57,111 bases of DNA from Rhodopila globiformis (GTDB taxonomy: Bacteria; Pseudomonadota; Alphaproteobacteria; Acetobacterales; Acetobacteraceae), in the NCBI RefSeq assembly GCF_002937115.1, contig NZ_NHRY01000257.1, forward strand, positions 1-57,111, read 5' to 3'. The position numbers and the translations under genes were made by a program. The notes beneath the pieces are model-generated. The model had not been told where the DNA came from. It did no database searches and saw nothing but the letters and a program-made list of their open reading frames with translations. Shown in pieces: positions 1 to 57,111 of the stretch (its first letter is position 1; the number at the start of each line of letters is the position of its first letter).

Positions 1-65
1 AACTGCCCCACAGCGATCCCGCCACCCACCCGGATCCTGTCGCCCTCGCGGACCACATCCCCCAC

Positions 66-1160
66 ATGCAGGCGGCCCTCGCGCTGGCACGCCGCGGGCT
101 GGGCACGACGTGGCCCAATCCCTCCGTCGGCTGCGTCATCGTCCGTGACGGCCGCGTCGTCGGGCGCGGCACCACGGCGCCCGGCGGACGGCCGCATGCC
201 GAACCCGTCGCCCTCGCCATGGCGGGCGAGCAGGCGCGGGGCGCCACCGCCTATGTCACGCTGGAGCCGTGCTGCCACTGGGGCCGCTCGCCGCCCTGCA
301 CCGAGGCGCTGATCGCCGCCGGCATCGCCCGCGTCGTCGTCGCCACCGGCGATCCGGACCCACGGGTCAACGGCGAAGGCCTGGCGAAGCTCCGCGCGGC
401 CGGCATCAGCGTGGAAACCAGCGTGCTCCAGGCCGAGGCACAGGACGTGCTCACCGGCTTCTCCCACCGCATCACCCTCGGCCGCCCGATGGTGACGCTG
501 AAGCTCGCCACCACGCTCGACGGCCGCATCGCCACGCATCGCGGCGAGAGCCAGTGGATCACCGGCACGCCCGCCCGCCGCCTCGCCCATGCGCTGCGCG
601 GCCGCCACGACGCAGTCATGGTCGGCGTCGGTACCGTGCTGGCGGACAATCCCGACCTGACCTGCCGCATCCCCGGCTTCCGCCCGACGCCGGTGGTGCG
701 GGTGGTCGCCGACAGCCACCTGCGCACGCCGCTGACCACGCGGCTGGCCATGACCGCGGCGCAGACGCCGGCATGGTTCCTGATCCGCGCCGGCACCGAC
801 CCCGCCCGCCGCACCGCGTTCAGCGACCTGGGCGCGACGCTGATCGAGGTGCCCGGCGCCTCGGCCGGCGTCGATATCGCCGCCGCGCTGCAGGCGCTCG
901 GCACGGCCGGCCTGACCCGCCTGCTGGTCGAAGGCGGCGGCCAGCTTGCCGCGGCGCTGCTGCGCGCGGACCTGGTGGACCGCATCGCCTGGTTCCACGC
1001 CCCCGCCGTCATGGGCGGCGACGGCTGGCCGGCGGTGCAGGCCTTCGGCATCGAGACACTTGACCACATGCCGCGCTTCCGGCGGCATTGCGTAACTTCC
1101 GTTGGTAACGACATGCTCAGCGAGTATTCGAGGCAGGCTTCATGTTCACCGGCATCATAA
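66..1160 (+). CDS. ribD: Riboflavin biosynthesis deaminase/reductase RibD
   Basis: Bifunctional enzyme of riboflavin synthesis: the N-terminal zinc deaminase and C-terminal NADPH reductase convert diaminohydroxyphosphoribosylaminopyrimidine to the ribitylamino uracil phosphate. The zinc-site motifs are visible as HAEPVAL (about residue 40) and PCCHWGRSPPC (about residue 68). The reductase half starts near TLKLATTLDGRIA (about residue 143) and includes LLVEGGGQLAAALL. At 364 aa it has the usual length. The frame is also open upstream of the ATG at 66 to the window edge (encoding an in-frame DPVALADHIPH stretch), so the true start may lie outside the window. It overlaps ribE by 19 bases, which implies co-transcription. 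Confidence 0.95.
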   Translation: MQAALALARRGLGTTWPNPSVGCVIVRDGRVVGRGTTAPGGRPHAEPVALAMAGEQARGATAYVTLEPCCHWGRSPPCTEALIAAGIARVVVATGDPDPRVNGEGLAKLRAAGISVETSVLQAEAQDVLTGFSHRITLGRPMVTLKLATTLDGRIATHRGESQWITGTPARRLAHALRGRHDAVMVGVGTVLADNPDLTCRIPGFRPTPVVRVVADSHLRTPLTTRLAMTAAQTPAWFLIRAGTDPARRTAFSDLGATLIEVPGASAGVDIAAALQALGTAGLTRLLVEGGGQLAAALLRADLVDRIAWFHAPAVMGGDGWPAVQAFGIETLDHMPRFRRHCVTSVGNDMLSEYSRQASCSPAS

Positions 1161-1747
1161 GCGCCCTTGGCAGCGTCCGCGCGATCGAACCCCTCGGCGC
1201 CGGAAAGGACATGCGACTGGTCATCGACACGCCCGTCGCGTTCCTCAGCGATCCGCCCGTCAGCCTGGGCGCGTCGATCGCCTGTTCCGGCTGCTGCCTG
1301 ACGGTTGTGGCGCTGGGCGCCGACTGGTTCGCCGTCGACGCCTCGGCCGAGACGCTGGCGCACACGAAACTGGGATCATGGACCGTGGGGTCGCGGGTGA
1401 ACCTGGAACGGTCGCTGCGGCTGGGCGACGAGCTTGGCGGGCACCTGGTGTCCGGCCACGTCGACGGCGTCGGCGAGGCGGTTTCGGCGACGCCGGAAAA
1501 TGCCTCCACGCGCTGGGTTTTCCGCGTTCCGCGCGCGCTGTCGCGCTTCATCGCGGTAAAGGGCAGCGTCGCGGTCGACGGCGTCTCGTTGACTGTCAAC
1601 GACGTTCAGGGTGATACCTTCGGGGTGAACATCATCCCCCATACCGCCTCGGTCACCGGCTTCGGCACGATGCAGCCGGGCGATCGGGTGAATATCGAGA
1701 TCGACACGCTGGCGCGCTATGTCGCCCGCCTGGCGGAGACAGCCTGA
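1142..1747 (+). CDS. ribE: Riboflavin synthase alpha chain
   Basis: Riboflavin synthase catalyses dismutation of two 6,7-dimethyl-8-ribityllumazine molecules to riboflavin and the ribitylamino uracil. The start MFTGII is diagnostic of the family. The two lumazine-binding repeats are visible: residues 1 to about 97 with SLGASIACSGCCLTV and GGHLVSGHVDGVG, and a second starting near residue 98 with GVSLTVNDV and the closing NIEIDTLARYVARL. At 201 aa it has standard length. It starts inside the end of ribD and its last base is the first base of the next gene's ATG, so it is translationally coupled on both sides. Confidence 0.96.
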   Translation: MFTGIISALGSVRAIEPLGAGKDMRLVIDTPVAFLSDPPVSLGASIACSGCCLTVVALGADWFAVDASAETLAHTKLGSWTVGSRVNLERSLRLGDELGGHLVSGHVDGVGEAVSATPENASTRWVFRVPRALSRFIAVKGSVAVDGVSLTVNDVQGDTFGVNIIPHTASVTGFGTMQPGDRVNIEIDTLARYVARLAETA

Positions 1748-2901
1748 TGGACCAGTCGCAGAAGTCATTCGTTACAGCTGATTTGAGGCAGTATATCTCC
1801 TCGGCCGAAGACATCATCGAGGAAGCCCGCAACGGCCGGATGTTCATCCTGGTCGATGACGAGGACCGGGAAAACGAAGGCGACCTCGTCGTCCCCGCGC
1901 AGTTCGCCACGCCGGACGTGATCAACTTCATGGCCCGCCACGCGCGCGGCCTGATCTGCCTGGCGCTGACCCGCAAGCGGGTGGAGCAGCTCGGCCTGCC
2001 GCTGATGAGCCGGCAGAACGGCACGCGGCACCAGACCGCGTTCACCGTCTCGATCGAGGCGCGCGAGGGCGTCACCACCGGCATTTCCGCGGCCGATCGG
2101 GCGCGCACCATTGCGGTGGCGATCAATTCCGACAGCACGCGCGACGACATCACCACGCCGGGCCACGTGTTCCCGCTGATGGCGCGCGAAGGCGGCACGC
2201 TGGTGCGGGCGGGGCATACCGAGGCGTCGGTTGACATAGCCCGCAAGGCCGGCCTGGCGCCGGCGGCGGTGATCTGCGAGATCATGAACGACGACGGCAC
2301 CATGGCGCGGCTGCCGGACCTGGTTTCCTTCGCGCAGCACCACAACCTGAAGCTCGGCACCATAGCGGACCTGATCGCGCACCGCCGGCTGACCGAGCGG
2401 CTGGTGCGCAAGGTCGAGGAAGGCAGCTACCACCATCCCGCCGGCGGCGACTGGCGCGCCGTGGTCTATGCCAACACGGTGGAGTACCAGGAACACCTGG
2501 CGCTGATCAAAGGCGACGTCAGCGGCCCCGAGCCGGTGCTGGTGCGCATGCACGCCATCGACCTGCTGGAGGACATGACCGGCTCGCCGCACTGGATCGC
2601 GGTGCACAACGCCATGCACATGATCTCCAAGGCGGGCCGCGGCATCGTCGTGCTGATCCGCGAGCATCGCCCGACGGCGCTGGCCGAGCGGGTGCGGCGG
2701 CTGGGCGTCGGCGGGCCGACCCCGTCGCGGGAACTGCGCGACTATGGCATCGGCGCGCAGATTTTGCTGGATCTGGGCGTGAGGAACATGGTGCTGCTGA
2801 TCAACCATCCGCGCACCATCATCGGCCTTGAGGGCTATGGATTGAATGTGGTCGAGCAGCGGCCCATCCCGAATATCGTAGGAACGGATTACGTAGCATG
2901 A
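1747..2901 (+). CDS. ribB: DHBP synthase with degenerate GTP cyclohydrolase II-like domain (RibBX type)
   Basis: The N-terminal half (about residues 15-215) is 3,4-dihydroxy-2-butanone 4-phosphate synthase, which makes the four-carbon unit for lumazine. Motifs DDEDRENEGDLV, GTRHQTAFTVSIEA, TTGISAADRA and RAGHTEASVD are intact. The C-terminal half (about 225-384) aligns by eye with GTP cyclohydrolase II (HLALIKGDVSG, RDYGIGAQILLDLGVRNM, GLEGYGLNVVE). However, the region that normally carries the three zinc cysteines reads HAIDLLEDMTGSPHWIAV, with no Cys. The cyclohydrolase domain should therefore be inactive, as described for RibBX proteins, and a true RibA must be encoded elsewhere. It overlaps ribH by four bases (ATGA). 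Confidence 0.93.
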   Translation: MDQSQKSFVTADLRQYISSAEDIIEEARNGRMFILVDDEDRENEGDLVVPAQFATPDVINFMARHARGLICLALTRKRVEQLGLPLMSRQNGTRHQTAFTVSIEAREGVTTGISAADRARTIAVAINSDSTRDDITTPGHVFPLMAREGGTLVRAGHTEASVDIARKAGLAPAAVICEIMNDDGTMARLPDLVSFAQHHNLKLGTIADLIAHRRLTERLVRKVEEGSYHHPAGGDWRAVVYANTVEYQEHLALIKGDVSGPEPVLVRMHAIDLLEDMTGSPHWIAVHNAMHMISKAGRGIVVLIREHRPTALAERVRRLGVGGPTPSRELRDYGIGAQILLDLGVRNMVLLINHPRTIIGLEGYGLNVVEQRPIPNIVGTDYVA

Positions 2902-3380
2902 GTACACAGGATGCCGAACGCCCGAGCGCGCCGCGCGTCGAGGGGCGAGCGCCGCATCTGCTGATCGTCCGCGCGCCCTATTACCGGCAGGTGGTGGACG
3001 GGCTGACCGAGGGAGCCCACCAGATCATCAGCGAAGCGGGCGCAACGGCGGAGGTGCTGGACGTGGCCGGTGCCTATGAACTGCCGCAGGCGATCCGCAT
3101 TGCCCTGCGCGGCATCCGCCGGTTCGACGGCTATATTGCGCTGGGCTGCGTGGTGAAGGGCGAGACGGATCATTACGAATTCATCTGCCAGGCGACGATG
3201 GACGGCATCATGCATGTCGCGTTGCAGTTCGGCATCAGCCTGGGCACCGGGCTGCTGACCTGCGATACGATCGAGCAGGCCGAGGCGCGGTCGGGCCGCG
3301 ACGGCCACAACAAAGGCGCCGAGGCGGCCCGGGCCGCCCTGCTGCAGATCAACGCCGCCCGCCAACTCGGCGCCGTCTGA
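2898..3380 (+). CDS. ribH: 6,7-dimethyl-8-ribityllumazine synthase
   Basis: Lumazine synthase condenses the ribitylamino uracil with dihydroxybutanone phosphate in the penultimate step of riboflavin synthesis. Signature segments include DVAGAYELPQAI, ALGCVVKGETDHYEF (the region before the catalytic His) and GLLTCDTIEQAEARSG followed by NKGAEAARAAL. At 160 aa it is typical. The ATGA overlap with ribBX and the single-base junction with nusB show a compact operon. Confidence 0.96.
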   Translation: MSTQDAERPSAPRVEGRAPHLLIVRAPYYRQVVDGLTEGAHQIISEAGATAEVLDVAGAYELPQAIRIALRGIRRFDGYIALGCVVKGETDHYEFICQATMDGIMHVALQFGISLGTGLLTCDTIEQAEARSGRDGHNKGAEAARAALLQINAARQLGAV

Positions 3381-3859
3381 TGGCCCGCCCTCCGAAAACC
3401 CGGGCGCGCACCGCGTCCCGGGTGGCTGCCGTGCAGGCATTGTTCCAGGCCGAACAGGCGGGCGACAGCGCCGAGACGGTGATCGACCAGTTCCTCAAGC
3501 ACCGGCTGGGCGACCTGAGCGGCCAGGACGGGTTCGAGGACGGCCGCGTCCCCGACGCCGACGAGCGGCTGTTCGTCCGCGTGGTGCGCGAGACGGTGCG
3601 GCGGCAGGACGACATCGACCGCCTGCTGGCCGGGACCCTGCCCGAGGACTGGCCGCTGTTACGGCTCGATCCGGTGCTGCGGGCGCTGATGCGCGCCGGG
3701 ATCGCGGAATTGTCGATGCCCGACGGGCCGCCGGCGAAGGTGGTGATCAACGAGTACCTGGATATCGCGCGCGGGTTCTACACCGGCCCGGAGGCGGGCA
3801 TGGCGAACGCGGTGCTGGACAAGGCGGCGCGGTCGCTGCGCGGCAAGGAATTCCAGTAG
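3380..3859 (+). CDS. nusB: Transcription antitermination factor NusB
   Basis: NusB binds boxA RNA with NusE (ribosomal protein S10) to support rRNA transcription antitermination. The protein opens with RTASRVAAVQALFQAEQAG, the typical first helix, and ends with PPAKVVINEYLDIARGFYT followed by NAVLDKAARSLR, the standard C-terminal bundle. Length 159 aa is normal. It begins at the last base of the ribH stop codon and is the last gene of the riboflavin operon. The ribH-nusB order is common in alphaproteobacteria. Confidence 0.95.
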   Translation: MARPPKTRARTASRVAAVQALFQAEQAGDSAETVIDQFLKHRLGDLSGQDGFEDGRVPDADERLFVRVVRETVRRQDDIDRLLAGTLPEDWPLLRLDPVLRALMRAGIAELSMPDGPPAKVVINEYLDIARGFYTGPEAGMANAVLDKAARSLRGKEFQ

Positions 3860-3900
3860 GCTGTCACGCGGCGGCGGTCGTCTCGCCGCCGCGTGACAGC
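3860..3900 (+). terminator. Operon-end hairpin after nusB
   Basis: A perfect 17-bp inverted repeat (3860-3876 and 3884-3900) with a 7-base loop begins directly after the nusB stop codon. No T-run follows, so it could end transcription only weakly as an intrinsic terminator, or act as a 3' stabilising hairpin. Its position at the end of the rib operon supports a terminator or processing role. Confidence 0.7.
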
Positions 3901-3958
3901 AGCGGCCGGAACCGGTAGGTTCGAAGCGTGAATAAACGCCGCGAGGGAACCGGCCGCC

Positions 3959-4780
3959 ATGCGTCATTCCGCCCGCTTCGGCATCATCGGCGTCACGGCC
4001 GTCTGCCTGCTTGGGCCTGTTGCCTGCAAGCGGCAGCCGCCGATGCCGTATGCCGCTGCCCCGCTCGCCCCGATGGCGATGCGCAGCATGGCGGTGGGAC
4101 AGGCGCCCGACGCGGCAAACCAGCGGATCGCCTACACGGAAAGCTTCGTGGTCGAGCTGCCCAGCGGCGCGGTGGAGGCGACGCAGCAGGAAACGCTGAA
4201 GAAATGTCTTGCCGCCGGCTGCTCGGTGCTGAACACCCGTCTGGATCGACTGCGCAACGGCGTGGTGGAGGCGTCGATTTCGGTGCGCATCGCGCCGGAC
4301 CGCTACCAGGCGTTTGCCGACACGATCGTGGCGCCGCCGGCGCGGCTGGTGAGCCATGCCGAGACCGCCGAGGACAAGACCATCCCGCTGCTGGACATCG
4401 AGAAGCGGCTGGAGGCGCAGACCGCGCTGCGCGACCGCCTGCAGAAGATGCTGCAGCAGGCCGGGACCAGCGTCGGCGACCTGGTGGCGGTGGAGAAGCA
4501 ACTGGCCGAGGTGCAGGGCACCATCGAGAGCGAAACGGCGCAGCGGGATTATCTGCGCACGATCACCGATACCGTGCGGGTGGAGGTTTCGTACAACGGG
4601 CTGATCCAGCAGGCAGGGCCGATCGATATTTCGCCGATACGAGTGGCGGCGGATGCGTTCGTGCAGACGGCGATTGAATCGTTTGGCGAAATGATCGGGC
4701 TGGTTGCCTATGCCCTGCCATGGCTGCCGATAGCCGCAGTGGGGTTCTGGCTGCTGCGCCGCCTGCTGCGGCGGGCATGA
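3959..4780 (+). CDS. DUF4349 domain lipoprotein
   Basis: Envelope protein of unknown function, 273 aa. A signal sequence (residues 1 to about 23, ending LLGPVAC) suggests a lipoprotein, although the lipobox is not ideal. The central region (about 55-225) matches the DUF4349 pattern: RIAYTESFVVEL, paired charged helices around KTIPLLDIEKRLEAQTALRDRL, then VAVEKQLAEVQGTIESE and a closing beta segment VRVEVSYNGL. A C-terminal membrane helix (about 245-268, LVAYALPWLPIAAVGFWLL) is followed by a basic tail RRLLRRA, also family-typical. It stands alone after the rib operon. Confidence 0.85.
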   Translation: MRHSARFGIIGVTAVCLLGPVACKRQPPMPYAAAPLAPMAMRSMAVGQAPDAANQRIAYTESFVVELPSGAVEATQQETLKKCLAAGCSVLNTRLDRLRNGVVEASISVRIAPDRYQAFADTIVAPPARLVSHAETAEDKTIPLLDIEKRLEAQTALRDRLQKMLQQAGTSVGDLVAVEKQLAEVQGTIESETAQRDYLRTITDTVRVEVSYNGLIQQAGPIDISPIRVAADAFVQTAIESFGEMIGLVAYALPWLPIAAVGFWLLRRLLRRA

Positions 4781-4837
4781 GGGGGGGGGGAACGACAGCT
4801 CCACCGGCGCCAGGATAGCGGCGGTCGTTACCGCTTC

Positions 4838-5062
4838 GTCATGCCGGGCGCAGGCCCATGCGTATCAGGATGGGGCGACGGGTGGTGAAGGATTTGGCAC
4901 CAGGTCCGTTGCCTCATCGTCATGGCGGGCGTGTCCCGGCCATCCGCGCTTCGACGGTTGGGGGTAGATGGCCGGGACACGCCCGCCATACGATAGAGAG
5001 ACGACCTCGCTCCGCCGTACGCCCTATCCTGATACGCATGAGGACACGCCCGGCCATGACGG
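4838..5062. repeat. Composite REP-like palindromic repeat block
   Basis: This block fills the gap between the DUF4349 gene and the debranching-enzyme gene. It contains a CGTCATGCCGGGCGCAGG element (4838-4858), a perfect 23-bp inverted repeat (4922-4944 and 4967-4989), and a 33-bp element starting at 5029 that recurs with one visible mismatch at 32790-32822. The sequence before the inverted repeat (GGTCCGTTGCC near 4905) also recurs near 32766. No coding potential is apparent here. Confidence 0.8.
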
Positions 5063-5079
5063 TGAGGCAGCCGACGCCC

Positions 5080-7245
5080 TCAACAAGCCGTCAGCATCTC
5101 GTGCGCCGCCACGCTGCTGCGGTGCTGGACGATCCTGGCATCCCCGCGCAGCACCTCCCAGACCGTCCTCGTACCCTCCCGGTGGAACCGGATATCCAGG
5201 TGGCGCTTCCCGACCCGCAGGTCCCTCAGCGTCATGTCCGGCAGCCACTCCGGCAAATCCGGATCAACGTACAGCCGATCGGCTGGCGCGTCCGGCTGGA
5301 TGCCGAGCATGGCCTGCAGCAGCGCGAAGCACGATCCCGCCGCCCAGGCCTGCGGCACGTTGGCGCCGAGATACTGCACCGGGAAATTGGCCCCGTCGCG
5401 GGCGACGCCGGCATACAGTTCCGGCAACTGGTGCATCAGGAAGTGGCTCGCCGCCTCGCTGATGTCACGGGCGAGCTGCGCCACCTCGGCGCTGAAGCCG
5501 TAGCGCTTGAAACCAAGCGCGATCAGGCTGTTGTCGTGCGGCCAGACCGAGCCGTTCTGGTAGGAATACGGATTGTACGCCGGATGCCGGCTGGACAGCG
5601 TGCGGATGCCCCAGCCGGAGTTCATGTCCGGCTGCATCAGGCGCGCCACCACCCGCGCCGCGCGCTCCGGCGGCACGATGCCGGACCACAGCAGATGGCC
5701 GGGGTTCGAGGCGATCGTCGTCACCTTCCGCTTCTGGCCATCCAGCATGTAGGCGTAGAAGCCGGTCTCCTCGTCCCAGAAGGTTTCGTTGAACTTCTCA
5801 AACAGCGCCGCCGCCTTCCGGCGCAGCTCCGTCGCCCGGTCCGGCCGGTCCAGCGCGTCGAACACCTCCGCCATGCGCACCCAGGCGTCATAGACATAGC
5901 CCTGCAGCTCGCACAGCGCCTTCGGCCCGCGCACCGGCGTTCCATCGGGATACACCATGGAATCGCCGGCGTCCTTCCAGTTCATGTTCTCATAGCCGAC
6001 GGGCGAGCGGGTCTGGAATTCCTGGAACCCGTCGCCGTCGCGGTCGCCGTCGTTGTCGATCCATTGCAGCCCCGCCTCGGCAACCGGCAGGTATTTCTCC
6101 AGCAGCGCGCGGTCGCCGGTCGCGCGCCACGCGGCGTGCAGCGTGATCAGGTACAGCGGCGTCGCGTCGGCGGTGCCGTAATAGGGCGTGTGCGGAATCA
6201 GCTTGAAATGCGCCAGCTCGCCGTAGCGCAGCTCGTGCATGATCTTGCCCGGTTCGGCGTCGCGGAACTCGTCCCGCTCCTTCGACTGCCAGCGCCCCAG
6301 GATGTCCAGCGAGCCGCGGGCGAACTCGGGGTAGACAAGAATGTTCTGCAAGGAAACGATCAGGCTGTCGCGGCCGAACGGCGCCATGAACCACGGCAGG
6401 CCGGCGGCGGGCAGGAACACCATGTGGTCGGTGCCCGACAGCGGCAGCCGCAGCGCCGCCATGTCGTCGATCGCCTGGTGGTAGAAGCGGTAGAACTCCT
6501 CGTTGCTGGTGCGTATCTTCAGCACCGTCTGCCGCCAGTCGCGGTGCGCCCTGGCCTGCGACGACGACTCGGCGTGCTCGACGCAGTCGTTCGGGGCGTG
6601 ATAGCGCTTGTCGCCGTCGGCGAACTCATACAGCAGGCAGGCGTGCCAGGTGCCGCCGGGCGGCAGCTTCACCTCGAAGCTCAGGCGGCCGTTGGCGAAC
6701 ACCGCCCGCGAGTCGCTGCGGCCGACGGAAATCGCCACCGAGCGGGCGAAGTCAGCGTTGCGATAGGTCGTGCGCAGCGTCTGCCGCGGCTCCGACCAGT
6801 CGGTGTTGATGTGGCCGCGCCGGATGTCGCGCCGGGACTTGACGTCGAACACGTCGGCGAAGTCCGAGCGGATCGCCATTTCTAAGTTGAAACGGATCGG
6901 CTTCTGGCCGTGGTTGGTGATGTCCAGGTCCTCGTGCATGCCCTGGTCGAGCACCCGCGCCAGGCCGAACGCCAGGGTCTGCCTGGCGATTGGCCCGTCC
7001 TCGGTGAGGAAGGACCGGTTGGTCAGGAAGATGCGGGCGCAGTCGAAATTCACCGCCCCGCCGTTCAGCAGGTCCCACTCGGCGCCGTTGGCGTAGACCG
7101 ACCACGCACTGATCAGCCGCGTATCGAAAAAATACAACCCCTTGTCGCTGGGCCACGTGATCTGGCCATCCGGCTCGGTCACCAGGACCGTCATCGCCTG
7201 GTGGATGGCAATCTGCGGCGGGCCAACCTGAACCTTGAAGGGCAT
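5080..7245 (-). CDS. Glycogen-debranching-type amylo-alpha-1,6-glucosidase
   Basis: Predicted glycosidase of 721 aa. Residues about 10-205 form the beta-rich N-terminal domain of bacterial glycogen debranching proteins (LVTEPDGQITWPSDKGLYFF, DTRLISAWSV). Residues about 260-690 form the (alpha/alpha)6 catalytic barrel with PWFMAPFGRDSLIVSLQNIL, ADATPLYLITLHAAW and YQNGSVWPHDNSLIALGFKR, conserved around the sugar-binding site. No signal peptide is seen, so it should be cytoplasmic and act on storage or imported alpha-glucans. Exact specificity is uncertain; family members include enzymes acting on sucrose-like or oligosaccharide substrates. It is a single gene, with the HMG-CoA-lyase-like gene transcribed away from it. 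Confidence 0.88.
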   Translation of the reverse strand: MPFKVQVGPPQIAIHQAMTVLVTEPDGQITWPSDKGLYFFDTRLISAWSVYANGAEWDLLNGGAVNFDCARIFLTNRSFLTEDGPIARQTLAFGLARVLDQGMHEDLDITNHGQKPIRFNLEMAIRSDFADVFDVKSRRDIRRGHINTDWSEPRQTLRTTYRNADFARSVAISVGRSDSRAVFANGRLSFEVKLPPGGTWHACLLYEFADGDKRYHAPNDCVEHAESSSQARAHRDWRQTVLKIRTSNEEFYRFYHQAIDDMAALRLPLSGTDHMVFLPAAGLPWFMAPFGRDSLIVSLQNILVYPEFARGSLDILGRWQSKERDEFRDAEPGKIMHELRYGELAHFKLIPHTPYYGTADATPLYLITLHAAWRATGDRALLEKYLPVAEAGLQWIDNDGDRDGDGFQEFQTRSPVGYENMNWKDAGDSMVYPDGTPVRGPKALCELQGYVYDAWVRMAEVFDALDRPDRATELRRKAAALFEKFNETFWDEETGFYAYMLDGQKRKVTTIASNPGHLLWSGIVPPERAARVVARLMQPDMNSGWGIRTLSSRHPAYNPYSYQNGSVWPHDNSLIALGFKRYGFSAEVAQLARDISEAASHFLMHQLPELYAGVARDGANFPVQYLGANVPQAWAAGSCFALLQAMLGIQPDAPADRLYVDPDLPEWLPDMTLRDLRVGKRHLDIRFHREGTRTVWEVLRGDARIVQHRSSVAAHEMLTAC

Positions 7246-7291
7246 GGGCGAGTGTCTCCGCGTTGGTTGAGTGCGCCGGGTCCGCTATAGC

Positions 7292-7447
7292 GTGGCGCGA
7301 GCGGCCGTTTCACGTGACAGGATAGTAGGATTGGATACGCAGGATATAAGATGGACCTTGGACCACATCCGGCAGCACATCGAGCCGGGCATGCCGCTGG
7401 CGCCGTTGTTCAACATCGGCGTGATCGAGGCAAGCGCGTTCGTGTAG
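7292..7447 (+). CDS. Possible small protein or gene remnant
   Basis: A 51-codon frame with a GTG start lies in the divergent gap between the glucosidase and HMG-CoA-lyase-like genes. The product (including WTLDHIRQHIEPGMPLAPL and ending EASAFV) has balanced, protein-like composition and a clear GC-rich third position near its end. I do not recognise it. It could be a real small protein, or the 3' end of a lost gene, since its first 15 codons look less protein-like. No strong ribosome binding site is visible. Confidence 0.3.
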   Translation: MARAAVSRDRIVGLDTQDIRWTLDHIRQHIEPGMPLAPLFNIGVIEASAFV

Positions 7448-7546
7448 CCGGTGGGGCTACCGGACACGCACCGGCCTCGCTTGCCACCGGGTCCGGTGGT
7501 GCCCAGAATGCAGCGGCCGCACGAACAGGACCGAGGAACCGCCGCC

Positions 7547-8506
7547 ATGGCCGATCTGCCGACGCACGTCGAAATCCACGAGGAAGGTCCGCGCGAAGGC
7601 TTCCAGATCGAGCCCGGGCCAATCGGCAGCGCCGACAAGATCCGGCTGATCGAGGCGCTGGCGGAAACCGGCCTGCGCCACGTCCAGGTCTGCTCGTTCG
7701 TCAACCCGCGGCTGGTTCCCGGCTGGGCCGACGCCGAGGCCGTGGTGGCAGGATTCCGCGCCAGGCCCGGGGTCGAGTACACCGGGCTGTTCTTCAACGG
7801 CAACGGCCTCGACCGGGCGCTGGCGTTCCGGGACAAGCTGGCCATCCGGGGCAGCATTTCGCTCACTGCTTCGGACGCGTTCACCCGCAGGAACCTGCAT
7901 CGCAGCCACGCCGAGAACGTGGCGGCGATGCGGCAGCACAGCGCGCTGCAGCTTGCCAGGGGGATCCCGGTCAACCGCATCGGGGTGATGGCCGCTTTCG
8001 GCTGCAACTACCAGGGCGACATCCCGCCCGCCCAGGTGATCCGCACGCTGCAGGACGGCCTGGCGATCGCCACCGAGACCGGGGCCGACATCACGCTGTT
8101 CTCGCTGGCCGACACGATGGGCTGGGCGACGCCGGCGCGGATCGAGCGGGTCATCGGCGAGGTGCGGAACCGCTGGCCGGACATGGCCTTGTCGCTGCAC
8201 CTGCACGACACGCGCGGCCTGGCGGTGGCGAATGCGTTCGCTGGATTGAAGCTGGGCGTCACCCGCTACGATTCGACCGTCGGCGGCCTGGGCGGCTGCC
8301 CGTTCGCCGGCCAGCCCAAGGCCGCGGGGAATATCTGCACCGAGGAACTGGTGCTGCTGTGCGAGGAAATGGGCATCGCCACCGGCGTGGACCTCGACGC
8401 GCTGATCGAGGTGGGACGCATGGCGGAGGCGATCGTCGGGCACCAGTTGCCGAGCGAACTGATCCATGCGGGAAGCCTGGATGCGTTCCGCCGCAAGGCG
8501 GCGTGA
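7547..8506 (+). CDS. Hydroxymethylglutaryl-CoA lyase-like protein
   Basis: Member of the HMGL-like TIM-barrel family, which cleaves 3-hydroxy-3-methylglutaryl-CoA or related hydroxyacyl-CoAs. The substrate and metal motifs are present: GPREGFQIE near residue 14, metal-binding HLHDTRGLAVANAF near residue 220, and GGLGGCPFAGQPKAAGN with the catalytic Cys in the flexible loop near residue 250. I chose the ATG at 7547 (319 aa) because a GAGGAA ribosome site lies 8 bases upstream and the protein start fits the family. The frame remains open to 7451 but with non-homologous Pro/Arg-rich sequence. No leucine-degradation neighbours are present, so the substrate is unconfirmed. Confidence 0.9.
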   Translation: MADLPTHVEIHEEGPREGFQIEPGPIGSADKIRLIEALAETGLRHVQVCSFVNPRLVPGWADAEAVVAGFRARPGVEYTGLFFNGNGLDRALAFRDKLAIRGSISLTASDAFTRRNLHRSHAENVAAMRQHSALQLARGIPVNRIGVMAAFGCNYQGDIPPAQVIRTLQDGLAIATETGADITLFSLADTMGWATPARIERVIGEVRNRWPDMALSLHLHDTRGLAVANAFAGLKLGVTRYDSTVGGLGGCPFAGQPKAAGNICTEELVLLCEEMGIATGVDLDALIEVGRMAEAIVGHQLPSELIHAGSLDAFRRKAA

Positions 8507-8579
8507 CCCCGGTCGAGGAGACAATCTCTACCTGGCGGGGCCACGGCCGTTCTCTCTCCGTCATGGTCGCGAAGTCCTG

Positions 8580-8852
8580 CTACGCAACCAGGCTCGCATA
8601 CTCCGGATGCCGCTCGATGTAGCTCGCGACGAACTCGCATTCCGGCACCACCCGGCGCCCACGCGCCCGCGCGTCATCCAGCACGGCGCGGGCGATCGCG
8701 GAGCCGATGCCTTGCCCGGACAAGGCCTCAGGCACCTCGGTATGCACCAGCACCACGTGATCGGCCTCCTTCCGGTACTGAATGAAGGCCACCACGCCGT
8801 CGATCGTCATCTCATAGCGATGACGCGCGACGTTGTCTGTCAGATCGGCCAT
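8580..8852 (-). CDS. Small GNAT-family N-acetyltransferase
   Basis: A 90-aa single-domain protein of the short acetyltransferase type (Acetyltransf_CG, like YjdJ). The acetyl-CoA loop reads VPEALSGQGIGSAIARAVLD (about 40-59), followed by the typical VVPECEFVASYIERHPEY. The start at 8852 follows a GGGAG ribosome site. Targets of this subfamily are generally unknown, with small amines or protein N-termini possible. It stands alone between the convergent HMGL-like gene and pyrE. Confidence 0.88.
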   Translation of the reverse strand: MADLTDNVARHRYEMTIDGVVAFIQYRKEADHVVLVHTEVPEALSGQGIGSAIARAVLDDARARGRRVVPECEFVASYIERHPEYASLVA

Positions 8853-9012
8853 GGCGTTCTCCCTTCGGCGAACCAACCTCTCAACGCGCGGACCTGGCCT
8901 GCGTTGCGCCGTTCGCCGGGTCCACCGGCCGTTCGGGCCGCAGGCGTCGGTGCCGCGCCCCTGCCCTCGCACCGGGCTGCCACCAGCCGGCGGTCCGACG
9001 ATCAGCCGGCCG

Positions 9013-9756
9013 TCACTCCTCGGCCGCCGCCTTGCGCGCCAGCGCTTCGTCGGCCGAGGCGATGCCGCCATGTGCGGCGGACCAGGCGACCGGGTTCTCC
9101 AGGAACTTGCGGACGGCCGACATCGCCTCCTCCGAGAAGTATGGCCGATCCTTGCAGGCATCCAGCACGTCCCACCAGGTGCACAGGCTGTGCAGGGTGA
9201 TGTCCATCTTCCGCAGCGTCTCGAACGCGCCGGGGAACACGCCGTAGAAGAACACCACGAAGGCATGGTTGACGATTGCCCCGGCGTCGCGCAGCGCGGT
9301 GGCGAAGCGGATCTTCGACTGGCCGTCGGTGGTCAGGTCCTCGACCAGCAGGGTGCGCTTGCCCACCGGGACGTCGCCCTCGATCAGCGCGTTGCGGCCG
9401 AAGCCCTTCGGCTTCTTGCGCACATAGGACATCGGTATCGACATGCGGTCCGCCATCCAGGCGGCATAGGGGATGCCCGCGGTCTCGCCGCCGGCGACGG
9501 TCTCGATCGCCTCGTAGCCGACGTGGCGCTGGATTTTCTCCACCGCCAGGTCGCAGATCTTCGCCCGCGCGTGCGGGAAATAGATGATCCGCCGGCAGTC
9601 GATATAGACCGGGGACTTCCAGCCGGAGGTGAAGGTGTACGGCTCCTCGGGCCGGAAATTGACCGCCTTGATCTCCAGCAGGATGCGCGCGGCCGTCAGC
9701 GCGGCGTCGCGGTCCCACTCGGTCGGGGCGGGGGTGGCATGAGCGGGCTTGGCCAT
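9013..9756 (-). CDS. pyrE: Orotate phosphoribosyltransferase
   Basis: Catalyses orotate + PRPP to OMP in pyrimidine synthesis. At 247 aa it is the longer form seen in many alphaproteobacteria. Motifs are FRPEEPYTFTSGWKSPVYID (about 34-53), YVRKKPKGFG with catalytic lysines (about 116-125), and the PRPP loop TLLVEDLTTDGQS (about 140-152). I chose the ATG at 9756 because AGAGGA lies about 10 bases upstream and homology begins soon after. The frame continues open for another 138 codons upstream but is low-complexity. Confidence 0.94.
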   Translation of the reverse strand: MAKPAHATPAPTEWDRDAALTAARILLEIKAVNFRPEEPYTFTSGWKSPVYIDCRRIIYFPHARAKICDLAVEKIQRHVGYEAIETVAGGETAGIPYAAWMADRMSIPMSYVRKKPKGFGRNALIEGDVPVGKRTLLVEDLTTDGQSKIRFATALRDAGAIVNHAFVVFFYGVFPGAFETLRKMDITLHSLCTWWDVLDACKDRPYFSEEAMSAVRKFLENPVAWSAAHGGIASADEALARKAAAEE

Positions 9757-10351
9757 CGCGGCTTGGTCCTCTGTCCCTGAAGAAGGCGCGTCTGATAGCC
9801 CATCGGCGCGGCGGGTGACAGCCCCAAGACGGCCGGCGCCGGCCTGTCGGGCCACGGTGTCAGGCCACGGGGATCGGGGGTCCGGATTGGGCGGCACGGC
9901 GGCGCCGCTGCGCCGGACGGCATCGTGCCGGCGATGCCCTGCGCGCCGGCCCATCGGCCCGCGGCGGTGGCGCGGCACCTTTGGGCTTTCACCGCGGCGA
10001 TGGCGCCGGCAACCGCGCCCCGGGCCGGTTGGGGCGACAACGCGCCGATGCGAGCCTGCCTGCCGGCGACGACACCGTGATCCTGATCCGCACGCCCATG
10101 AGACCCGGAACGCAACCGCGCCACGACCGCTGGCGTTGCCCCGGCAGTGGGGCACGCGGCTCCACCTCATGAAGCCTCATTCGTCACAACCCGATCACTG
10201 CTCGCTGAAGCGCCGGCAGGTAATGGTTCGATTCGTTATCGAATTACGCATGCCCGATCGGTGCGCTGGCGAAGATGTGACGGGACCGAATCTGAGTTCT
10301 GACGTAATGTTCCAACCACAAACCGGGTCAACCGAAAAGCGGGAGCCTACC
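9757..10351. other. Gene-free region with candidate operator
   Basis: No credible gene is seen in this 595-base stretch upstream of both pyrE (leftward) and the 134-aa protein gene (rightward). It turns more AT-rich towards its right end. At 10227-10243 there is a perfect inverted repeat TTCGAT-N5-ATCGAA inside a larger, near-symmetrical AT-rich element, which could be an operator for the downstream gene. This is pattern evidence only. Confidence 0.45.
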
Positions 10352-10756
10352 GTGCCAACAGCAAATCATTCCAGCGCCTTCAGCAATATTACCAACACGA
10401 GCGTATCGTTCGGCGGCACCTCTGACAGGCTGACCTTCATCAACTCCAGCAGTTGCGGCGTCACCGCCACCGGACTGAACCAGACGGTGTCGCTGATCAA
10501 CGACAGCTGGATGGTGGTTCAGAACCAGTCGCCGAGCATGCTGAATGTGCTGATCCAGGGGAATGACGCCAACATCACGGTCAACGACATGACCCGCAAC
10601 ATGCACTTCACCCTGGTGCACCAGGGCGCCTACACGATCACCGACAATACCACCGGCCCCATCAGCGGCGCGTTCATTACCACCGCGCACAGCTCGATCT
10701 TCGTCATGGGCGTGACCGCCGCCACACTGGCGCACAACGTCACCTCCGTCCACTGA
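10352..10756 (+). CDS. Asn/Thr/Ser-rich hypothetical protein
   Basis: A 134-aa protein I do not recognise. It is rich in Asn, Thr, Ser and short hydrophobic strands (SSAFSNITNTSVSFGG, VLIQGNDANITVND, ITDNTTGPISGAFITT), resembling a parallel beta-helix or adhesin-like passenger. There are no charged clusters, no signal peptide and no membrane segment. I chose the GTG at 10352 because GGGAG lies about 7 bases upstream; an in-frame ATG at 10309 would add 14 residues. It is the convergent neighbour of a GH5 glycosidase that also lacks a signal peptide. Shared non-Sec export is possible but unproven. Confidence 0.6.
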   Translation: MPTANHSSAFSNITNTSVSFGGTSDRLTFINSSSCGVTATGLNQTVSLINDSWMVVQNQSPSMLNVLIQGNDANITVNDMTRNMHFTLVHQGAYTITDNTTGPISGAFITTAHSSIFVMGVTAATLAHNVTSVH

Positions 10757-10829
10757 TACCGGGCGGCGCTGGCGCCGGCCGGCATGCGCGCGGAGTTGGC
10801 GGGGCGGCTGCGCGCGCAATCAATAAGTT

Positions 10830-10878
10830 ACCAACCGGCATTCCATCCTCGCAATGGTCCGTCTTTATGCCGGTTGGT
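10830..10878. repeat. 12-bp inverted repeat in convergent gap
   Basis: ACCAACCGGCAT and its exact complement flank 25 bases (10830-10841 and 10867-10878). It lies between the ends of the Asn/Thr-rich gene and the GH5 gene, so it could be a bidirectional termination or mRNA-end structure. No other feature is seen in the 456-base gap 10757-11212. Confidence 0.45.
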
Positions 10879-11212
10879 ATGACGGCCGGGCGGGACATGC
10901 CCTACGGCCGGATCAGGCCGCAGCGATCGACGGGCGGATCAGGCCGCGGCGAGCGCAAGCAACCGGCGGACGGCAGCGAGAGAGCCACTCGTGCCGGCAA
11001 GCCGAAGCGGTGGCCGGACCGGTCGTCGCACGCGGCGCCACTGTTGCGGCCCCGGTACGGCTGCGGCGGTCCTGTTTCAGGACCGCCGCCCGGGCGATTG
11101 TGCCTGTCATGCCTGCGGGTCCCGTGGATGACGCCGCCAGCGTGCCGCCTTTGTCATCGCACGTGCCGTCCGGCTTCTGCCGTCCGCCACGCCCGGTCCC
11201 CGGCCAGCCCGT

Positions 11213-13192
11213 TCAGTGCGTGGTCGCGATGGCGAAGGTGGCGGTGCCGTTGGAATACAGCGCGGAGACGCCCGAGCCATAGTGGGTGCCGTTTACGTCG
11301 ATGCCGTTGACGTAGAGATTGCGGTCGGTGCTCGCCGTGCCGCCATAAGCGTCGTTGGTGAACTGCACCCCGATGGTGTGGTTGCCGGCACCGAAGTTGC
11401 CGGAGAAGGTCAGGTCTTCCCAGGCCCCGGCGGCGTGCAAGGCCACCACCTGCTGCGGCGTCGTCACCACCTTGCCGTCCACCAGCAACTGGAACTGGGC
11501 GTTGCCGTTGTAGGCATCCTCGGACAGGTGCACGGTGACGGTGTCGGCCGGGCCGCTCGCCGCCGCGACGCTGCCGCCCACGCTGAAGGTCCGCGTGCTG
11601 TTGGTATAAAGCGCCGCGCTGGTGCCGCTCTCGGTCTGGCCGTTGAAGGCGATCGCGTTGACATAGAGGTTGCGGTCGGTGCTGGCCGTGCCGCCGTAGG
11701 CGTCATTGAGGAACTGGATAGCCACCTGGTGCGAGCCGGAAGCCCAGTTGCCGGTCAGCACGAAGACGTTGCTGTCGCCGCTTGAATGCAGGGCCGAGGC
11801 GATCATGGTGCCGCCGACCTGGGTGCCGTCCACCTTGACGATGAACTGCGCGTCGCCCTGGTAGGCGTCCTCCGAAACGTTCAGGGTGATCGTCGACGTC
11901 GTGGAGGGCGGCGGGCTGGAAGGCGGCGTGGAGGTGGGCAGCGGGCTGGTGCTGGTGCCGTTGCCGGTATTCCACCCGCCATTGCTCCAGCCCCACCAAT
12001 TGCCGGCGGCATTCTCCTGCCAAACCGTGCCGTTGACATAGGCCAGTTCGGTGACGCCGCTCGAGTAGCCGGCAGCCTGGCCGTTTTCCTGCACGACACC
12101 ATTCGCGATCGTCCACGTGTTGCCGCTGGCGTCGGTGATCGCGGCGGAGGAGCCGGCCGTCACCACCGTGTCATTGGCCGATGGCGTGGCGGTGGTGGTG
12201 CCCCCGCCGCTGCCACTGCCACTGCCGCCGCCACTGCCGCCGCCACTGGACGGCGGTGTGGTCGGCGTCTCGGAGGCCGCCTCCGCGGCGATCCCGGCCG
12301 CCACCTGTTGGCCGTAGGACGTCAGCGAGTAGTTGGAATTCAGCAGGCCGTCGCCCGGGGCGCCTGTGTGGGCAATCCAGGCGGCCGAGCCTGATACCGT
12401 GCCGTTCTCCACGGCGCTCTGTATGGCGGTGATGACCTGGTTGGCGTTGGCGTCGATCGTCACGCCGGTGGTGCTGTTGCCATACTCGCCGATGATCACC
12501 GGGATCGTGCCGTCGGCGCTGGTGATGCTGTGCGCCTCCTGCACCGTCGTCGCCAGCGCGCTCGACACCGTCGATTGGTTGGTTGAATAGTTGCTGACCC
12601 AGCCATAGGAGTGGATGTCCCAGATGACGCTTGTCATTCCGGAATAATCGGACGCGGTCAGTTGTGAGGACAATGGTCCGCCCATGGGCGTAGCGCTGAT
12701 GCCCGCTTCGAGCATGATGGGGCTGGTATTGCCGGTGTTGCGGATCGCGTCATAGGTCTGCTGCTGCCACGTTGACAGCGCAGCACCCGGGCCTGGCGGC
12801 TCGTTGTCCGTGCCGAACCAGACGTAGGGGTTGTTCTTGAAGTATGAGGCGACCGAGGAATACCAGTTCAGTTCGTTGGTCAGCTCCTGGCCGGTGAAAA
12901 CGCTGCCCACCCCGCCCCCGCCGTCAGAGCCGGTGCTGGTGGTGTGATCCTCCAGTTCGACGACGATGCCTTGGCTGGTCAGCGAATTGACATAGGCGGC
13001 GATCGAGGCGGGGGTGGGATAGGTATTGATCGCGAGCCGGACGAAGTTCAAGCCCGGGAAATCGGCGAGAAGCTGGCTGGCCGGTACTTGCACGTCGATT
13101 CCGACGTTGACCCCGCGTGCGACATACACCTGTCCATTCGGATCGATGATCTGTCCATTGGAATCGTAGAACTGGCCGGTGGCGGTCGACAT
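11213..13192 (-). CDS. GH5 glycoside hydrolase with two CBM60-like modules
   Basis: A 659-aa modular glycanase. Residues about 8-300 form a GH5 barrel: the acid/base pair is N130-E131 in VWFGTDNEPPG and the nucleophile is E236 in VIIGEYGNS. A Gly/Ser linker follows, then a Trp-rich segment (about 345-410) with LAYVNGTVWQENAAGNWWGW, common in exported proteins of related bacteria. Two copies of a calcium-type xylan/glucan-binding module (CBM60-like) follow at about 433-549 and 550-659, each with SEDAYxGxAQF and NDAYGGTASTDRNLYVN. The two copies are nearly identical at DNA level in that segment, suggesting recent duplication or conversion. No Sec/Tat signal is visible at the start MSTATGQFYD, although polysaccharide binding implies export. 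The ribosome site GAGGT precedes the ATG. Confidence 0.9.
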   Translation of the reverse strand: MSTATGQFYDSNGQIIDPNGQVYVARGVNVGIDVQVPASQLLADFPGLNFVRLAINTYPTPASIAAYVNSLTSQGIVVELEDHTTSTGSDGGGGVGSVFTGQELTNELNWYSSVASYFKNNPYVWFGTDNEPPGPGAALSTWQQQTYDAIRNTGNTSPIMLEAGISATPMGGPLSSQLTASDYSGMTSVIWDIHSYGWVSNYSTNQSTVSSALATTVQEAHSITSADGTIPVIIGEYGNSTTGVTIDANANQVITAIQSAVENGTVSGSAAWIAHTGAPGDGLLNSNYSLTSYGQQVAAGIAAEAASETPTTPPSSGGGSGGGSGSGSGGGTTTATPSANDTVVTAGSSAAITDASGNTWTIANGVVQENGQAAGYSSGVTELAYVNGTVWQENAAGNWWGWSNGGWNTGNGTSTSPLPTSTPPSSPPPSTTSTITLNVSEDAYQGDAQFIVKVDGTQVGGTMIASALHSSGDSNVFVLTGNWASGSHQVAIQFLNDAYGGTASTDRNLYVNAIAFNGQTESGTSAALYTNSTRTFSVGGSVAAASGPADTVTVHLSEDAYNGNAQFQLLVDGKVVTTPQQVVALHAAGAWEDLTFSGNFGAGNHTIGVQFTNDAYGGTASTDRNLYVNGIDVNGTHYGSGVSALYSNGTATFAIATTH

Positions 13193-14054
13193 TCTTGCTT
13201 ACCTCAAACGTTGCGGTAGGCAAGCTATCAGGCTGACCAACTATTGTTCAACATTAAAACTATATAGAAATGTTACGGGCATCTTCAGTGTGGATTTGGG
13301 AGACATATGAACAGGATGATACGATTCTGCACCGCACCGCCCGCCGGCAGGGCAGGCCACGCCCCTCGCCGATCGCGGGACGTTCGGGCGGCAGGCGGCG
13401 GTCCCCACCGCCGCAGGTGCCGGCAAGCCGAGGCCAGCCGGCGGCGACACGGCAAGGCAGCAGCGCCCGCCGGCAACCTGGTTGCGGTCTGGACGATGCG
13501 GTCGCAAGCCCCACGCACGGCCGTGAAGCGGTGCACAGGCAGCGAAGCCCGTCCGGGCCACGACGCCACGACACGGCGCCGCTCAGCGCGGTATGGCACC
13601 GGAGGTGGCCGGTGACGGCCTCTCCAGAGCCTCGGGTGCGGCGGACGCGCCGCCGTTTCGGCTACCGCGATGACGGTGTGGTGGCACTCTCTCCCGCAGA
13701 AGTCCCGGTTATCGCCAAAGCCCTCACGCATCCGTGAGCGGCCGCAGTCTCCACCACCACGTCATGCGGTGTCAATAACAAATCTTGATTGATTTGTGGC
13801 GTAACATTTCGGTAGCGTCAGGCTCGCAGCTCGTTCCGCAACATTCCGTCGGCGTTCTGCCCGCGCGGTCCCGTGCGGATGCGAACGATTGGCACCGGCA
13901 AACCCGCGGCATCAACCCGACGCCACCACTGCCGATCGGTGTTTGTTCACAACGTACTGGCAGGCCGCGGTCCTTGCCGGCATCCGGGGGTCGTGCGCCG
14001 GCGATCGATCTCCTCTATATCTCCCTCCCCAGATCACCGCCGCGGACCTGCCGA
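13193..14054. other. Gene-free region upstream of GH5 and lutB
   Basis: This 862-base divergent gap shows only low-complexity Arg/Ala/Pro frames that overlap on both strands, with no recognisable protein. It is AT-rich near 13225-13320 (upstream of the GH5 gene) and near 13765-13810. The second AT-rich patch contains a perfect inverted repeat ACAAATC-N6-GATTTGT at 13778-13797, a plausible operator for the lut genes about 260 bases downstream. Confidence 0.45.
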
Positions 14055-15488
14055 ATGCACATCGCCACCTCCTCCGCCTTCAAGGAAAACGCCAGCAAGG
14101 CGCTGTCCAACAGCGGCCTGCAGAAAGCGCTGGCCCGCAGCGGCCCCAGCTTCATCGCCCGCCGCGCCGCCGCCGCCGCCGCCCTGCCGGAGTTCGAGCG
14201 GTTGCGCGACACCGCCCGCGACATCAAGAACCACGCCCTGGCCAACCTGGATTTCTACCTGGAAGCCTACGAGACGAAGGTGCTGGCCTCCGGCGGCAAA
14301 GTGCACTGGTGCGCCGACGCCGGCGAGGCCCGCGACGCCGTGCTGGCGATCTGCCAGGCCGCCGGTGCCCGCACCGTCACCAAGGGCAAGTCCATGATCG
14401 GCGAGGAGATCGCCATCAACGACCACCTGGAGCAGCACGGCATCCGCCCAGTGGAAACCGACCTGGGCGAATACATCATACAGTTGCGGCACGAGCTGCC
14501 CAGCCACATCATCGCCCCGGCCTTCCACCTGAACATGGAGGACTGGGAAGCCGCCTTCCGCAAGGCCCACACCGACCTGCCGGCGGACCGCACCTTCCGC
14601 GAACGCCGCGACGTGCTGATCGAGGCGCGGACGAAGCTGCGCTCGCAGTTCCTGGTCGCCGACGTCGGCATCACCGGCGCCAACTTCCTGATCGCCGAGA
14701 CCGGCAGCAGCGTCATCGTCACCAACGAAGGCAACGGCGACCTGACCCAGACCCTGCCGCGCGTGCACATCGTGCTGGCCAGCATCGAGAAATGCGTGCC
14801 GACGCTGGAGGATGCAACCTCGCTGCTGCGGGTGCTGGCGCGATCCGCCACCGGGCAGGATTTCTCGGTCTATACCACGTTCTCCACCGGCCCGCGGCGC
14901 CCGGGGGACCTGGACGGGCCGGCGGAATACCACGTCGTGCTGATCGACAACGGCCGCTCGGCCATGCTGGGGACGGATTTCCAGGACATGCTGCGCTGCA
15001 TCCGCTGCGCCGCGTGCATGAACCACTGCCCGGTCTACGGCGCCGTCGGCGGCCACGCCTATGGCTGGGTGTATCCGGGGCCGATGGGCGCGGTGCTGAC
15101 GCCCGGGCTGATTGGCGTGGACAAGGCGGAGCACCTACCCAACGCCTCGACCTTCTGCGGCAAGTGCGAGAGCGTCTGCCCGGTGCGCATTCCCCTGCCC
15201 AAGCTGATGCGCCACTGGCGCGAGCGGGCGTTCGAGCGCCACCTGACCCCGGGCGCGACCCGCACCAACCTCGCTCTGTGGGCGTTCCTGGCCCGCCGCC
15301 CGGCGCTGTACCGGATGGCGACTCGGGCGGCGGCACTGGGCCTGGGCTGGATGGGCCGCAAGACCGGCCGCTTCGCCCACCTGCCGCTGGCTTCCGGCTG
15401 GACCGGCGGCCGCGACCTGCCGGCGCCCGAGGGCGACACGTTCTTCGCCCGCTACGCGCGGCAGCAGCGGACGCAGCAGGCGCAATGA
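14055..15488 (+). CDS. lutB: LutB-type iron-sulfur protein (L-lactate oxidation)
   Basis: Component of the LutABC-type L-lactate oxidation complex, passing electrons through two 4Fe-4S clusters. The LUD domain covers about residues 70-300 (TVTKGKSMIGEEIAINDHLE, GITGANFLIAETGS). The cluster motifs follow: CIRCAACMNHCPVYG (about 315-329) and CGKCESVCPVRIP (about 369-381). At 477 aa it has normal length. I chose the ATG at 14055 because family homology (SSAFKENASKAL) starts there, although no good ribosome site is visible. The frame is open 90 codons further upstream without homology. It overlaps lutC by four bases. No lutA is present in the window. Confidence 0.93.
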   Translation: MHIATSSAFKENASKALSNSGLQKALARSGPSFIARRAAAAAALPEFERLRDTARDIKNHALANLDFYLEAYETKVLASGGKVHWCADAGEARDAVLAICQAAGARTVTKGKSMIGEEIAINDHLEQHGIRPVETDLGEYIIQLRHELPSHIIAPAFHLNMEDWEAAFRKAHTDLPADRTFRERRDVLIEARTKLRSQFLVADVGITGANFLIAETGSSVIVTNEGNGDLTQTLPRVHIVLASIEKCVPTLEDATSLLRVLARSATGQDFSVYTTFSTGPRRPGDLDGPAEYHVVLIDNGRSAMLGTDFQDMLRCIRCAACMNHCPVYGAVGGHAYGWVYPGPMGAVLTPGLIGVDKAEHLPNASTFCGKCESVCPVRIPLPKLMRHWRERAFERHLTPGATRTNLALWAFLARRPALYRMATRAAALGLGWMGRKTGRFAHLPLASGWTGGRDLPAPEGDTFFARYARQQRTQQAQ

Positions 15489-16165
15489 GCAAGGACAGCA
15501 TCCTGACCGCCATCCGCCGCGGCCTGAAGCGCGGCAAGCTGCCGGATGACCAGGCCGCCATGTTGCGAGACCGGATGCAGCAGCACCCGCGCCACCTGAT
15601 CCCGGCCCGCTCGCGGCTGCCGCACGCGGGGCAGGTCGACCTGTTCGTGCGCAACGTGGAGAAGGAATTCGGCACCGTCGCCCGCGTGGCCGACGCCGGC
15701 GCGGTGCCCGCGGCGGTGGCGGACTACCTGGCGGCGCAGAACCTGCCCCCGCGCCTGGCGATGGCGCCGCATCCGGACCTGCGCGCCCTGCCCTGGGCCT
15801 CGCGGCCGCTGCTGGAAATCCGCGAAGGCCGGGCGGAGGCGACCGACGCGGTCAGCGTGCAGCACGGCTTCGCCGGCATCGCCGAGACCGGCACGCTGAT
15901 GCTGCCCAGCGCGCCCGAGCGGCCGGTGACGCTGAACCTGCTGGCGGATACCGAGATCGTCGTGCTGCGCGCCTCCTGCATCGTCGGCGCCTATGAGGAA
16001 GCCTGGGATCGGCTGCGGGCGGAGTTGGACGGGATGCCGCGCAACGTCATGCTCGTGACCGGGCCGTCGCGGTCCGCGGATATCGAGCAGACGCTGGAAC
16101 TGGGCGCGCACGGCCCAAGGCGGCTGCATGTGGTGGTGATCGAGGATACGGACCGGGCGGCGTAA
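15485..16165 (+). CDS. lutC: LutC-type LUD-domain protein
   Basis: A 226-aa protein partnered with LutB in lactate utilisation. It carries a LUD domain with the usual C-terminal motif: HGFAGIAETGTLMLPSAPER, then LNLLADTEIVVLRASCIVG and LVTGPSRSADIEQTLELGAH, the last being the characteristic nucleotide- or phosphate-binding-like end. The ATG overlaps the lutB stop (ATGA), so the two are translationally coupled. Its role in the complex is not biochemically defined. A repeat block follows and no terminator is obvious. Confidence 0.92.
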   Translation: MSKDSILTAIRRGLKRGKLPDDQAAMLRDRMQQHPRHLIPARSRLPHAGQVDLFVRNVEKEFGTVARVADAGAVPAAVADYLAAQNLPPRLAMAPHPDLRALPWASRPLLEIREGRAEATDAVSVQHGFAGIAETGTLMLPSAPERPVTLNLLADTEIVVLRASCIVGAYEEAWDRLRAELDGMPRNVMLVTGPSRSADIEQTLELGAHGPRRLHVVVIEDTDRAA

Positions 16166-16217
16166 GGGCCTGATGCAAAATAACCGATCCACCGGAGCCG
16201 GCGCACCGGCCCTTCCA

Positions 16218-16305
16218 CGTCATGGTGGGCGCAAGCCCACCATCCACGCCTTTGCCGCGATCAGCACCGCAACGCGTGGATGGTCCGCCTTCGCGGACCA
16301 TGACG
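16218..16305. repeat. Nested cruciform REP-like repeat
   Basis: An 88-base symmetrical unit bounded by CGTCATGG and CCATGACG. It contains two separate hairpins, ATGGTGGGC-N4-GCCCACCAT and ATGGTCCGC-N4-GCGGACCAT, with a further complementary pair ATCCACGC / GCGTGGAT between them. The organisation matches the repeat at 4838-5062 and the fragment within sufD. The surrounding gap (16166-16521) has no other feature. Confidence 0.8.
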
Positions 16306-16521
16306 GGGAGAGGCCGGTGCCGTGTACGCAATGACTCGGTCAGCCAATGACGCGGTTATCTCCTGACGGGTCCTTCGTGTGGTTCAGCGCCGCAAGGCGT
16401 GGATAGCGGCCCTGCGGCCGCCAAGACGACACGACCGGGCAAACTCTGCGCCGCCCGGCATCACACCCCGCAACAGCGGGGCATGACGCCGTTTCTCAAT
16501 CAACGAGCCAATCAGCCGGCA

Positions 16522-18261
16522 TCAAAGGCTGAACACGTACAGCATGGACGTGTTCTGCATATCCTTGAGCTGCGGCGACTTGTTCAGCATGTCCCGCGCC
16601 ACGATGTTGCCGCCGACGAGCACGGCGATGTACTGTTTGCCGTTCACCGAGTAGGTCATCGGCGGCGCCGAGCTGAACGAGCCGACATTGAAGCCCCAGA
16701 GCGGCTTCAGGGTCGTGTCATCCAGGGCGTAGATCTTGCCGTCGATGGTTGTCGTCAGCGCGAGTCCGCCGGCGGTCGTCGTGACACCGGAATAGATCGC
16801 GTGCGGCAGGTTCTCCTGGGCGACCTTCCTGCCGGACGCGGGATCCATGACGGTCACGGCGCCCTTGACCACCTCGGCGTTCGAGTAGGCGCCGCCGAGC
16901 CAGAAGGCCCCGCTGGCGTCATTGGACGGGTTGACCGTGACGCTCGAGCAGCCTTCCAGGCCGCCGCCATACGACATGTGGGTGCGCTCGCTGTACGAGG
17001 TCGGGAAGAAGTTCACGCCGCCCTGGATGTTCGGGCAGCCCTCGATCTTGCCCTGCTCACGCCGGGAGGCCGCGCCGATCTTGTAGGTCTGCAGGTCCTT
17101 GTTCGGGTCATACTCGACCGGCTTGCCGGTCTTCGGGTCGATCCCGTCAGTCCAGTTCACCTTCTCGGCATATTGCTGACTGGAAATGAACTGTCCGTTG
17201 GTCCGGTCGAGCGTGTAGAAGAAGCCATTGCGCCCGAAGTGCGCGAGGATCTTACGCTCCTCGCCGTTCACCTTGGTGTCGATCAGCTGCTGAATGCCGA
17301 TCTCGTCGTAGTCGAGGAAATCGCCTGGCGTGTACTGGAAGTACCACTTGATCTTGCCGGTGTTGACGTCGAGCCCCAGGCTGGAGTTGGTGTACAGGTT
17401 GTCGCCCGGACGGTATTCCGGATCGAACATCGGCACGGGCTGTCCGGTGCCCCAGATCGTCAGCTTGGTTTCCGGATCATAGGAACCCGTCTGCCAGAAC
17501 GAGCCGCCGCCGTGCTCCCAGGCATGGGTATTGCCTTTCCAGGTTTCGCTGCCGGGCTCGCCAGGAGCGGGCACGGTGTAGGTCCGCCACAGGTGGTCGC
17601 CGGTATCCGCGTTGAAGGCGTCGATATGGGCGCGCGCGCCTCGGTCTCCGCCGCTGCCGCCGACGATCAGCTTGTCGCCGATGACCAGCGGCGCCGCCGT
17701 CAGCGCGCAGTGGCTCTTCACCATGTCGTCGAACTGGACGGACTTCACCAGTTCGCCGGTGTCGGCCTTGGTCCAGTTGACCTTGCAGTCGTTCGTCACG
17801 GAGATGACGAAATTCTTGTAGAGCGCGACGCCGCGGTTCGAAGCCGTGAACATGTCGGCTTTGTTGCTGCCAGGATCCATGATCCAGGTGATCCGGGCGT
17901 TCATCGGGTCGCGCACGTCGATGCGATAGACGGCGCCGAACCCATCGACGACATACATGAAACCATCATTCACGAGAGGCGTGCTCTGGTGGCCGCCCAG
18001 CGACATGAACCCGATGCCGTTCACGCCGCCCAGCGCGACAGTGAAGGCGACGTGAAGGTTCTTCACGTTGTCCTTGTTGATCTGGTCAAGCTCGGAATAG
18101 CGGTGGGAGCTGTAGTCCTTGTTGACCATCAGCCAGTTCTGCGGCTCCTTGTCAGGGTTCATCAGCCGCTGCGGCGTGACATCGGCCGCCAGGGTCGGCA
18201 GCGCGGTCGTGGCAAGCAGCATGGACAGCAGAACGGCGCGTGGCACTGTTTTCAGGCCCAT
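16522..18261 (-). CDS. PQQ-dependent alcohol dehydrogenase, lanthanide type
   Basis: Periplasmic quinoprotein dehydrogenase, 579 aa, methanol/ethanol dehydrogenase-like eight-bladed propeller. A signal peptide is present (cleavage after TALPTLA, about residue 25). The active-site stretch TPGDFLDYDEIG has the catalytic Asp (about 317) and a second Asp two residues later (about 319), the signature of lanthanide-dependent XoxF/ExaF/PedH enzymes. The vicinal Cys-Cys typical of most family members is absent: DMFTASNRGVALY replaces the ACCD-x-x-NRG region. An excellent ribosome site (AAGGAGG) precedes the ATG at 18261. No cytochrome c or PQQ biosynthesis gene is nearby, so the electron acceptor must be encoded elsewhere. 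The substrate is uncertain. Confidence 0.9.
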   Translation of the reverse strand: MGLKTVPRAVLLSMLLATTALPTLAADVTPQRLMNPDKEPQNWLMVNKDYSSHRYSELDQINKDNVKNLHVAFTVALGGVNGIGFMSLGGHQSTPLVNDGFMYVVDGFGAVYRIDVRDPMNARITWIMDPGSNKADMFTASNRGVALYKNFVISVTNDCKVNWTKADTGELVKSVQFDDMVKSHCALTAAPLVIGDKLIVGGSGGDRGARAHIDAFNADTGDHLWRTYTVPAPGEPGSETWKGNTHAWEHGGGSFWQTGSYDPETKLTIWGTGQPVPMFDPEYRPGDNLYTNSSLGLDVNTGKIKWYFQYTPGDFLDYDEIGIQQLIDTKVNGEERKILAHFGRNGFFYTLDRTNGQFISSQQYAEKVNWTDGIDPKTGKPVEYDPNKDLQTYKIGAASRREQGKIEGCPNIQGGVNFFPTSYSERTHMSYGGGLEGCSSVTVNPSNDASGAFWLGGAYSNAEVVKGAVTVMDPASGRKVAQENLPHAIYSGVTTTAGGLALTTTIDGKIYALDDTTLKPLWGFNVGSFSSAPPMTYSVNGKQYIAVLVGGNIVARDMLNKSPQLKDMQNTSMLYVFSL

Positions 18262-18651
18262 CGTTTCCTCCTTATTGTTTCTTTGACCCGGCCGCCATCG
18301 AGACTGCCCATGGCTGGCGCTTCGTCCCGCGGGGTCGGTCAGTCTGAAGGAACCCGACGCGAGATCGAGGCGGGGCAACACTCGCTGACTGGGAAACCGT
18401 AGTGTACGACGTGATTCTTTTCCAGAGGATTGTTCGGTCGGCGGATGTGGCGTCAGGCGCGCGGGATGGTGGCCGGTGGAGGGCCTTGATGGCGCCCGGC
18501 GCGCGCCATCGTGACGGGTGCCGGCGCTTTGGGTCCTGTGCGAGGCCTGTCCCGTGCAGCGGGAACAAGCCGGGCCCCGGACCTTCCTCGGGCCGGCCGG
18601 CATCCGGGTGCATCGCTCACGGTCATGAACCCGGACAACGGTTCCAGGTCT
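18262..18651. other. Upstream region of the quinoprotein dehydrogenase gene
   Basis: A 390-base gap holding the promoter and leader of the leftward dehydrogenase gene. Frames on both strands are low-complexity and unconvincing. I see no clear promoter boxes, hairpin or repeat apart from the GC-to-AT change around 18400-18440. Confidence 0.4.
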
Positions 18652-18723
18652 TCACGCCGCGCCGCCCGATATGTCGATGATATCCTGCAGGCAATCAGCC
18701 GTGCGATAGCGTTTAGAAGGCAC
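18652..18723 (-). pseudogene. Truncated HEPN (DUF86-like) gene
   Basis: A GTG-started frame overlaps the end of the nucleotidyltransferase gene by 11 bases and encodes VPSKRYRTADCLQDIIDIS before diverging (GGAA) and stopping after 23 codons. The start matches the first helix of HEPN/DUF86 ribonuclease partners (RLQDIIDxI...), and the overlap is the usual arrangement of MNT/HEPN pairs. The rest of the HEPN domain, including the Rx4-6H active site, is missing. The call rests on a short match plus position. Confidence 0.5.
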
Positions 18724-19057
18724 GGGTACGGTCCCGTTCGACGTTGGCACGCAGGCGCTGTTTATGGATCGGTTCAGGCAGGATCTGCACCTCGCGACCA
18801 AGAAGCGAACCGAGTTCGCGCTCGAACCTGACCAGATCGAGCAGGCCGATTTTCGCAGCAGGATCGAATTCGGCAGCCAGGTCGATGTCGCTGCCCGGGC
18901 CGGCTTCGCCCCGCGCGACGGAGCCGAACAGCGGCAGATGGGCAACCCCGGCCCGCACCAGGGTTTCCCGATGCGCGCGCAGGGTGTCGATCACGCGGGC
19001 CGCAGTGGGGGCCGCAGTGGGGGCCGCAGTGGGCGGTGGGGGACTGTCCATGGTCAT
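18713..19057 (-). CDS. MNT-type minimal nucleotidyltransferase
   Basis: A 114-aa nucleotidyltransferase of the type that pairs with HEPN toxins, where it neutralises the toxin by adding nucleotides. The catalytic motif LFGSVARGEAGPGSDIDLAA is complete (GSxxRG ... SDxDL), with a later Glu/Asp region around VQILPEP. The start at 19057 follows AGGAG closely; an ATG two codons downstream has better spacing. The N-terminus contains a three-fold TAAP repeat encoded by a 12-bp tandem repeat. Its HEPN partner appears truncated just downstream, so this may be an orphan antitoxin. Confidence 0.82.
   Translation of the reverse strand: MTMDSPPPPTAAPTAAPTAARVIDTLRAHRETLVRAGVAHLPLFGSVARGEAGPGSDIDLAAEFDPAAKIGLLDLVRFERELGSLLGREVQILPEPIHKQRLRANVERDRTRAF
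18999..19035. repeat. 12-bp tandem repeat in the nucleotidyltransferase gene
   Basis: Three consecutive copies of GGCCGCAGTGGG (in frame, encoding repeats of Pro-Thr-Ala-Ala on the minus strand). The length is a multiple of three, so copy-number change would not break the frame. Confidence 0.8.
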
Positions 19058-19334
19058 GCCACTCCTGCAACATAGCATGGCGGAAAGGTATTTGTCCCGG
19101 CTTGCCTAAAGCTCTCCGTTGCACACGGTATCAGCATTCGGAGAGCGGCCTTCCTGCCGCTGTCTCGTCCAGCTTCAGTTGGACCGCGAGGACGCCCAGT
19201 TCAGCAGGTTGCGGTTCAGGCGCCCGTGCCTGCCGGGAGGGGTCAACGCCGCTCCACCAAGGAGTCAGCCGGCTTTGCGTTGACGTCGTGGCGGTTGAAA
19301 GGCATTCTCAATCGTTGCCTGCTCCCATCGTCCT

Positions 19335-19700
19335 CTAGACGTGGAAACTTTCCCCGCACCCACAGCGGCCCTTCTCGTTCGGATTGACAAACGTAAATCC
19401 GGACGTCAGGTTCTTCACTTGGTAGTCCATCACCGTGCCAATCAGAAACAACGAGGCCTTGCGGTCCACCAGGACGGTCAGGTCCTTGTCCTTCACCACC
19501 TCGTCGCTCGGCGCCGGCGCGTCCGCCCAGGACATGTCGTAGGACATGCCGGAGCAGCCCTTGGTCTTGACGGCGATGCGCAGCAGCTTGCCCTGCTCGC
19601 CCTTCTCATACAGGCTGCGCAGCCGCGTCGCGGCGGCGTCGGTCAGGGTCATCAGGGGCGGCAATGCGCGGGTCTTGCGGGGGGCAGTGGTCGTGCTCAT
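19335..19700 (-). CDS. sufA: SUF A-type iron-sulfur carrier
   Basis: HesB/IscA-family carrier of 121 aa that takes Fe-S clusters from the SufBCD scaffold to apoproteins. The three cluster cysteines are seen in KTKGCSGMSYDM and the C-terminal GRCGCGESFHV. The start at 19700 gives the usual short N-terminal tail before LTDAAATRLRSL. It is the last gene of the SUF operon and lies 23 bases after sufT. Confidence 0.94.
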   Translation of the reverse strand: MSTTTAPRKTRALPPLMTLTDAAATRLRSLYEKGEQGKLLRIAVKTKGCSGMSYDMSWADAPAPSDEVVKDKDLTVLVDRKASLFLIGTVMDYQVKNLTSGFTFVNPNEKGRCGCGESFHV

Positions 19701-19723
19701 GGTCCAGCTTCCATCGCGATCGG

Positions 19724-20122
19724 TCAGTACATGTTCAACTGCAGCCGGGCTTCCTCGGTCATGCGTGACGGGTCCCAGGGCGGATCCCACACCGTGTCCA
19801 CGCTGCAGGACGTGACGCCGTCCACGGTCAGCACCGCGTCGTGCACCTGTTCCGGCAGTTCCTGCGCGCTCGGGCAGCCGGGCGCGGTCAGCGTCATCTC
19901 CACCTTCACCGCGCCGTCGTCGGCGATCTCGATCGCATAGATCAGCCCGAGTTCGTAGATGTTGACCGGGATTTCCGGGTCGTACACCGTGGCGATCGCC
20001 TCGATCAGCGCGTCCTCGGACGGCGTTTGGGCGGATGGCGTTTGGGCGGATGGCGGGGCCGGCGGCTGCAACGGCTTCTCGCCGTCGGGAGTCCATGCGG
20101 TCGGGGGCGTTATCTCATTCAC
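19724..20122 (-). CDS. sufT: SUF-associated MIP18/DUF59 protein SufT
   Basis: Helper of Fe-S cluster maturation, 132 aa. The DUF59 core is complete: DPEIPVNIYELGLIYAIEI (about 48-66), VEMTLTAPGCPSA with the conserved Cys (about 74-86), and the end TVWDPPWDPSRMTEEAR. A Pro/Gln-rich N-terminal tail (about 12-38) precedes it and includes an in-frame 15-bp duplication (AQTPS twice) near 20020-20055. It overlaps sufU by eight bases. Confidence 0.93.
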   Translation of the reverse strand: MNEITPPTAWTPDGEKPLQPPAPPSAQTPSAQTPSEDALIEAIATVYDPEIPVNIYELGLIYAIEIADDGAVKVEMTLTAPGCPSAQELPEQVHDAVLTVDGVTSCSVDTVWDPPWDPSRMTEEARLQLNMY

Positions 20123-20591
20123 TGCTTGCCTCCTTCGTCCCGTCCAGCGCGGCGATCAGGGCGTGCCAGGGCAGGGTCGCGCACTTCACGCGGGATGGAT
20201 ATTCGTGCACACCCGACAGCGGCGCCAGGCGCTCCAGCGGTTCGGCCAGGGCGCCGCCGCAGTCGGGGCAGGCGCCGGTGCGGGCCATGGTGCGGAATGC
20301 CTCGAACAGCGCCTTGGTGTCGGCCTTGGCGCGGCCCTGCACCGTTTCGGCCATCAGGTCCGCCGAGGCGACGCTGATGGCGCAGCCGCGGGCCTCGAAG
20401 CCGACATGGTCCAGCCTGTCGCCGTCGTATTTCACCCAGACCTGCACGCGGTCGCCGCACATCGGGTTGTCGCCCTTGGCGGTGGCGTCGAACGTTTGCA
20501 GCCGCTGCGCGTGGCGCGGGTGGCGGCCGTGGTCCAGGATCACCTCCTGGTACAGGTCGCGCAGGTCGTCGAAATTGTCGGTTCCGCTCAT
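20115..20591 (-). CDS. sufU: SufU-type zinc-dependent sulfur-transfer protein
   Basis: NifU-N/IscU-like protein of 158 aa that accepts sulfur from SufS in SUF systems. The conserved positions are GDNPMCGDRVQVW (first Cys, about residue 45), FEARGCAISVASADLM (second Cys), and VKCATLPWHAL (third Cys). The start lies in an ATGA overlap with the sufS stop. The Asp of CGD is present, consistent with zinc binding as in SufU. Confidence 0.93.
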   Translation of the reverse strand: MSGTDNFDDLRDLYQEVILDHGRHPRHAQRLQTFDATAKGDNPMCGDRVQVWVKYDGDRLDHVGFEARGCAISVASADLMAETVQGRAKADTKALFEAFRTMARTGACPDCGGALAEPLERLAPLSGVHEYPSRVKCATLPWHALIAALDGTKEASSE

Positions 20592-21832
20592 GCAAAGAAA
20601 TCCCGCACCCGGACCAGGCCGTCGGCCAGGGCGTCGATCTCGGCGTGCGTGGTATAGACGCCGAAGCTGGCGCGGGCGGTGCTGTCCAGGCCGAAACGGT
20701 GCATCAGCGGCTCGGCGCAATGGTGGCCGGCGCGCACCGCGATGCCCTGGCGGTCCAGCAGAGTCGCCACGTCATGCGCATGCGCCTTGCCCAGCACGAA
20801 GGACACCACGCCGCCACGGTCCTGCGCCTGGCCGATGATGCGCAGGTCGGGCACGGTCGCCAGCCGCGCCAGCGCGTGCTCGGTAAGCGAGGCCTCATGC
20901 GCCGCCAGGGCGTCGTAGCCGATGGCCTGCACGTAGTCGATTGCCGCCTTCAGGCCGATGCCCTCCAGGATGGCCGGGGTGCCTGCCTCGAACTTGTGCG
21001 GCACCTCGGCCCAGGTGGATTTCTCATATGTTACCGACGAAATCATGTCGCCGCCACCGAAAAACGGCGGCATCGCCTCCAGCAGCTCGCGCCGCGCCCA
21101 CAGCACGCCGATGCCGGTGGGGCCGTACAGCTTGTGGCCGGTCCAGACGTAGAAATCGCAGTCCAGCGCCTGCACGTCCACCTTGCGGTGCACGATTGCC
21201 TGCGAGCCGTCGAACATCACCTTGGCGCCATGGGCGTGCGCGACCTGCACGATGCGTTCCGCCGGCGTGACGGTGCCCAGCACGTTCGACATGTGCGTCA
21301 TCGCAACAAGGCCGACCTTCGCGTCCTGCAGCAGGGCTTCGAAGGCGGCCATGTCGAGCTCGCCGGCGTCGGTCACCGGCGCCACCCGCAGCTCGATGCC
21401 GCGGTCCTCGCGCAGCAGTTGCCACGGCACGATGTTGGAATGATGCTCCATGCCGGAGATCAGCACCGCCTGCCCCGGCTTCAGGATGCCGCGGCCGTAG
21501 CTGTGCGCCAGCAGGTTGATCGCGCCGGTGGAGTTGCCGGTGAACACGATCTCCGACCTGTCGCGCGCGTTCATCAGCGCGGCGGCGGCGTCGCGGCAGC
21601 CTTCGAAGCTTTCCGTGGTCCGCTCGCTCATCCAATGCAGGCCGCGGTGGACGTTGGCGTACTGCGTCTCCATGGCGTTCACCATGGCGTCGATCACCGC
21701 CCGCGGCTTCTGGGCAGAGGCGGCGCTGTCAAGGAACACCAGCTTCTTGCCGCGGATCGTCTGCGTCAGGATCGGGAAGTCGGCGCGGATGCGCTCGACG
21801 TCCAGAGCAGCCGGATTGGTCATGACGTTCAT
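20588..21832 (-). CDS. sufS: Cysteine desulfurase SufS
   Basis: PLP enzyme that mobilises sulfur from cysteine, 414 aa. It shows VFTGNSTGAINLLAHSYG, EHHSNIVPWQLL, the PLP lysine in VWTGHKLYGPTG, and the active-site Cys loop GHHCAEPLMHRFG. I chose the ATG at 21832 because it overlaps the sufD stop as ATGA; two further in-frame ATGs lie nearby (21823 and upstream at 21850). Within the operon it is coupled to sufD and sufU. Confidence 0.95.
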   Translation of the reverse strand: MNVMTNPAALDVERIRADFPILTQTIRGKKLVFLDSAASAQKPRAVIDAMVNAMETQYANVHRGLHWMSERTTESFEGCRDAAAALMNARDRSEIVFTGNSTGAINLLAHSYGRGILKPGQAVLISGMEHHSNIVPWQLLREDRGIELRVAPVTDAGELDMAAFEALLQDAKVGLVAMTHMSNVLGTVTPAERIVQVAHAHGAKVMFDGSQAIVHRKVDVQALDCDFYVWTGHKLYGPTGIGVLWARRELLEAMPPFFGGGDMISSVTYEKSTWAEVPHKFEAGTPAILEGIGLKAAIDYVQAIGYDALAAHEASLTEHALARLATVPDLRIIGQAQDRGGVVSFVLGKAHAHDVATLLDRQGIAVRAGHHCAEPLMHRFGLDSTARASFGVYTTHAEIDALADGLVRVRDFFA

Positions 21833-23127
21833 GCGGCCAGCTTCTCCCACCAGCCGGCCACGGCATTCTCCAGCCAGGCGCGGATGGTTTCATCGGTGAC
21901 GGCATCGAGGGCTTCAGTCAGGAAGGCGCGCACCAGGATGGCGCGGGCCTCGGCTTCCGGCACGCCGCGGCTGCGCAGGTAGAACATCTGATCGGCGTCC
22001 AGCTCGCCCACCGTGGCGCCGTGGCTGCACTTCACGTCGTCGGCGAAGATTTCCAGCTCCGGCTTGGTGTCGATCTCGGCGTGCGGCGACAGCAGCAGCG
22101 CCTGGTTCATCTGGTAGCCGTCGGTCTTCTGCGCCCCGCGGGCGACCTCGATACGCCCCTGGAACACGCCGCGCGAGCGGCCCGCCAGCACGTTCTTGAC
22201 CGTCTGCCGCGACTGGCAGTTCGGCGCGGTGTGGCTCACGACCGAGGTGAAGTCGCCATGCTGCGAGCCCACCAGAAGCTGCGCCGCGTTCAGGTGCGCC
22301 GCCGCGCCGGCGCCGGACAGCTGCGCGTGCACCTCGGTGCGGCAGAGGCGGGCGCCGATGTTCAGGGTGAAACTGTCGTACGTCCCGCCCGCCTGCACGT
22401 CGGCATAGGTGGTGGAGACGTGAAACGCCATCGCCGCCTCGTTCTGCAGGCGCACATGCGTCAGCGCCGCGCCGTCGGCGACATGGATTTCCGCCACCGT
22501 GTTGAGCAGGTAGGCGCCCTGCCCGGCGGCGATTTCCACCAGTGCCAGCCGCGCGTTTTCGCCCAGGCGGATGGTGTGGCGGGGATGGAAGTCGGCGTCG
22601 CTGGTGGCGATGCTGATGAGCTGGACGATGCCGGCGTCGTGCCCGGCAGGGACGTGCAGGATGGCGCCGTCTTCGGCCAGCATGGTGTTGAGCGCGACCA
22701 TCGGTTCGCGGTCCGGCCACGTCAGCGTGCCGAAATCGGCCTGGTCGGCGAAGCGGGCGACGGAGAACGCGGAGGAAGGCGTGGATGCCGGGCCTGCGCC
22801 CGGCATGACGGATGGGGCCAACATGACGGACAGATCGGCCCGCAACACACCATCGACGAACACAATGCGCGGGGCGTCAAGCAGCGGCAGGTTGGCGAGG
22901 ATGGTTTCCGCCTCGTGCCGCGGCGCCGCGTCGCGGTGGAATTTCGTTTCGGCCAGCGCGCGCAGGCTGGTGTATTTCCAGGCCTCGATCGGCCGCCCCC
23001 GCGTGCCACCCGGCAGGCCGACGGTGCGGAAAGCGTCAGCGGCGGCGGCACGCAGGGCGGAGTCGCCCGGCAGCGCGTTCAGCACGCTGTCATACCGCTC
23101 CAGGAAGCCGGCAGCCCCGGTACTCAT
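21829..23127 (-). CDS. sufD: Fe-S assembly scaffold protein SufD
   Basis: Component of the SufBC2D scaffold, 432 aa. The C-terminal core is typical: GVFQGRIEVARGAQKTDGYQ, LLSPHAEIDTKPELEIFADD, VKCSHGATVGELD and YLRSRGVPEAEARAILVRAF, carrying the cysteine/histidine site that contacts SufB. An extra Pro/Gly/Ser-rich stretch at about residues 104-119 (SVMPGAGPASTPSS) is encoded by a REP-like palindrome lying in frame. It overlaps sufC by four bases and sufS by four bases. Confidence 0.94.
   Translation of the reverse strand: MSTGAAGFLERYDSVLNALPGDSALRAAAADAFRTVGLPGGTRGRPIEAWKYTSLRALAETKFHRDAAPRHEAETILANLPLLDAPRIVFVDGVLRADLSVMLAPSVMPGAGPASTPSSAFSVARFADQADFGTLTWPDREPMVALNTMLAEDGAILHVPAGHDAGIVQLISIATSDADFHPRHTIRLGENARLALVEIAAGQGAYLLNTVAEIHVADGAALTHVRLQNEAAMAFHVSTTYADVQAGGTYDSFTLNIGARLCRTEVHAQLSGAGAAAHLNAAQLLVGSQHGDFTSVVSHTAPNCQSRQTVKNVLAGRSRGVFQGRIEVARGAQKTDGYQMNQALLLSPHAEIDTKPELEIFADDVKCSHGATVGELDADQMFYLRSRGVPEAEARAILVRAFLTEALDAVTDETIRAWLENAVAGWWEKLAA
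22785..22810. repeat. REP-like palindrome inside sufD
   Basis: ATGCCGGGC-N4-GCCCGGCAT (22785-22806) followed by GACG. On the minus strand its 20-base core CGTCATGCCGGGCGCAGGCC is identical to the intergenic copy at 4838-4857, and it is followed by the CATCCACGCC tail also found at 16240. The insertion keeps the reading frame. Confidence 0.75.
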
Positions 23128-23873
23128 GCCGCCTCCGCAATCAGGTCGCCGTAGCCGCGCTTTTCCAGTTCCTTCGCCAGCTCCGGCCCGCCGGAGCGGA
23201 CAATCTGCCCGTTCAGCAGCACATGCACCCGGTTCGGCACCAGATGGTCCAGCAGCCGCTGGTGATGAGTGATGACCAGCGCGGAAAATTCCGGCCCGCG
23301 CAGAGCATTGACGCCATCGGCGACGATCTTCAGCGCGTCGATATCCAGGCCGCTGTCCGTCTCGTCCAGGATCGCCAGCTTCGGGCGCAGCAGCGCCATC
23401 TGCAGCACTTCGTTGCGCTTCTTCTCACCGCCGGAGAAGCCGACATTGACGTTGCGCTTCAGCATGTCGTCCGGCATCGCCAGCCGCTTCGCCTCGGCCC
23501 GCGCCAGCTTCAGGAACTGCACCGCGTCCAGTTCCGACTCGCCGCGCGAGCGGCGGATCGCGTTCAGCGCCGTGCGCAGGAAGTTGGCGTTGTTCACGCC
23601 CGGCAGCTCAATCGGCGCCTGGAACGCCAGGAACAATCCGGCGGCGGCGCGCGCCTCCGGCTCCATATCCAGCAGATCGATGCCGTTGAACGTGGCCGAC
23701 CCGGCGGTGACTGCGTAATCCTCCCGCCCCGACAGCACATAGCCAAGCGTCGATTTACCGGAGCCATTCGGCCCCATGATGGCATGAACCTCCCCATCCG
23801 GCACCGTCAGATCGATGCCCTTCAGGATCGGCTTTTCATTGATTGCAGCGGCCAGGCCGCGAATTTCCAGCAT
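23124..23873 (-). CDS. sufC: Fe-S assembly ATPase SufC
   Basis: ABC-type ATPase of the SufBCD complex, 249 aa. Walker A GPNGSGKST (about 34-42), signature FSGGEKKR, Walker B LAILDETDSGLD and the H-loop VITHHQRLL are all intact; TDSGLD is the SufC-specific form. The ATG at 23873 lies 5 bases after the sufB stop codon (TAA, 23881-23879). The frame is open upstream but that part is antisense-like and low complexity. Confidence 0.95.
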   Translation of the reverse strand: MLEIRGLAAAINEKPILKGIDLTVPDGEVHAIMGPNGSGKSTLGYVLSGREDYAVTAGSATFNGIDLLDMEPEARAAAGLFLAFQAPIELPGVNNANFLRTALNAIRRSRGESELDAVQFLKLARAEAKRLAMPDDMLKRNVNVGFSGGEKKRNEVLQMALLRPKLAILDETDSGLDIDALKIVADGVNALRGPEFSALVITHHQRLLDHLVPNRVHVLLNGQIVRSGGPELAKELEKRGYGDLIAEAA

Positions 23874-23878
23874 AGCGA

Positions 23879-25366
23879 TTACCCCACCGATCCTTCGAGC
23901 GAAACCGCCAGGAGCTTCTGCGCCTCGACGGCGAACTCCATCGGCAGTTCCTTCAACACATCCTTGCAGAAGCCGTTGACGATCAGGCCGACGGCGTCTT
24001 CCTCCGACAGCCCGCGCTGGCGGCAGTAGAACAACTGGTCCTCGGCGATTTTCGACGTCGTCGCCTCGTGCTCCACCTTCGCCGTCGGGTTGCGGCTTTC
24101 GATATACGGCACCGTGTGCGCGCCGCACTGGTCGCCAATCAGCAGGCTGTCGCACTGGGTGTAGTTGCGCGCGTTCGCCGCGCCGGGCAGCATCCGCACC
24201 AGGCCGCGATAGGTGTTGTTCGACTTCCCCGCGCTGATACCCTTGGAAACGATCGTGCTGCGCGAGCCCCTGCCGACATGGATCATCTTCGTGCCGGTAT
24301 CGGCCTGCTGGTGGCTGTTGGTCACCGCCACCGAGTAGAACTCGCCCACGCTGTCCTCGCCCTGCAAGACGCAGGACGGATACTTCCAGGTGATAGCCGA
24401 ACCGGTTTCCACCTGCGTCCAGGAGATCTTCGACCGCGCGCCGCGGCAGGCGCCGCGCTTGGTGACGAAGTTGTAGATGCCGCCCTTGCCTTCCGCGTCG
24501 CCGGGGTACCAGTTCTGCACCGTGGAATACTTGATCTGCGCATCATCCATCGCGACCAGCTCCACCACCGCGGCGTGCAGCTGGTTCTCGTCGCGCTGCG
24601 GCGCGGTGCAGCCTTCCAGATAGCTGACGTAGCTGCGCTCTTCAGCGATGATCAGCGTCCGCTCGAACTGCCCGGTGTTGCGGGTGTTGATGCGGAAATA
24701 GGTGGACAGCTCCATCGGGCAGCGCACGCCCCTGGGGATGAAGACGAAGCTGCCGTCGGTGAACACGGCGCTGTTCAGCGCGGCGAAGAAGTTGTCGCCC
24801 ACCGGCACGACGGTGCCGAGGTACTGCTGCACCAGATCCGGATACTCACGGATCGCCTCGCTGATCGGGCAGAAGATCACGCCGGCCTTGCGCAGCGTCT
24901 CCTGGAACGTGGTGGCGACCGAGACGCTGTCGAACACCGCATCGACCGCGACCTGGCGGTTTTCCACGCTGTCGGGATCGACGCCGGCCAGGATCGCCCG
25001 CTCCTTCAGCGGGATGCCGAGCTTCTCGTACATCGCCAGCAACGCAGGATCGACCTCGTCGAGGCTCTTCGGCCCGTCGCTCTTCTTCTTCGGCGCGGCG
25101 TAGTAATGCAATTCCTGGTAGTCGATCGGCGGATGCTCCACGCGCGCCCACTGCGGCTCCTGCATCGCCTGCCAGGCGGCAAATGCCTTCAGGCGCCAGG
25201 CCAGCATCCACTCCGGCTCCTGCTTGCGGCTGGAGATCAGGCGGATGATGTCCTCGTTCAGCCCCTTGGGGGCGATGTCCATCTCGATGTCGGTCTCGAA
25301 GCCCCACTTGTAGCCGGACTGGGTGACGGACTGGACGGTGTCGAGCGTTTCGGTGTCGGCAGCCAT
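23879..25366 (-). CDS. sufB: Fe-S assembly scaffold protein SufB
   Basis: Main scaffold subunit of SUF, 495 aa. Recognisable segments are [75 protein letters not shown], and the C-terminal [16 protein letters not shown] with the conserved cysteine, then [20 protein letters not shown]. It is the first structural gene after the regulator, separated from it by nine bases. Confidence 0.96.
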
Positions 25367-25375
25367 GGAGCGATC

Positions 25376-25870
25376 CTATTCGGCAGCCGCGGACAGCGCG
25401 GCCTGAGGGGGCTGGTTGGGGGGCGGCTGGTCAGGCAGGGGCGGGTCGAACAGATGGAACACTGGCGGCAGCGTCACCTGCATGTCAGCCAGCGTGATCG
25501 CCGACAGCGCCTTGTGGATGGCCTCGTTCACCGGATCCCAGCGCCCGCGCATCGGGCATTGGCCCTGTGACTCGCAGCCCATTCCCGTGCCCTCCACGCA
25601 GGCGGTCAGGGCAATCGGCCCGTCGATCGCGGCGATCACGTCGGCGATCGGGATCTCGCTCAGCGCCCGGTTCAGCCGGTAGCCGCCGCGGGCGCCGCGC
25701 TGCGACGCGACAAGGTCACTGGCGGCCAGCGCCTTCAGCACCTTGGCCACTGTCGGCTCCGGGATGCCCGTGGTGGCGGCAAGCCCAGGCGAGGTCTGCA
25801 CCCCGTCCATCCCGGAGAGTCGCACCAGTACCACGACGGCATAGTCCGTCAGCTTCGACAGCCTGAGCAT
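25376..25870 (-). CDS. Rrf2-family SUF regulator
   Basis: Predicted Fe-S-sensing transcription regulator, 164 aa, of the SUF-associated Rrf2 group. The N-terminal winged helix reads MLRLSKLTDYAVVVLVRLS and SQRGARGGYRLNRALSEI. The cluster cysteines are arranged C-x7-C-x5-C in CVEGTGMGCESQGQC, the pattern of SUF-type Rrf2 proteins. The C-terminus is a Pro/Gln-rich tail. As the first gene of the operon it probably represses it when clusters are sufficient. A three-part half-site element lies about 40 bases upstream of its ATG. Confidence 0.92.
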   Translation of the reverse strand: MLRLSKLTDYAVVVLVRLSGMDGVQTSPGLAATTGIPEPTVAKVLKALAASDLVASQRGARGGYRLNRALSEIPIADVIAAIDGPIALTACVEGTGMGCESQGQCPMRGRWDPVNEAIHKALSAITLADMQVTLPPVFHLFDPPLPDQPPPNQPPQAALSAAAE

Positions 25871-25908
25871 GGCCTGCGAATCCTCGCTTCTGACCGGTTT
25901 ATGGCTAA

Positions 25909-25939
25909 CAGGACCGAACCAGTCCTGATTGAACAGGAC
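25909..25939. promoter_or_regulatory. Candidate SUF operator (three half-sites)
   Basis: CAGGAC-N7-GTCCTG-N6-CAGGAC: three alternating copies of one six-base half-site, forming two overlapping inverted repeats, between the regulator's start codon and a possible TTGACG -35 box on the minus strand (about 25958-25963). The location fits autoregulation by the Rrf2 protein. Assignment to that protein is inference. Confidence 0.5.
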
Positions 25940-26205
25940 ATGGCGTATCGGGCGGGCAGCGTCAAGGGGGAAATCAGCCGAAGCGGGAACGATTTTTCGG
26001 CGGGCGACGCGAGGGCGCGGCAGAGGATTGTAGAACCCAGGTGTACTGGAGAAAAGTACTGCACCCTGCCAAGACCGCCTACCGGAGGAACCGACCCTGT
26101 TGGACCTGGCGGAATGGCCTCCGCCGCTTGCCCTGGGCACGGCCCGCAACGGCCTGGGACCGCGGCGGATGGAACCAGCGCCCTCCGGAACCGTCCGTGC
26201 CCGCT

Positions 26206-26445
26206 CATCCTTCCGTGATTCTTAACACTGAGGAAGATGAAGGGCTACGAAGACCGAACCTCGCTGGCAAATCGGGACCTGACCAACCGCATTGTTGGCG
26301 TGGCGGATGGCAGCATCGGCGCAGTCCTGCGCGGATGCGTGGACGTCGCGTGAAGGAGGGGCATCGCTGCTTTATCGCCTGACTGGTTCACATCCCTTCG
26401 TGGTCCTCAGGTGGTCCTTCGCGTTCTTCGTGTTGAAAATCGGCA
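26206..26445. repeat. Long inverted-repeat element, copy I
   Basis: Degenerate copy of the element at 34078-34346. The left side (26206-26265) has TTCCGTGATTCTTAACACTG then GAAGATGAAGG; the right side (26392-26445) has CTTCGTGGTCCTC then CTTCGCGTTCTTCGTGTTGA. The two ends are roughly complementary, so transcripts could form a long imperfect hairpin. It occupies much of the 786-base gap 25871-26656, where no gene is seen. Confidence 0.65.
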
Positions 26446-26656
26446 GGCGATCCAGGCTCCGCCTCCGGCTTTGACCCCCACCCGGGACAGTCGCGCCGCC
26501 CCATTGGTTATGACGGAATGTCCTTTGCCGTCCGGCCCACCAAGGTACGCAAAGGTTGGGGGAATAGGGGCTGAACCGCCGACGGGCGGTACTGGCAGAC
26601 TGCGGAAAACCCGCCGAACGGTTGCTGTTTGCGGCGTTCCTGGCTGCCGGCCCCGG

Positions 26657-27025
26657 TCACGTTCTTGCCGTGGTGGCAACCGCGCGGATAACCTCAACCA
26701 GCCGGTTCTCGTCATATGGTTTCGTCAGCCAGAGGGCGGAACGGAAAGCGGCGGGCACCGCAAGATTGGCGTAACCGGTCACGAAAACAACCGGCATGCC
26801 GCGCCTGGCAAGGATTTCAGCCGCCGGATAACTCATCTCCCCGCGAAGATTGATATCCAGGATCGCGACATCGGCGGACACCCGCTCCGCCTCCACCAGT
26901 GCTTCGCCCAGGCTGGACGCGGTTGCGACGATGACCGCGCCGAAACTCTCCAGCGTCGCCTCGGCAAGCATCAGCAGCAGAGACTCATCCTCAACCAGAA
27001 AGACCCGCACACCATCCAGCAGCAT
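26657..27025 (-). CDS. Single-domain response regulator
   Basis: A 122-aa receiver domain with no output domain. The acidic pair is E12-D13 in FLVEDESLLL, the phospho-acceptor is D57 in VAILDINLRG, the switch Thr is T83 in VFVTGYA, and the lysine is K102 in LTKPYDENRL. It lies 70 bases downstream of the bacteriophytochrome kinase on the same strand, and is its likely phosphorylation target. Output may run through protein-protein contacts or phosphate relay. Confidence 0.9.
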   Translation of the reverse strand: MLLDGVRVFLVEDESLLLMLAEATLESFGAVIVATASSLGEALVEAERVSADVAILDINLRGEMSYPAAEILARRGMPVVFVTGYANLAVPAAFRSALWLTKPYDENRLVEVIRAVATTART

Positions 27026-27095
27026 CCCAACAAACCTCCTCCACGCCGACGCCGTTCTCAGCCGCGAGCCGTACCGTCACGCACAGCCGTTCCGG

Positions 27096-29279
27096 TCAAC
27101 TCGTCCAGGTCACGCAATCCCGCGGGATCACCAGGTGGCAGACCAGCCCTTCAGGCTCGAAGGTCTGGATGGCGGATCCGCCGATCTCTTGTTTCAGGCT
27201 GCGCTCGATCAGCAGGGAACCGAACCCGCGCCGGACCGGAGGCGACACCGGGGGGCCACCGCTCTCCCGCCAATGCAGCAAGAGGTTGTCTGCATTGTCT
27301 CTGCCCCAGGTGATGCCGATCCGGCCGTGGGGAACGGACAATGCGCCGTGCTTCACGGCATTGGCGGCCAGCTCGTGCACCACGAGAGCGAGCGGCAAGG
27401 CCGCGCGCGGCGAAAGGGTCACCGGCTCACCGGACATGATGACCCGGCCACCAGTCGCAAATGAAACCTCTCCCTCCGCCAGGAGATCGGCAAGCGGCAC
27501 GCCGTGCCAGCGAGTCCCAGCCAGAAGTTCATGCGCCAGGGCCATGGCCCGGATTCGGTTCTGCAGCGAGACGGCATACGTATCAAGGTCGTTGGCATTG
27601 GACTTCGTGAGCTGAACGACAGCCGAAATCGTCGCCAGAATATTCTTGACCCGGTGATCGAGCTCGGCCATCAGCACGTTCTGGTGCTCGATCACAGCGT
27701 CCCGTTCGCGCCGGGCGGTATCCATTTGCCGGAAAACCGCCTCAAGCAAGGTCACGTGGAAGCCCTGGGCAATTTCCAGATCGGCCTGATCCCAGGGAAC
27801 GGACCGCCCTCGCATTTCCTGCTTCCAGGCCGCGAAGGATTTTCGAGGGGCCAGCCGATCGGCGAGCGGCCCAACCTCCACCGGCTTGTCGGGCTGCCCG
27901 CCCCAGGTGACGGTTTCAATCAGTTGCGGACGGAACCAAAGGATGTAGTCGCGTTCCCGCCGCTGCGACGCGATCGCCAGCAGGCCACTGGCGGTATCGA
28001 GATGCGCCAGGGCCGGTTCGAACACACTGCCCAGTTGTTGCGTATGGAAGATCGCGTGGTTCGTGCTGTCCAGCCACTTGATCAACTGCTCCAGCACCGG
28101 GACTGGCGGCACCTTTCCGACGCTGGCCAGGCGGCCGTTCACCCAGGCCGCCGCGCCGCCTGAGGGAACAAGATCCAGCAGCGTGACACGGCCGCCGACC
28201 AGCGCCGCCGGTATGTCCTCTGCCTGCAGCGCATCCGTCGTCAATTGGCTGTGAACCCGCTGGGCAGCGACGCGCCGCTGGGCCTGGTCGGCTTTCAGCT
28301 TTGCCTCCAGGTACAAGGAGAAAATCTGCGCGAACAACTCAAGCGCCGTGCGCAGGTCAACGCCCGGATAGCGCGGCGTGTAGCTATGACAGGCGATCAG
28401 GCCCCACAACGCCTCGTCATGCACGATCGACATCGACATGGAGGCCGTCACGCCCATGTTGCGCAGATACGCCAGATGGATCGGCGATACGCTGCGCAGG
28501 AAACAGTGGCTCATGTCCAAAGTCTGGCTGCCAGGCTGTTCGCCCGCCATTTTCAGCGGGGCCGGCCTGTAATCGATATCGGGGATCAGCCGCAGCCAGT
28601 TGCGGCGGTACAGCTCCCTCGCCTGGCGCGGGATGTCCGAAGCGGGATAATGCAGGCCGAGGAAACGATCGACGTCCTGGCCAGTGTCTTCGGCGATGAC
28701 CTTTCCACTGCCATCGTCCAGGAACTGGTAGATCATCACGCGGTCGAACCCGGTGATCGCGCGCACGGCGCGCACCGCCGCATCGCAGCAGGCGGCGAAG
28801 TTCTCGGCTGTTGCCACTGAAGCGAGCATTCGCTTCACGTCCGAAATCGGATCATACCCATCCGCCGCACAACGCGACGGTTCCAGCTCGACAACGGCAA
28901 GATCGCCCTGCGCATGGATCGTCATATCCAGCCGCGAAGCAGCCCCGGGAATGACGATACCGGCCTGAATCGATGGCACGACGGTGGCGGCAGGATCGCG
29001 GAGACGCTCGGCAACGGCCTGCAGCACCGGTTCGGCAAAAATGCTATGTAACGAAAGCTGTGCGATGCGGCGAGGCTTGATGCCAAGCAAGGCTTGGGTG
29101 TCGCCGGCAAACTGGCGGATCACGAAATCCTTGCGGTCCACCGCCAGCAACACGCCGTATGGTTGAATCGCCCCCGGAATGTGAATCGGTTCGCGGTCGC
29201 ACGACGTCAGATCGGCTTCGCCAGGAGCAATGTCTGAAGCTATGCTGTCGTTCGACACAGCCAGGATCCCATACATCAA
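27096..29279 (-). CDS. bphP: Bacteriophytochrome histidine kinase
   Basis: Red/far-red photoreceptor kinase, 727 aa. PAS domain (about 25-130) carries C27 in LTSCDREPIHIPGAIQPYG, the biliverdin-binding Cys. The GAF domain (about 145-325) has YPASDIPRQARELY and SHCFLRSVSPIHLAYLRNMG, which line the chromophore pocket. PHY follows (about 335-510) with SFAAWKQEMRGR near its end. The kinase is of the HWE/HisKA_2 type: H542 in ELDHRVKNILATIS, HELAANAVKHGAL and the Trp-x-Glu in LLLHWRESGG, with a C-terminal RRGFGSLLIERSL. It is co-directional with the response regulator. No heme oxygenase gene is seen nearby, so biliverdin supply is encoded elsewhere. Confidence 0.95.
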   Translation of the reverse strand: MMYGILAVSNDSIASDIAPGEADLTSCDREPIHIPGAIQPYGVLLAVDRKDFVIRQFAGDTQALLGIKPRRIAQLSLHSIFAEPVLQAVAERLRDPAATVVPSIQAGIVIPGAASRLDMTIHAQGDLAVVELEPSRCAADGYDPISDVKRMLASVATAENFAACCDAAVRAVRAITGFDRVMIYQFLDDGSGKVIAEDTGQDVDRFLGLHYPASDIPRQARELYRRNWLRLIPDIDYRPAPLKMAGEQPGSQTLDMSHCFLRSVSPIHLAYLRNMGVTASMSMSIVHDEALWGLIACHSYTPRYPGVDLRTALELFAQIFSLYLEAKLKADQAQRRVAAQRVHSQLTTDALQAEDIPAALVGGRVTLLDLVPSGGAAAWVNGRLASVGKVPPVPVLEQLIKWLDSTNHAIFHTQQLGSVFEPALAHLDTASGLLAIASQRRERDYILWFRPQLIETVTWGGQPDKPVEVGPLADRLAPRKSFAAWKQEMRGRSVPWDQADLEIAQGFHVTLLEAVFRQMDTARRERDAVIEHQNVLMAELDHRVKNILATISAVVQLTKSNANDLDTYAVSLQNRIRAMALAHELLAGTRWHGVPLADLLAEGEVSFATGGRVIMSGEPVTLSPRAALPLALVVHELAANAVKHGALSVPHGRIGITWGRDNADNLLLHWRESGGPPVSPPVRRGFGSLLIERSLKQEIGGSAIQTFEPEGLVCHLVIPRDCVTWTS

Positions 29280-29527
29280 ATATTGTGCCCGCCGCCGCTG
29301 TGGCCCGGCCCGGCAGCGCCATGGTTGTCAATCGCCGCCCCGAACCGCGCCCGCGTATCACCGATGGGTGCGCCATGGTTCGCATCAAACGAGGCATCGT
29401 CCCGATTGTAATATCTTGCTGCTTTTCCGAAAGCGTTGATATAGCTCAATCGGGCAGGCCCGTGGTGGCTGTTGAACGCTCGCCTCCGGGCGATGCCTGA
29501 CGCAGAGTCCTGATGCGTCGGCTGGAC

Positions 29528-29914
29528 CTACCCCCCGCACCCGACGACCTGCACCGGATACCGCTCGGCCACCCGGTTCCCGGTCACGAACGTCGCGTCC
29601 TCGGTGATCGCCTGCGCGATCAGCAGGTGGTCGAACGGATCGGGATGCAGCACCGGCAGCGTCGAGAGCCGCCGCAGGTGCTCCGGCGTGATCGGCACCG
29701 ACAGGAACCCCTGCCGCTCGCAGGCCACCGCGATGTCACCCAGGTCCGCCTCCAGCTTGCCGACGCGGATCTTCACCAGGATCTCCCAGATCGACACCAC
29801 GCTGACCAGCACGTCGTTGCCCGGCTCGGCGACCAGGCCGCGCGCCCGAGGTCCGAGGCGGGCGTCGTCCGACAGCCACCACAGCAGCGCCGGCGTGTCC
29901 AGCAACAGCTTCAT
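29528..29914 (-). CDS. vapC: PIN-domain toxin VapC
   Basis: Type II toxin, predicted ribonuclease, 128 aa. The acidic PIN residues are visible in MKLLLDTPALLWWL (D6), VSVVSIWEILVKI (E about 44), and the PDPFDHLLIAQA and FVTGNRVAERY segments near the end. The ATG overlaps the antitoxin stop codon (ATGA). This is the only toxin-antitoxin pair in the window with both genes apparently intact. Confidence 0.92.
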   Translation of the reverse strand: MKLLLDTPALLWWLSDDARLGPRARGLVAEPGNDVLVSVVSIWEILVKIRVGKLEADLGDIAVACERQGFLSVPITPEHLRRLSTLPVLHPDPFDHLLIAQAITEDATFVTGNRVAERYPVQVVGCGG

Positions 29915-30177
29915 CCGCCGTCGCCCTCCATCGCCGCCAGCACGTCCGGCGGCAGGGTGTCGAAATCGGCCGCCATGCGGATCCGGCCGCGCAGCGCCCC
30001 GGGCTGGCGTGGGGCGAGCTGCGACTGCGGCGGCGGGCCGAGTTCGGCCACCACCTGGTCGTGCGAGGTGATCAGGAACGACGCGCCCTGGCGCGCCTGG
30101 CGCAGGAATTCGGTCAGGTTCTCCCGGAACTCCCGCACGCCGACCCTGGGCGGCGGCACGGCATCGGATTGCGCCAT
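29911..30177 (-). CDS. Phd/YefM-type antitoxin
   Basis: An 88-aa antitoxin for the adjacent VapC. The N-terminal DNA-binding fold reads VGVREFRENLTEFLRQARQG then FLITSHDQVVAELGPP, the Phd pattern. The C-terminal part (RIRMAADFDTLPPDVLAAM) is the toxin-neutralising region. I prefer the ATG at 30177; a GTG at 30207 would add ten residues without homology. The pair is probably autorepressed. Confidence 0.88.
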   Translation of the reverse strand: MAQSDAVPPPRVGVREFRENLTEFLRQARQGASFLITSHDQVVAELGPPPQSQLAPRQPGALRGRIRMAADFDTLPPDVLAAMEGDGG

Positions 30178-30332
30178 CGTGGCCTGCCTACAACGGATTG
30201 TGGACACCGCGTGTGTACTCTCCGCCGCCGCCGGGTCAAGCCGGACCCGTCCGGCCCGCCAACGGGCGCGCCAGGGTTCACAAGCCGCCCGGACCCGCCT
30301 AGCCTCGTCGCCATCACATCGAGGAGGAAACG

Positions 30333-31247
30333 ATGGCAGGCATGATGGAAGGCAAGGTCGCGGTCGTCACCGGGGCCGGCGGTGGCATCGGGCGGGAGAT
30401 CGCCATCATGATGGCGGGCGCCGGCGCCAAGGTGATCGTCGCCGACATCGGCGCGTCCCTCACCGGCGAGGGCGCCTCGGCCAGCCCGGCCGAGCAGACC
30501 AAGCAGATGATCGAGCAGAAGGGCGGCGCCGCCCAGATCTGCACGGAATCGGTCGCCAGTTGGAGGTCCGCGCAGAAGATCGTCCAGGCGGCGCTGGATC
30601 ATTACGGCCGTATCGACGCGGTGGTGAACAACGCCGGCATCCTGCGCGACGTCATCTTCCACAAGATGACCGAGGACGACTGGCTGTCGGTGATTGCCGT
30701 GCACCTGAACGGCAGCTTCTTCGTCTCCCGCGCCGCGGCCGAGCACTACCGCAAGCAGGAGAGCGGCACTTTCGTGCACATGTCCAGCACCTCCGGCCTC
30801 ATCGGCAATTTCGGCCAGGCGAACTATTCGGCGGCGAAGTTAGGCATCACCGCGCTGTCGAAGTCGATCGCGCTGGACATGGCGCGCTACAACGTGCGCT
30901 CCAACTGCATCGCGCCGTTCGCCTGGAGCCGGATGACCAGCTCGATCCCGGCGACGACGCCCGAGCAGCAGGCGCGGGTGGCGAAGATCCAGCAGATGAC
31001 GCCGGACAAGAACGCGCCGATGGCGGTGTTCCTGTCGTCCGATGCGGCCAAGGGCGTCACCGGCCAGGTGTTCGGCACGCGGATGAACGAGATGATCCTG
31101 TTCAGCTCGCCGCGGCCGATAAGGATCGTGCACCGGGCGGAGGGGTGGACGCCGGAGACGATCGCGGAGCATTGCATCCCGGCGATGCAGGCGGCGTTCA
31201 TGCCGCTGGACCGGTCGGGCGACGTGTTCAGCTGGGATCCGGTGTGA
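30333..31247 (+). CDS. Short-chain dehydrogenase/reductase
   Basis: NAD(P)-dependent oxidoreductase, 304 aa. The cofactor loop is TGAGGGIG (13-20), NNAG lies at 99-102, and the catalytic Ser (about 152-154), Tyr165 and Lys169 are in YSAAK. The extended C-terminus (about 240-304, PIRIVHRAEGWTPETIAEHC) resembles the hydroxyacyl-CoA dehydrogenase part of multifunctional beta-oxidation proteins and acyl-CoA-linked SDRs. Substrate not determined. A strong GAGGAGG ribosome site precedes the ATG. It is a single gene. Confidence 0.9.
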   Translation: MAGMMEGKVAVVTGAGGGIGREIAIMMAGAGAKVIVADIGASLTGEGASASPAEQTKQMIEQKGGAAQICTESVASWRSAQKIVQAALDHYGRIDAVVNNAGILRDVIFHKMTEDDWLSVIAVHLNGSFFVSRAAAEHYRKQESGTFVHMSSTSGLIGNFGQANYSAAKLGITALSKSIALDMARYNVRSNCIAPFAWSRMTSSIPATTPEQQARVAKIQQMTPDKNAPMAVFLSSDAAKGVTGQVFGTRMNEMILFSSPRPIRIVHRAEGWTPETIAEHCIPAMQAAFMPLDRSGDVFSWDPV

Positions 31248-31285
31248 GCTGACGGGGCGTTTGATCCGGGTTTGATGTTGCCCTA

Positions 31286-31319
31286 CAGTGTGCGGGGAAA
31301 CACAGTGTGCAGGGAAACA
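31286..31319. repeat. 17-bp tandem repeat upstream of the AlbA_2 gene
   Basis: Two adjacent copies of CAGTGTGCGGGGAAACA (31286-31302 and 31303-31319), with one mismatch. They lie 17 bases before the AlbA_2 ATG and could be an operator or a simple duplication. Confidence 0.7.
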
Positions 31320-31336
31320 TCAAACTCCGGTCAAAC

Positions 31337-31723
31337 ATGCCACTCGATCGCTCCGAGGTGGACGCCGCATTGGCCCGCATATCGGCCGGCGAGGCCGCTG
31401 GCGCCCTGCAATCGGACACGCTTGATTTCAAGGAAGATCGAGCATCGGCCTGCGATATCGGGACAATGCTGGCCGACGCGGCGATCTGTTTTGCCAATGC
31501 CGCCGGCGGCATCATTGTCCTTGGCGTTTCCGACAAGATGAAGGGCGTGCCGGGCTTCACGGGCACGCGGCTCGGTCCGGGCCAGATCAAGCGGCGCATT
31601 TACGAACGCAGCAGGCCTCCGCTCGTCGTCGAGTGGAGGCCTGGATCGGCATTTCCGTCGCGGAAGCGCAAGCCCCGCCTGCCAACGGGTAGCGAGCCTG
31701 ATCCCCAGGGATCATTGCTTTAA
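31337..31723 (+). pseudogene. Truncated AlbA_2 (Schlafen-type) domain gene
   Basis: The first ~95 codons match the AlbA_2 putative DNA/ATP-binding domain: LQSDTLDFKEDRASA, LADAAICFANAAGGIIVLGV and FTGTRLGPGQIKRRIYERS. The homology ends near 31620, and the frame then runs on for about 35 unrelated Arg/Pro-rich codons. Intact proteins of this type are several hundred residues long, so the gene has lost its 3' part. The start at 31337 is followed by the usual domain start, although a GTG at 31307 is also possible. Confidence 0.65.
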
Positions 31724-32044
31724 TAAAGGAGCCTGGTTGCTCCTGCTCCGCCCGATCTGCCTCGGGCACCGCGCCGGCGGCGGCGCGGGCGATCGTCGCG
31801 GACCATTGGTTTCCGGCGGTGCAGGGGGCGCCCACATTTCACGGCCGGTCCGGCGACGTGCCCGGCGGCCCGCTGCGCTACAGCACGTCGCAGGATGGTC
31901 GGACGTCCGGTGCAGGAATACCGCGGCAGCATGCCTGTCTTCGGGCTGGGTGCGCGGCGGCCGGGGTGCCCGTCCAGAGCGGATTGCGGTGCGGCCAGCG
32001 GCGTGCGCCCCTGTCATGGCCTGGATCGGCCGCGGCCGACGATG

Positions 32045-32160
32045 GGCCGCCACAGAGTTACAGCAAACCGCAGATCGGTTGGGACAGGGCGACGGTGCAC
32101 CGACACCGTCATGGCCCGGCTTGTCCCTACCGCATGCACAGATCCTGGAAACAACCGCCG
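32045..32160 (+). repeat. REP-like repeat unit, plus orientation
   Basis: Contains ACCGCAGATCGGTTGGGACA (from about 32069) and GTCATGGCCCGGCTTGTCC (from about 32109), followed by GCATGCACAGATCCTGGAAAC. The same order of segments occurs in reverse orientation at 32560-32740, and the last segment also occurs at 50219-50247. This indicates a mobile or copied unit about 110-170 bases long. Confidence 0.65.
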
Positions 32161-32335
32161 AGCCAAGCGCTCGCCCGATGCCCCGGAAGGGTGCCGCCTT
32201 CGCCGCGCCGATGCGCGTTGGGCGGACCGGCAACTGGCCGAGGACGCGCAGGGCCGCCTCGCCGTCGTGTGACCCGCACGCATCTGGCGTGGGGCGTCGT
32301 GCCGACCGGGATGGGGCGGGGGCGGGTCTGCCACC

Positions 32336-32522
32336 GCAATCAAGCGAACACGGAGTTGCACGGTGTTCGCACGGAGTTGCGCAGAGTCGTCCGGGGCGGC
32401 CGCATCATGATCGCCTCCTTGGCGGCGTCCGATTATTTTACCCGCTTCGCGCGACGCGCATGACCAACGTTCTCTGCGGAACTCCGTGCAAACCCCGTGC
32501 AACTCCGTGTTCGCTTGATTGC
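32336..32522. repeat. Large perfect-arm inverted repeat
   Basis: A 28-bp perfect inverted repeat (32336-32363 and 32495-32522) continues inward as an imperfect stem (CGCACGGAGTTGCGCAGAG against CTCTGCGGAACTCCGTGC). Each arm has a CACGGAGTTGC motif twice, linking it to the CACGGAG-type elements elsewhere in the window. The ~110-base loop has no gene. Confidence 0.8.
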
Positions 32523-32559
32523 CGTCGGTGAAACCGGCACCAGCCATGACAGTATTGAG

Positions 32560-32740
32560 CCACGGCGGCAGCGGATCGTTTCCGGAATCTGTGCATCCGG
32601 TAGGGCCTGTCCGGGCCACCTGTCGCGGCATCGGTGCTTGAACGGGTGGCCCGGACAAGCCGGGCCATGACGGTGAAGACAGGCCGCCTGTGCGTCCCAA
32701 CCGACCTGCGGTCTGCTATAGCCAGCCGCCGCGCCGGTAC
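32560..32740 (-). repeat. REP-like repeat unit, minus orientation
   Basis: Reverse-oriented relative of 32045-32160: on the minus strand it reads CCGCAGGTCGGTTGGGAC, then GTCATGGCCCGGCTTGTCC, a second CCGGACAGGCCCTACCGGAT palindromic half, and GCACAGATTCCGGAAAC. Confidence 0.65.
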
Positions 32741-32960
32741 CGCGATGGCGGAAAAATGGGCGAGGGGTCCGTTGCCCCTCCGTCATGGCCTGATACGCAT
32801 GGGGACACGCCCGGCCATGACGATACGGGGATGACCTTGCTCCGCCCCGGTTCCATCCCCGGGCCGCATCCTGCGTGGCCCGGCGACGACACCGGCGGGC
32901 CTGCCTGTGCTCCAACGGTAACAGCTTCGTGCCGGATGTTTGATTCTTTAGCGTCCCGGT

Positions 32961-32978
32961 CTATTCTGGACCGAATAG
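32961..32978. promoter_or_regulatory. Inverted repeat upstream of gene A
   Basis: CTATTC-N6-GAATAG, perfect, 134 bases before the ATG of the 275-aa repeat protein. It could be an operator or an mRNA-leader hairpin. No similar element was recognised upstream of B or C. Confidence 0.4.
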
Positions 32979-33111
32979 GCAGCGGACCCTCGCCCCGCAT
33001 ACTTTTCAGGCTGGCTTTATCCTGTAATATCACTGCCACGTGAGAAACATGTCATGAACAAACATGTACTTGCGATGAATTAAAGGCTAGTGTCAGAAAA
33101 AGGGTGACGTC

Positions 33112-33939
33112 ATGGCCGATATCATTACACGGGTCTACGGCAGTTACGAGAATGCCCTAGCCGCCGTCAACGAGCTGAAGCTGCACCGCTTCACCGATTC
33201 CCAAATCACCGTCATCGCCGGGTCCAGCGCCCGGGCGGGCAGCGGCGGCCCGCCGTTCGACGCCGTCGTCAACGCCATCGCCGCCGGCTGGGTGCTGAAG
33301 TCCGAGGCCGCGATCTACGCGCTGAGCGTCACGCGCGGCGCCTCCCTGGTCACGGTGCGCGCGCCGTTCGGGGCCGCCGGCAACGCCACGGCGATCCTGG
33401 ACAAGCATGATCCAGTCGAATCCGGCGTGCCGGCGCGCGTGCTCCCGGGGATGCGTCCGTGGGACGAGGCGGCGCCGGCCTCCTCGGTGCTGCACATGCC
33501 GCCCCTGGCGGATCCCGACTCCTCGCTGTCGGCCATTCTCGGCCTGCCGATGCTGACGAAGCGCGGCCGCACCCTGTGCACGGCGCTGCATATGCCGGAG
33601 CTTGTCGGCCGCGCCCGCGCCAGGACGACGCTGCTCGGGCCGGCGATCCTGAAGGGCGCCCCCCGGATCATGGGCGGCTCGGTGACCCGCGGCCCGGCCT
33701 ATCTGTCCTCGGCGCTGCACATCAAGCTGCTGCTGAGCCACGAGGCCTCGCTGTCCCGCTTCCTCGACATGCCCTGGCTGCGGCGCTTCGCGACCCCGCT
33801 GTCCTCCCTGCTGCACATTCCGACGCTGATCAACAGTTCCGCCTCGCTGTCGGGGCTGCCGCGGCTGTCGGGCAGCGGCACGGTGTCGTCCTGCGTCGGC
33901 CTCCCGACCCTGACCAGGGACCGGACCGCGCGGTCCTGA
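33112..33939 (+). CDS. Repeat protein A: YflT-like domain plus degenerate tandem repeats
   Basis: Unrecognised 275-aa protein, paralogous to the products at 34795 and 38833. The N-terminus (about 1-100: IITRVYGSYENALAAVNELK, SQITVIAGSS, VTRGASLVTVRAPFGAAGNA) has the alpha/beta pattern of YflT/general-stress-protein-17M domains. Residues about 122-270 contain roughly nine or ten units of 12-17 residues with pattern LSxxLhxPxL, for example SSLSAILGLPMLTKRG and TPLSSLLHIPTLINSS. The units are more degenerate than in B and C, and the repeat Trp is mostly replaced by Met, Ile or Leu. No signal peptide or membrane helix. The AAGGG ribosome site fits the ATG at 33112. Confidence 0.8.
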   Translation: MADIITRVYGSYENALAAVNELKLHRFTDSQITVIAGSSARAGSGGPPFDAVVNAIAAGWVLKSEAAIYALSVTRGASLVTVRAPFGAAGNATAILDKHDPVESGVPARVLPGMRPWDEAAPASSVLHMPPLADPDSSLSAILGLPMLTKRGRTLCTALHMPELVGRARARTTLLGPAILKGAPRIMGGSVTRGPAYLSSALHIKLLLSHEASLSRFLDMPWLRRFATPLSSLLHIPTLINSSASLSGLPRLSGSGTVSSCVGLPTLTRDRTARS

Positions 33940-34794
33940 GTATAGGGCGCCGGCGATGCCGCCCCCATTGGATGTGGCAGAAGGCTCTCCAGCTCTGGCC
34001 CTGCCCATCATTGGCAAGCGATGGGGAATGGGGGGCTGAAGCCGGGCCGGGCGGCCGCAGCGCCCCCCTGGAAACGTCCGTGTTTGTTCATCCTTCCGCG
34101 ATTCTCACCACGGAGGAAGATGAAGGACGACGAAGCACCACGGAGACCGGACCTTGCGGGCGCACCGGGACCGGACGAACCGCATTCCTGGGCTGGCGAT
34201 CAAGACGCTTCGCAGCGTCGCCTCGCCTGCCCGAAGCGGTTTATGGCTTGTACCTGACGCACGGCCCGTGCTGCATCATTGGCTGACTCGTTCACACCCT
34301 TCGTGGTCCTCCGTGGATTCTTCGCGTTCTCCGTGTTGAAAGCAGTCGCCAATCCGGCCTCTGCCGTTGCCCTGGCCCGCCCGGGACAACACTGCCGCCG
34401 TCCCGCCGTCGCAAGAACCCAGGGTATGGGAGCGGACTCTTCGGCGGCCGATCGTGGCGCCGGGGCGGTTCCGCGCCGTGCGGCGAGCGCCGGCATGCCC
34501 GCGGCCGTTGATCGGCCCCGGCGCGGGGCAGCAGTGGCGGCTCCCCCATTCTGTGTACACATGCGTTGTACGCACAAGCTGAAGCCTCCGGCGCTTTCCC
34601 CGCGCCGGGAAACAGGGAATCCGACGGCCGGATCAGCGGCAATCCGTCCATTGTCAACACCGGGCGACGCTTCCGGCGCACGGCAGGCATGAGTGTCACG
34701 CAGAAAATACGTCAACGAAAGTGTACATCATGGGTTGATGGAGGACCGGTAATGCGGTAGCAAAGCCCTGCCCCTTTCACGGAAGTGTGGATCA
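33940..34794. other. Intergenic region between repeat-protein genes A and B
   Basis: No gene is supported in these 855 bases. The central part (34078-34346) is the better preserved copy of the long inverted-repeat element. The remainder (34347-34700) has only low-complexity frames, and the last ~100 bases before B are AT-richer and likely hold its promoter. Confidence 0.5.
34078..34346. repeat. Long inverted-repeat element, copy II
   Basis: The left end has TTCATCCTTCCGCGATTCTC, CACGGAGGAAGATGAAGGAC and CACCACGGAG; the right end (34296-34340) has CCTTCGTGGTCCTCCGTGGA and CTTCGCGTTCTCCGTGTTGA. The ends are imperfectly complementary. The internal part also corresponds to copy I (26206-26445), for example GGACCGGACGAACCGCATTC against CCTGACCAACCGCATTGTTG. 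Confidence 0.7.
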
Positions 34795-35475
34795 ATGACC
34801 GTTATTGCCATCCGTATTTACGACGCTCCTCAGAACGCGAAGAGCGCCGTCACCAAGCTGAAGAAGAGCAACGTCAACGACAGCCAGATCGCCGTCGTTT
34901 CTGGCGAAGGCAAGACCGCGGCTGACGTCGCTGCCGCCATCACGGCGGCCGGCATCCCGGCGGCCAACGCCTCGGCGCTGGCAGCCTCGGTCGCCAAGGG
35001 CGGCACGATGGTTGCCGTCTGCCCGCTGTTCGGCCGCGCCGCCGAAGCCGCGGAAATCCTCGACAGCTGCAGCCCGACCGAGGCTTGCGAGCTGGCCACC
35101 GGCGCGCAGCCGGACGCGAAGAACGACGCCGGCGCCGGCCAGGCGCTGTCGGCCGCCGCCGGCTGGGACCTGCTGTCCAGCGACCCGACCCCGCTGTCCT
35201 CCAAGATGAACTGGAAGCTACTGTCGGACAACAAGTTCCCGGCTTCCAAGCTGTTCGGCTGGGGCATGCTGTCGAACAACAAGTTCCCGGCCTCCAGCGC
35301 CTTCAGCTGGAAGCTGCTGTCGGACAAGAAGTTCCCGGCTTCGTCGGCGTTCAACTGGAAGCTGCTGTCGGACACGAAGTTCCCGCTGTCCTCCAAGTAC
35401 GGCTGGTCGCTGCTGTCCAACAACGCCACCCCGCTGTCGGACAAGCTGGGCTGGCCGGTCCTGTCGAAGAAGTAA
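34795..35475 (+). CDS. Repeat protein B: YflT-like domain plus seven 16-residue repeats
   Basis: Unrecognised 226-aa protein. Residues 1-95 form the same alpha/beta domain as A and C (VIAIRIYDAPQNAKSAVTKL, SQIAVVSGEGK, VAKGGTMVAVCPLFGRAAEA). Residues 117-226 are seven units with a near-perfect period of 16: for example PLSSKMNWKLLSDNKF, PASSAFSWKLLSDKKF, PASSAFNWKLLSDTKF and PLSSKYGWSLLSNN. The invariant core is Ser-x3-Phe/Leu-x-Trp-x-hLeu-Ser. At DNA level the 48-bp units are highly similar, so the array is young. No signal peptide or membrane helix. The ribosome site is weak. A bulged hairpin follows the stop codon. Confidence 0.85.
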   Translation: MTVIAIRIYDAPQNAKSAVTKLKKSNVNDSQIAVVSGEGKTAADVAAAITAAGIPAANASALAASVAKGGTMVAVCPLFGRAAEAAEILDSCSPTEACELATGAQPDAKNDAGAGQALSAAAGWDLLSSDPTPLSSKMNWKLLSDNKFPASKLFGWGMLSNNKFPASSAFSWKLLSDKKFPASSAFNWKLLSDTKFPLSSKYGWSLLSNNATPLSDKLGWPVLSKK

Positions 35476-35507
35476 GCCTGTTTCTTTCTTAACGGAAATG
35501 GGCGCGG

Positions 35508-35534
35508 GGCGGGGCGATGGCGACATCCCCCGCC
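35508..35534 (+). terminator. Bulged GCGA-tetraloop hairpin after gene B
   Basis: GGCGGGG-C-GATG, loop GCGA, CATC-CCCCGCC: an 11-bp stem with one bulged C, 33 bases after the stop codon. The same architecture, sequence and tetraloop recur at 38563-38593 after the membrane-protein gene. No T-run follows. Confidence 0.65.
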
Positions 35535-35720
35535 TCACGGGCTTTCTCCGCGTCGTGGCCGCCAGCCGACGCTACGCGCGGACCGGTCCAAGATGGCGTT
35601 ATAGATCCGGCCCTGATCGTCTTGACTGCCAGGCCGTAAATCGCAACAGGAACAGCCCGGCTGCGTTCGAGCCACCGTGGCCGCAGGCCGCCCCAATTTA
35701 GCAATCGCAGGCCGCCCCAG

Positions 35721-35873
35721 TTTCTTCTCTGCGTGCTCTGCGTTGAATCGCAGTGGCCGGGGCACCACCGGCGTTGCAGGTGGGACGATTCACGCGCAGC
35801 ATTGTTCTTTGTTGCGGCACCGCATTTTTAAAACGCAGAGACCGCCGAGCGGAGCGCAGAGCGCGCAGAGACG
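35721..35873. repeat. GCAGAG-type inverted-repeat element
   Basis: Left end TTTCTTCTCTGCGTGCTCTG then CGTTGA (35721-35745); right end AAACGCAGAGACCGCCGAGC then CGCAGAGCGCGCAGAGACGG (35831-35873), roughly complementary. It resembles in design the CACGGAG elements. A short tandem repeat GCAGGCCGCCCCA (about 35682 and 35708) precedes it. No gene lies in 35476-35980. Confidence 0.6.
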
Positions 35874-35980
35874 GAATCGGATGCCCTGCGGCGCGGCGGC
35901 CGTGCCCCGCTTCCGTTCTGTCAACGCCTGGGCGGACAAGCCCGGCGACGACGGCAAGGCAACGGCCACCCGGGCCGGCA

Positions 35981-37216
35981 TCAGCGCAATGACGCCAGCA
36001 TTCGGCCTGACCCGGGGCTGTCGAAGCGGCGATAGCGCGCCTCCCGCGCCACCACCGCGGCCACGTAGCGGCGGGTTTCCTCATACGGCAGCTGCATGGT
36101 CAGCCGCTGCAACGTTTCCTCCGGCGACAGCGTGTTGATCAGCCGCGCAGCGCTGGCAATCCGCGTCGTGCCGTTGAACGCCTTGGCGACGTTGCCGGCG
36201 CCGGTGTTATAGGCCGCGATCACGGCATAGGTGCGGCTCGTCGTGTCGGAAATGGCCTTCAGATACTGGCTGTACAGAATCTTCAGGTAGGCCGAGCCCA
36301 GCGCGATATTGGTATCCGGATCATACAGCGTGTTGGCATCCGGCTCCTTCGGCACGCCGTACAGATAGGCCCAGGCATCGCGGCCGGCGGTCCGCGGCAC
36401 CAGTTGCATCAGGCCGTAGGCCGGCACCGGCGACCGGGCGCGCGGATTGAACGCGCTCTCGGTCTCGATCACCGCGTAGATCAGCGACGGCTCCAGCCCG
36501 TGACGCTTTGCCGCCTGCTCCACCGGCTCGACATAGTGCGCGGCGAGGATCAGGAAATGGTCGTCCTCAAACCGCACGCGGTAGGTCAGCATCACCCGCT
36601 TGTGGCCATCCTCGCCGGTGACCGGCGTGCGCTGCAGCGCCGCAGGCTTCAGCTTCGCAATGGCGTCGGCCGGCATCAGGCCGGCGAGCACCGGCGTCTC
36701 GTTCTCCGGCGTGGCCGGCATCGGCGTCGCGTCCGGCGGCGGCGCCCCGGCGATCTTCGCGGCCAGCTTGGCAACGATGTCATCGGCGGGCATCTCGGCG
36801 GGCGTCAGCGTCTCGGCGACCTGCAGCCGCTTGCGCAGTCTGGCGACGGCTTCCTCCATCGTATCCGCCTGTTTGTCGGCGTCGACCAGCACCTGGGCGG
36901 TGAAGACGCCATACTCGAAATCCATCTCGCCGCGGCCGGTCAGGTCCGCGCTGTGCGACACCCAGGTCTTGGCCGTCGGCAGCCTGGCGTTGCCGGGACC
37001 CCAGAGCTGCGTGCACTCGTGGGTCAGGCGGCGCGTCGCCTCCTGCATCGCCTCCTGCATGGTGAGGTCATCGGTATCAGGGACGGTCGTGGCGCCGTCG
37101 GCAAGTCTCGCGGCCGGCGCGATGCCATGCGAGGCGCATCCGGCGGCAAGCAGCGTGCAGCCGAGCAGGAACGCGCGGCGGGGCAGCGCGTGGCGTGGGC
37201 GGGATGTGTCGCTTAT
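35981..37216 (-). CDS. MltC-like lytic transglycosylase lipoprotein
   Basis: Predicted outer-membrane-anchored murein transglycosylase. The lipobox is LLAAGC after PRRAFLLGCT. An MltC-type N-terminal domain follows, then the SLT domain in the last ~170 residues: YAVIETESAFNPRA with the catalytic Glu, YGLMQLVPRTAG, SAYLKILYSQYL and IAAYNTGAGNVAKAFNG. The start is unclear. No in-frame ATG or GTG lies near the signal peptide; an ATA at 37216 sits 8 bases after AGGAG and gives 411 aa. The frame is open further to a TTG at 37486 (501 aa), which would bury the signal peptide about 100 residues inside. It is divergent from the membrane-protein gene at 37541. Confidence 0.83.
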   Translation of the reverse strand: MSDTSRPRHALPRRAFLLGCTLLAAGCASHGIAPAARLADGATTVPDTDDLTMQEAMQEATRRLTHECTQLWGPGNARLPTAKTWVSHSADLTGRGEMDFEYGVFTAQVLVDADKQADTMEEAVARLRKRLQVAETLTPAEMPADDIVAKLAAKIAGAPPPDATPMPATPENETPVLAGLMPADAIAKLKPAALQRTPVTGEDGHKRVMLTYRVRFEDDHFLILAAHYVEPVEQAAKRHGLEPSLIYAVIETESAFNPRARSPVPAYGLMQLVPRTAGRDAWAYLYGVPKEPDANTLYDPDTNIALGSAYLKILYSQYLKAISDTTSRTYAVIAAYNTGAGNVAKAFNGTTRIASAARLINTLSPEETLQRLTMQLPYEETRRYVAAVVAREARYRRFDSPGSGRMLASLR

Positions 37217-37540
37217 CGGCGGGGCTCCTGGAAAAGAATGCCCGTCCGCCTTGGCATGAGCCTGGGTGGCGCGATGTGACGAAGTAAACGACTCCGCTTT
37301 TTTCGTCTGCCAGAAGTGACAAAGGCCACAACTGGCTACTTTTCCCGTCAGTTGACTTAATCGAGAAGAATACTGCGTCTTTGTCTCGCCGTGACCAGGA
37401 CCACGCGACAAAACACCGGAAACGTAACCCCCGTCACTGCCCCACGCCGCGGCGCCTGCTGAAACCGGCGGCGACGACAGCGCCAATCCATCGCAACCGT
37501 CTGTCGCCGATTATTGGCATTATTTGAAAAGGAACGATCC

Positions 37541-38527
37541 ATGCTCCGCACCATGGGCCGCCGCCTCAATGGCGTTGGCCAACTCGTGCTGTCGCTCGGC
37601 CCGCCGATCATCGTCGTCGTCGGCCTGGGCATCACCGTGAAGCTCGCGGTCGACGTCGTGCAGGTCACCCGCGCCAAGGTCGAGGCCATCGCCGACACCG
37701 TCAACGACCAGATCACCCCGCGCATCGCCGCCATCCGCGCCGGCTACGAGTCCGTCGCCGCCGACGCCCAGCGGCTGGACGCGCAGATCGGCCAGACCTT
37801 CCAGACCCTGGCGTCGCTGCAGGACATCAGCATCCAGCCGGGCCAGTTCGGCACCGCCGGCGGCCAGCAGGTCCGCATCCCCGAGAACGACGTCTGGGTT
37901 GGCCCGATCAAAATCGGCAGCGGCTCGGTGGCGAACAACGCGCTGCCGACCATCACCCTGCCGAGCCAGCCGGTGAACATCCCGATCACGCCGCTGCGCC
38001 AGGCGTTCGCGCCGCTCGGCCCGAACGGCCCGCTCGGGCAGGGCATCCAGGCCGCGCAGGCCGAGCTTGGCCGCACCGTCGGCGCCGTGAAGGACCTTGG
38101 CGGCCCGCTGGACCAGGTCATCGGCACCGTCCAGGGCTGGGCCGCGCCGTTCACCAGCACCGTCAGCCACCTGGTGATGATCGCCGGCCTGGTGGTCGCC
38201 GCAGTGGTGGCGCTGCTGCTGGCCTATGTCGTCGCCGGCGTGACGTTCGCCATCCGCCGCCGCCCGGAAGCCGCTTGCGCCTATCGCAACGGCGGCGAAA
38301 TCGGCTACGTCATGTGGGTGCACCGCACGATGATCCTGGACGGCCTCGCCCGGGTCCGTGGCCGCGATCCGCTCGCCCTGCGGCCGCCCAGCCCGCAGGA
38401 CCTCCAGCGCACCATCGAGGCGCTGCAGGCCGAACTGCAGGCGCTGCGGGCGACCGTGGAAGGCAGGCCCCAGCCTGTGCCGGCGACCGATGTGCCCGCA
38501 ACGGACGTGCCCGTGCTGGCCGCCTGA
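37541..38527 (+). CDS. Two-helix membrane protein of unknown function
   Basis: A 328-aa protein I do not recognise. A first membrane helix is at about residues 14-40 (LVLSLGPPIIVVVGLGITVKL). A long mainly helical then Pro/Gly-rich region follows (about 45-200), with paired motifs such as NDQITPRIAAIRAGYESVAA and ITPLRQAFAPLGPNGPLGQG. A second helix is at about 207-238 (VMIAGLVVAAVVALLLAYVV), and the tail ends in a probable coiled coil (PQDLQRTIEALQAELQALRA). AAGGA precedes the ATG. It lies between repeat-protein genes B and C and opposite an MltC-like gene, suggesting envelope function, but no homologue is identified. Confidence 0.75.
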   Translation: MLRTMGRRLNGVGQLVLSLGPPIIVVVGLGITVKLAVDVVQVTRAKVEAIADTVNDQITPRIAAIRAGYESVAADAQRLDAQIGQTFQTLASLQDISIQPGQFGTAGGQQVRIPENDVWVGPIKIGSGSVANNALPTITLPSQPVNIPITPLRQAFAPLGPNGPLGQGIQAAQAELGRTVGAVKDLGGPLDQVIGTVQGWAAPFTSTVSHLVMIAGLVVAAVVALLLAYVVAGVTFAIRRRPEAACAYRNGGEIGYVMWVHRTMILDGLARVRGRDPLALRPPSPQDLQRTIEALQAELQALRATVEGRPQPVPATDVPATDVPVLAA

Positions 38528-38562
38528 TCCCCGAAGCCGGCCTGCCGGACATGTCAACCAGC

Positions 38563-38593
38563 CGAGGCGGGCGGTGGCGACACCCCCGCCTCG
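38563..38593 (+). terminator. Bulged GCGA-tetraloop hairpin after the membrane-protein gene
   Basis: CGAGGCGGG-C-GGTG, loop GCGA, CACC-CCCGCCTCG: a 13-bp stem with one bulged C, 36 bases after the stop codon. It is clearly related to 35508-35534, with compensatory A-T to G-C change in the upper stem. Confidence 0.7.
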
Positions 38594-38678
38594 AGGGCTG
38601 TACCGGCCGCGGGCGCCGTCGTTGCAGGACCGGGGGTTCCGGGCCGGACTCATCCCGCGCCACGCCGCCGCGCCGGCA

Positions 38679-38700
38679 ATGTCGCGTTACAGTGCGACAT
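38679..38700. promoter_or_regulatory. Inverted repeat upstream of gene C
   Basis: ATGTCGC-N8-GCGACAT, perfect, ending 132 bases before the ATG of repeat protein C. Candidate operator; the regulator is unknown. Confidence 0.45.
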
Positions 38701-38832
38701 GACCCGGCACACGGCGGCGAGGCATTTCGCCGGACGGGCTGTACACCGTCACGCTTTCAAATCCTCGCCAGCAAGCGGTGCGCTGCCAACCGGCGCGTTA
38801 CATATGCTTCGCGCAAAAAACGGAGAGGAACC

Positions 38833-39612
38833 ATGCCAGTCACCGTGACCCGCATCTACGACAGCCCGGAAAAGGCCCGGCAAGCCGCGGACGAACTGAA
38901 GAAGTTCACCACGGAGAGCCAGATCCACGTCGTCAACCCCGGTGGACAGGATGCGGAGGCGGTCCTGGCCGCGACCGGCATGTCCGCCGGCAGCGCCAAG
39001 GCCTATGCCGAGGCGGTGGGTCGCGGCCGCTCGGTCGTCACCGTCACGCCGATGTTTGGCACCGCCGGCCGCGCGACCGAAGCCCTCGACGGCGCCGGCC
39101 CGGTCGACACCCACATCACCGACGTGCCCGACACGGTCGAGCGCCGCCCGCGGCGCGCGGCGGGCGCGACCGGCAGCGCCACCGTGGCGGACCCGGCGGC
39201 GCCGCTGTCGTCGAAGTTCGGCTGGGAGGTGCTGGACACGGACAACCCGACGCCGCTGTCCGACAAGGCCGGCTGGAAGGTGCTGTCGCCGAACAACCCG
39301 ACCCCGCTGTCGAGCTGGCTGGGCTGGAAAGTGCTGTCGGATCGGCAGGACGCCAAGGCCTCCCTGATGCACGACCCCACGCCGCTGTCGTCGAAATTCG
39401 GCTGGCGCGTGCTGACCAGCGACCCGGCGCCGATCTCGCGCAAGTTCGGCTGGCGCGTGCTGTCGGACGACCCGGCGCCGCTGTCGCGCAAACTGGGGTG
39501 GCGGGTGCTGTCCGAGGACCAGAAGGGACGCGCCTCGCTGATCCACGACCCCGCCCCGCTGTCGCGCTGGCTGGGACTGCCGGTGCTGCTGAACGAGAGC
39601 CGGAAGGGCTGA
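38833..39612 (+). CDS. Repeat protein C: YflT-like domain plus seven repeats in two registers
   Basis: Unrecognised 259-aa paralogue of A and B. N-terminal domain about 1-95 (VTVTRIYDSPEKARQAADEL, SQIHVVNPGG, VGRGRSVVTVTPMFGTAGRA). After a basic linker (RRPRRAAGATG), residues about 123-259 hold seven repeats, for example APLSSKFGWEVLDTDNPT, PLSDKAGWKVLSPNNPT and PISRKFGWRVLSDDPA. Two of them carry the same ten-residue extension with core KASLMHDPT or RASLIHDPA, giving the spacing 17-17-26-16-16-26. The last unit changes GW to GLPVLL. GAGAGGA precedes the ATG at 38833; the open frame continues upstream without similarity. A terminator-like hairpin follows. Confidence 0.85.
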   Translation: MPVTVTRIYDSPEKARQAADELKKFTTESQIHVVNPGGQDAEAVLAATGMSAGSAKAYAEAVGRGRSVVTVTPMFGTAGRATEALDGAGPVDTHITDVPDTVERRPRRAAGATGSATVADPAAPLSSKFGWEVLDTDNPTPLSDKAGWKVLSPNNPTPLSSWLGWKVLSDRQDAKASLMHDPTPLSSKFGWRVLTSDPAPISRKFGWRVLSDDPAPLSRKLGWRVLSEDQKGRASLIHDPAPLSRWLGLPVLLNESRKG

Positions 39613-39639
39613 CAACTGGCCTGATCGGACGACGGGATC

Positions 39640-39670
39640 GCGCCGGTGGTTCATGCCTCCGGCGCTTTCT
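39640..39670 (+). terminator. Terminator after repeat protein C
   Basis: GCGCCGG-N12-CCGGCGC followed directly by TTTCTG, 27 bases after the stop codon. A reasonable short intrinsic terminator. Confidence 0.6.
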
Positions 39671-39764
39671 GTCATAAGGCAGCCGTTGCGGCACCGTCTG
39701 TGCCTGATGGCTGATGCACAAGCAGCGAAACCGTTGGACTGGTTGCCTCGGCCGCGCTGAGGGG

Positions 39765-39987
39765 AAAGCACGCCCAAACGTCGCCGTCGGGGCAGCGAAG
39801 CGATTCGTTGGAACGACTACCTTGTTCGGCCCGAAGACTACCGGATCGCAGTCGCGCCGATGGACGCGGAACAGCGGCGTCCCCACCGCCACATGGTCAA
39901 TTGGCAGCGTCCTGGCAGCCAGACCGGCGGCATCGGCGCGTGCGGCCAGATGAGCCGCGCGGTGGTGACGATGTCAGGCAAATCCAT
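39765..39987 (-). pseudogene. Remnant of a RES-domain toxin gene
   Basis: An ATG at 39987 overlaps the end of the ParS-type antitoxin remnant (ATGGATTTGCCTGA), the usual RES/Xre gene order. The opening MDLPDIVTTARL is in one frame. The recognisable RES core VAVGTPLFRVHRRDCDPVVF then GPNK...NRFAAP is in another, so at least one frameshift has occurred near 39905-39920. Homology is lost after about 39765, well short of a full RES domain (NAD-degrading toxin family). Confidence 0.6.
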
Positions 39988-40505
39988 CGCCGTGCTGTAT
40001 GCGAAGTACCCGAGCGAGCGCGTCGGTCCAGCCTTCGCTGCGAAGTATGGCGAGCGGCGTCCTGCCGTTCAATGCGTCATCCGGCGACAGGAGCAGATCC
40101 AGCACCACCCACGGGTTGGCGACCTTCGTCTCCCACAGGAAGCGCGGCAAATCGGCGACGACATCGTGCCGAGCCTCGTCGAACTGGCATCGAGGATACT
40201 AAGAAGGCGGTCAAACGCCTACCATTTCACCAAGCCAGACCATTGAACTTCCTATAAAAAGTGGCATGGTTGGGTGGCCGCGTGGCGAGGGATTGACCGG
40301 TTCCTTAGTAATGCCAGTCCCCGCCCTGCCGCAGGCCGAGCAATCCGTTCGACCGCCGGCGCTTGTCCACGGCCTGCCGGCTTATTGCGAGCAGCCGGGC
40401 CACCACGGACGCGTTCGGCGTGCCGCCGGCCGCTTGAAGCAAGTCCAGGCGGTGCCCGGCGTTGCGGGCGATAAGTGGCGCGAGCGGTTCCACGGCAGAC
40501 TGCAT
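39974..40505 (-). pseudogene. Xre/MbcA/ParS-type antitoxin gene split by an insertion
   Basis: The 5' part (40505-40309) encodes QAAGGTPNASVVARLLAISR then QAVDKRRRSNGLL and GGDWHY, the helix-turn-helix region of ParS-like antitoxins. The 3' part (40198-39974) encodes PRCQFDEARHDVVADLPRF and the toxin-binding end LDLLLSPDDALNGRTPLAIL then RIQHGDGFA. Removing the 110-bp insert at 40199-40308 and one TA copy restores a continuous GDWHYPRCQFDEARHD. The insert introduces a stop immediately after the first part. Confidence 0.8.
40199..40308. mobile_element. 110-bp MITE-like insertion with TA duplication
   Basis: The insert has imperfect terminal inverted repeats CTAAGAAGGCGGTCAA and CTAAGGAACCGGTCAA (3 mismatches in 16) and is flanked by TA on both sides (40197-40198 and 40309-40310). 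Excision of the element and one TA restores the antitoxin reading frame exactly. It has no coding capacity. TA target duplication is the hallmark of Tc1/mariner and IS630-type transposases, so a related full-length IS should exist in the genome. Confidence 0.82.
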
Positions 40506-40670
40506 TTCGCTATGGGACAGCGGATTTGGCATACAGAGCCTGTTTGACTGAGTTCCTCTTGCGGAAGCGGCCGATGATTTGAACGCCGGCGGCATGGATA
40601 GGCTATGTCTGCGTTTCGGCTGGTTGAGGGCCATTGGCAGCGGGCGTGCGGGTGGATCGTCCTGGAATGT

Positions 40671-40900
40671 AACCACAGAGGAAAACTGAGGGTCGCGGAG
40701 GGCCACAGGGAAGATGTTCGGGCGCTACGGGCGAAGCGCATGACAACCGGCACCGCCGCACCATGAATCGCCCGGCATCGCCGCACGGGTGGACCGGCGA
40801 CGCTACCCGCCACGACGCCAACACCCGCACCAGCCTGCGCGACATCCCCCTGACGCTCCGCGGCCCTCCAAGGGCCTCAGTCATTCTCTGTGCGAACAGA
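40671..40900. repeat. CACGGAG/CAGAGG-type inverted-repeat element
   Basis: Left end (40671-40716) ACCACAGAGGAAAACTGAGG, GTCGCGGAGGGCCACAGGG; right end (40842-40900) CCTGACGCTCCGCGGCCCTC and GGGCCTCAGTCATTCTCTGT. The ends are complementary over about 45 bases with gaps. Between it and the PIN remnant (40901-41090) I see no gene. Confidence 0.6.
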
Positions 40901-41090
40901 AATACGCCATCAACCACGCTGTCCCAACCGGGGGCACACCATCCCCGACCACGGCCAAGCCGGACCAGGAAGCCCACGCCTCAATCCTTCACGCATGCCT
41001 CCCGGCACCAGTTTCCACCCAGACAGCAACCGCTCCAGACCTCAACGCCCAATGCAATCAAACAGATGGGGTGGACGGCCCCAAGGGCTC

Positions 41091-41496
41091 TCAACGCGAT
41101 GCTTCCTGCACGAACGTGGCAGGTTGACAATCGGGATGCCGCGAAAAGGATTGAGGACGAGCAAATCGGAATCGCCGGTTAAAATGGAATCGGCATGACC
41201 GTTCACCGCGAGTTCCAGGAATTTGTCGTTAGTGGAATCGCGACAAGCTGCAATTCTCTCGGCAATCGTGACCAGTTCCGCCTTCGTCATCAGTTGCCTG
41301 AACCATTCAGAGGTTGCCGGTGCGATCAATGGCACCAGGTTATGGTCGCGCGATGACAGCGAGAAGCTGTGCCTCCGTCGCGGCTGATTTGAGCACGACA
41401 CCGCGTTGCGCCGCCAAACGCAATGCGACGGCGGGAAGGGACTTGTCTTTAAAGCGCGGCGCTGACGAAGACGTTGGTATCGACAACAACTCTCAT
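41091..41496 (-). pseudogene. PIN-family toxin gene with three frameshifts
   Basis: The reading starts MRVVVDTNVFVSAAL (ATG at 41496, overlapping the antitoxin stop). An extra base near 41450 shifts it into KDKSLPAVALRLAAQRGVVL then KSAATEAQLLAVIARP. A second extra base near 41341 shifts it again into PLIAPATSEWFRQLMTKAEL and DSILTGDSDLLVLNPFRGIP. A missing base near 41124 is needed to reach the expected end PATFVQEASR and the stop at 41091. Every part matches the COG1569-type PIN toxin, so the gene decayed only recently. Confidence 0.85.
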
Positions 41497-41726
41497 GCAA
41501 TCCTTGGCTCGACTTCGTGTTGAGCCTGCTTGATGAGCCTGTCGATGTCAGCATCCGACAAACCGGCGGCGACAACTTTCGTGCGGGATTCGCGGCGACC
41601 GGGGATCAACTCACCTTCCGGCTCTATCGTCAGAGTTACCCGTTCGTCGGAACTGATCCCGCGACGTTGCAGCTCAGCCGCGATCTCTCCGGCGGTAACT
41701 TCGATGACGCTCGGTGCCGATGCCAT
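41493..41726 (-). CDS. Antitoxin of a PIN toxin pair (orphaned)
   Basis: A 77-aa protein starting MASAPSVIEVTAGEIAAELQ and ending DADIDRLIKQAQHEVEPRIA. It is typical of small antitoxins encoded just upstream of COG1569-type PIN toxins. Its stop codon overlaps the toxin ATG. The antitoxin frame is intact while the toxin is frameshifted, so it may now serve no neutralising role or may act on related toxins. The start at 41726 is chosen because the sequence upstream is non-homologous. Confidence 0.8.
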   Translation of the reverse strand: MASAPSVIEVTAGEIAAELQRRGISSDERVTLTIEPEGELIPGRRESRTKVVAAGLSDADIDRLIKQAQHEVEPRIA

Positions 41727-41932
41727 AGTCTGTCCTCTCTGTCGGTAGCAGGGCCGAAGCTGCACCATGTTTGCGTGATAGCAGGGAGCGATGTCCTTGT
41801 TCAAACATCTGCCGCCGTGGAAATCCCCCGTGTTTTGTCGCCCGCGATATTCTCCGTCATCAGTGCATTGGTATACAGCGTCACCGCCTCCCACCCGCAC
41901 CGCCTCGGCCTCAGCGGCAACCGCCCGCCGGA

Positions 41933-43444
41933 TCATTCCGCCGCCGCTTCCTCCAGGTCCTCCACCGCCGCCGCCGCCAGCCCCATCGCCTGTGCCAGCC
42001 GTTCCAGCCGCCTGATCACCGCCTCGCCGGCGAACACGCCGCTGTTCGGCCGCAGGTGCAGCGCCAGCTTGCCGTCCTCGACCCGCAGCCAGGTGCCGGC
42101 CAGCAGGTTCCGCGTGCCGGCGGACAGCGTATAGGCCAGCCCCAGCGCCAGCCCCAGCAACTCGGCGCGGCCCGCGCTCTCCAGGTCCAGCAGCAGGCGC
42201 GCCGGCCGCAGGAACGCGGCGTCCGGGCCTGCGTCGTAGCGCCCGGCCACGCCCAGCGCCAGGAACGCCCGCGACGGATGGTCCAGCCCCAGCCCGGGCT
42301 GGCGCAGCACCCGCAGGAAGGCCTGCTCGGCGCGGAACTCGGGATGGTCGTGGCTGCCGATGTCCGACATCCAGCACATCGCCTCGCGCAGCTTGGTGAT
42401 GGCCGGCCGCTCGCCGCGGAACAGTGGCCGGGTCCATTCGATCAGCGCCGGCGGCAGCTCCGGGTCGCGGCCGTGCCGTGCCGCCAGTTCCCATGCCGCG
42501 CTGTGCAGCGGCTCCTGCTCGCGGATCGCCGCCGGCATCCGGCGCATGAACCAGCCCTCGCGCAGGCCCGAGGCGCTGAACACCACCCGCCGCGCGCTGG
42601 TCCGCCGCAGCAGCCGGCGCAGCACCATCCCGGCGAACGGCAGGTCGTCGATCCGCCGGCGCGGCGCCCCCGGCAGCCGCTCCAGCGTCCGGCGCGGCGC
42701 CGTCGCCAGCATGTCGGCCAGCGTCCGCGCGTCCTCCCGGGCGACGGTGTAGTGGTGCACCATGGCCAGCGGGTAGTTGGCCTGGAGCATCTGGATGCGC
42801 GCCAGCGCCCGGAACGCGCCGCCGACGAGATAAAGATCGCTGCCCGACGCCTGCGCCAGCCACGGCACCGAATCCAGGTCCGCATCAGCCAGCGCCCGCG
42901 CCCGCGCCATGTCGCCGCCCGAGCGCTCGGCCAGCCGGATCACCCCCAGCGGCAGCGTCTGCGACTCGCCGCGCCGCCCGTCGGCCAGCCGGATCACCTC
43001 CAGCGAGCCGCCGCCGATATCCGCCAGCACGCCCTCGGCATCCGGGATGCCGCACAGCATGCCGTCGGCCGAATACGCCGCCTCCTCCTCGCCCGACAGA
43101 ATCCGGATCGCCACGCCCGGCATGCGCTCCTGCAAGGCCGCGACGAAGGCCGGCCCGTTGGAGGCGTCGCGCACCGCGGCGGTGGCCAGCACCTCGAACG
43201 GATGCGCCCCCATGGCGCGGGCGACGGCGTGGTAGCGGTGCATCACCGTCAGCGCCAGCGCCATGCCCTCTTCGTTCAGCTTCCCGGTCGCCTGCAAGCC
43301 CCGCCCCAGCCGCAGCACCGCCTTTTCATTGAAGATCGGCAGAGGATTGCGCGTATGCCCCTCATAGACCACCAATCGAACCGAATTGGACCCGAGGTCC
43401 ACGACACCACACCGGGGCAGCCTGGGAGGGGATGCGAAGGGCAT
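41933..43444 (-). CDS. ppx: Ppx/GppA-family exopolyphosphatase
   Basis: Hydrolyses terminal phosphate from polyphosphate (or pppGpp), 503 aa. The ASKHA-fold motifs are VVDLGSNSVRLVVYEG (about 14-29), LSGEEEAAYSADGML and VLADIGGGSLEVIRLADGRR. The C-terminal ~180 residues form the HD-like helical domain (MCWMSDIGSHDHPEFRAEQA). It starts three bases after the ppk stop codon, so synthesis and breakdown of polyphosphate are encoded in one unit. Confidence 0.94.
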   Translation of the reverse strand: MPFASPPRLPRCGVVDLGSNSVRLVVYEGHTRNPLPIFNEKAVLRLGRGLQATGKLNEEGMALALTVMHRYHAVARAMGAHPFEVLATAAVRDASNGPAFVAALQERMPGVAIRILSGEEEAAYSADGMLCGIPDAEGVLADIGGGSLEVIRLADGRRGESQTLPLGVIRLAERSGGDMARARALADADLDSVPWLAQASGSDLYLVGGAFRALARIQMLQANYPLAMVHHYTVAREDARTLADMLATAPRRTLERLPGAPRRRIDDLPFAGMVLRRLLRRTSARRVVFSASGLREGWFMRRMPAAIREQEPLHSAAWELAARHGRDPELPPALIEWTRPLFRGERPAITKLREAMCWMSDIGSHDHPEFRAEQAFLRVLRQPGLGLDHPSRAFLALGVAGRYDAGPDAAFLRPARLLLDLESAGRAELLGLALGLAYTLSAGTRNLLAGTWLRVEDGKLALHLRPNSGVFAGEAVIRRLERLAQAMGLAAAAVEDLEEAAAE

Positions 43445-43447
43445 GCT

Positions 43448-45805
43448 CTAATCCTGGTTGACGCGGTCCTGCTTGCCGATCCCGGCCACCCCCGCCGAGC
43501 CGATGCCGGCCACCGGCGACGGCACCCCGGCGACCAGCGGCGTCACCGCCGGCCCGTGCAGCGCGGAGCCGCGGCCGGACAGGGATGGATTGGTCATGAA
43601 CCAGTCATGCGCCGACATCGGCTTGTTCCCGGGCGCGACCCGCGTCCAGGTGCCGTCGGCATGCAGCTCCCACGACTGCAGCGAGTCCTTCAGGTTGATC
43701 ACCATGATCTGGTCCAGCACCTGCGCGTGCACCGTGGGATTATGGATTGGTACCAGAGTTTCTACCCGCCAGTCCATATTCCGTTCCATCCAGTCCGCCG
43801 AGCTGATGAAGACCTTGGCGTGGCGGCTGGGCAGCAGGTGGCCGTTGCCAAAGGCGATGACGCGGCCGTGCTCAAGGAACCGCCCGACGATCGACTTGAT
43901 GCGGATGGTGTCCGACAGGCCGGGCACACCGGGGCGCAGGCAGCAGATGCCGCGAATCACCCCCATCACCCGCACCCCGGCGTTCGAGGCGCGGTACAGC
44001 GCGTCGATCAGCGCCATGTCGGTCAGGCTGTTCATCTTCAGCCAGATCGCCGCCGGCTTGCCCGCCTTGGCGAAGGCGATCTCCTGCTCGATCAGGTCCA
44101 GCAGCATGGCGCGGGTGGTCAGCGGGCTGAACCCCAGTTCCTCCATGGCCTCAGGCTTGGCATAGCCGGTCATGAAGTTGAACAGCCGCGCCGAGTCGCG
44201 GGTCAGCGCCGGATCGACGGTGAAGAAGCTCAGGTCGGTATAGATCCGTGCTGTGATCGGGTGGTAGTTGCCGGAGCCGAAATGCGCGTAGGAGCGGATC
44301 GCCCCCGCCTCGCGCCGCACCACAAGCGACAGCTTGGCGTGCGTCTTCAGGCCGGTGAAGCCGAACACCACCTGCACGCCAGCGGCCTCCATGCGGCGCG
44401 CCAGGCGGATGTTCGCTTCCTCGTCGAAGCGGGCACGCAGCTCCACCATGGCGGTGACCGACTTGCCGGCCTCGGCCGCCTCGATCAGCGCCTTGACGAT
44501 GGTGGAGTCGCGGCTGGTGCGGTACAGCGTCTGCTTGATCGCGATCACCGCCGGGTCCTGCGCCGCCTGGCGCAGGAACTGCACCACCACGTCGAAGCTC
44601 TCGTACGGGTGGTGGACGATGATGTCCTTGGCGCGGATCGCCGCGAAGCAGTCGCCGCCGAAATCGCGGATGCGCTCGGGGAAGCGCGGCGTGTAGGGCG
44701 GGAACAGCAGGTCCGGGCGGTCGTCGACGATCAGCTGGCTCAGGTCGGTCAGCCCGAGCAGGCGCTGGTCGTCGTGGATCTCGTCCGGCAGCGCGTCCAG
44801 CTCGTCGATCACCAGGGCGCGCAACTCCTCGGGCATCTGCTCGCTGATCTCGACGTGGATGGCGACGCCGCGGCGGCGGCGCTTCAGCGCGGTCTCGTAG
44901 GAGCGGACAAGGTCCTCGGCCTCTTCCTCGAATTCCACGTCGGTGTCGCGAATCAGCCGGAACATGCCGCTGCCCACCAGGCGGAAGCCGGGGAACACGC
45001 GGTTCAGGAACAGCACCGCCAGATCTTCCAGCAGCATGAAGCGGATGCGCCCGGCCGGGTCGGTGTTGGGCAGGCGGATGAAGCGCTCGATCTGGCTGGG
45101 CAGCGGCAGCAGGCCGCGCATGCCCTGCCCGTCCTCCTCCCGCACCAGCAGCAGCGCCAGCACCAGGCCCATGTTCGGGATGAACGGGAACGGGTGCGCC
45201 GGGTCGATCGCCAGTGGCGTGACCACCGGGAAGACCCGCTCCATGAACCAGGCCTGCAGCCAGGCCTTGTCGGCCTCGTTCAGGCGGTCCGGGTTGCAAA
45301 GCTCCAGCCCCGCCTCGCGCAGCAGCACCAGCAGTTCCCGCAGGATGCGCTGCTGGTCCGCCAGCAGGCTCTCGGCGCGCACCTTGATCTCGGCCAGTTG
45401 CTGCCCCGGCGTGCGTCCGTCGGCCGAGGCATGCGCCGCGCCGGCCTTGACCTGGCCAATCAGCGCGGCGACACGCACCGAGTAGAACTCATCCAGGTTG
45501 GAGGCGCTGATCGACAGGAAGCGCAGCCGCTCCAGCAGCGGATGGCGGGTGTTCTCCGCCTCCTCCAGGACGCGATGGTTGAAGTCGAGCCAGGACAGTT
45601 CCCGGTTGATGAACCGCTCGGGGCTGTCCGGCGCCACCAGCCGATCGGGCACCTTGTCGGTGGCCGAGGCGACCAGCTTGGGGGTGAAGGCGGCGGCCAG
45701 CGGCGTCTTGTCCGCGCGCGGCTTCGGCGCCCGGCCGGACCTGGCCCGCGCAGGCCCGGATCCCGAGCTGGTGGCCAGTTCCGTGACTTCACCTTTCGGT
45801 GGCAT
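43448..45805 (-). CDS. ppk: Polyphosphate kinase 1
   Basis: Reversible transfer of ATP gamma-phosphate to polyphosphate, 785 aa. The N domain shows [20 protein letters not shown] and [20 protein letters not shown]. The phosphohistidine is in [20 protein letters not shown] and the second catalytic His in [15 protein letters not shown]. The first ~50 residues are a basic, Ala/Pro-rich extension ([20 protein letters not shown]). It lies 34 bases after hdaA. Confidence 0.96.
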
Positions 45806-45839
45806 GGATCGTGTCCTTCACTTCTATCGAGTGACGAGC

Positions 45840-46565
45840 TTACAGGAATCCGGCTGGCCGCGACGAGGGGCTTGATCCGGCCGCCGCCATATCGTCGGCG
45901 AAATCCTCCATGTCCAGCATCTTTGCCGCAAACGCGCGGGTGATCGGCTGCTGGCGGACCATGCTCTCCCGGTCCAGCCGCGCCACCGCCTCACGCAATG
46001 CCCCGGGCGCCCGCGGCAGCCGCAGCAGCAGCCAGTCCTGCACCGCCTCCCCCACCGTCAACTGCCGATCGGCTACCATGCGCATGAGCAGGGAGCGGAG
46101 CAGGAAATCGGAGGGGGGCAGGATCTCCACCGCGGTGATGGCGCGCAGCCGGCTGGACAGGTCGGGCAGGCGCACCGGCCAGCGCGCCGGCGGGGTGCGG
46201 CCGGACAGCAGCAGCAACAGGCCCCGGTCGCGGGCGGTGTTCAGCAGGTGCAGCAAGGTGTGCTCGTCGGCGACGGTGTCGGCGTCGTCCAGCGCCAGCC
46301 CGCCCGACTGCGGCACGGCGTCCAGGCCGCGCAGCGTCTGGCCCTGCAGCAGCGGGAAGCCGGAGTCCCGCGCCCAGACATGCAGCAGATGTGACTTGCC
46401 GCGGCCGCCGTCGCCCCACAGCGCCAGCCGCCGGTCGGGCCAGTCCTGCGGGCGTTCGAGCCAGGCCAGCGCGTCCTGGTTGGAGCTGTCGGGCACGAAA
46501 TCGAGCGCGGCGTAGCCCGGCTCGTGCGGGAACGGCAGCGTCAGTTGCAGGCGCCGGTATGGCAT
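45840..46565 (-). CDS. hdaA: DnaA-related regulator HdaA
   Basis: AAA+ protein of the Hda/HdaA type, 241 aa, which promotes ATP hydrolysis by DnaA to limit re-initiation. It starts MPYRRLQLTLPFPHEPGYAA, with the clamp-binding-like QLTLPF motif near the N-terminus. A short Walker A (GDGGRGKSHLLHVWA) and the Walker B-like ALDDADTV follow, and the C-terminal lid is MVADRQLTVGEAVQDWLLLR. Gene order AI-2E permease-hdaA-ppk is typical of alphaproteobacteria. The start ATG shares one base with the stop codon of the permease gene. Confidence 0.93.
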   Translation of the reverse strand: MPYRRLQLTLPFPHEPGYAALDFVPDSSNQDALAWLERPQDWPDRRLALWGDGGRGKSHLLHVWARDSGFPLLQGQTLRGLDAVPQSGGLALDDADTVADEHTLLHLLNTARDRGLLLLLSGRTPPARWPVRLPDLSSRLRAITAVEILPPSDFLLRSLLMRMVADRQLTVGEAVQDWLLLRLPRAPGALREAVARLDRESMVRQQPITRAFAAKMLDMEDFADDMAAAGSSPSSRPAGFL

Positions 46566-47743
46566 CAGGCGGCCGGCGGGTCGAGGTAGAGCGGGCTGTT
46601 GAGGTAGCGGCGCAGCCAGAAGCGGGCCAGCGCGCCGATGGTCGCCGCCACCGGCACCGCCAGCATCACGCCCAGGAAGCCGAACGCCGCGGCGCCGGCG
46701 AACAGGGCGAAAATCACCCACACCGCCGGCAACTCCACCCGGTCGCCCAGGAAACGGGGATAGATCACGTAGCCTTCCAGCGTCTGGCCGACGATCAGCA
46801 CGCCGATGACAACGACCACGCCGCGCCAGTGCGGGAATTGCGCCAGCGCCAGGCCAATGGACGTCACCGCGCCGGTGATCGAGCCGACATAGGGGATGAA
46901 TGACAGCAGCCCAGCGGCCAGCCCGACCAGCAGCCCGAGGTCGAGGCCAGCAATGGTCAGGCCGGCGGCATAATACACCGCCAGGATCAGGCAGCACAGC
47001 GCCTGGCCGCGCACCCAGGCCGACAGCACGCGATCGACCGCCCGCGCCTGCGCGCGGATGACGTCGCGGTAGCGGTACGGCAGCCAGGAATCGATCAACC
47101 CCAGGATCGTCGGCCAGTCGCGCAGCAGGTAGAAGCCGACGACCGGCGTCACCACCGCCAGCGACAGCAGGTTGAAGATGGCGAAGCCGCTGGTGACCAG
47201 GCCGGTCACGGTCGAGAGCAGGATGCTCAGCATCGACCCCGCCTGGCCGCTGACCAGGTCGCGGATCTTGTCGTTGACCACGTCGGTGCCGAAGTTCTCC
47301 TGCAGGTGCGTCAGCACCTCGCGCGCCCAGCCCTGCAGCAGCGTTGCATACTGCGGTATTCGGCCAATCAGCAGGCCGATCTGGACGATGACCAGCGGGT
47401 AGAGCAGCAGGGCGAACAGCAGGACGCCGGCCAGCACGGCCAGGATCATCAGCAGCGCCGCGCCGCCGCGCGGCAGGCCGAGCCGGGTCAGCGCGGTTGT
47501 CGGCGGATCGAGCGCATAGGCCATCACCGCGGCGGCGACGAACGGCGCCAGGACCGAGGCGAACAGCTGCAGGCCCAGCCAGAACACCACCAGCAGGCTG
47601 ACGATGGCGATGATGCGCTGCGTGCGGGTGGGCGGGCCGTAGCGCGGCCGCGGGATGGCGGGAGGCGGCGGCTCCGGCTCCGCGATTATCTCCTGCTGGT
47701 CCGCTGCCACGCGATCACCCTCCCCGGGCGGTATTCCAGACAT
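46565..47743 (-). CDS. AI-2E family (PerM-type) transporter
   Basis: Inner-membrane protein of 392 aa with about seven to eight membrane helices, for example IIAIVSLLVVFWLGLQLFAS, LLMILAVLAGVLLFALLLYP, FNLLSLAVVTPVVGFYLLRD and FLGVMLAVPVAATIGALARF. The conserved LLSFIPYVGSITGAV and VIYPRFLGDRVELPAVWVIF are diagnostic. Members export signalling molecules or act in Na+/H+ exchange; the substrate here is unknown. A Pro-rich N-terminal cytoplasmic tail precedes it. It overlaps the pgsA-like gene by 29 bases. Confidence 0.93.
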   Translation of the reverse strand: MSGIPPGEGDRVAADQQEIIAEPEPPPPAIPRPRYGPPTRTQRIIAIVSLLVVFWLGLQLFASVLAPFVAAAVMAYALDPPTTALTRLGLPRGGAALLMILAVLAGVLLFALLLYPLVIVQIGLLIGRIPQYATLLQGWAREVLTHLQENFGTDVVNDKIRDLVSGQAGSMLSILLSTVTGLVTSGFAIFNLLSLAVVTPVVGFYLLRDWPTILGLIDSWLPYRYRDVIRAQARAVDRVLSAWVRGQALCCLILAVYYAAGLTIAGLDLGLLVGLAAGLLSFIPYVGSITGAVTSIGLALAQFPHWRGVVVVIGVLIVGQTLEGYVIYPRFLGDRVELPAVWVIFALFAGAAAFGFLGVMLAVPVAATIGALARFWLRRYLNSPLYLDPPAA

Positions 47744-48293
47744 AGGCTGCGCCGGAGGCCAGCGTGGTCAGCGTGACGCCCCAGATCAGCACGGTGGTCA
47801 GCCAGGGCAGGCCGACGCCGTATCCCCCCTGGAGCAGGCTGGCCGCCACCAGCATGAGCTGGGCCAAGGTATTGACCTTGGATATATACAACGGTCTGAT
47901 GACAATCGCATGTCCCATGACGGACAGGATGACGACACCGCCAACGATGACGACGTCGCGGAACACCACCAGGATGGCCACCCAGGCGGGCAGGATGTCG
48001 ACCGCGGCCAGGGTGACGTACATCGTGACCAGCAGCGCCTTGTCGGCCACCGGGTCCATCATCGCGCCTATGGCATTGCCGCCATAGCGGCGCGCCAGCC
48101 AGCCATCCAGCGCATCCGATGCGCCGGCCACCATGAACAGGATGAAGGCCTGGTCGATGCGGTGGTCGATGATCATCCAGAACGCCAGCGGCACGGCGCA
48201 GAGGCGGCCGAACGTGATGATGTTGGGCAGGTTCACGATGGACGCCGTGCCGGCTTGCGTCACATCCTGGCTCAGCGTCGGGCCATCAGGCAT
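47715..48293 (-). CDS. CDP-alcohol phosphatidyltransferase (PgsA-like)
   Basis: Membrane enzyme that transfers a phosphatidyl group from CDP-diacylglycerol, probably to glycerol-3-phosphate, 192 aa. The catalytic signature is complete as SDALDGWLARRYGGNAIGAM then MDPVADK. Membrane helices surround it (LAFWMIIDHRIDQAFILFMV, VVIVGGVVILSVMGHAI). The start NLPNIITFGRL is characteristic of PgsA-type enzymes. It is first of the leftward operon with the permease, hdaA, ppk and ppx. Confidence 0.9.
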   Translation of the reverse strand: MPDGPTLSQDVTQAGTASIVNLPNIITFGRLCAVPLAFWMIIDHRIDQAFILFMVAGASDALDGWLARRYGGNAIGAMMDPVADKALLVTMYVTLAAVDILPAWVAILVVFRDVVIVGGVVILSVMGHAIVIRPLYISKVNTLAQLMLVAASLLQGGYGVGLPWLTTVLIWGVTLTTLASGAAYVWNTARGG

Positions 48294-48416
48294 GCGGTTC
48301 AGTTCCCATTCGTCGTCTTTGTCGCAATGCGGTCATCCCGTAATTGCTTTTCACCGGCCGCCCATGGTTTGTGTCACCCAATCTCCACCCCGCGGCACAG
48401 GATATAGAGGTTTGCC

Positions 48417-49505
48417 ATGACCAGAGCGGATCACCAAGATGCGCGTAACGGACCGCGTGCCGCCGGGCTGAACTATCGCGACGCGGGCGTCGACATCGAC
48501 GCCGGCGACGCCCTGGTGGACATGATCAAGCCGTTGACGAAGGCCACGAAGCGGCCGGGGGTCATGGGGTCCCTTGGCGGTTTCGGTGCTCTATTTGATC
48601 TGAAAGCGGCCGGGTTCAAGGACCCGGTGCTGGTCTCCACCACCGATGGCGTCGGCACCAAGCTGAAGGTGGCGGTGGAAACCAACCTGCACGACACCGT
48701 CGGCATCGACCTGGTGGCGATGTGCGTCAACGACCTGGTGGTGCAGGGCGCCGAGCCGCTGTTCTTCCTGGACTATTTCGCCAGCGGCCGGCTGTCCGTG
48801 CCGCAGGCGCATGCGGTGATCGCCGGCATCGCCAGCGGCTGCCGCGAGGCCGGCTGCGCCCTGGTGGGCGGCGAGACGGCGGAAATGCCGGGGATGTATG
48901 CGGAAAGCGACTACGACCTGGCCGGCTTCGCCGTCGGCGCGGCCGAGCGTAACGCGCTGCTGCCGCAGGGCGTGGCGGTGGGCGACGCCGTGCTCGGGTT
49001 GGCGAGTTCCGGCGTGCATTCCAACGGCTACTCCCTGGTGCGGCGGATCGTCTCTGGCGCCGGGGTGGCCTGGGGCGACCCGGCGCCGTTCTCGTCGCGT
49101 GAGACGCTGGGCGAGGCGCTGATGACGCCGACGCGGATCTATGTGCAGCCGGTTCTGGCGCTGCACCGCGCCGGGCTGCTGAAGGCGGCGGCGCACATCA
49201 CCGGCGGCGGGCTGCCCGGCAACCTGCCGCGGGTCCTGCCGCACGGCACGGTGGCGGCGCTGGATGTCACCTGGCCGGTGCCGCCGGTGTTCCCCTGGCT
49301 GGCCGAGGCCGGCGGGGTGCCGGCCGAGGAGATGCTGCGCGTGTTCAACTGCGGCATCGGCATGGCGCTGGTGGTTTCCGACCCCGACGCGGCAACCCGC
49401 CTGCTGGAGGAACAGGGCGAGCGGGTCATGCGCATCGGCACGATCGAGGCCGGCAGCGGCGAGCCGGGCGTGCGCATCGGCGAGACCGCCGGCTGGCTGG
49501 CATGA
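48417..49505 (+). CDS. purM: Phosphoribosylformylglycinamidine cyclo-ligase
   Basis: AIR synthetase, fifth step of purine synthesis, 362 aa. Characteristic segments: [51 protein letters not shown] and [11 protein letters not shown] near the end. AGAGG lies upstream of the ATG. It is divergent from pgsA and overlaps purN by four bases (ATGA). Confidence 0.97.
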
Positions 49506-50137
49506 AGCGCCGCACCGCCATCCTGATCAGCGGCCGCGGCTCCAACATGGAGGCGCTGGTCGCGGCGGCGCGCGACCCGGGGTTTCCGGCGGAGATCTGC
49601 CTGGTGCTGTCCAACCGGCCGGAGGCGGGTGGTCTGGACACCGCCCGCGCCGCCGGCATCCGGGCCGAGGCGATCGACCATCGGGCATACGGCCGCGACC
49701 GCGCGACGCACGAGGCGGCGATCGACGCGGCGCTGCGATCGGCCGACATCGAGATCGTCTGCCTCGCCGGCTACATGCGGCTGCTGACGCCGTTCCTGGT
49801 GGGCGCCTGGCAGGGCCGGATGCTGAACATCCACCCCAGCCTGCTGCCCTGCTTCCCCGGGCTGCATACCCATGCCCGCGCGCTGGAGGCCGGGGTGAAG
49901 CTGCACGGCTGCACTGTCCACCTGGTGACTTCGGAGATGGACGCCGGGCCGATCCTGGCGCAGGCGGCGGTGCCGGTGCTGGCGGGGGATACCGAAGACG
50001 ACCTGGCGGAGCGGGTGCTACGGCAGGAACACCTGGTCTATCCGGCGGCCCTGGCGGCGGTGGCGGCCGGCTTGCCGGCGGCCGCGCCGGAGCCGGCGGC
50101 GGCGCTGGCGAATCCGTTGGGGTGGCGGGCGCGTTGA
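49502..50137 (+). CDS. purN: Phosphoribosylglycinamide formyltransferase
   Basis: GAR transformylase using 10-formyltetrahydrofolate, 211 aa. Catalytic residues are in [20 protein letters not shown] (Asn, His) and [18 protein letters not shown] (Asp). The N-terminal [14 protein letters not shown] is the phosphate-binding region. The final ~20 residues are an Ala/Pro-rich tail. Confidence 0.96.
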
Positions 50138-50194
50138 GCGCTGGCGACTGATGCCAGGCGGCGTAGAGTTCTGGCCGCCGGGCGCCGGTGCCTC

Positions 50195-50262
50195 ATCGTC
50201 ATGGCCGGGACGGGCCCTACAGGATGCACAAATCTCGGAAACAAACGCAAAATCAGGCGATT
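50195..50262 (+). repeat. REP-like fragment at the end of the integrase remnant
   Basis: GTCATGGCCGGGACGGGCCC followed by TACAGGATGCACAAATCTCG and GAAACAAACGC. It matches the segment order of the repeats at 32045-32160 and 32560-32740. It begins where recognisable integrase sequence ends. Confidence 0.65.
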
Positions 50263-50289
50263 GTCTGGGGCCTGGTGCGAAGCCTCTGC

Positions 50290-51241
50290 AATCCCACATG
50301 ATGTTCCCGGACAGATACTGGGATGCCGCTTGTCCACAGCGAACCGGAAGAATTGGCTCAGCGCGATGAGGTGCCGCTTCGCTGTCTTCTCCTTGATCCT
50401 CGGCAAATTGCCTGCCTCCGCCCGCGCAATGATGTTTGGTAGCGGCGTCTCCTTGTCCTTCGGTGACCGACCATAAACGGCCGGGAGTTTCCCCATGGTG
50501 TCCAGGAAATCGGTCACGTCGCCCCTGTGATACGCGTTCACCGGCTTGTCGCCGCGCGCCTCCAGGAAATGGCGCAACGTTCCGCGTTCCTGGTTCATAT
50601 CATGGTGGCTGATCTTGTCCTTCGTCTCCCGGTGCTGGAAAAATGGTTCGATCAACTGAGAGGCCAGTGGCGCTGGCGGCAGTTTCGGCGTTTGCTGTTC
50701 GACATCGGCTCTCACTTGAGCCAGTGCGGAGACGGCCGATTGCAGGCTTGCTGCCATCCTTGGCCCTCTCCCCCTCTTGTCGCGCCGCGGCCATGTGTCC
50801 GTGAGCGCGGTCAATGAGCGGCATAAGCGCGGCCACACGGTCTGACATGGCTTTGGTCCGGGCCGCCATTTCCCGCTGATGGCGGATCTCGGTGCTGAGC
50901 ATGCGGTACTCGTGTAGTCGTTGTTGCAGAGCCTGCTGTTCCTCAGTCAGTGCAGCAATCTGCTGCACTTCGGCATCTGCACGCAGCCGTAGGTCCAAAG
51001 TCTGCTTTGCTGTATCGGCGAGGTTATCGTTAGATTGAATTGTTGTCGGTAGGCTAATGATTTTTTCAGCCACGGCGAAAGTCCTTTCGACTGCGGCATA
51101 TAGCAGACCGGCCTTGGCACGCTCTATGGTTGCTGACGATCTGCCGAGGGACGCCCAGAGTTCTGTCTGGCCGATGAAGGGGCGAAGACGCGCCGGAACG
51201 GCGCGGCGGAAGTGGAATGTGGAACCCTGACGGGTCAGCAT
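50290..51241 (-). pseudogene. Tyrosine integrase remnant
   Basis: The first part (ATG at 51241) encodes MLTRQGSTFHFRRAVPARLR then GQTELWASLGRSSATIERAK, the DUF6538-type N-terminus of phage/island integrases, followed by a coiled-coil stretch. A frameshift near 50765, in a G-rich run, leads into the second frame, which carries the SAM-like core-binding region (RETKDKISHHDMNQERGTLR, KEKTAKRHLIALSQFFRFAV). The catalytic domain with the R-H-R-Y residues is absent. The gene starts 84 bases from the 3' end of a tRNA gene, the usual attachment target. Confidence 0.82.
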
Positions 51242-51324
51242 TGGGGCACCATTGGAGAAGCCCGCTGGAGAGTTACTCCAGAAGGCGGTGGTGCCCGACG
51301 AAAAAGTTAGACAAATCAACGCGG

Positions 51325-51398
51325 TGGCTGGGGGACCTGGATTCGAACCAAGGATGCCCGGGTCAGAGCCGGGAGTTTTACCGCTAAACTATCCCCCA
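51325..51398 (-). tRNA. tRNA-Gln (anticodon CTG)
   Basis: A complete cloverleaf on the minus strand: acceptor TGGGGGA pairs with TCCCCCA; anticodon stem CCCGG/CCGGG with loop CTCTGAC, giving anticodon CTG; T-arm CTTGGTTCGAATCCAGG; CCA encoded (51325-51327). Length 74 bases including CCA. It borders the integrase remnant on its 3' side. Confidence 0.95.
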
Positions 51399-51470
51399 TC
51401 GGGATGCCATCTTGGGCGCGGGCGGGCGCAATAGCACGCTCGCCCGCAGCCCGCAACAGGGTCCGTGCAT

Positions 51471-52151
51471 TTATCCGAGGGCATCCATCTCCCGCCGCAA
51501 CGGCGCGACCCGCGGACTCTCGACCTTGCCGAACAGCACCTCACGCGACGTCAGCTGCCGCCCATAATATTCCGAGTCCTGGTTCGGCTCCGCCCGGATG
51601 ATCGATCCGTCCACCGTCAGCCCGCCGTACAGGCCGGTCGAGGACGACCATACCACGACATCGGGCAGCGATGCGCCGCCGATGGCGCCTTCAATCCCGG
51701 ACCCAAGGGTCGCCACCGAGATCCCCGCCTGGGCACCGATCTTGAACTCGTCCCGCAGGACGCCGTTCATGCCCTTCTGGGTCATGATCAGCAGGATCAC
51801 TTCCGACTGCTCCAGCCCCACCTGCAATCCGAAGGATGCGGCGCCCAGGGCATAGAAGGCGGGTGCGCTCCAGCGCCCGTCATGCTGCACCATCATCACG
51901 CCGTTGCCGCCCTCGCCGCCGACGAAGAAGCCACCCTTCAGCAGCTTGGGAACGATCAGGACCGCCCTCGCCTGGCGGATCAGCCGCTTGGCATTGCCGA
52001 ATTCCTTGTCGTGGCGCAAATCGGCCAGCACCTTGCGGGCGCCGTCCACCGTGACCTGCTGGCTCGTCTGGGCGCCTGCCACCGGCGCGCCAAGCGCCGC
52101 CGCGCCCAGCAATGCGGCGCCGCCCAGAAACTGCTTCCGTGTGATCATCAT
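51471..52151 (-). CDS. Exported SYLF-domain protein
   Basis: A 226-aa protein with an export signal at residues 1-28 (TRKQFLGGAALLGAAALG), which has a Tat-like RK motif, cleavage near VAGAQ. The SYLF domain (about 45-226) is predicted to bind lipids: AVLIVPKLLKGGFFVGGEGG, SVATLGSGIEGAIGGASLPD and VVVWSSSTGLYGGLTVDGSI. AGGGA precedes the first of two ATGs. Proteins of this kind are common periplasmic components of unknown function. Confidence 0.9.
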   Translation of the reverse strand: MMITRKQFLGGAALLGAAALGAPVAGAQTSQQVTVDGARKVLADLRHDKEFGNAKRLIRQARAVLIVPKLLKGGFFVGGEGGNGVMMVQHDGRWSAPAFYALGAASFGLQVGLEQSEVILLIMTQKGMNGVLRDEFKIGAQAGISVATLGSGIEGAIGGASLPDVVVWSSSTGLYGGLTVDGSIIRAEPNQDSEYYGRQLTSREVLFGKVESPRVAPLRREMDALG

Positions 52152-52389
52152 CGGTCCCTTCCTGTCGAACGGCAATGCAGCAACAGCGGAGGGGATATCT
52201 TCACGGACGTATCGCGGTTGTAGCGAGCGGCGATAACGACCGCGCGAAGGCCGTGCATCGCGCAGCCGGTGTAACCGAAAAACCATCATCGAGGTGCCCG
52301 AAAGCCTCAGGTTTCCGGAAACCCCGCGCCGGCTTGGCAGGTGGCGCGCCAAACTTGGGGGGAGCGGGGTCCGCCGGAAGACGAGCCTC

Positions 52390-53514
52390 TCAGCCGCCGC
52401 CGGCTGCCTCGATATCCGCGGCCGACAATCCCCAGGCCTCCAGGGCTTCCCGCGCCGGCACCGAGCCGGGGGGGCGCGGCGGCGCGGACTGCGTCACGCT
52501 GAAGCGCGGCGCCGGCGCGGGCTGGCGGATGCCGTCGACATCGATGAACGCCGATCGCGCCTGGTTGTGCGGATGCGTGTGCGCCTCCGCCATGGACAGC
52601 ACCGGCGCGAAGCAGGCGTCGGTGCCTTCCAGGATGCGGCACCAGTCGTCGCGGGTGCGGGTGCGGAACCGCTCGGCCAGCAGATCCTTCCAGCGCGGCC
52701 ACCCCTCCGGGTCGCGCTGGGGCGGCATCGTCGCCGGGTCGATCTCCAGGATCCGCAGCAGTTCGGCGTGGAATTTCGCCTCGATCGGCGCAATCGAGAT
52801 GTACTGTCCATCGGCGCACTCATACACTTCGTAATAGTAGGCGCCAGAATCGAGCTGGTTGTGGCCGCGCGGCCCCTTCATCCGCCCGGCCGCCTTCATC
52901 CCGTAGATCGGCGTCATCAGCGACAGCGCGCCATCGACCATCGCCGCATCCACCACCTGCCCGACGCCCGTGGCGCGGGCCGAGACGATCGCCGCGAGCA
53001 GCCCGGTCACCAGGTACATCGCGCCGCCGCCGTAGTCGCCGACAAGGTTCAGCGGCGGCGTCGGCTTCTGGCCCGCGCGGCCGATGGCGTGCAGCGCGCC
53101 GGTTAGGGCGATGTAGTTCATGTCGTGCCCGGCCGCCTGGGCCAGCGGCCCTTCCTGCCCCCAGCCGGTCACCCGCCCGAAGGCCAGCTTCGGATTGCGG
53201 CGCAGGCAGACATCCGGGCCGAGCCCCAGGCGCTCCATCACCCCCGGACGGAAGCCCTCGATCAATCCGTCGGCGCCGTCGATCAGCCGCAGCACCAGGG
53301 CAATCGCCTCGGGCTTCTTCAGGTCCAGCTTCAGGACCGCCCGGTTCCGCTTGGTGAAATCGAACTGATCGGCCATCGGCACACCCAGGTCCGTGGCCGC
53401 GACGCGATCGATGCGGATCACCGTCGCCCCCATGTCCGCCAGCAGCATGGCCGCCAGCGGCGCCGGGCCGATGCCGGCGAACTCGACGATTTTAACCCCT
53501 GCCAAAGGACCCAT
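52390..53514 (-). CDS. CaiB/BaiF-type CoA transferase, AMACR-like
   Basis: A 374-aa member of the family III CoA-transferase fold, closest by motif to alpha-methylacyl-CoA racemase. It has LAGVKIVEFAGIGPAPLAAM, the catalytic His in AAGHDMNYIALTGAL (about 126) and Asp in NLVGDYGGGAMYLVTG (about 156), both used by AMACR. The conserved ECADGQYISIAPIEAKF and C-terminal VLSMAEAHTHPHNQAR are also present. Probably racemises 2-methylacyl-CoAs in branched-chain acid degradation. It is followed after 99 bases (in genome order) by gloA on the same strand but looks like a single gene. Confidence 0.92.
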   Translation of the reverse strand: MGPLAGVKIVEFAGIGPAPLAAMLLADMGATVIRIDRVAATDLGVPMADQFDFTKRNRAVLKLDLKKPEAIALVLRLIDGADGLIEGFRPGVMERLGLGPDVCLRRNPKLAFGRVTGWGQEGPLAQAAGHDMNYIALTGALHAIGRAGQKPTPPLNLVGDYGGGAMYLVTGLLAAIVSARATGVGQVVDAAMVDGALSLMTPIYGMKAAGRMKGPRGHNQLDSGAYYYEVYECADGQYISIAPIEAKFHAELLRILEIDPATMPPQRDPEGWPRWKDLLAERFRTRTRDDWCRILEGTDACFAPVLSMAEAHTHPHNQARSAFIDVDGIRQPAPAPRFSVTQSAPPRPPGSVPAREALEAWGLSAADIEAAGGG

Positions 53515-53613
53515 GGCCGGCTTCCTTCCCCTTGTTCTTTCAAGACGAAAGTAAACGCCAACCCGGCCCCCTGGCGCAACCGAGGCGCGTGCCGCGGTTG
53601 CGCCAGAGCAGGC

Positions 53614-54000
53614 TCAGCTCCGCTGGATCAGCTCGATCTTGTAGCCGTCGGGATCCTCGACGAAGGCGATGATCGTAGTGCCGAACTTCACCGGCCCGGG
53701 CTCGCGGGTCACCTTGGCGCCGAAGCTGCGCAGCTTCTCGGTGGTGGCGGCCACATCCGGCACCCCGACGGCCAGGTGGCCGAACGCCGTGCCCTGGTCG
53801 TACTCCTTGACGCCGTAGTTATAGGTCAGTTCGATGACGGCATTGCTGTCCTCGTCGCCGTAGCCGACGAAAGCCAGGGTGTACTTGCCATCCGGCACGT
53901 CACGGCGGCGGAGTTCCTTCATCCCGAACCCCTTGGTGTAGAAATCGACGCTGCGCTGCAGGTCGCCGACGCGCAGCATGGTGTGCAGGAACCGGCTCAT
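53614..54000 (-). CDS. gloA: Lactoylglutathione lyase (glyoxalase I)
   Basis: Detoxifies methylglyoxal as its glutathione hemithioacetal, 128 aa. Metal ligands are visible as [10 protein letters not shown] (His5), [11 protein letters not shown] (Glu56), [10 protein letters not shown] (His74) and [10 protein letters not shown] (Glu122). The short length is the Ni/Co-type bacterial form. GAGGAG precedes the ATG at 54000. It lies 19 bases downstream of lpxI on the same strand. Confidence 0.95.
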
Positions 54001-54019
54001 CGGATGCTCCTCCTCTGGA

Positions 54020-54844
54020 TCAGGTCGCGGGATCGAGGCCAATCATGAACAGGCCCGCCGCGTCCGCCGCGGCCACGCAGGCCGCGCGGTCTGCCAGAAT
54101 GGTGCACTGCGCCTCGAACGCAAGCCCCCTCAGCCCCGCTGCCGCGGCATGGCGCACCGTGTCGGGACCGATGGTCGGCAGGTCCGCCCGCCGGTCCTGG
54201 CCCGGCTTGACCACTTTCACCAACACGCCGCCAATGCCGTCGCGCCGCAGCGTCCCGGCGCGGGCGAGCATCGCGTCGGTGCCTTCGATGGCCTCGACCG
54301 CCAGCACAAGCCCCTGCTGCACCACGCATCCCTGCCCGACATCCACCGCGCCCAGGGCGCGGGCGACCGCGCGCCCCCGCTCGATATCCGCCATCGCCTG
54401 GGCGTCCGGCCGCACGCGGGTCAGCACCCCGGCCGGCGCCAGGACCTCGCGGAGCACGTCGTGGGCACCGATGACCGTGAACCCCTCTTCGGCGAAGATC
54501 CTGATGACGGCCGCCAGCAACCCGTCGTCGCCGGCGAAGGCGGCGCGGCCGATGCGGGCGAGGATCCGCGCCCCTTCCGCATCCGGCCGCAAATCGAGCA
54601 ACGACGGCCGGCGGACCGCGCCGATCATCACGATGTCCTGGCAGCCATGCTCGCGCAGGGCGGCGAAGATACGGCCGGCCTTGCCGATGCGCTGGATTTC
54701 GTGCGGCCATGGCGCGAGGACTGCGGGGTTCGCGAACCCCTCCAGCCCCAGGATGAAGACAAAGCGGCCGGCGGCCACGGCCGCGGCCGCGACCCGGGCC
54801 GGCAAAGTGCCGCCGCCGGCGATGATCCCCAGCCTGCGTGGCAT
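54020..54844 (-). CDS. lpxI: UDP-2,3-diacylglucosamine pyrophosphatase LpxI
   Basis: Lipid A biosynthesis enzyme converting UDP-diacylglucosamine to lipid X, the LpxH substitute in alphaproteobacteria, about 274 aa. Motifs include [49 protein letters not shown] and [20 protein letters not shown] followed by the His/Arg end. I chose the ATG at 54844 giving [12 protein letters not shown], close to family starts; ATG at 54862 is also possible. No other lpx genes are in the window. Confidence 0.92.
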
Positions 54845-54977
54845 TTCTGCCTGATTTTTCATTGCGAAATGCGCCGCCACGACTCTTTCCTTGCAACCCA
54901 CATGGGTTTTTCCGCATACATCATAGGCCACAATTTCACGCTACCGTGATATACCCAATACAGAGATTGCCCTGCCC

Positions 54978-55184
54978 ATGGTTGACGACGATTTGCCCGA
55001 AGCGGCGCGGCATGCAACAGCGGCCAACGTCCTCCAGTGCCTGAACATGCTGGCCGAGGAGACAGTCAACCTGAACCTGCCCCGCACCATGGTGGCCCTG
55101 CGCAAGGCGATCCGCGCCTGCCAGGCCGAGCAGACCCGTCCGGTCCCCGCGCTGCGCCCCCGACGCCACCTGATCCTGCATTAA
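54978..55184 (+). CDS. Small conserved-looking protein upstream of gltA
   Basis: A 68-aa frame with protein-like composition (EAARHATAANVLQCLNMLAE, LPRTMVALRKAIRACQAEQT) and a basic end. No domain is recognised. The ribosome site is weak. It is oriented with gltA, 167 bases before it, and divergent from lpxI. It could be a regulatory or leader-like small protein. Confidence 0.5.
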   Translation: MVDDDLPEAARHATAANVLQCLNMLAEETVNLNLPRTMVALRKAIRACQAEQTRPVPALRPRRHLILH

Positions 55185-55351
55185 CGATCGTGGCGACAAA
55201 GATGTGTCCGGCGCACAGCTTTGCTGCATAAGCGAAGGTTGCGTCGCGACACAGCACGCCATAATTTTAGCCTTAATTAGCGTCCTGGCCGGGCACGCGG
55301 TGTCCGCTGGCGGCGCAGTCCAATCTCGTACTCAGCACAAGGACTCCGCGC

Positions 55352-56659
55352 ATGAGCGCTTCGGCCAAAGGATCTGTTACAATCACGCTGGACGGCTCGA
55401 ACAAGTCGACCAGGCTGCCGTTGCTGTCGGGCACCGTGGGTCCGGACGTTTTCGACATCCGCAAGATGTACGCCGATCTGGGCGTGTTCACCTATGATCC
55501 TGGCTATGGTGCGACCGCGTCCTGCGACAGTTCGATCACCTATATCGACGGCGACGCCGGCATCCTGCTGTATCGTGGCTACCCGATCGAGCAGCTTGCC
55601 GAGCAGTCCCGCTTCCTGGAAGTCTGCTACCTGCTGCTGAACGGGGACCTGCCCACCGCCTCGGAATACCGCAATTTCGAACTCGGCGTCATGCGGCACA
55701 ACATGCTGCACGAACAGATCCGCACCTTCTACAACGGCTTCCGCCGCGACGCGCACCCGATGGCGGTGATGTGCGGCGTGGTTGGCGCGCTGTCGGCGTT
55801 CTATCACGACAACCTGGACGTCCGCGACACCGAGAGCCGGCGGATCGCCGCCTTCCGGCTGATCGCCAAGGTGCCGACGATCGCCGCCTGGGCGCACAAG
55901 TATTCGGCCGGGCAGCCCTTCGTGTACCCGCGCAACGACCTGACCTACGCGGAAAACTTCCTGTACATGTTCCACGCGGTCCCGACCGAGGAGTACAAGA
56001 TCAATCCGGTGCTGTCGAAGGCGATGGACCTGATCCTGATCCTGCACGCGGACCATGAGCAGAACGCCTCCACCAGCACCGTCCGGCTGGCGGGCTCGAC
56101 GGGCGCCAATCCGTTCGCCTGCATCGCCGCCGGCATCGCCAGCCTGTGGGGCCCGGCGCACGGCGGCGCCAACGAGGCCGTGCTGAAGATGCTGGCCGAG
56201 ATCGGTCACACCCGGAACATCAAGGCGTTCCTGGACGACGTGAAGGACAAGGACAACCAGACCAAGCTGATGGGCTTCGGCCACCGGGTGTACAAGAACT
56301 ACGACCCGCGGGCGAAGATCATCCAGAAGGCCTGCCACGACGTGCTGGCCGAACTCGGGATCAAGGACGATCCGCTGCTCGACCTGGCGATGGAGCTGGA
56401 AAAGATCGCGCTGAGCGACCCCTACTTCGTCGACCGCAAGCTGTATCCGAACGTCGATTTCTACTCCGGCATCATCCTCAAGGCGATGGGCTTCCCGACC
56501 AGCATGTTCACGGCGCTGTTCGCTGTGGCCCGCACCGTCGGCTGGGTCAGCCAGTGGACGGAGATGATGGAGGACCCGCAGCAGCGCATCGGCCGTCCGA
56601 GGCAGCTCTACACGGGCGCCCCGCGGCGGGACTACGTGCCGGTCTCACAACGCGGATAG
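55352..56659 (+). CDS. gltA: Citrate synthase
   Basis: Type II citrate synthase, 435 aa, condensing acetyl-CoA and oxaloacetate at the entry of the TCA cycle. Catalytic segments: [20 protein letters not shown] and [20 protein letters not shown] (His), [16 protein letters not shown] (His), and [14 protein letters not shown] (Asp). AAGGA lies upstream of the ATG. An efficient terminator follows. Confidence 0.97.
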
Positions 56660-56683
56660 GATCTACCGGACTGGGATGCATCG

Positions 56684-56716
56684 ACCGGCGGCCGTCAGGG
56701 CCGCCGGTTTCTTTTT
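56684..56716 (+). terminator. Intrinsic terminator after gltA
   Basis: ACCGGCGGCC-N5-GGCCGCCGGT (56684-56693 and 56699-56708) followed by TTCTTTTT: a classical GC hairpin with T-run, 24 bases after the gltA stop codon. Confidence 0.92.
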
Positions 56717-56958
56717 GCGCCGCCGCCCATGTCGTTGCCGAAGGCCAATTTCGCTGGCCGAAATCTGTTATATTTCTCAAAAATAATAGATGTGATTTCG
56801 CACCAACTTAACAGCCAGTCTTAACCTCCGCTTTCAACTGATTGACTCAATTTGTAGAAATATCAACGTTTTAGCCAAAGTCTCAAATCTGATCCTCGTT
56901 GAGAGCATCCCCGCCCAGCCTCCCGTCTGTCGATCTAATCGGAAATTTTAGTAAATAT
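56717..56958. other. AT-rich segment without gene
   Basis: About 240 bases with markedly lower GC than the rest of the window (for example CTCAAAAATAATAGATGTG and TTTGTAGAAATATCAACG). No frame longer than a few dozen codons is credible. It separates the gltA terminator from the hairpin array and may hold a promoter reading into the next region. Confidence 0.6.
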
Positions 56959-57104
56959 CCCCCGGCAGAGCCGGGGGCTTTATGGTGTTGGCCGCTCAAA
57001 GCGGCCGGGCGGGTCGCTGACGCGGCCCGTTGAGTGTGAGCCGCTCAAAGCGGCAAGCGGGACCGCTAACGCGGTCCCGGGTTCAGTTGGCCACTAAAGT
57101 GGCC
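56959..57104. repeat. Array of six consecutive short hairpins at the window edge
   Basis: Six perfect or near-perfect hairpins in 146 bases: CCCCCGGC-AGA-GCCGGGGG (56959-56977), GGCCGC-TCAAA-GCGGCC (56990-57006), GGGTCGC-TGAC-GCGGCCC (57011-57028), GCCGC-TCAAA-GCGGC (57040-57054), GGGACCGC-TAAC-GCGGTCCC (57059-57078) and GGCCACT-AA-AGTGGCC (57089-57104). Loops share a T-x-A-A/C pattern. The array continues to the edge of the window and may extend further. It could be a structured RNA, a transposon end, or an unknown repeat. Confidence 0.75.
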
Positions 57105-57111
57105 GGTTCAG

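Follow-up and report, generated by a model that had tools for sequence, protein, structure and literature searches.

Genes A, B and C of the purple photosynthetic bacterium Rhodopila globiformis, found in the 57,111-nt stretch of DNA analysed here (the window), probably encode accessory antenna proteins and not cell-wall or general stress proteins, a reading based on sequence comparison and on homologues that in other genomes are mostly encoded beside genes of LH2, the peripheral (outer) light-harvesting complex. The family is very probably associated with LH2, and taken as a whole the data are best explained, with moderate confidence, if A, B and C represent a scattered branch of an LH2 protein family. 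It should be noted that R. globiformis itself has the three genes apart from pucBA-pucC, and their function there is assigned by homology only. This repeat-protein family has apparently been overlooked so far; we found no description of it in the literature searched, which was mostly outside subscription papers.

Three paralogous genes and their neighbours

The open reading frames of A, B and C (Table 1) begin and end exactly where the first-pass annotation had placed them, share one strand and are conserved in relatives, which bears out the proposed paralogue family. All three proteins combine an N-terminal alpha/beta domain with C-terminal repeats. Besides B, a search of the organism's own genome with B as query (E<=1e-3) found only C, at 42% identity, and the N-terminal part of A, at 39%; for the claim that these are the only paralogues in the window, B was the sole query. 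The proposal that each gene is a separate transcription unit is unsupported: the intergenic gaps are 855 and 3357 nt, and the promoter and terminator scans gave 1 and 5 sites against shuffle means of 0.6 and 3.7.

Table 1. Coordinates of the three genes, their repeats and the neighbouring genes in the window
Feature	Position	Strand	Description
Gene A	33112..33939	+	275 aa; N-terminal alpha/beta domain, then degenerate 16-residue repeats without GW
Repeat region of A	33469..33921	+	6 recognisable units, e.g. ATPLSSLLHIPTLINS
Gene B	34795..35475	+	226 aa
Repeat array of B	35137..35472	+	7 units, strict 16-residue (48-nt) spacing
Gene C	38833..39612	+	259 aa
Repeat array of C	39196..39597	+	7 units; spacings 17,17,26,16,16,26
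MltC-like lytic transglycosylase (SLT domain)	35981..37486	-	Neighbour outside the system; PF01464 E 9.3e-30
Uncharacterised protein	37541..38527	+	Neighbour outside the system; ATG at 37541; listed TTG ORF from 37514

The A-B-C cluster is kept in the relatives, with 1:1 orthologues of A in G006 and G025. Whole-gene dN/dS was 0.07-0.19 among the three relatives G006, G008 and G025 and 0.32-0.56 between the window and these genomes, thus A, B and C are under purifying selection; the repeats of B, compared between window and relatives, gave 0.78-0.86. A mobile or phage origin was rejected, as tblastn (E<=0.01) gave no match to phages with B, nor to plasmids with C or with three LH2-linked relatives. 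A structured RNA was likewise rejected, since nothing in 30000-42000 reached the Rfam gathering score.

The transglycosylase and the uncharacterised gene are present in the window as described. The former scored 169 bits with the MltC model, against a cut-off of 375; family searches with the latter protein gave no significant match, and "membrane protein" is a label of the first-pass annotation. Both genes are absent between B and C in all three relatives, where the B-C gap is 320 (G006), 403 (G008) and 404 nt (G025). As the transglycosylase is not conserved next to A, B and C, the suggested link to the cell envelope is unsupported and we rejected it.

The repeat unit and the N-terminal domain

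The strongest self-similarity of the C-terminal regions was found at lag 16, with identities of 0.21 (A), 0.49 (B) and 0.24 (C), and none of 5000 shuffles of each region reached the maximum over lags 8-40. Of the 16-residue repeat first reported with the core PLSSkfGWkvLS, the period is thus present in all three proteins and the core in B and C; A has units reading like LSSxLHIPxL, with no GW. The GW core represents one form of a broader unit, [FL]G[LWMI][PK]xL[ST]. Units were mostly 16 residues apart in the 13 family proteins scanned; of their 74 units, 59 have Ser at position 5 and 45 at position 6. The same 7-unit layout was seen in G148, G122 and G180, and the layout 25,16,16,16,16,16 is kept across three families. 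Among 33 mostly Rhodobacteraceae-like proteins the best lag was 25 or 26 in 26, and the best-lag identity was below 0.20 in 15 (both raw values, without shuffle control), hence the Rhodobacteraceae-like repeats seem to be of another length and often faint.

Searches of Pfam, PHROGs, NCBIfam and PDB sequences yielded nothing significant for the repeats of A, B and C, in agreement with the earlier remark that no named repeat family has this core. The weak matches were to PHROGs without known function (E 0.0019 and 0.0046, over 13-19 residues) and to DUF6301 (E 0.015). One PDB sequence search for a repeat homologue was empty, and the best E values otherwise were 1.2 and 1.1, neither to an antenna protein; A entered the PDB comparison solely as one row of profile A2. 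AlphaFold, given only 9 sequences, predicted hardly any secondary structure for the repeats of B, with pLDDT under 50, and the folded solenoid suggested earlier as one possibility is not supported. For the first 100 residues of B, ten-residue blocks had pLDDT values of 74-90.

The resemblance of this N-terminal domain to YflT (PF11181), or general stress protein 17M, proved distant for B (E 9.7e-5) and A (E 0.046), with scores of 23.2 and 14.7 bits that miss the Pfam gathering score of 26.2, while C gave no match; A, B and C additionally carry the repeats. Most of the N-domain-only homologues read have a Gly-rich hydrophobic insert that A, B and C lack, and none has a repeat unit of at least 15 bits. 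The ferredoxin-like folds of PII/GlnK and of ActD (alternative complex III) share 12-13% identity with the domain, at a best Foldseek E of 0.25; sequence gave no support for membership in either. Two stress-type proteins group on a separate branch of the N-domain tree, without a settled position relative to the family.

The distant YflT match and the adjoining MltC-like gene would fit a stress-induced repeat protein that belongs to the cell envelope or binds peptidoglycan. We find this extremely improbable, given that the transglycosylase is missing from the cluster in all three relatives, that most homologues adjoin puc genes and track LH2, as described below, that the N-domain-only homologues lack the repeat, and that the two stress-type proteins branch separately in the tree; a stress role is likewise unsupported.

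Linkage to and co-occurrence with LH2

Leaving aside the A-B-C clusters and one Rhodobacteraceae-like family, puc/LH2 genes adjoin the family gene in 13 of 13 carriers read. In G084, G122, G180, G398, G384, G205, G148 and G304 the order is pucB-pucA-[family gene], followed by pucC in the same orientation, and the two neighbours tested in G084 matched PUCC (E 1.3e-146) and LHC (E 3.6e-14). The order pucB-pucA-pucC-[family gene] was found in 44 of 48 Rhodobacteraceae-like hit genomes, a count of hit genomes alone (346 further Rhodobacteraceae-like genomes gave no hit), and also in G638, G806 and G786. No LH genes lie beside the weak hits in G933, G1151 and G1095, and G185 has LH2 with no family gene between pucA and pucC. 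The linker WDEAAPxSS of A is common to the LH2-linked members in G009 and G786.

The tight linkage to pucC, with the family gene of G806 starting 4 nt inside the called end of pucC, would also suit an LH2 assembly factor, the tail of which would transiently bind nascent alpha/beta and, together with PucC, deliver bacteriochlorophyll or limit ring size. PucC serves LH2 assembly in Rba. sphaeroides according to the accessible part of PMC4949548. We regard such a factor as rather unlikely, as the regular spacing of the units fits a structural role matched to the ring better than a chaperone. Gene linkage as such is expected equally of an LH2 subunit and of an assembly factor.

In the class sample, PF00124 was found in 10 of 11 carriers and, among the 374 remaining genomes, in 16 (Fisher 3.2e-12). 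We scored LH2 as present where a genome had more than 2 LHC matches, exactly 2 being taken as LH1-only; by this measure, among 26 reaction-centre genomes, 10 of the 11 with LH2 are carriers, against 0 of the 15 with exactly 2 matches (Fisher 2.1e-6). The comparison at genus level gave 4/4 against 0/4 (0.029). The class sample held 34 hits, 23 of them not carriers; for 19 of these the locus was at hand and none showed a repeat unit of at least 15 bits, while G197, G349, G235 and G331 had no locus. The weak hits G446 and G447 were left out of the reading. Carriers may have been missed, since the class and Rhodobacteraceae-like searches scored only the top 7 first-look candidates of each genome and profile A1 was the one used for the 15 LH1-only genomes.

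In R. globiformis, as in G006, G008 and G025, the A-B-C genes and the LHC matches lie on different contigs, and the LH2 locus pucBA-pucC of R. globiformis is at C156. The PpsR-type motif is TGTN12ACA. In G084, G180, G384 and G205 such boxes lie 553-596 nt upstream of the family gene; the nearest 600 nt contain none in G304 and G009; G006 and G008 have one at -114 of A, G025 has a similar box, and the window has only one, at -207 of A, and none for B and C. As the pattern occurs 3-9 times per locus and was counted without shuffle control, these boxes are a hint only.

The R. globiformis genome holds 8 LHC matches which, along with the three paralogues and the multivalent repeats, could point to a scaffold of the photosynthetic membrane that joins several LH2 rings to one another or gives vesicles their shape, LH2 being one of several partners. 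The unit layout conserved in three families and a linkage that is to LH2 genes make this quite improbable.

Comparison with known antenna polypeptides and proposed role

The closest parallel that we considered is the gamma polypeptide (RPA1495; PDB 7ZCU, 7ZDI, 7ZE3, 7ZE8) of Rhodopseudomonas palustris LH2. As stated in the accessible part of PMC9618040, gamma runs as an extended ribbon along 6 of the 9 alpha-beta pairs, has one Ser-bound bacteriochlorophyll per unit and was reported only from Rhodopseudomonas. The gamma chain (7zcu_S) has six units at 16-residue spacing, and hence shares with A, B and C the tandem units and their period, along with a conserved Ser per unit and a P-L-[LI] core in many units. 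Little regular secondary structure is observed for gamma and predicted for B, and the association with LH2 is physical for gamma and genetic for the family. In contrast, gamma has 97 aa in the PDB, repeats only, whereas A, B and C have 226-275 aa, and the folded N-terminal domain of about 100 residues predicted for B has no counterpart in gamma.

A search with profile A2 gave no match to gamma at E<=10. Homology by the repeat PSSM was not significant in five column-permutation tests, the observed gamma score being reached in 2357 (all), 1537 (puc-type units) and 8824 (A/B/C units) of 20000 permutations. A core test gave 117 of 20000 and is discounted, since its patterns were written after gamma was seen. 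The case for sequence kinship with gamma thus appears weak.

PucE of Rhodobacter capsulatus is the 14-kDa LH2 gamma chain. Compared by gene order and size alone, PucD/PucE match the Rhodobacteraceae-like members in their position after pucC (44/48) and PucE is smaller than the family proteins; A, B and C, unlike the PucD/PucE genes, do not sit directly after pucC. The order pucBACDE is named in the part of PMC9231093 available to us, and pucDE are counted with the photosystem structural genes in the corresponding part of PMC9603517. The LH1 gamma-like polypeptide of R. globiformis (PDB 7XXF), a 22-residue transmembrane peptide according to the accessible text of PMC9640540, is an accessory antenna polypeptide of the same organism and differs from A, B and C (226-275 aa) in size and architecture. 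The LH1-alpha sequence of the genome studied here is identical to that in 7XXF, in keeping with R. globiformis as the host.

For A, B and C as LH2 proteins we envisage that the ferredoxin-like N-terminal domain would dock on the cytoplasmic side of LH2, with the repeat tail extended outside the ring, one unit per alpha-beta pair, where it would stabilise the ring. Such a ribbon, argued by analogy with gamma, is the likeliest mechanism, though only about as likely as not. The unit Ser may ligate an extra bacteriochlorophyll as in Rps. palustris gamma; pigment binding by the units, also argued by analogy, is possible though somewhat unlikely. In R. globiformis, the LH2 from the C156 locus would be the target of A, B and C, acting in trans.

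Accounts of LH2, a textbook membrane complex, usually list alpha, beta and pigments, and name PucC for its assembly. Further, we tentatively speculate, with rather more doubt than belief, that many alphaproteobacterial LH2 carry an overlooked third subunit, a ferredoxin-like head with a ribbon that wraps the ring and adds bacteriochlorophylls. Repeat length (15, 16 or 25-26) and number would depend on lineage, gamma would be a stripped-down or convergent form, and the solved LH2 without the subunit would come from lineages lacking the gene or from preparations that lost the protein. A further gene that tracks LH2 across several families, with a repeat architecture of its own, would alter the LH2 parts list. 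If true, the proposal might account for the stability of the ring or additional absorption at 800 nm in species other than the usual models, and gamma would be one case of a wider principle and not an oddity of Rhodopseudomonas.

A, B and C and their genomic neighbours

A, B and C proved to be genuine open reading frames (Table), and their paralogy was confirmed: a search with B in its own genome (E ≤ 1e-3) returned C (42%) and A (39%, N-terminus) and no other match, while a profile search added two distant N-domain matches (contigs C32 and C70). In a tree with two relatives, A, B and C each cluster with the respective orthologue with starred support. Purifying selection acts on all three (dN/dS) and is weakest on the B repeats, with dN/dS 0.78-0.86 between window and relatives.

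In the three relatives with A-B-C (G006, G008 and G025) an SDR gene precedes A, B and C, which are followed by two convergent ppx-/ppk-like genes (all named by eye), and 320-404 nt separate B from C. All three clusters lack the transglycosylase and the membrane gene seen in the window; hence the cell-wall link inferred in the first-pass annotation falls.

Homologues beside LH2 genes

Profile A1 (E ≤ 1e-5, only the best seven first-look candidates per genome scored) matched in 34 of the 385 genomes of the class sample. Eleven are carriers, having the repeats or a family gene beside genes of the outer light-harvesting antenna LH2: G000 (R. globiformis), G084, G122, G148, G153, G156, G180, G205, G304, G384 and G398; G153 has a single repeat unit of at least 15 bits. 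The other 23 are similar through the N-domain. In the 19 of these with a locus no repeat unit of at least 15 bits was found; a pattern search located a Gly-rich hydrophobic insert in 16 of the 19. The carrier neighbourhoods contain the assembly gene pucC and LH2 genes (PUCC E 1.3e-146 for the single one put to Pfam). A-B-C clusters and the Rhodobacteraceae-like family apart, LH2 context was found in 13 of 13 carriers read. The family of G205 gave six matches in 17 genomes, four being carriers (G205, G304, G384 and G450).

Coordinates of the genes and arrangement of family genes and LH2 alpha (pucA), beta (pucB) and assembly (pucC) genes
Genome	Contig or locus	Position	Feature or arrangement
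G000	window	33112-33939 (+)	A
G000	window	34795-35475 (+)	B
G000	window	38833-39612 (+)	C
G000	C156, L123	39092-39283	MNQGRLW-type LH alpha adjoining pucC, distinct from the pufLM-adjacent alpha
G000	C234, L124	47611-48322	DYKFWLVVNPA-type LH alpha in two alpha-beta pairs, also distinct from the pufLM-adjacent alpha
G084, G122, G180, G398, G148, G304			pucB-pucA-[family gene], then pucC (gap of ~2.2 kb ahead of pucC in G122)
G384, G205			pucB-pucA-[family gene], second pucBA pair, then pucC
G153			family gene divergent from pucBA
G156			family gene convergent with pucBA
G009 (window's genus)			family gene after pucC; 6.3-kb contig, LH match cut at contig end
G450			pucB-pucA-[family gene], then cut
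G786			family gene after pucC
G613	L148	4637-5686	unlinked paralogue, long array, 15-residue unit like MAKFPFAHLVPGHKF
G814	L227	from 4064	unlinked paralogue, long array, same type of unit
G667	L182	3478-5403	tandem pair of family members, a short and a long one, following pucC

In the phylum sample profile A2 (E ≤ 1e-8) matched in 11 of 398 genomes, and in the family of G744, called Rhodobacteraceae-like from its LH2 alpha, 48 of 394 genomes matched at E ≤ 1e-6, the best seven first-look candidates per genome being scored in both searches. Sequences from this analysis served to build the LH2-alpha, LH2-beta and PucC models with which the contexts were scored. A co-directional pucB-pucA-pucC-[family gene] order was found in 44 of the 48, and also in G638 and G806 from the phylum sample. 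The context in G835 is cut by the contig end, and the weak matches in G933 (where PucC matches partially and LH not at all), G1151 and G1095 lack this order. N-domain matches of the phylum sample in G490 and G624 had no LH genes within the 8-10 kb read. Additional unlinked family copies lie on G613:C1, G814:C2 and G991:C43.

LH2 carriage and phototrophy in general

The reaction-centre marker PF00124 is present in 26 of the 385 class genomes, among them all carriers but G156, i.e. ten of 11. The G156 assembly, at 84% completeness, shows light-harvesting (LHC) matches and BchP on the contig of its family gene. Taking LH2 presence from the LHC match count, we found four to eight matches in carriers with a reaction centre. 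Among the 16 reaction-centre genomes lacking a family gene, 15 (two of them, G092 and G184, less than 85% complete) had exactly two, which we read as LH1 alone, and G185 had four, with pucBA followed by pucC and no family gene between. Absence is less certain than presence, as only the best seven first-look candidates per genome were scored. Within the genus (33 genomes searched) the four genomes with A-B-C had 8-10 LHC matches and the four other reaction-centre genomes had two; in G009, which has a single family member (98% complete, 8% contamination), a reaction centre was looked for and not found. Fisher tests gave 3.2e-12 for carriage against PF00124 (class), 2.1e-6 for carriage against more than two LHC matches (reaction-centre genomes) and 0.029 (genus), values which overstate independence as the genomes are related. 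On these counts carriage tracks LH2 and not phototrophy alone.

Two PF00124 pairs, hence two pufLM sets, lie on contigs C156 and C226 (L123, L127) of R. globiformis, and its LH1-alpha is identical over 61/61 residues to chain A of 7XXF, the LH1-RC of this species according to the excerpts of PMC9640540. A peptide deformylase gene directly follows the PucC-type gene in six of 13 loci (L071-L076, by clustering; the single one tested matched TIGR00079, E 9.2e-42). In LH2-alpha the ligand of B800 is the N-terminal Met in modified form (PMC9618040, in excerpt), which makes a deformylase dedicated to this subunit conceivable.

Repeat unit, fold and a possible ribbon on LH2

The 16-residue period first noted in the C-terminal regions of A, B and C holds, the repetition at lag 16 being equalled by none of 5000 shuffles per protein. 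Leaving the Rhodobacteraceae-like family aside, most LH2-linked members have this period too; in the G384 and G205 members unit spacing is irregular. We gathered 74 full units from 13 family proteins, giving a consensus near PxPLSSxFG[LMW]PxLSKN, in which position 13 is L in 67 units, position 9 is G in 60 and position 5 is S in 59. The proposed GW core is present in B and C, but is only their variant of this wider unit. Seven units have an identical layout across three families. For 33 mostly Rhodobacteraceae-like proteins the best lag was 25 or 26 in 26, and some eight units of the type HARMANFPIPLISRRKPFTGSIFSR could be made out by eye in the long forms; in 15 of the 33 the repeats are faint, with best-lag identity below 0.20. 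The repeat pitch varies across the family and is not constantly 16.

The N-domain of B (residues 1-100, pLDDT 74-90 in blocks) is predicted well and has a ferredoxin-like fold closest to that of PII; ActD is among the matches as well, and the resemblance is one of fold only (best Foldseek E 0.25). For the N-domains of A, B and C the similarity in fold to ActD, a protein of alternative complex III, has an rmsd of 2.0 (6btm_D). A Gly-rich hydrophobic insert is present in this domain in most of the stress-type YflT homologues read, and a common origin is possible. The B repeats were predicted, from nine sequences, with pLDDT below 50 and almost no secondary structure.

A precedent of known structure is the gamma polypeptide of Rps. 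palustris LH2. According to the excerpts of PMC9618040, it runs as an extended ribbon along the cytoplasmic face of six of the nine alpha-beta pairs, and a Ser in every unit ligates an additional BChl. The unit is printed there as 15 residues; in the deposited chain the spacing is 16, the period of A, B, C and most LH2-linked members, whose units likewise conserve a Ser. Sequence tests did not establish kinship with gamma: gamma did not match profile A2 at E ≤ 10, and permuted repeat columns reached the observed score against gamma in 2357 of 20000 cases (all units); a core test gave 117 of 20000, with patterns written after gamma was known. Given the period of 16, the conserved Ser and the seven-unit layout common to three families, we favour as likeliest, by analogy, that the family repeats would form a gamma-like ribbon on LH2. 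R. globiformis itself has its pucBA-pucC on contig C156 without an intervening family gene; the action of A, B and C would therefore be in trans.
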